Positions 1-18,380 of a stretch of 18,380 nt of DNA are shown one piece after another. A program made the position numbers and the translations under genes. Source of the stretch: Pseudomonadota bacterium. Its GTDB lineage: Bacteria > Pseudomonadota > Gammaproteobacteria > Xanthomonadales > Xanthomonadaceae. The notes under the pieces are model-generated. The model was given only the letters and a program-made list of their open reading frames with translations, had not been told where the DNA came from and ran no database searches. The first letter of the stretch is position 1; every line of letters starts with the position of its first letter. The stretch covers positions 1-18,380 of the forward strand of contig JAHWKC010000008.1 of assembly GCA_019348095.1 (NCBI GenBank), given 5' to 3'.

Positions 1-272
1 AGTGGCGTCACCGTGATGACGTCTTCCTCGCTGAAGGTGCCCATGCGGGTCAGGCACATCAGCCGCGGCTTGCCGTTGATCTCAGCGCTGCACGAGCCGC
101 ACTTGCCGGCCTTGCAGTTCCACCGCACGGCCAGGTCCGGCGCCTGCGTCGCCTGCAGCCGGTGGATGATGTCGAGGACGACCTCGCCCTCGTTCACCTC
201 GACCAGGAAGTCCTCGAGCTGGCCGCCGTTCTCGTCGCCGCGCCAGACCCGCAGACTTGCCTCGTAGCTCAT
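1..272 (-). CDS. sdhB: Succinate dehydrogenase / fumarate reductase iron-sulfur subunit, N-terminal part (cut by window edge)
   Basis: About 90 codons are present; the rest lies left of the window. The protein would carry electrons from the flavoprotein through iron-sulfur clusters towards quinone in the membrane-bound complex. The visible part is the 2Fe-2S ferredoxin-like domain: the cysteine cluster reads CKAGKCGSCSAEINGKPRLMC, that is C-x4-C-x2-C-x11-C, near residues 53-73. The preceding stretch with EVNEGEVVLDIIHRLQ and LAVRWN resembles, from memory, the actinobacterial SdhB type and not the E. coli-like SdhB expected in Xanthomonadales. The ATG follows the TGA of the upstream gene with no gap, and a GAGGAGAGC stretch just before it can serve as ribosome site, so the two are probably translated together. 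Family call is firm; the taxonomic remark is an inference. Confidence 0.9.
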   Translation of the reverse strand, partial: MSYEASLRVWRGDENGGQLEDFLVEVNEGEVVLDIIHRLQATQAPDLAVRWNCKAGKCGSCSAEINGKPRLMCLTRMGTFSEEDVITVTP

Positions 273-2243
273 TCAGCTCTCCTCGAAGATCTGGGCCAGG
301 TCATCGGGCATCACGGGCAGCGGCTTGCGCGACAGCGAGATGTCCTCGCCGTCGGCGGAGCAGATGACATTCACGGTCGCCCACTCGTCGCGCGGGCCGG
401 GGAAGTCGTCGCGGGTGTGCCCGCCGCGGCTCTCCTCGCGCTCGAGCGCCGCCTTCGCGATGCACTCCGACACGCGCAGCATGTGCGGCAGGTCCAGGGC
501 CAGGTGCCAGCCCGGGTTGTACTGCCGGTGGCCCTCCACGGTGAGCGCCTTCGCGCGCACCTTCAGCTCCTCGATGCGCACCAGCGCCTGCTCGATCTCG
601 GCGGCCGTCCGGATGATGCCGACCAGGTCGTTCATCGCCGTCTGCAGCTCCTGGTGGATCGTGTACGGGTTCTCGCCGCCCTCGCGCGCGAACGGCGCCA
701 GCGCCGCCTGCGCCGCGTCGGTGATGGCCTCCTCGCGCAGCAGGCCGGAGGGGGCGCTGCGGGCGCGCTCGGCCGCCGCCGCGCCGGCCCGGCGGCCGAA
801 CACCAGCAGGTCCGACAGCGAGTTGCCGCCGAGCCGGTTGGAGCCGTGCATGCCGCCGGCGACCTCGCCCGCGGCGTACAGCCCGGGCACGACCGCTGCC
901 GCCGTCTCCGGGTCGACCTCGACGCCGCCCATGACGTAGTGGCAGGTCGGCCCGACCTCCATCGGCTCGGCGGTGATGTCGACCTCGGCCAGCTCCTTGA
1001 ACTGGTGGTACATCGACGGCAGCCGCTTCTGGATGTACTCCGCGTCGTGCCGCGAGGCGATGTCGAGGAAGACGCCGCCGTGCGGTGAGCCGCGGCCGGC
1101 CTTGACCTCGCTGTTGATGGCGCGGGCGACCTCGTCGCGCGGCAGCAGCTCGGGCGGAGTCACCCAGCCTTCATCGATCAGTTGCTCCAGCACCACCAGG
1201 TGCGACAGCGCGAACTTGCCGCCGAACAGCGGCTCGAACGCGCCGCCCTCGTGCAGGTACTCGAGCAGGTCGCGCAGGCCGCTGAGGTACACCGCGTCCT
1301 TGGTCAGCCCGCCGCCGCGGCGTGCACGCACGGCCACGTCGAATGCATCGCCGGTCGGCAGGCCGTGCTCCTCGTGCAGGCAGTGGAAGATCGCCGGAAC
1401 GTCCTGGCCATGCATGGCCATCTCGATGGCGAGCACGCGCGCGGCCAGCACCCGCAGGCGTTCGGCCGGCAGGTAGCCGGCAAGGAACTCCGAAAGCACG
1501 CCGATGCCTTCCTGCAGCGCGTCGTAATGCGCCAGCCCGACCTCCAGCTGCCGCAACGACTGCCTGCGGCCGTTGTGCCGGGTCACCACGTGGGTGCCGA
1601 TCTCGTGCTGGATCAGCGGCTGCACGCGCGCGCGCGGCACGCGCAGCTTGCCGTCGATGTAGAACCTGCCGTGCGAGACCATCATCAGCGAGTTGAGGTC
1701 GTCATCGACCACCACCTCGGCCTCGAACCCCGGCGCCTGTTCGCGATACCAGTCCAGCTCGGCGTGGACTGCCTCGAGCACCTCGTCGATGCCGGTGTCG
1801 TCCTGTGGCACCGGGCCGGTCTCGACGGTATCGAGGATCTCGCGCGCGAGCTTCAACAGCCGCGGCTCGACCCCGCCGAACAGGTCGATGCTGGCATTGA
1901 CGAAGCCGTCGGTGCCACGCAGCCGGACCAGCTCGATCTGGCGGTCGAGCTCGCGCTGCTTCTCCGACAGCAGCCCCTGCAGCAGGGCCGATTCGACGTC
2001 CTCCATCGGCAGCGCCAGCAGGGCCTCGCGCGCGGCGTGCAGGTCGATGTCCAGGTCGAGGTACTCCAGCAGCGGGACCGCGGTGCGGCCGCTGTCCTCG
2101 AAGCTGCGCCACAGCGTGTCGTTGTGGATCGGCGACAGCGCCAGCAGCCAGTCGATCTCGCCGTCCATCCGCGCCAGCGCGGCATCGACCCGCGCCGCGA
2201 CCGGCGGCAGCGGGCGCGCGTCGACGGTCCCGCTCAGTGACAC
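273..2243 (-). CDS. Chimeric ORF: DUF1704 (QEGLA-motif, MATCAP-like) metallopeptidase fused in frame to the C-terminal part of SdhA/FrdA
   Basis: A single uninterrupted 656-codon frame holds two unrelated proteins. Residues 1 to about 367 are a DUF1704 protein ('flavohemoglobin expression-modulating QEGLA motif protein'): HEIGTH at 213-218 (HExxxH zinc-peptidase motif), the QEG motif as QEGIG at 244-248, and GGKFALSH near 341-348. From about residue 368 the sequence is the second half of a succinate dehydrogenase/fumarate reductase flavoprotein: [12 protein letters not shown] at 384-395, TCHYVMGG with the catalytic-type His at 435, [11 protein letters not shown] then [20 protein letters not shown] at about 454-485, then the helical domain. 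The FAD dinucleotide-binding N-terminal half (about 340 residues, with the GxGxxG motif and flavin-linking His) is absent, so the SdhA part cannot work alone. The joint lies within [11 protein letters not shown], near 1131-1151. The start is a GTG that overlaps the end of the preceding amidohydrolase gene by 10 bp, a pairing typical of the DUF1704 neighbourhood. Genuine deletion-fusion or misassembly are both possible; the latter is likelier. Confidence 0.85.
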
Positions 2244-3121
2244 CGCAGGAACTCCCCGCGCACCGCGTCCACCGCATGCCGCAGGCCGGCACGAAAATTC
2301 TCGATCACCGCGATGTCGGCCTGCGCGGTCCACTCGTCCATGTAGACCTTCTTGTACTCCAGCGATATCGCGCAGACCTTGTCGCCGTAGGTCGCATGCA
2401 GCCATTCGGGGAAGTGCCCGCCGCCTTCGTAGCGCACGTTCTCGCGCACGTCCGGAGTGCGGCCGGCGACCTTCGTCGCGCGCAGTTCGCGGGCGAAGCG
2501 TGCGACCGCATCGCCGAAGCGCGCAGGGTCCAACGTGGTCACGCCCAGGTCGATCTCGGGATTGGCGGCCGGATCGGCCGGCGCCGCCGCGGGCCCGTCT
2601 CGCCGGTGGTTGTAGCTGTGGATGTCCAGCAACAGCACGCAGCCCCAGCGCGCGGTCATCGCGTCCACCAGCGCCCCGATGGTCGTGTAGAAACGGTCGT
2701 AGTAGGCCAGCGACTGCTCGAGCTCGGACTGCGGCGGTGCGGTCTGCCAGACCTCCAGGTCCCAGGTGTCGGCCGGATTGGTCGAGATCGCCAGGTCGCG
2801 CGGCCGGTTCAGATCACACTGGAACCGTGAGGCGTGTACCCGCACCTGCACGTCGCCGACGGTGGTCAACACCCCGGTCAGGGGGTCCTCCTCGCGCCGG
2901 CGGTCGGCCTCGGAGATTGCCATCCACTGCCGCAGCGAGTCGCGCACGGTGTGGCCGTCGTGGATGGCCGTGGCGATGACCGGGCCGTCGCCGAGGGTGA
3001 TCTCCCAATCGGGGGTACGGCGATCCTCGGCGGGGATCGCCTTGGATAGATGCGCCTCCGATAGCTGCGCCTGGGACAGATGCGTGTGCGCGTCGTGGTC
3101 GGTGTTGCGGGCCTGCGGCAT
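2234..3121 (-). CDS. N-formylglutamate amidohydrolase family protein
   Basis: 295 residues from the chosen ATG. The family hydrolyses N-formylglutamate to formate and glutamate or acts on related amides; homologues stand beside DUF1704 genes, as here, so the physiological substrate may be something else. Motifs seen: AIHDGH at 52-57, NRPRD at 105-109, DIHSYNHRR at 166-174 (metal and substrate binding region), GGHFPEWLH at 234-242 and [13 protein letters not shown] near 253-265. The recognisable fold begins at WEITLGDGP (about 39). In-frame ATGs also lie at 3253, 3181 and 3172; none has a strong ribosome site, and the extra residues look non-conserved, so 3121 is a judgement. The N-terminal tail carries three pentad-like LSxAx units. 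The stop overlaps the next gene's GTG by 10 bp, implying coupled translation. Confidence 0.85.
3045..3089 (-). repeat. Three degenerate 15-bp tandem units inside the amidohydrolase N-terminus
   Basis: The + strand units are GATAGATGCGCCTCC, GATAGCTGCGCCTGG and GACAGATGCGTGTGC, at 3045, 3060 and 3075. On the coding strand they give [14 protein letters not shown], a pentad pattern reminiscent of, but too short to call, pentapeptide repeats. They lie in the poorly conserved leader of the protein. Confidence 0.7.
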
Positions 3122-3461
3122 GCTTTCAGGTTCCGGTCGTCGGCCGATTTCCGGTCGGCGGCATGGTCCCATCGGCGGCATGAGCTGTTCGTGATAGTTC
3201 GGCCGCGGCGGCTCGCTTTGAGCGGGATGCCAAGCCCGCACGACTGGTTGCATTCAGTCCCTGTTGCGGCCGCCGCAGCGTCGCCCTCACCGCACGTCGC
3301 GGGGCGTCGGCTGCGATAGGCGAGGCTCGATCGCTTGGTCCGGCCGGATGCCCGCGGGTTGCACCTGGCGGCCGGGTTAACTAGCCTGCCGGGGTACCAA
3401 CGCTCTGGCGCCGTGAATGTCACCGGCGTATTCCCTCCCTTCTCCTAGTCGAGGTTTCCCC
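3122..3461. other. Intergenic region between divergent amidohydrolase and slyD-like genes
   Basis: 340 bp without a convincing gene. It should hold the two divergent promoters. Open frames here have no family resemblance; part of it could be an N-terminal extension of the amidohydrolase if an upstream ATG is used. The only specific signals I see are a weak promoter candidate towards slyD (3359-3387) and the GAGG ribosome site at 3451-3454. Confidence 0.5.
3359..3387 (+). promoter_or_regulatory. Possible sigma-70-like promoter for the slyD-like gene
   Basis: TTGCAC at 3359-3364 and TAGCCT at 3382-3387 are separated by exactly 17 bp and lie about 75 bp before the start codon. The -35 matches the consensus at 5 of 6 positions, the -10 only weakly, which is common in high-GC genomes. 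Placement by eye only. Confidence 0.3.
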
Positions 3462-3962
3462 ATGGAGATCGCCGATCGGCGTGTCGCAACGATCCACTAC
3501 ACCCTCACCAACGAAGCTGGCGAGGTCATCGACCAGTCCCCGCCGGAAAGCCCGCTGAGCTACATGCACGGCGCCGGCAACATCGTGCCTGGCCTGGAAA
3601 AGGCGCTGGCCGGCCATAAGCCAGGCGACACCGTGAAAGCCGAGGTGGTCCCGCAGGAGGGCTATGGCCCGCGCCACGACGGACTGGTCCAGACGGTGCC
3701 GCGCAGCGCGTTCCAGGGCGTGGAGTCGGTCGCACCGGGCATGCAGTTCGAGGCCCGCACCGAGCGCGGCCCGCTGCTGGTCACCGTGACCAAGGCCGAC
3801 GAGCAGGAGGTCACGGTCGACGGCAACCATCCGTTGGCCGGACAGAACCTGCACTTCGCGGTCGAAGTCGCCGATGTGCGCGATGCCACCGAGCAGGAAC
3901 TGCAGGACGGACAGGTCACCAACGGCGCCGGTTCGCCCGCGGCCGACCCATCGGCGGCGTAA
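3462..3962 (+). CDS. slyD: FKBP-type peptidyl-prolyl cis-trans isomerase, SlyD-like
   Basis: 166 residues. It would speed proline isomerisation and act as a folding chaperone in the cytoplasm (no signal peptide is visible). The order of segments fits SlyD: FKBP half-domain at about 1-69 (YTLTNEAGEVID, then GAGNIVPGLEKAL and GHKPGD), an inserted chaperone 'flap' at about 70-125 ending in VDGNHPLAGQ, and the FKBP closing strand NLHFAVEVADVR at 129-140. The E. coli protein has a long His/Cys-rich metal-binding tail; here the tail (about 145-166) is Ala/Pro/Gly/Asp and has no histidines, so a nickel role is not supported. The ATG has GAGG seven bases upstream; a strong terminator follows, so the gene is probably monocistronic. 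Confidence 0.92.
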   Translation: MEIADRRVATIHYTLTNEAGEVIDQSPPESPLSYMHGAGNIVPGLEKALAGHKPGDTVKAEVVPQEGYGPRHDGLVQTVPRSAFQGVESVAPGMQFEARTERGPLLVTVTKADEQEVTVDGNHPLAGQNLHFAVEVADVRDATEQELQDGQVTNGAGSPAADPSAA

Positions 3963-3990
3963 TCGCGTCGGTGCTCGCACAGTAACGAGG

Positions 3991-4016
3991 AAGCCCGCGC
4001 AAGCGGGCTTTTTCTT
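3991..4016 (+). terminator. Rho-independent terminator after the slyD-like gene
   Basis: An 8-bp perfect stem AAGCCCGC / GCGGGCTT (3991-3998 with 4003-4010) closes a GCAA tetraloop and runs into TTTCTT. It begins 28 bases after the stop codon. Confidence 0.92.
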
Positions 4017-4049
4017 GTCTGTTCAAAAAGCGGGTGCGGAAGTGCTCCT

Positions 4050-4102
4050 GTAGGAGCGCCCCATTGGCGCGATCGCTTTACTACGCGGCTCGCCCGCTCT
4101 AC
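4050..4102. repeat. Paired GTAG-headed palindromes (SMAG/REP-like), inverted
   Basis: The left copy begins GTAGGAGCG (4050) with a GCGCC...GGCGC stem; the right copy ends CGCTCTAC (4095-4102). The two heads face outward. The same terminal sequences recur at 17036-17103. GTAG-headed REP palindromes are the known substrate class of REP-associated tyrosine transposases (RAYT); no such gene is in this window. Confidence 0.7.
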
Positions 4103-4208
4103 AAACCCGCCCCGACGATGCAGCGCCACTCACCGCCCATGCACCCGCTCGGTCGCTACGATCCAGCGGTCGCTGGTGCACTGCCGATGCGGGATACATC
4201 GAAACGAC

Positions 4209-5045
4209 ATGACGGTCCTGAAGCTCGCCACCTTCAATATCAACGGCATCCGCTCGCGGCTGCCGGCCCTGTTGGAGTGGCTGGGTAAAGAGTCGCCTGA
4301 CATCGTCTGCCTGCAGGAGCTCAAGGCGGACGACGAGGCCTTCCCGATCGCCGAGATCCGTGAGGCCGGCTACGGCGCGATCTGGCACGGGCAGCGCTCC
4401 TGGAACGGCGTCGCGGTGCTCGCCCGCGGCATGGACCCGATCGAGAGCCGGCGTGGGCTGCCCGGCGACGACAGCGACACCCAGAGCCGCTACCTCGAAG
4501 CGGCCGCGCATGGCGTGATAGTCGGCTGCCTTTACCTGCCCAACGGCAACCCGCAACCGGGACCGAAGTTCGACTACAAACTCGCCTGGTTCGAGCGGCT
4601 GATCGAGCACGCCGCCGCGCTTCACCACAGCGGCTACCCGGTGGTCCTGGCCGGCGATTACAACGTGGTGCCGACCGACGAGCTGGACATCTACAGTCCA
4701 CGTTCGTGGAAGAAGGACGCATTGCTGCAGCCGGAAAGCCGCGAGTGCTACGCCCGCCTGCTCGCGCAGGGCTGGACCGACGCGCTGCGCGCGCGATACC
4801 CGGACGAGCGCATCTACACCTTCTGGGATTACTTCCGCCAGCACTGGGAGCGCGATGCCGGCCTGCGCATCGACCACCTGCTGCTGAGCGCCGAGCTCGC
4901 GCCGCGGCTCAAGGACGCCGGCGTCGACCGTTGGGTACGCGCGAAGACCAAGCCGAGCGACCACGCCCCGACCTGGGTGACCCTGGACATGAGCGGCCGC
5001 AAGCGGCGCCCGGCCGGCAGGCGACCGGTGCAGCCAGCCCGATAA
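4209..5045 (+). CDS. xth: Exodeoxyribonuclease III (AP endonuclease, ExoIII/EEP family)
   Basis: 278 residues, close to the usual size. The enzyme cleaves DNA at abasic sites and removes nucleotides from 3' ends during base-excision repair in the cytoplasm. All family motifs are visible: LATFNINGIRSR (Asn10), CLQELKADD (Glu37, metal ligand), GDYNVVPTDELDIYSP (Asp150, Asn152), RIDHLLLS (Asp222) and SDHAPTWVTLD (Asp251, His252). The last 17 residues are rich in Arg and Pro and extend past the usual end. The ATG at 4209 is chosen because the fold starts at once; an upstream in-frame ATG at 4176 would add 11 residues without similarity. No strong ribosome site is seen. Confidence 0.95.
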   Translation: MTVLKLATFNINGIRSRLPALLEWLGKESPDIVCLQELKADDEAFPIAEIREAGYGAIWHGQRSWNGVAVLARGMDPIESRRGLPGDDSDTQSRYLEAAAHGVIVGCLYLPNGNPQPGPKFDYKLAWFERLIEHAAALHHSGYPVVLAGDYNVVPTDELDIYSPRSWKKDALLQPESRECYARLLAQGWTDALRARYPDERIYTFWDYFRQHWERDAGLRIDHLLLSAELAPRLKDAGVDRWVRAKTKPSDHAPTWVTLDMSGRKRRPAGRRPVQPAR

Positions 5046-5557
5046 CCAGCGCTTGGCCGCGCGTCCGCCAGCCGCAGCGGAGCAAGCTCCGCTCTACGCC
5101 CGCCCGTAGTGCCGAGCTTGCTCGGCAGCCAGGCAGAGCACCAGCCGCGCATGCACCGCCCACGCACCCCCGGCGCTGCTTGAACCCGCCGCGAGGGCGC
5201 CCCTGCCGGAAATTGTTTCCGCCGACGGCAACAAATCACCGCAAGCTTTTTACGGCCTTGTCACTGCGCTGCATGGATCATCGGCGCTGGATCGAACGAA
5301 CTCGAGCAGGTCGGCCCCCACCGATCCAGGCGTTCTGCCCCACCCCGGTCGCGAGGCGCGCAACACCTCTTCGTGAACCGATGCGACCAGCGCCCATGCG
5401 CGCCGCCCGGTCACGAATATTGGACCTGTCGCATTGAATCACCCAGGACGGCCGCACATCCGCTCGAGCCTTCGCTCCTTCATCGACCCAGCGCGCCGGT
5501 CCGCCCATGACCGTCACCGCTCGGCGGCACGCCTAACCCACCACGGAGAACGTATCC
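5046..5557. other. 512-bp intergenic region before the envelope-protein operon
   Basis: No credible gene. It holds an inverted pair of GTAG palindromes (5076-5127), then a distinctly more A/T-rich part containing CGGAAA-TTG-TTTCCG (5207-5221), a perfect 6-bp inverted repeat that could be an operator. A 79-codon minus frame (5278-5517) has no recognisable features. The promoter of the downstream three-gene operon must lie here or be read through, but I cannot place it. Confidence 0.5.
5076..5127. repeat. Inverted pair of GTAG-headed palindromes (SMAG/REP-like)
   Basis: First stem AGCGGAGC-AA-GCTCCGCT (5076-5093) ends in CTAC; after a GC-rich spacer, GTAG (5106-5109) heads a second stem GCCGAGC-TT-GCTCGGC (5111-5126). 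Heads face each other, the classic arrangement of paired REP units. Both stem types recur at 12419-12440 and 16957-17018. Confidence 0.8.
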
Positions 5558-6235
5558 ATGACTACACCTCCACAAAACCAGCCCGGACGCGTCGAACCGG
5601 GTGGAGCCTCGCGCAGCGACGGCCGCGCCGACCGCAGTGAGCTCAGGGATTCCGCCCAGGATCTCGCCGGCCAGGCAAAGACCGAAGGGAAAGCCCGCAT
5701 CGACGACATGCGCGGCACCGCCGCCGACAAGCTCGACAAGCTCGCCGACAGCGTGCAGGCGGCCGCCTCCGAGCTGAAACAGGACGACATCGGGCACCTG
5801 TCCGATTACGTGTCGAGTTTCGCCGACAACATGACCCGGTTCTCCCGCAGCATGCGCGAGAAAAGCGGCGACGAGATCGTGCGGGAAGTCGGCCAGCTCG
5901 CTCGCCAGCATCCGGCGATGTTCATCACCGGCAGCATCGCTGTCGGTTTCGGCCTGGCCCGGTTCGCACGTGCTTCGCAGCCATCCCAGGCGCAGTCCAC
6001 AGCGCTGCAGGACAGCACCGGCTATTCGACATCGACCGGCTATTCGTCCGCGAGTCCCTCGGCCGCCGGCACCGGTGCGAGTGGCAGTGGTGCGACCGAT
6101 TTCTACAGCGGTTCCGCCCGCAATCCCGGCTCCACCGGCCAGACCGGCGCCGGCTCCCGAAGCGACGACGACCACCCCTACTCCGGCAGCAGCCCATCGG
6201 GCTCCTCGCCAGGCACCCCAGGAGGGATCCACTGA
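5558..6235 (+). CDS. Membrane-anchored helical protein with Ser/Gly-rich tail, first gene of envelope operon
   Basis: 225 residues, no certain family. Residues 29-115 are amphipathic and charged, with many Ala/Lys/Asp/Glu, and look like coiled or bundled helix resembling DUF883/ElaB or 'nutrient deprivation-induced' proteins. Residues 119-137 (HPAMFITGSIAVGFGLARF) form one hydrophobic segment. The tail (141-225) is low complexity: Ser, Gly, Thr, Pro with short repeats such as TGYS. I infer a small inner-membrane stress protein; the function is unknown. GGAGA lies eight bases before the ATG. Its TGA shares one base with the ATG of the next gene (TGATG), so it is translationally coupled to the holin-like protein. 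Confidence 0.85.
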   Translation: MTTPPQNQPGRVEPGGASRSDGRADRSELRDSAQDLAGQAKTEGKARIDDMRGTAADKLDKLADSVQAAASELKQDDIGHLSDYVSSFADNMTRFSRSMREKSGDEIVREVGQLARQHPAMFITGSIAVGFGLARFARASQPSQAQSTALQDSTGYSTSTGYSSASPSAAGTGASGSGATDFYSGSARNPGSTGQTGAGSRSDDDHPYSGSSPSGSSPGTPGGIH

Positions 6236-6717
6236 TGAACGCACAACCCAACACGAACAGAACGCACGACCCGCAAGCCGGGACCCGCGCGCAAGCCGGC
6301 AACGGCCACGCCCAGACCGGCAACGGCCATGCCCAGACCGGCGATCCCTCCTTCGGCGTCCTGCTCAGGGAACTGGCGCACGAAGTGCCGGCCCTGCTGA
6401 CCAAGGAGGCCGCGCTGGCCAAGAGCGAAATGCGTGAAAACCTCCGTGCCACAAAGGAGGGCGTCGCCGCGGTATCCACCGGTGGCGCGGTGGTGCTGGG
6501 CGGCTTCATCGTGCTGCTGATGGCGGCGGTGTACGCGTTGAGCAACGTGATGGCGCCGTGGCTGGCGGCGTTGCTGGTCGGCGCGGCGGTGATCGTGGTC
6601 GGCATGATCATGGTCTCGGCCGGCCGCAAGAAGTTCCAGGCGCAGTCGCTCCGGCCCGACCACACCATGAGCTCCCTGCACAAAGACCGGGACGCTGTCC
6701 GCGGGAGGACCCAATGA
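6235..6717 (+). CDS. Phage holin family protein (holin-X / DUF1469-like), second gene of operon
   Basis: 160 residues. Two adjacent membrane helices at about 78-103 and 108-130 follow a conserved amphipathic stretch FGVLLRELAHEVPALLTKEAALAKSE (40-65), the usual layout of this family. Despite the name, chromosomal members are not known to lyse cells; a role in envelope or cell-shape stress is only a guess. The N-terminus (1-37) is polar and contains GNGHAQT twice in tandem (22-35). GGAGGG precedes the start, and the last four bases ATGA overlap the next gene. Confidence 0.85.
   Translation: MNAQPNTNRTHDPQAGTRAQAGNGHAQTGNGHAQTGDPSFGVLLRELAHEVPALLTKEAALAKSEMRENLRATKEGVAAVSTGGAVVLGGFIVLLMAAVYALSNVMAPWLAALLVGAAVIVVGMIMVSAGRKKFQAQSLRPDHTMSSLHKDRDAVRGRTQ
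6298..6339 (+). repeat. Two 21-bp tandem units coding for GNGHAQT
   Basis: The units at 6298-6318 and 6319-6339 differ at only one base (CAC versus CAT) and lie in the disordered N-terminus of the holin-like protein. They probably vary in number between strains. Confidence 0.85.
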
Positions 6718-7508
6718 ACACTCGAGACAGTATTCGCACGCAATCGCAGAAAGACCCCGCCCAACTCGAACGCGAGATCGATCGGCAACGTGACCACATC
6801 GGCGAGCTGATCCAGGCGCTGGAGCACAAGATGTCTCCGGGCCAGATGTTCGAGCGGGCACTGAGCTACGGCAAGGGCGGTGGTCGCGAGTTCGCCAGCA
6901 ACCTCAGCGATACCGTCCGGGCCAACCCGGTGCCGACGCTGCTGACCGCGGCCGGCCTGGCGTGGCTGTACGCCGGCCAGGGCAAGCGGCCGGCCGATCG
7001 TTACGGCACCACCCAGACCACCGGGCACGTCAGCGGCAGCCAGCACAAGTCGCATGTCGGCGAGCGTGTAGGGCAAATGCGCGCGGGCATGTCCGAGAAG
7101 GTGGGCTCGGCCCGGCATCGCATCGGTGAATCGGCCCATGGCGCGATGGATTCGGCCCGGCACCAGGCCCAGCGGGCGAGCGCCGGCTATCGGGACATGC
7201 TCGACAACAACCCGATGGCACTTGGAGCGATCGGCATCGCCGTGGGCGCGCTGATGGGAGCCATGCTGCCTTCCACCCGCAGGGAAGACCAACTGATGGG
7301 CGAGGCCAGCGATCACCTCACCGAAGAAGCCAAGCACAAGGCCCGCAGCGGCATGGACCAAGCCGTTCAAGCCGGGCGCGAGGCGACCGAGCCGGCCGCG
7401 CATGCCGGTGGCCAGCACCGCAGCAGCCAGAGCCAGAGCCAGACGCAGAGCCAGACGCAGCCGCCGGGCATGGGCAACAGCCCGACCAGCGGCCTGAGCC
7501 AGCTCTAG
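6714..7508 (+). CDS. DUF3618-domain membrane-associated protein, third gene of operon
   Basis: 264 residues. Residues 14-52 (DPAQLEREIDRQRDHIGELI, then LEHKMSPGQMFERALSY) match the DUF3618 motif as I know it. Two hydrophobic segments, at about 71-88 (NPVPTLLTAAGLAWLYAG) and 166-185 (NPMALGAIGIAVGALMGAML), flank an amphipathic Ala/His/Arg-rich region; both begin with the same NPxxL...G pattern, suggesting an internal duplication. The C-terminus ends in a Gln/Ser/Thr repeat (SQSQSQTQSQTQ). The ATG overlaps the previous stop by four bases, with GGAGG seven bases before it. Function unknown; co-occurrence with a holin-X protein is typical. Confidence 0.88.
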   Translation: MNTRDSIRTQSQKDPAQLEREIDRQRDHIGELIQALEHKMSPGQMFERALSYGKGGGREFASNLSDTVRANPVPTLLTAAGLAWLYAGQGKRPADRYGTTQTTGHVSGSQHKSHVGERVGQMRAGMSEKVGSARHRIGESAHGAMDSARHQAQRASAGYRDMLDNNPMALGAIGIAVGALMGAMLPSTRREDQLMGEASDHLTEEAKHKARSGMDQAVQAGREATEPAAHAGGQHRSSQSQSQTQSQTQPPGMGNSPTSGLSQL

Positions 7509-7509
7509 C

Positions 7510-7585
7510 CGCCAGGCCCCTCGAGGCCTGTCTGGCGAGGGCCCAGCGGCAACCGGGACCCGCTCCACCTCGGGGCGGGACCCGG
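7510..7585. terminator. Two hairpins between convergent genes, possible bidirectional terminator
   Basis: CGCCAG (7510-7515) pairs with CTGGCG (7532-7537) around a GGCC-rich inner stem; then an 11-base inverted repeat with one central A-A mismatch pairs 7553-7563 with 7575-7585. They fill the 89-bp gap between the DUF3618 gene and the end of the ExoD gene. No T-run follows either, so intrinsic termination is uncertain. Confidence 0.45.
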
Positions 7586-7597
7586 CGCTGGTCGGCC

Positions 7598-8206
7598 TCA
7601 GAACAGCGCCAGATAAGCGAAGACCAAAGCTGCGATCGATGCGGCCGAGGCCACCAGTACCACCACCCCATCGCGCACCATCAGCCCGAGCCCCAGCAGC
7701 CCGATCGCCGCGAACGGCGCGCTGCTGGCAAAGGGCATCAGCTCCAGCGGCGGCACGGTGGCCGCCAGCAGGATGCACAGCAGTGCGGCGATGTGGATGA
7801 ATGGCTCCCGCGCCGCCCAGCGCACCCGCGGGTGCACGCGCTTGTCCACCCAGCGCGCGGCCGGTAGCACGTGGTTCATCGCCTTCTCGACCCGCTCGCC
7901 ACTGGTTGAGCGCTGGTGCAGGAAGGCCGGCAGCCAGAAGTGCCGGCGGCCAAACAGCAGTTGCAATGCACTCAGCACCACGATCAGCGCCAGCGAGGTC
8001 GGCAGGCCCGGGATCGCGCCGATGGGCGAGATCTCGATGATCGCCGGCACCAGCAGGAACGGGCCGAACCCGCGCTCGCCGAGCGCATGTTGGATGTCCT
8101 GCACCGACACTCGCGCTTGCGCCTGGCCCAGCTCGACCAGGCCCTTGACGACCCGGGTCAACCCGTTTTCATCGTCCTCGCGTGGGCCGTCGCCGGCTTC
8201 AGCCAT
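7598..8206 (-). CDS. exoD: Exopolysaccharide synthesis ExoD family membrane protein
   Basis: 202 residues, normal for the family. Named for a Rhizobium gene affecting exopolysaccharide and alkali tolerance; its molecular activity is unknown. Recognised by GFGPFLLVPAIIEISP, then IPGLPTSLALIVVLSALQLL and FGRRHFWLP at about 46-92, and the late VRDG (177-180). Hydrophobic segments lie at about 48-65, 66-85, 135-155, 158-176 and 180-200. The first 40 residues are acidic and cytoplasmic-looking. ATG at 8206 is preceded by GAGG about ten bases upstream; the longer upstream frame has no similarity. Divergent from the DUF2254 gene. Confidence 0.9.
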   Translation of the reverse strand: MAEAGDGPREDDENGLTRVVKGLVELGQAQARVSVQDIQHALGERGFGPFLLVPAIIEISPIGAIPGLPTSLALIVVLSALQLLFGRRHFWLPAFLHQRSTSGERVEKAMNHVLPAARWVDKRVHPRVRWAAREPFIHIAALLCILLAATVPPLELMPFASSAPFAAIGLLGLGLMVRDGVVVLVASAASIAALVFAYLALF

Positions 8207-8480
8207 CGTGTCGTCTGCCTCGGATTGAACGTTGCGGTCGGTCCCGATCGGGTCCGCAGGCAACACAATGAACGGGGGAGCCTCCCGCGCGCGTGAAAGC
8301 ACAGGCCCGTTTCCGCGGCCACAGCACACGCACGGATTTGCGCCGTACGCCCTGACAAGGTGAATGCACGGCGCCGCGACGGCGTGTGCGGTCGAATGCA
8401 GGCCTGCCGGAAGTCTTCGCGCAACAGGGGACTACATGCAAGCCACGGTCGAAGCGCCCGCTCCACGAGGGTTTTCCTGA

Positions 8481-9767
8481 ATGACCACCAGACTGCAATG
8501 GCTGTCGCTGCAGATCGTGCGGCGGCTCTGGTTCCGCGCCACCGCGTTCTCGGTCATGGCGGTGGTGACAGCGCTGCTGGCGGCGTTCGTGACGCCCTAC
8601 ATCCCGGCCGATATTCCCGCCAAGATCGGCTCCGATGCGGTTGACGCACTGCTGGGCATCATCGCCGCCAGCATGTTGTCGGTGACGATCTTCTCGCTGA
8701 GCACCCTGGTGTCGGCGTACGCCTCGGCCACCAGCCACGCCACCCCCCGCGCGACCCGGCTGCTGAGCGAGGACAACACCGCGCAGAACGCATTGGCCAC
8801 CTTCGTCGGCTCGTTCCTGTTCAGCCTGGTCGGGATCATCGCCCTGCAGACCGGCCTCTACGGCGAACGCGGACGGGTGGTGCTCTACGTGGTCACGCTG
8901 GTGGTGATCGCGCTGATCGTGGCCACGCTGCTGCGCTGGATCGACCACGTTTCCAAGCTCGGCCGCGTCGGTGAGACCACCCAGCGGGTCGAGAAAGCGG
9001 CGGCACGCGCGCTACGCCATCGGCACCAGCGGCCATACCTGGGCGGGCAGCCGCTCACCGATCCGCGCAGCCGCCCGGACGACGCGCTCGCCATCTGCGC
9101 GGACCGCTACGGCTACGTCGCGCACATCGACATGTCCGCCCTGCACGAGATCGCCGGCGACGGCCCGGCGCGCATCTTCGTCGATGCTCTACCGGGGAGC
9201 TATGTCGACACCTCGCGCGCACTGGCCTGGCTGGACGGCCGGCATACCCCGGAGGCGGTCGCAGCCGTCCGCGAGGCCTTCACCGTGGGAGAGGTGCGCT
9301 CGTTCGACCAGGACCCGCGGTTCGGCGCCGCGGTGCTGGCCGAAATCGCCTCGCATGCGCTGTCGCCCTCGCTCAACGACGCCGGCACCGCGATCGACGT
9401 GCTGGGGCGCGCCACGCGGCTGCTGGCGATCTGGGCGGAGCCGCCACCGCAGGACGCCGGCGACATCCGCTATCCGCGCATCCACGTCCCGCCGATCCTG
9501 CTGGCGGACCTGTTCGACGACGTCTTCACCCCGATCGCCCGCGATGGCGCCGGGAGCGTGGAGGTCGGCATCCGCCTGCAGAAGATGTTACGCGTGCTGG
9601 CGGGCCTCGGCCCGAACTACCGCGCGGCGGCACGACACCACTCGACGCTGGCCCTGGCGCGCGCCGAAGCGGCACTGAGCCTGGAGGACGACCGCCGACG
9701 CGTGCGCGAGGCCGCCGACCAGGTCCAGGCGGAACCCCTCGGCCCCACCCGCGCCGGTCTGTCGTAG
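8481..9767 (+). CDS. DUF2254 family membrane protein
   Basis: 428 residues, full length for the family. Four N-terminal membrane helices at about 18-40, 55-80, 104-125 and 133-155, then a soluble region to the end. Recognisable stretches are DALLGIIAASMLSVTIFSLS near 55-73, LVSAYASATSHATPRATRLL (76-95), and in the soluble part VDTSRALAWLDGR, DPRFGAAVLAEIASHALSPS and LNDAGTAIDVL. No enzyme motif is seen and no function is known for the family. GAGG stands ten bases before the ATG. The gene converges on the RIO kinase gene with a 142-bp gap in which I see no strong terminator. Confidence 0.92.
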   Translation: MTTRLQWLSLQIVRRLWFRATAFSVMAVVTALLAAFVTPYIPADIPAKIGSDAVDALLGIIAASMLSVTIFSLSTLVSAYASATSHATPRATRLLSEDNTAQNALATFVGSFLFSLVGIIALQTGLYGERGRVVLYVVTLVVIALIVATLLRWIDHVSKLGRVGETTQRVEKAAARALRHRHQRPYLGGQPLTDPRSRPDDALAICADRYGYVAHIDMSALHEIAGDGPARIFVDALPGSYVDTSRALAWLDGRHTPEAVAAVREAFTVGEVRSFDQDPRFGAAVLAEIASHALSPSLNDAGTAIDVLGRATRLLAIWAEPPPQDAGDIRYPRIHVPPILLADLFDDVFTPIARDGAGSVEVGIRLQKMLRVLAGLGPNYRAAARHHSTLALARAEAALSLEDDRRRVREAADQVQAEPLGPTRAGLS

Positions 9768-9909
9768 GCCGGGCGACAAGCACCGCAGAACGCGAATCAA
9801 CACCTTCGGATCGAATCCGGACATCGGCTGCGAATCGACTGGCGCGCCGAAGCGACTATGTAGGCCGCGTGCGCGGGAACGGTCGCAGCAGCAGCCCCGG
9901 GCATCGCCA

Positions 9910-10764
9910 TCAATCCCGCTCGTCGGCTTCCTCGCGTCCCTGCTGGCGGATGATGGCTTCCTCGCGCGCGTCGCGGATCGACCACTCCACCGCCTTGACG
10001 TCGGCGCGGCGCTCATCGAACACGAACCGTCCGGTCAAGGCCGTGTCCGGCTGCAGCTCGCCCTTCTCGTAGAGCGCCCACATCTCCTCGCCGAAGTGGG
10101 TGGTGCCGAGTTCCGGCGCGAAGCGGGCGAGGCTGTCGCGCAGGTTGTGCACGTCGCGCAGCAGCATCGCGCGCGCGGCGTTGTTGCCCGCGGCGCTGAC
10201 CACCTGCGGGAAATCGATGATCACCGGGCCGTCCGGCGCAACCAGCACGTTGTATTCCGACAGGTCGCCATGGATCAGCCCCAGGCACAGCATCCGCACC
10301 ACGTCGCGCACCAGCCGCTCATGGAACGAGCGCGCCAGCTCCGGGGTGAGGTCCACCTCGGCCAGCCGCGCGGCGTTGCCATCGGCATCGGTGACCAGGT
10401 CCATCAGCAGCACGCCGTGGAAGTAGCCATGCGGCCGCGGCACGCAGACACCGGCGTCTGACAGCTGGTAGAGCGCGTCGACCTCGGTGTTCTTCCAGGC
10501 GGTTTCCTGCTCGCGGCGGCCGAACTTGCTGGCCTTGCCGATCGCGCGCGCCTGGCGGCTGCCGCGCACCTTGCGGCCCTCCTGGTACTGCACCCGCGCT
10601 TGGAAGCTGCGCTGCCCCATGTCCTTGTAGACCTTGGCGCACAACACCTCCTCGCCGCGGCGCACCACGTAGACCGATGCCTCCTTGCCGCTCTTGAGCG
10701 GCCGCATGACCTCGTCGATCACGCCGTCCTCGACCAGCGGTTGCAGGTCCCTGGGGGTTTTCAT
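9910..10764 (-). CDS. RIO-type serine/threonine protein kinase
   Basis: 284 residues, the size of bacterial RIO kinases, which resemble RIO1 but whose targets are mostly unknown. Kinase signs: SGKEASVYV (25-33) in place of the glycine-rich loop, the ATP-anchoring Lys44 in CAKVYK, the catalytic loop IHGDLSEYNVL with Asp167 and Asn172, and the metal-binding Asp184 in VIIDFPQ. The inserted basic region 61-85 (GRKVRGSRQARAIGKASKFG) is typical of RIO1-like members. The C-terminal 30 residues are charged. ATG at 10764 gives the expected start close to the domain; no clear ribosome site. It lies downstream of a diguanylate cyclase on the same strand. Confidence 0.92.
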   Translation of the reverse strand: MKTPRDLQPLVEDGVIDEVMRPLKSGKEASVYVVRRGEEVLCAKVYKDMGQRSFQARVQYQEGRKVRGSRQARAIGKASKFGRREQETAWKNTEVDALYQLSDAGVCVPRPHGYFHGVLLMDLVTDADGNAARLAEVDLTPELARSFHERLVRDVVRMLCLGLIHGDLSEYNVLVAPDGPVIIDFPQVVSAAGNNAARAMLLRDVHNLRDSLARFAPELGTTHFGEEMWALYEKGELQPDTALTGRFVFDERRADVKAVEWSIRDAREEAIIRQQGREEADERD

Positions 10765-10801
10765 CGATTCAACGGCACCGGCAGCGAAAGCTCATCGCGC
10801 C

Positions 10802-10829
10802 ATTATGGGCCATGCGCCGCGACATGCAC
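10802..10829 (-). promoter_or_regulatory. Possible promoter of the RIO kinase gene
   Basis: Read on the minus strand, CATAAT (10807-10802) matches the -10 consensus at five of six positions and lies 38 bases before the start codon. The -35 at the right distance is poor. Suggests the kinase gene can be transcribed apart from the upstream cyclase. Confidence 0.3.
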
Positions 10830-10883
10830 CCGAGGGCGCGCACCCGGCCGTTGCGCCAGCGACGTGGGATTCCGGGCTAATGG

Positions 10884-12098
10884 CTATTGCCGCACCACCC
10901 GGTTGCGCCCCGCCCGCTTGGCCGCGTACATGGCGCGGTCGGCACGCGCCACCGTTTCGGTCACCGTCTCACCCGGGCGATGTTCGGTCACCCCGGCCGA
11001 GAAGGTCAGCGGCACGGCTTGGTCCAGCGGCAGCACGCGGATGGTTGCGAGCAGGCGCTCGACACTTGCCTGCGCCTCCGGCGCCCGGGTATCGGGCAGC
11101 AACAGCAGGAACTCCTCGCCACCCCAGCGCGCGATGGCGTCGCCCGAGCGCAGCGTCGCCTCGGCCTCACGCGCGAATGTGCGCAGCACCTCATCGCCGC
11201 CGCCATGGCCGTGCCGGTCATTGACACACTTGAAGTGGTCGAGATCGATCAGCGCGATGCTGAACGGGTGACCGCTGCGCTGGAAACGGCTCTGCTCCTG
11301 CGCCAGACGCTCCTGCATGTGCCGGCGGTTGGCCAGCGCGGTCAGCTCGTCGTGGGTCGCGAGCCGCTGCACCTCGGCGAGGGCGGCAGTCAGCCGGGTG
11401 CGCTGCGAACGCAGCCGGGTGCGCAGCGATGACAGCCGCGCCGCCACCAGGGAGATCGCCGGCAGCAGGATCATGATCATCATCACGTTGGTCAGGTCGA
11501 TCCGCAGCTCGGCGTGGTCGAGCGCCCAGGTGCCGGAGCCCGGCCGTGCCGCGTGCAGCGCGGCCGCCACAGCGATAAGGCTGGTCAGGGCGAATACCGT
11601 CAGCCAGAGGATCCGGCGCCAGCTCAGCGAGAACGCCCCGAAGGTGAAGATCAGCAGCAGCGGCAGCAGCGTCACGCTGCGCGCCGGCCCGCAGATCACG
11701 TAGCCCCACTCCACCGCTACCACGCCCAGCACGATCTGTGCGGCGGTCAGGCCCGGATCGGCCAGGTGTTCGCTCCATCCGCTGCGCAAGGCGATGTAGA
11801 CCACCAGCTGCGCGACCACCAGGAAGCCGCACCAGGCGATGAAGCTGGCCGGGTAGACCCAACCCTGGCGAGAGCCGACCCACAACACCGCGGCGCTGCC
11901 GAGGTACACCAGCACCGATATCAGCCACTGGGCGATGCGGATCCGGCGCCGCGGATCGTGGCTCAGCACGGCATCGGCCAAGCGACGGACGCCGGCGCAG
12001 CGCAGCGCCACCGCTGCGGCCCCGGGATCGGTGTCGCCCTCTGGCAGCTCGACCACATCACCCCCGGCCGCACCGCGCCGCGGCGGCAGCGGCATCAT
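10884..12098 (-). CDS. Diguanylate cyclase with six-helix membrane sensor domain (GGDEF)
   Basis: 404 residues from the chosen ATG. The enzyme would make cyclic di-GMP from two GTP at the inner membrane. After a polar leader of about 50 residues, hydrophobic segments lie at about 54-74, 82-104, 117-135, 140-157, 162-182 and 202-220; then a short coiled linker and the GGDEF domain (about 244-401). It keeps HDELTALANRR, LIDLDHFKCVND (Asp285), the active GGEEF at 326-330 and an RSGD inhibitory site five residues before it (317-320), so it looks catalytic and product-inhibited. In-frame ATGs at 12170 and 12386 exist; the codons before 12098 are unlike the gene's usual ones and 12386 would run through a GTAG palindrome, so I prefer 12098 (paired ATG ATG after TTGGGAAAC). 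No known ligand for the sensor part. Confidence 0.9.
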   Translation of the reverse strand: MMPLPPRRGAAGGDVVELPEGDTDPGAAAVALRCAGVRRLADAVLSHDPRRRIRIAQWLISVLVYLGSAAVLWVGSRQGWVYPASFIAWCGFLVVAQLVVYIALRSGWSEHLADPGLTAAQIVLGVVAVEWGYVICGPARSVTLLPLLLIFTFGAFSLSWRRILWLTVFALTSLIAVAAALHAARPGSGTWALDHAELRIDLTNVMMIMILLPAISLVAARLSSLRTRLRSQRTRLTAALAEVQRLATHDELTALANRRHMQERLAQEQSRFQRSGHPFSIALIDLDHFKCVNDRHGHGGGDEVLRTFAREAEATLRSGDAIARWGGEEFLLLLPDTRAPEAQASVERLLATIRVLPLDQAVPLTFSAGVTEHRPGETVTETVARADRAMYAAKRAGRNRVVRQ

Positions 12099-12265
12099 GT
12101 TTCCCAATCTGCCTTCTTCATTCTGCGGCAGGACATGTCCGGTCACGGTTCGCGCGGCATTCGATTCCATACGCGCTGGTTGCCAGCTCGGATGCAGGTG
12201 GTCTGACCGCAGCCGGCCCGAGCGGTTCAGCGGCTGGGGCGCCGACAGGTGCCTGCCGGGCCATC

Positions 12266-12288
12266 GTAGCAGCGGCCCATGGCCGCGA
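12266..12288 (+). repeat. GTAG-headed palindrome (SMAG/REP-like)
   Basis: GTAG at 12266-12269 heads a stem CGGCC-CAT-GGCCG; the body agrees with the reverse copy at 12375-12399. Confidence 0.65.
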
Positions 12289-12374
12289 GCTCTTCGCTCA
12301 GGCCGCGGAACAGTCGGGGCCGATGCAGACCGAGCCCAGCGGCGCAATTGCCGTTCGCCGGCCGGGTCGGAAAG

Positions 12375-12440
12375 CATCGCGGCCATGGGCCGCTCCTACA
12401 GAGGCGAGGACGTGACCCGTAGAGCCGAGCTTGCTCGGCT
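12375..12440. repeat. Inverted pair of GTAG-headed palindromes (SMAG/REP-like)
   Basis: A left copy (12375-12399) on the minus strand with stem CGGCC-CAT-GGCCG ends in CTAC; a right copy has GTAG at 12419-12422 and stem AGCCGAGC-TT-GCTCGGCT (12423-12440). The two belong to different stem subfamilies, as at 16957-17103. Confidence 0.8.
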
Positions 12441-12477
12441 TGGTGCCGTGCAGCGGAGCCCGGCCGGACGCCACGCA

Positions 12478-12526
12478 GTGGTCGCGCGGTGGTCGCGCGG
12501 TGGTCGCGCGGTGGTCGCGCGGTGGT
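12478..12526 (+). repeat. 11-bp tandem repeat, four perfect copies plus a partial one
   Basis: GTGGTCGCGCG is repeated at 12478, 12489, 12500 and 12511, followed by GTGGT. It lies 70 bp before the glutaminase start. Eleven bases is not a multiple of three, so it is not a coding repeat; near one helical turn, it would present the same face of DNA. Confidence 0.95.
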
Positions 12527-12595
12527 TTGGCAAGTTTGGAGCTGTCCGCGTCCGTATGTCACTGTCGCCACTCCCCCGCTGTCCCGAACTCCGCC

Positions 12596-13504
12596 GTGGA
12601 CTACCAGCAGATCCTCGAACAGATCCATGCCGAGATCGTGCCCACGCTGCCGCAGGGGCGCATCGCCGACTACATTCCGCAGCTGGCGCATGTGAACCAG
12701 CGCAGCTTCGGCATGGCGGTCTGCGATACCCAGGGACGCTTCGCAAGCGTCGGCGATGCCGACGAGCGGTTTTCCATCCAGAGCATCTCCAAGGTATTCA
12801 CCCTGACCCTGGCGATGCAGCGCGAGGGCGAGCGGCTGTGGCAGCGCGTCGGCCGCGAGCCATCGGGCACCTCGTTCAACTCGCTGGTGCAGCTGGAATT
12901 CGAGCTCGGCATCCCGCGCAATCCCTTCATCAACGCCGGTGCGCTGGTGGTGACCGACGTCGTGCTCTCGCACCTGGGCGACGCCAAGGCCGCGCTGCGC
13001 GAGTTCGCACGCCGGCTCAGCGGGGCCGCGGACGTGGACTACGACTATTCGGTGGCGGCTTCGGAGGCCCGGCTCGGCTACCGCAATTCCGCGCTGGCGA
13101 ACTTCCTCAAGAGTTTCGGCAACCTGGAGAACCATCCCGAAGCCGTGCTGGATGCCTATTTCCACCACTGCGCACTGGCGATGAGTTGCGGCGAGTTGTC
13201 GCGCGCCTTCATGTACCTGGCGCGGCACGGCAGCAACTCCGACGGTGCGGTGATCACGCCGGGCCAGACCAAATACATCAACTCGCTGATGCTGACCTGC
13301 GGCACCTACGATGCGGTGGGTGACTTCGCCTATCGGGTCGGCCTGCCCGGCAAGAGCGGCGTCGGCGGTGGCATCGTCGCGGTCATGCCCGGCATGTTCA
13401 GCGTGTGCGTCTGGGCACCGGGGCTCAACGCCAGTGGCAATTCGCTGGCCGGCACCCGTGCGCTGGAACGGTTCGCCACGCTGACCGGGCAGTCGATCTT
13501 CTGA
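12596..13504 (+). CDS. glsB: Glutaminase (serine-dependent beta-lactamase-like family)
   Basis: 302 residues, the usual length. Hydrolyses glutamine to glutamate and ammonia in the cytoplasm. Family motifs: ADYIPQLAHV (24-33), FSIQSISKVF with the catalytic pair Ser63 and Lys66, NPFINAGALV (109-118), DYSVAASEARLGYRNSALA (150-168) and SGVGGGIVAVMPG (254-266). The start is a GTG: MDYQQILEQI fits the family start, while upstream there is no in-frame start close by and the frame runs into the 11-bp repeats. The ribosome site is poor. Nearest relative by eye is E. coli YneH. Confidence 0.95.
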   Translation: MDYQQILEQIHAEIVPTLPQGRIADYIPQLAHVNQRSFGMAVCDTQGRFASVGDADERFSIQSISKVFTLTLAMQREGERLWQRVGREPSGTSFNSLVQLEFELGIPRNPFINAGALVVTDVVLSHLGDAKAALREFARRLSGAADVDYDYSVAASEARLGYRNSALANFLKSFGNLENHPEAVLDAYFHHCALAMSCGELSRAFMYLARHGSNSDGAVITPGQTKYINSLMLTCGTYDAVGDFAYRVGLPGKSGVGGGIVAVMPGMFSVCVWAPGLNASGNSLAGTRALERFATLTGQSIF

Positions 13505-13611
13505 ATCGGCTGGAGGTCGCGATGCTGAAGCTCCGCCAACGAAACGCCGGCTCGGGTGCCTGAACGCGCGCGGGTTGACCGTGCTGTCACGCCGCCGGTA
13601 GTAGATTCGCG

Positions 13612-13699
13612 TCGTCGGAGCAACAAGCTAGCGGGCTGAGGTCCGAGGCGAACCGCTCCGACACGGAAGGCTCAGCCGGCGAAGCGCTTCATTTTCGCC
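13612..13699 (+). ncRNA. Candidate structured RNA with pseudoknot-like interleaved stems
   Basis: GTCGGAGC (13614-13621) pairs perfectly with GCTCCGAC (13655-13662). GGCTGAG (13634-13640), inside that loop, pairs perfectly with CTCAGCC (13671-13677), downstream of it, so the stems cross as in an H-type pseudoknot. A third stem GGCGAA / TTCGCC (13678-13683 with 13694-13699) follows at once. A TTGACC box at 13575-13580 could be the -35 of a promoter starting transcription near 13612, though no good -10 is seen. Strand is not certain. I match it to no known riboswitch. Confidence 0.25.
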
Positions 13700-13859
13700 A
13701 CTGGGCCTTCTCTGTTTTTGCGCGCCTGTCGCGGCGCTTGGCGCGTGTGATCTCGTTCCTGACGTTGTCCAGCATTACTCCCCGCATGTCTGATGTTGCT
13801 TCGGCACCTGGACCATCGGACTGCTGTTCGTGACCTTGCGCCGACATCGGTTTGCCCAT
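13689..13859 (-). CDS. Possible small basic protein (doubtful)
   Basis: A 56-codon frame beginning MGKPMSAQGHEQQSD and ending in a very basic AKRRDRRAKTEKAQWRK tail. It is distinct from the long antisense frame it belongs to in that it lies entirely outside the dehydrogenase gene. There is no ribosome site, and codons such as ACA, TCA, GGA and GTA are unlike the neighbouring genes. A second ATG at 13847 would give 52 residues. May be noise or a recently acquired peptide. Confidence 0.25.
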   Translation of the reverse strand: MGKPMSAQGHEQQSDGPGAEATSDMRGVMLDNVRNEITRAKRRDRRAKTEKAQWRK

Positions 13860-13892
13860 GATCGCGGCATCGCTGCAGCGGAGGACGCAAGC

Positions 13893-14789
13893 ATGAATTC
13901 CAGAACCGTCGTGATCACCGGTGCTTCCAGCGGCTTCGGCCGCGGCACTGCGCTGAGGCTCGCCGCGCAGGGCTACAACCTGGTGCTCTCCGCCCGCCGC
14001 GGCCACCTGCTGGAGCAACTGGCGCACGAGTGCGACAACGCCATCGCGGTCACCACCGATGTCGCCGACCCCCACGACGTCGACAAGCTGGCCAAGGCGG
14101 CGCTGGCGAAGTTCAACCGCATCGACGTGTGGATCAACAACGCCGGCGTGGCCGCGATCGGCCGCTTCGAGGACATTCCGCTGCGCGACCACCAGCGCGT
14201 ACTGCAGACCAACCTTGGCGGCACGATCAACGGCAGCCATGTCGCGATGCGGCACTTCCGGCGGATGCAGTCGGGCACGCTGATCAACATCGCCTCGATG
14301 CTCGGCCGCACGCCCTCCCCGTATTACGCGACTTACTGCGCGACCAAGTACGGCGTACTGGGATTGTCCGAATCGTTGCGCCAGGAGCTGCGTGCCAACG
14401 GCGCGCGCGACATCCAGGTCTGCACCATCCTGCCCATGGCGGCCGATACGCCGTTCTACGAACACGCCGCCAACTACACCGGACACAGCCTGCGGCCGTA
14501 TCCGATCACCGATGCCGAGCAGGTGATCGATGCCATCGTCGACACGGTGGAGATCCCGCGCGACGAGGTCACCGTCGGGCTGCCCGCCACCGCCGCGGTG
14601 CTGTCGGAGCGGCTGGCGCCGTGGCTTACCAGGAGCGTGACCGGGGTGATGGCGCACCAGTTGCAGATGCACGACGCGCCCGCCGCGTCGCACGCCAAAG
14701 GCAACCTGCATGCGCCACTGGAGATCGGCACCGGCGTGCACGGTGTGATCCGCACGCGGATGGCGGCCGAGCAACGCGCGCCGCAGTAA
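13893..14789 (+). CDS. Short-chain dehydrogenase/reductase (classical SDR)
   Basis: 298 residues. NAD(P)-dependent oxidoreductase of unknown substrate, cytoplasmic. The nucleotide-binding motif TGASSGFG is at 9-16, NNAG at 82-85, catalytic Ser135 in INIASMLG, and Tyr148-x3-Lys152 in YCATK. After the core (about 1-230) there is a 65-residue extension with LSERLAPWLTRSVTGVMAHQ, amphipathic and found in SDRs that associate loosely with membrane; the Arg35-Arg36 after the second strand (LSARRGH) suggests NADP preference. GGAGG lies eight bases before the ATG. Downstream lies a separate diguanylate cyclase gene. Confidence 0.92.
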   Translation: MNSRTVVITGASSGFGRGTALRLAAQGYNLVLSARRGHLLEQLAHECDNAIAVTTDVADPHDVDKLAKAALAKFNRIDVWINNAGVAAIGRFEDIPLRDHQRVLQTNLGGTINGSHVAMRHFRRMQSGTLINIASMLGRTPSPYYATYCATKYGVLGLSESLRQELRANGARDIQVCTILPMAADTPFYEHAANYTGHSLRPYPITDAEQVIDAIVDTVEIPRDEVTVGLPATAAVLSERLAPWLTRSVTGVMAHQLQMHDAPAASHAKGNLHAPLEIGTGVHGVIRTRMAAEQRAPQ

Positions 14790-15055
14790 GGCGTTCGGCG
14801 CTCCTGTGCAAGAGCCGGGTCGGGCGAGTTTGCCCGGAGCGCGGCAATTCACCGGCGCCCCGTTTCGGCACCCGCGATGCAACCGTCGGGCAGGCCTCCA
14901 TCACCAGGTGCCGATCACAAAGCGAGACCCTGGTCGCGGCATGGTTCTTGCAACCACGGGACAATCGCCATGACAGCCCGCAGTGTCCGCGGGTCGCCAT
15001 GTCCGCACCACGCCCGTTCCCCCCGCGTTTGCTGCCATCGCCAGAGCCCATCCGA

Positions 15056-16933
15056 ATGCCGCTCTCCCGCCTGCTCCTACTCCTGATGCTGCTCGGCCCG
15101 ACTTGGCAGGGCGCCGCCACGCCGGCGCCTCTTTCACACGGTGCGGCCGAGGCCGCGGGCGACGGTTTTCCGACACCGGCCGTGGACATCGCCACCCTGC
15201 TGGTCGATGCCGACGACGATACCGTGCCGGACCGACTCGGCGAGCGCGCACGCGTGCGGGGCGTGGTGACCATCTCGCCGCGCACGCTGAGCAGCGCTTA
15301 TTTCCGCGCCGTGGTCCAGGACGACAGCGCCGGCATCGTGCTGTTCTCGCATGACCTGAGCATGCCGCTGGCGCCGGGCGAGCTCATCGAGGCCCGCGGT
15401 GTGGTCGGGCAGTTCCAGGGAGCGGTGCAACTGCAGGACGTCGAAGTCGAGCGCATCGGCCGCGCGCCGCTGCCTGAGCCGGTGCCCCTCAGCGCCCGGC
15501 GCGCCTACAGCTGGGCCCACATGGGGCAGCGGGTGCGGGTAGAAGGCCGCTCCGGTGGCGTCACCCTGAACTCCTTCGGCACGATGCAGGTCACCGGCGA
15601 CGATGGCGCCGAGCTGACCCTGTATTTCCCCGAGAGCGTGGTGCGCGACTTCGACTGGGAGCATTACCCGCATGGCACGCACGTCGCAGCAACCGGCGTG
15701 GTCTCCATCTACAAGCGCACCTGGCCCTACGATGGCGGCTTCCAGGTGATCGTGACCGACCCCGGCGATCTTGCCGTACTGGCGCCCCCGGCACCGCAAT
15801 GGCACGGATGGGCGCTGTGGACGGCGCTTCCGGTCGCCGTGCTGCTGGTCCTGGCGCTGCTGGTATTCCTTCTGGCCCAGCGCCGCCAGAAGACGCGCCG
15901 GCACGAGCTGGCGACGCTGACCGCACTGTCGACCGCAATCGGCGTGCCGGACCTGGATCGCGAACAGCTGGCACGCCGCGCCTGCGACATCCTGACCGCC
16001 TACGGCATCGCCGAGGCGGCGCTTGTGCATGTCTTCGACGGGCGCGGGGGCCTTCAACGGCTCGCCACGTCCTCGGCCGATCCGGCGCGCGCCATCAACT
16101 TCGACCTTGGCGCGCTGCTGCAGGCCAGCGACCCCGGCGCGGTCGCCAGCGCACCCAGCCAGGAGCACCGGCGCCTGATCGACCAGAGCCTGTCGGCCCA
16201 GGGACTGACCCTGCTGGCGGTGCATCCGCTGCCGTCGCTGTCGGGCACCCAGGGGTTCTTTGCCGCGCTGTCCTCGCGCAATCGCCGGCCCAGCGCGATG
16301 CAGGACCGGACCCTGCTCTCGGCGGTGAAGCTGCTGGCGCTGGCGCTGGAGAACAGCGAGATCCGCCAGCGCGCCCGCGCCGAACAGCAGGAGCTGCACC
16401 AGCTGGCAATGACCGACGAGCTTACCGAGCTCTACAACCGTCGCTTCCTGGACGAGTACCTGCGCGTGCAGCTGCCGTTGACCAAGCGTCGCGGCGGTCA
16501 TATGGCGTTCCTGGCCATCGACATCGATTGCTTCAAGCCGGTCAACGACACCTGGGGCCACGAAGTCGGCGACCGCGTGCTGGCGCGGGTGGCGGCGGAG
16601 ATCCGCCACTGCACCCGCAGCGGCGACCTGGCGGTGCGGATGGGTGGCGAAGAATTCCTCATCGTGCTGGCCGATGCCGACGTGGATGACGCCACGGTCT
16701 TTGCCGAGCGCCTGCGTGAGCTGATCCAGGACAAGCGGTTCGAAGACGTGGTCCCCGGGACCGCATTGCAGGTCACCGTCTCCATCGGGGTCGCGGTATT
16801 CGGGGTGCACGGCGAGAGTGCCGCCGCCCTGCTGCGCGCCAGCGACGCCGCGATGTACCTGTCCAAGCGCAGCGGCCGCAACCGCACCACGCTTGCCGAT
16901 GACAGCCGGCGGGACGCACCCGCCAGCGCATGA
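15056..16933 (+). CDS. Diguanylate cyclase with tandem periplasmic OB-fold-like domains, GAF-like and GGDEF
   Basis: 625 residues. Signal-anchor or signal peptide at 1-20 (MPLSRLLLLLMLL, cut perhaps after QGAA). Residues about 60-135 (GERARVRGVVT, then FRAVVQDDSAGIVLF) and about 155-240 (GQRVRVEGR, then YPHGTHVAATGVVSIYK) look like two tandem OB-fold units. One membrane helix is at about 252-275. A cytoplasmic GAF-like region (286-440) leads to the GGDEF domain (445-610): MTDELTELYNRR, AIDIDCFKPVND, GGEEF at 530-534 and an RSGD inhibitory site at 521-524. It should make cyclic di-GMP in response to a periplasmic cue. An in-frame ATG at 14999 would add 19 residues in front of the hydrophobic stretch, so 15056 fits better. 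The 266-bp gap before it shows nothing clear. Confidence 0.9.
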   Translation: MPLSRLLLLLMLLGPTWQGAATPAPLSHGAAEAAGDGFPTPAVDIATLLVDADDDTVPDRLGERARVRGVVTISPRTLSSAYFRAVVQDDSAGIVLFSHDLSMPLAPGELIEARGVVGQFQGAVQLQDVEVERIGRAPLPEPVPLSARRAYSWAHMGQRVRVEGRSGGVTLNSFGTMQVTGDDGAELTLYFPESVVRDFDWEHYPHGTHVAATGVVSIYKRTWPYDGGFQVIVTDPGDLAVLAPPAPQWHGWALWTALPVAVLLVLALLVFLLAQRRQKTRRHELATLTALSTAIGVPDLDREQLARRACDILTAYGIAEAALVHVFDGRGGLQRLATSSADPARAINFDLGALLQASDPGAVASAPSQEHRRLIDQSLSAQGLTLLAVHPLPSLSGTQGFFAALSSRNRRPSAMQDRTLLSAVKLLALALENSEIRQRARAEQQELHQLAMTDELTELYNRRFLDEYLRVQLPLTKRRGGHMAFLAIDIDCFKPVNDTWGHEVGDRVLARVAAEIRHCTRSGDLAVRMGGEEFLIVLADADVDDATVFAERLRELIQDKRFEDVVPGTALQVTVSIGVAVFGVHGESAAALLRASDAAMYLSKRSGRNRTTLADDSRRDAPASA

Positions 16934-16956
16934 GCCGCCGTGCCGGCGGCGGATTC

Positions 16957-17018
16957 GTAGAGCGGAGCTTGCTCCGCTGCGATGTCCGCGGCGGAGGAGT
17001 CGGCCGAGCAAGCTCGGC
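16957..17018. repeat. Inverted pair of GTAG-headed palindromes, two stem subfamilies
   Basis: GTAG (16957-16960) heads stem AGCGGAGC-TT-GCTCCGCT (16961-16978). A second stem GCCGAGC-AA-GCTCGGC (17003-17018) faces the other way, with its head decayed to CCAC. The same two stem types occur as a pair at 5076-5127. Confidence 0.8.
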
Positions 17019-17035
17019 TCCACGACACTGCTCTC

Positions 17036-17103
17036 GTAGGAGCGCCCCACGGGCACGATCGCTCATCCGCGGGGCTGCAATCGCGGGCATGGCCCGCTCC
17101 TAC
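17036..17103. repeat. Inverted pair of GTAGGAGCG-headed palindromes
   Basis: GTAGGAGCG at 17036-17044 and its exact complement CGCTCCTAC at 17095-17103 bound two stems, one imperfect (GCGCCCC...GGGCACG) and one clean (GCGGGC-CAT-GCCCGC). It sits at the 3' end of the YajD gene, just after a T-run on that strand, and may help end its transcript. Confidence 0.8.
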
Positions 17104-17113
17104 AAAAACCCAC

Positions 17114-17491
17114 CTACTCGCGCTTGAGCAGCGACTTCAGGTTGGCGAACGGATTGCCGGTCGCCGCCGCGGGCCGGTCCTCCGCATCCAGCGCGCTGCC
17201 GCCGGTGTAGTCGCTGTAGCGGGAGTGCTCGTTGTCGTGGCAATACACGCACAGCAACTCCCAGTTGCTGCCGTCGGGCGGATTGAAGTCGTGGTCGTGA
17301 TTGCGGTGGTGCACCGTCAGCTCGCGCAGGTTGGCGCGTGTGAACTCGCGCGCGCAGCGACCGCAGATCCACGGGTACATCTTGAGCGCGCGCTCGCGAT
17401 AGCCTTTGTCGCGCTGCTCGGCGTCGCGCCGGGCCTGCGCGACGATGCGATCGAGCGCTTCGCTGCCCTGGGTGGGTTTGCCGCCCGACAT
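17114..17491 (-). CDS. yajD: HNH nuclease family protein, YajD-like
   Basis: 125 residues. HNH-type putative nuclease with a zinc ribbon; its cellular role is not known. The motifs are CGRC at 43-46, the HHRNHDHDFN run at 61-70, the Asn of SNWELL, and CVYCHDNEH at 81-89 giving the second CxxC and final histidines. A Glu/Arg-rich helix precedes (10-35). The end (GNPFANLKSLLKRE) is a lysine-rich tail. The gene stands alone between GTAG palindromes, on the opposite strand from the upstream cyclase. No strong ribosome site, but the start matches the family length. Confidence 0.9.
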   Translation of the reverse strand: MSGGKPTQGSEALDRIVAQARRDAEQRDKGYRERALKMYPWICGRCAREFTRANLRELTVHHRNHDHDFNPPDGSNWELLCVYCHDNEHSRYSDYTGGSALDAEDRPAAATGNPFANLKSLLKRE

Positions 17492-17572
17492 GGGTGTATC
17501 CGCCGCTTTGATGTCCGGAGGCGACTTTATCGCAGATCCCGCGGCGCTCGCCGATCAGCCTGCTGATGGCTC

Positions 17573-17626
17573 AGTCGCGACCGGCGCGATCCCGCGGGAG
17601 GGCGGTCGCGACTCAGGTCGCTCCTA
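17573..17626. repeat. Long inverted repeat with GTAG head
   Basis: AGTCGCGACCG (17573-17583) is perfectly complementary to CGGTCGCGACT (17603-17613); after a few bases comes CGCTCCTAC (17618-17626), i.e. GTAGGAGCG read on the minus strand. It lies between the YajD gene and the end of the serine hydrolase gene, and may act in mRNA stability or termination. Confidence 0.75.
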
Positions 17627-17653
17627 CAAAAAACGCGGGCCCAAAAGGATGGG

Positions 17654-18380
17654 TCAGGACGCCTGCGCGGTGGCGATGATGTCGGCCAGCAGGCGGTGCA
17701 GGTCGTCGCGGTGGCCGGACCGCGCCGAGGCGCTGTTTTCATCCGAGGTCATGGCGACGGTCAGGCCCAGCGACGGCACGATATAGAGCATCTGCCCGCC
17801 ATACCCCCAGGCATACCGCACCGGGTGGCCGCCGATGCGCCGCGCGAACCAGCCGTAGCCATAGCCATCGCCGGTGAAATGCGAGCGGGTGCGCGGCAGC
17901 CAGGACTGTTTGATCCATTGCGGCGAGACCAGTTGCGTCCCATCGGCCGTCTTGCCGCCGTTGCGGTACAACTCGCCGAAGGCCAGCAGCGATCGTGCGC
18001 TCATCGCCATCTGGTTGCCGCCGAAATGGATCCCCTGCGGGTCCCGGTCCCAGGCCTCGATCGAGAAGTGCTCCAGCGGGCCCAGCCAATCGCGCGCCAG
18101 TGCCAGAGTGGAGCGGCCGGTCTGACGGGCCAGGATTGCCGAAAGCAGGTGGGTCGAACCGGTGGAGTACAACATCCGGCCGCCGGGCTCATCCACGAAT
18201 GGCCGACCCAGCGCGTCGCGCACCCAGTTGGCGCTGGCCACCCAGCTGCCGTAGTTGGGGCCGGACGTGCGCTCCAGTCCGGCCTGCATCGACAGCAGGT
18301 GCCCGATGGTGATGGCGTGCAACCGCGGATCGGGATCATCGGGCAGCTCACCCTGCAGCAACGGTGCGATCTTCTGGTCC
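17654..18380 (-). CDS. Beta-lactamase-family serine hydrolase, C-terminal part (cut by window edge)
   Basis: About 241 residues; the N-terminal part with the expected SxxK nucleophile lies right of the window. Typical of class C beta-lactamase-like esterases and penicillin-binding-type hydrolases: HAITIGHLLSMQAGLE, FVDEPGGRMLYSTGSTHLLSAIL (the second catalytic-type tyrosine in YST), MAMSARSLLAFGELYRNGG, GYGYGWFARR and then YAWGYGGQMLYIVPSLGLTVAMTSD. The usual KTG is not seen; GYGGQ stands in its place, as is common in the non-resistance branch. I would not call it a resistance gene. The frame is open to the edge without a start codon. Confidence 0.88.
   Translation of the reverse strand, partial: DQKIAPLLQGELPDDPDPRLHAITIGHLLSMQAGLERTSGPNYGSWVASANWVRDALGRPFVDEPGGRMLYSTGSTHLLSAILARQTGRSTLALARDWLGPLEHFSIEAWDRDPQGIHFGGNQMAMSARSLLAFGELYRNGGKTADGTQLVSPQWIKQSWLPRTRSHFTGDGYGYGWFARRIGGHPVRYAWGYGGQMLYIVPSLGLTVAMTSDENSASARSGHRDDLHRLLADIIATAQAS

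Follow-up and report, generated by a model that had tools for sequence, protein, structure and literature searches.

An in-frame fusion of MATCAP and SdhA at the end of a Lysobacter-like draft contig is almost certainly an interspecies assembly chimera

A single open reading frame that joins most of a MATCAP/DUF1704 (QEGLA) protein to the C-terminal half of a succinate dehydrogenase flavoprotein (SdhA) is almost certainly an assembly error and not new biology, and we put the probability that the fused gene is an interspecies assembly chimera at roughly 96%. Two origins of the contig, the place of the switch between them, the contig end and the native sdh genes of the same draft genome are established here. 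The action of the assembler and a co-sampled actinobacterial parent are what we infer.

The window (the whole stretch of DNA that was analysed, 18,380 b) is a complete contig (C469) of a draft genome (G000) that consists of 480 contigs (2.71 Mb, 72% complete); the foreign piece therefore sits in the last ~1.14 kb of the contig. It is terminal, since sdhA runs into an actinobacterial-type sdhB, of which the first 89 residues are encoded (best match PRK12386) before the gene is severed at base 1. The low contamination listed for the draft (1.4%) counts against a chimera.

Results

The fused frame and its domains

The sequence-only reading had described one open frame joining an apparently nearly full DUF1704 peptidase to the last ~290 residues of SdhA, with the FAD-binding half missing, and all of this was borne out. 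The frame (2243-273, minus strand) has 656 codons and no internal stops. Its mechanical ORF begins at 2405 and ends at 273, while the GTG at 2243, which overlaps the stop of the upstream FGase gene, is the start that agrees with the MSLSRAVAARPL start of P0001, a protein of Lysobacter sp. D1-1-M9. Residues 1-369 represent the QEGLA protein without the last 29 residues of P0001, and residues 363-656 represent the C-terminal half of SdhA, corresponding to residues 303-597 of the 598-aa protein P0009, so that about half of SdhA is missing (Table 1).

A Pfam profile search placed MATCAP (PF08014, which we take to be the former DUF1704) at residues 47-369 with E 4e-75, well past the Pfam cut-off (253 vs 27), and Succ_DH_flav_C at residues 530-643. 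FAD_binding_2 was found at residues 365-476 as the end of the profile alone (290-414 of 414), which means that the FAD-binding N-terminal part of SdhA is absent from the fused frame. In NCBIfam, TIGR02421 (QEGLA) matched residues 22-369 below its curated cut-off (280 vs 339); the intact P0001 also misses this cut-off (278 vs 339), and thus the shortfall is not due to the joint. The PRK07803 SdhA model covered residues 362-655 (profile 315-611) with a score of 479 against a cut-off of 819.

Table 1. Features at the low-numbered end of the window
Feature	Position	Strand	Basis
QEGLA/MATCAP (DUF1704) gene of the proteobacterial host, GTG start, last ~29 codons missing	1137..2243	-	profiles; P0001 90%
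Joint, 21 bases coding PPELLPR, compatible with both parent genes; origin switch inside or at its edges	1137..1157	-	locus alignments
Actinobacterial-type sdhA, C-terminal half, ~295 codons, FAD-binding N-terminal half absent	273..1157	-	profiles; P0009 95%
Actinobacterial-type sdhB start, cut by contig end	3..272	-	PRK12386, profile 1-89 of 255
FGase (N-formylglutamate amidohydrolase-like), native gene next to QEGLA on its upstream side	2234..3253	-	ORF and profile

Elsewhere in the window, the plus-strand interval 5558-7508 is occupied by consecutive small genes whose base composition is of the family type, and one of them (6235-6714) encodes a PF07332 ('Actinobacterial Holin-X' family) protein. 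A glutaminase and a short-chain dehydrogenase are encoded between two closely spaced GGDEF (diguanylate cyclase) genes (10884-12386, minus; 14945-16930, plus).

Different origins of the two halves

Among the best 120 of 8000 scored candidates, the QEGLA half was 90% identical to P0001, with the same start, and the SdhA half was 95% identical to P0009, an actinobacterial-type SdhA (PRK07803) whose named relatives among the matches belong to Frankiales, Mycobacteriales, and Actinomycetota. The two halves of the frame thus point to different phyla. The fused gene differs from P0001 in lacking its C-terminal end and from actinobacterial-type SdhA in lacking the first ~302 residues, including most of the FAD-binding domain. 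The QEGLA matches (~390-450 aa) covered at most 60% of the query and the SdhA matches 45%, and no protein among these best 120 of 8000 carried both Pfam families. When only 101 residues with the joint at their centre served as query, PF08014 was found in none of the best 120 matches, all of which carry flavoprotein domains. Plasmid records matching one half or the other numbered 586, and none covered 80% of the query at a single location.

At the DNA level, 80 loci were kept of 588 confirmed in genome contigs as matching the SdhA half, and nearly all are titled Actinobacteria, the exceptions, going by titles alone, being L090 (Acidobacteria) and L035 ('Bacillus'). A Frankiales locus (RYN_172, L032) resembles the foreign piece at 88% DNA identity, with sdhB next in the same order. 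The family comparison set comprised 99 genomes, i.e., G000, the only member of its genus in the set, and 98 others. Among the matches listed for these 99 genomes, long SdhA-type matches were at most 38% identical, the window itself excepted; short SdhA-type ones (~130 residues) reached at most 52%, and QEGLA-type ones up to 77%.

The joint

The sequence-only reading had set the joint in a stretch that fits both proteins, and this placement was correct. Blastn alignments to 19 family loci (from 19 genomes) stop at window positions 1133-1138, and those to 79 of the 80 actinobacterial-type loci kept of 588 start at 1154-1158, the remaining locus (L097) giving a short alignment piece only. At position 1136, where the codon following PELLPR begins, all 19 family loci have T and the window has G. 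In the 32 bases at 1159-1190, family loci agree with the window at 18-28 positions and actinobacterial-type loci at 6-11, and in the 31-32 bases just below the joint the order is reversed (7-17 vs 20-32). The pattern-based finding of the joint in the family loci gave usable sites in 3 of 19 (L133, L138, and L140), and the others were left out.

The 21-base word at the joint is CCGCCCGAGCTGCTGCCGCGC. Of the 80 actinobacterial-type loci kept of 588, 6 have this exact 21-mer at the joint and 74 do not. It is present in none of the 19 family loci, two of which (L003 and L005) differ by 1 mismatch and the other 17 by 2-6; the nearest family genome by DNA (G167) has 4 mismatches. P0001 reads TRPELLPRYW at the joint, with R in place of the first P of PPELLPR, so that as few as 18 bases may be shared. 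Judging from these alignments, the stretch shared by the true parents was probably 18-21 bases. Because the true parent genomes were not found and the presence of the word was judged on relatives alone, we infer rather than observe a 21-base identity between the parents. That DUF1704 proteins often end near a PR-rich stretch, as the sequence-only reading had suggested, is roughly right, with 29 residues beyond PELLPR in P0001.

Base composition

A third-order Markov contrast was trained on 9 family loci against 20 actinobacterial-type loci (out of the 80), after everything homologous to window positions 1-3300 had been masked. The score per kb was -10.9 for positions 1-1136 and +16.3 for 1158-2243, and the 14 later tiles of the window scored +9.5 to +29.7, showing that base composition flips at the same place as the origin switch. 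Held-out actinobacterial control tiles had a mean of -15.2 (sd 7.6, n=156; 6 above zero), and held-out family control tiles a mean of +14.7 (sd 7.8, n=29; 1 below zero). Because the native sdhB-sdhA stretch of G000 scored +10.4 as against -17.0, -19.3, and -10.9 for three actinobacterial sdhA-sdhB stretches, the flip is not explained by gene content. By tetranucleotide distance, positions 1-1137 were no outlier, their distance from the rest (0.0275) being below that of 3 of the 15 other tiles. Two origins within one contig are thus found by protein identity, by locus alignments, and by the Markov contrast.

Native sdh genes and the normal context of QEGLA

The draft genome has its own sdhC, sdhD, sdhA, and sdhB on another contig (C471), with sdhA at full length, and these genes exceed the cut-offs of TIGR02970, TIGR02968, TIGR01816, and TIGR00384. 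The native SdhA is merely 34% identical to the fused SdhA piece. When G000 was queried with P0009 for a second piece of actinobacterial SdhA, only the native SdhA and a 50-residue match on C174 were obtained, and positions 1-1137, when searched against G000, matched only three short stretches apart from the window itself (at most 33-52 query bases, E 2e-4 to 8e-4).

Gene order was examined in 17 family genomes, out of 48 others with a strong match. All 17 (25 loci) have the order FGase, QEGLA, and a glutathione-synthetase-like ATP-grasp gene. The window shares the FGase neighbour with these genomes but, unlike all of them, has no ATP-grasp gene after QEGLA. Relatives with QEGLA and no adjoining SdhA piece, which the sequence-only reading had named as evidence against a real fusion, are what was found in every case: at E 1e-10, actinobacterial SdhA was near QEGLA in none of these 17 genomes, none of which is of the genus of G000.

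Compared with the copy in G167, the ATP-grasp gene that comes after QEGLA shows 77-93% identity in the 16 remaining genomes. In G000 the best match reached only 35% and proved to be a paralogue on C110, a glutathione synthase by TIGR01380 (score 362, cut-off 299); apparently, therefore, the incomplete draft lacks the true continuation. A DNA search of the rest of G000, run without a positive control, likewise turned up neither the lost end of QEGLA nor the gene after it. The missing continuation fits a contig that leaves its path at the joint, short of proof.

Some related observations concern the same genes. The trio of FGase, QEGLA/MATCAP, and ATP-grasp genes is partial in the window (1137-3253, minus strand) and complete in L148, L114, L150, and others. 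Eukaryotic MATCAP1 reportedly detyrosinates tubulin, and tubulin tyrosine ligase is ATP-grasp-like; by analogy, a terminal residue of some substrate might be attached and taken off by the bacterial MATCAP and ATP-grasp proteins, which we offer as a lead only. In two family genomes QEGLA is in two pieces, namely G010 (C16:174749-175836, adjacent on one contig) and G092 (C10 and C12, two contigs), for which a frameshift or further assembly breaks are possible causes.

Discussion

The evidence described above is best accounted for by an interspecies assembly chimera. As far as base ~1157, counted from the opposite end, the contig comes from a Lysobacter-like (Xanthomonadaceae-type) genome, and at that base the assembler would have met a word of about 21 bases that was also present in the sdhA of a co-sampled actinobacterium. 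It would then have quit the QEGLA gene and continued for ~1.14 kb along the actinobacterial sdhA-sdhB until the contig end, and no MATCAP-SdhA protein of this kind would exist inside any cell. The frame stays open across the joint because both genes read the shared word in the same frame. Under an independent-base model, two 3-Mb genomes of 69% GC should share ~66 words of 21 bases by chance, and many de Bruijn assemblers begin from words of about 21.

Chimeric metagenome contigs of a similar kind, in which two species are united at a shared word, are a known phenomenon: as described in PMC8171044, chimeric nodes are stretches common to two species in multi-species graphs. The species considered there are evolutionarily similar, unlike the present case, in which the parents seem to belong to different phyla. 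In PMC7881036, species of low to intermediate coverage are found more often in chimeric contigs.

An unbroken sequence and an open frame would also be expected if the joint had formed in a living cell by recent illegitimate recombination with actinobacterial DNA, a microhomology of ~21 bases having allowed an sdhA-sdhB fragment to replace everything from the QEGLA end onward and leaving a dead fusion; it is well established that short homology can serve recombination too. We regard this as very improbable, because the foreign piece begins in the middle of a gene and soon runs to the contig end, as artefacts do, and because the 17 family genomes in which gene order was inspected show no such joint. 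The piece also keeps its distinct composition and 95% protein identity to actinobacterial-type SdhA, so that any recombination would have to be very recent. To the more particular possibility that a Lysobacter-like bacterium very recently recombined in the cell with an actinobacterium, and now expresses a MATCAP-SdhA fusion beside a transferred sdhB, we attach scarcely any likelihood.

The sequence-only reading had offered a deletion or a misassembly across a short shared sequence as the source of the fusion. The misassembly fits the evidence, but the deletion within a single genome does not. Both gene families are indeed present in the bacterial family, as a fusion of the organism's own QEGLA and sdhA by internal deletion would need, but its native sdhC, sdhD, sdhA, and sdhB are all in place, its own SdhA is far from the fused piece in sequence, and the piece, whose type is that of another phylum, runs into an sdhB of that same type. 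We have rejected this explanation, whose probability we consider negligible. A functional bifunctional protein, in which the metallopeptidase domain would act on or with an SdhA-like domain, was rejected at an equally vanishing probability: the frame is open and the QEGLA half has a HEIGTH stretch, which presumably resembles the zinc site of a peptidase, but the SdhA half is devoid of its FAD-binding N-terminal part, and no other protein with both domains is listed among the best 120 matches to either the full query or the joint query.

The value of this interspecies assembly chimera is one of caution only. Chance words of 21 bases are common between GC-rich genomes, and a word that is read in the same frame by both genes makes an artefact resemble a clean gene fusion. 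Before a fusion at a contig end in a draft genome is given a biological reading, it should be examined for a change in the origin of its DNA.
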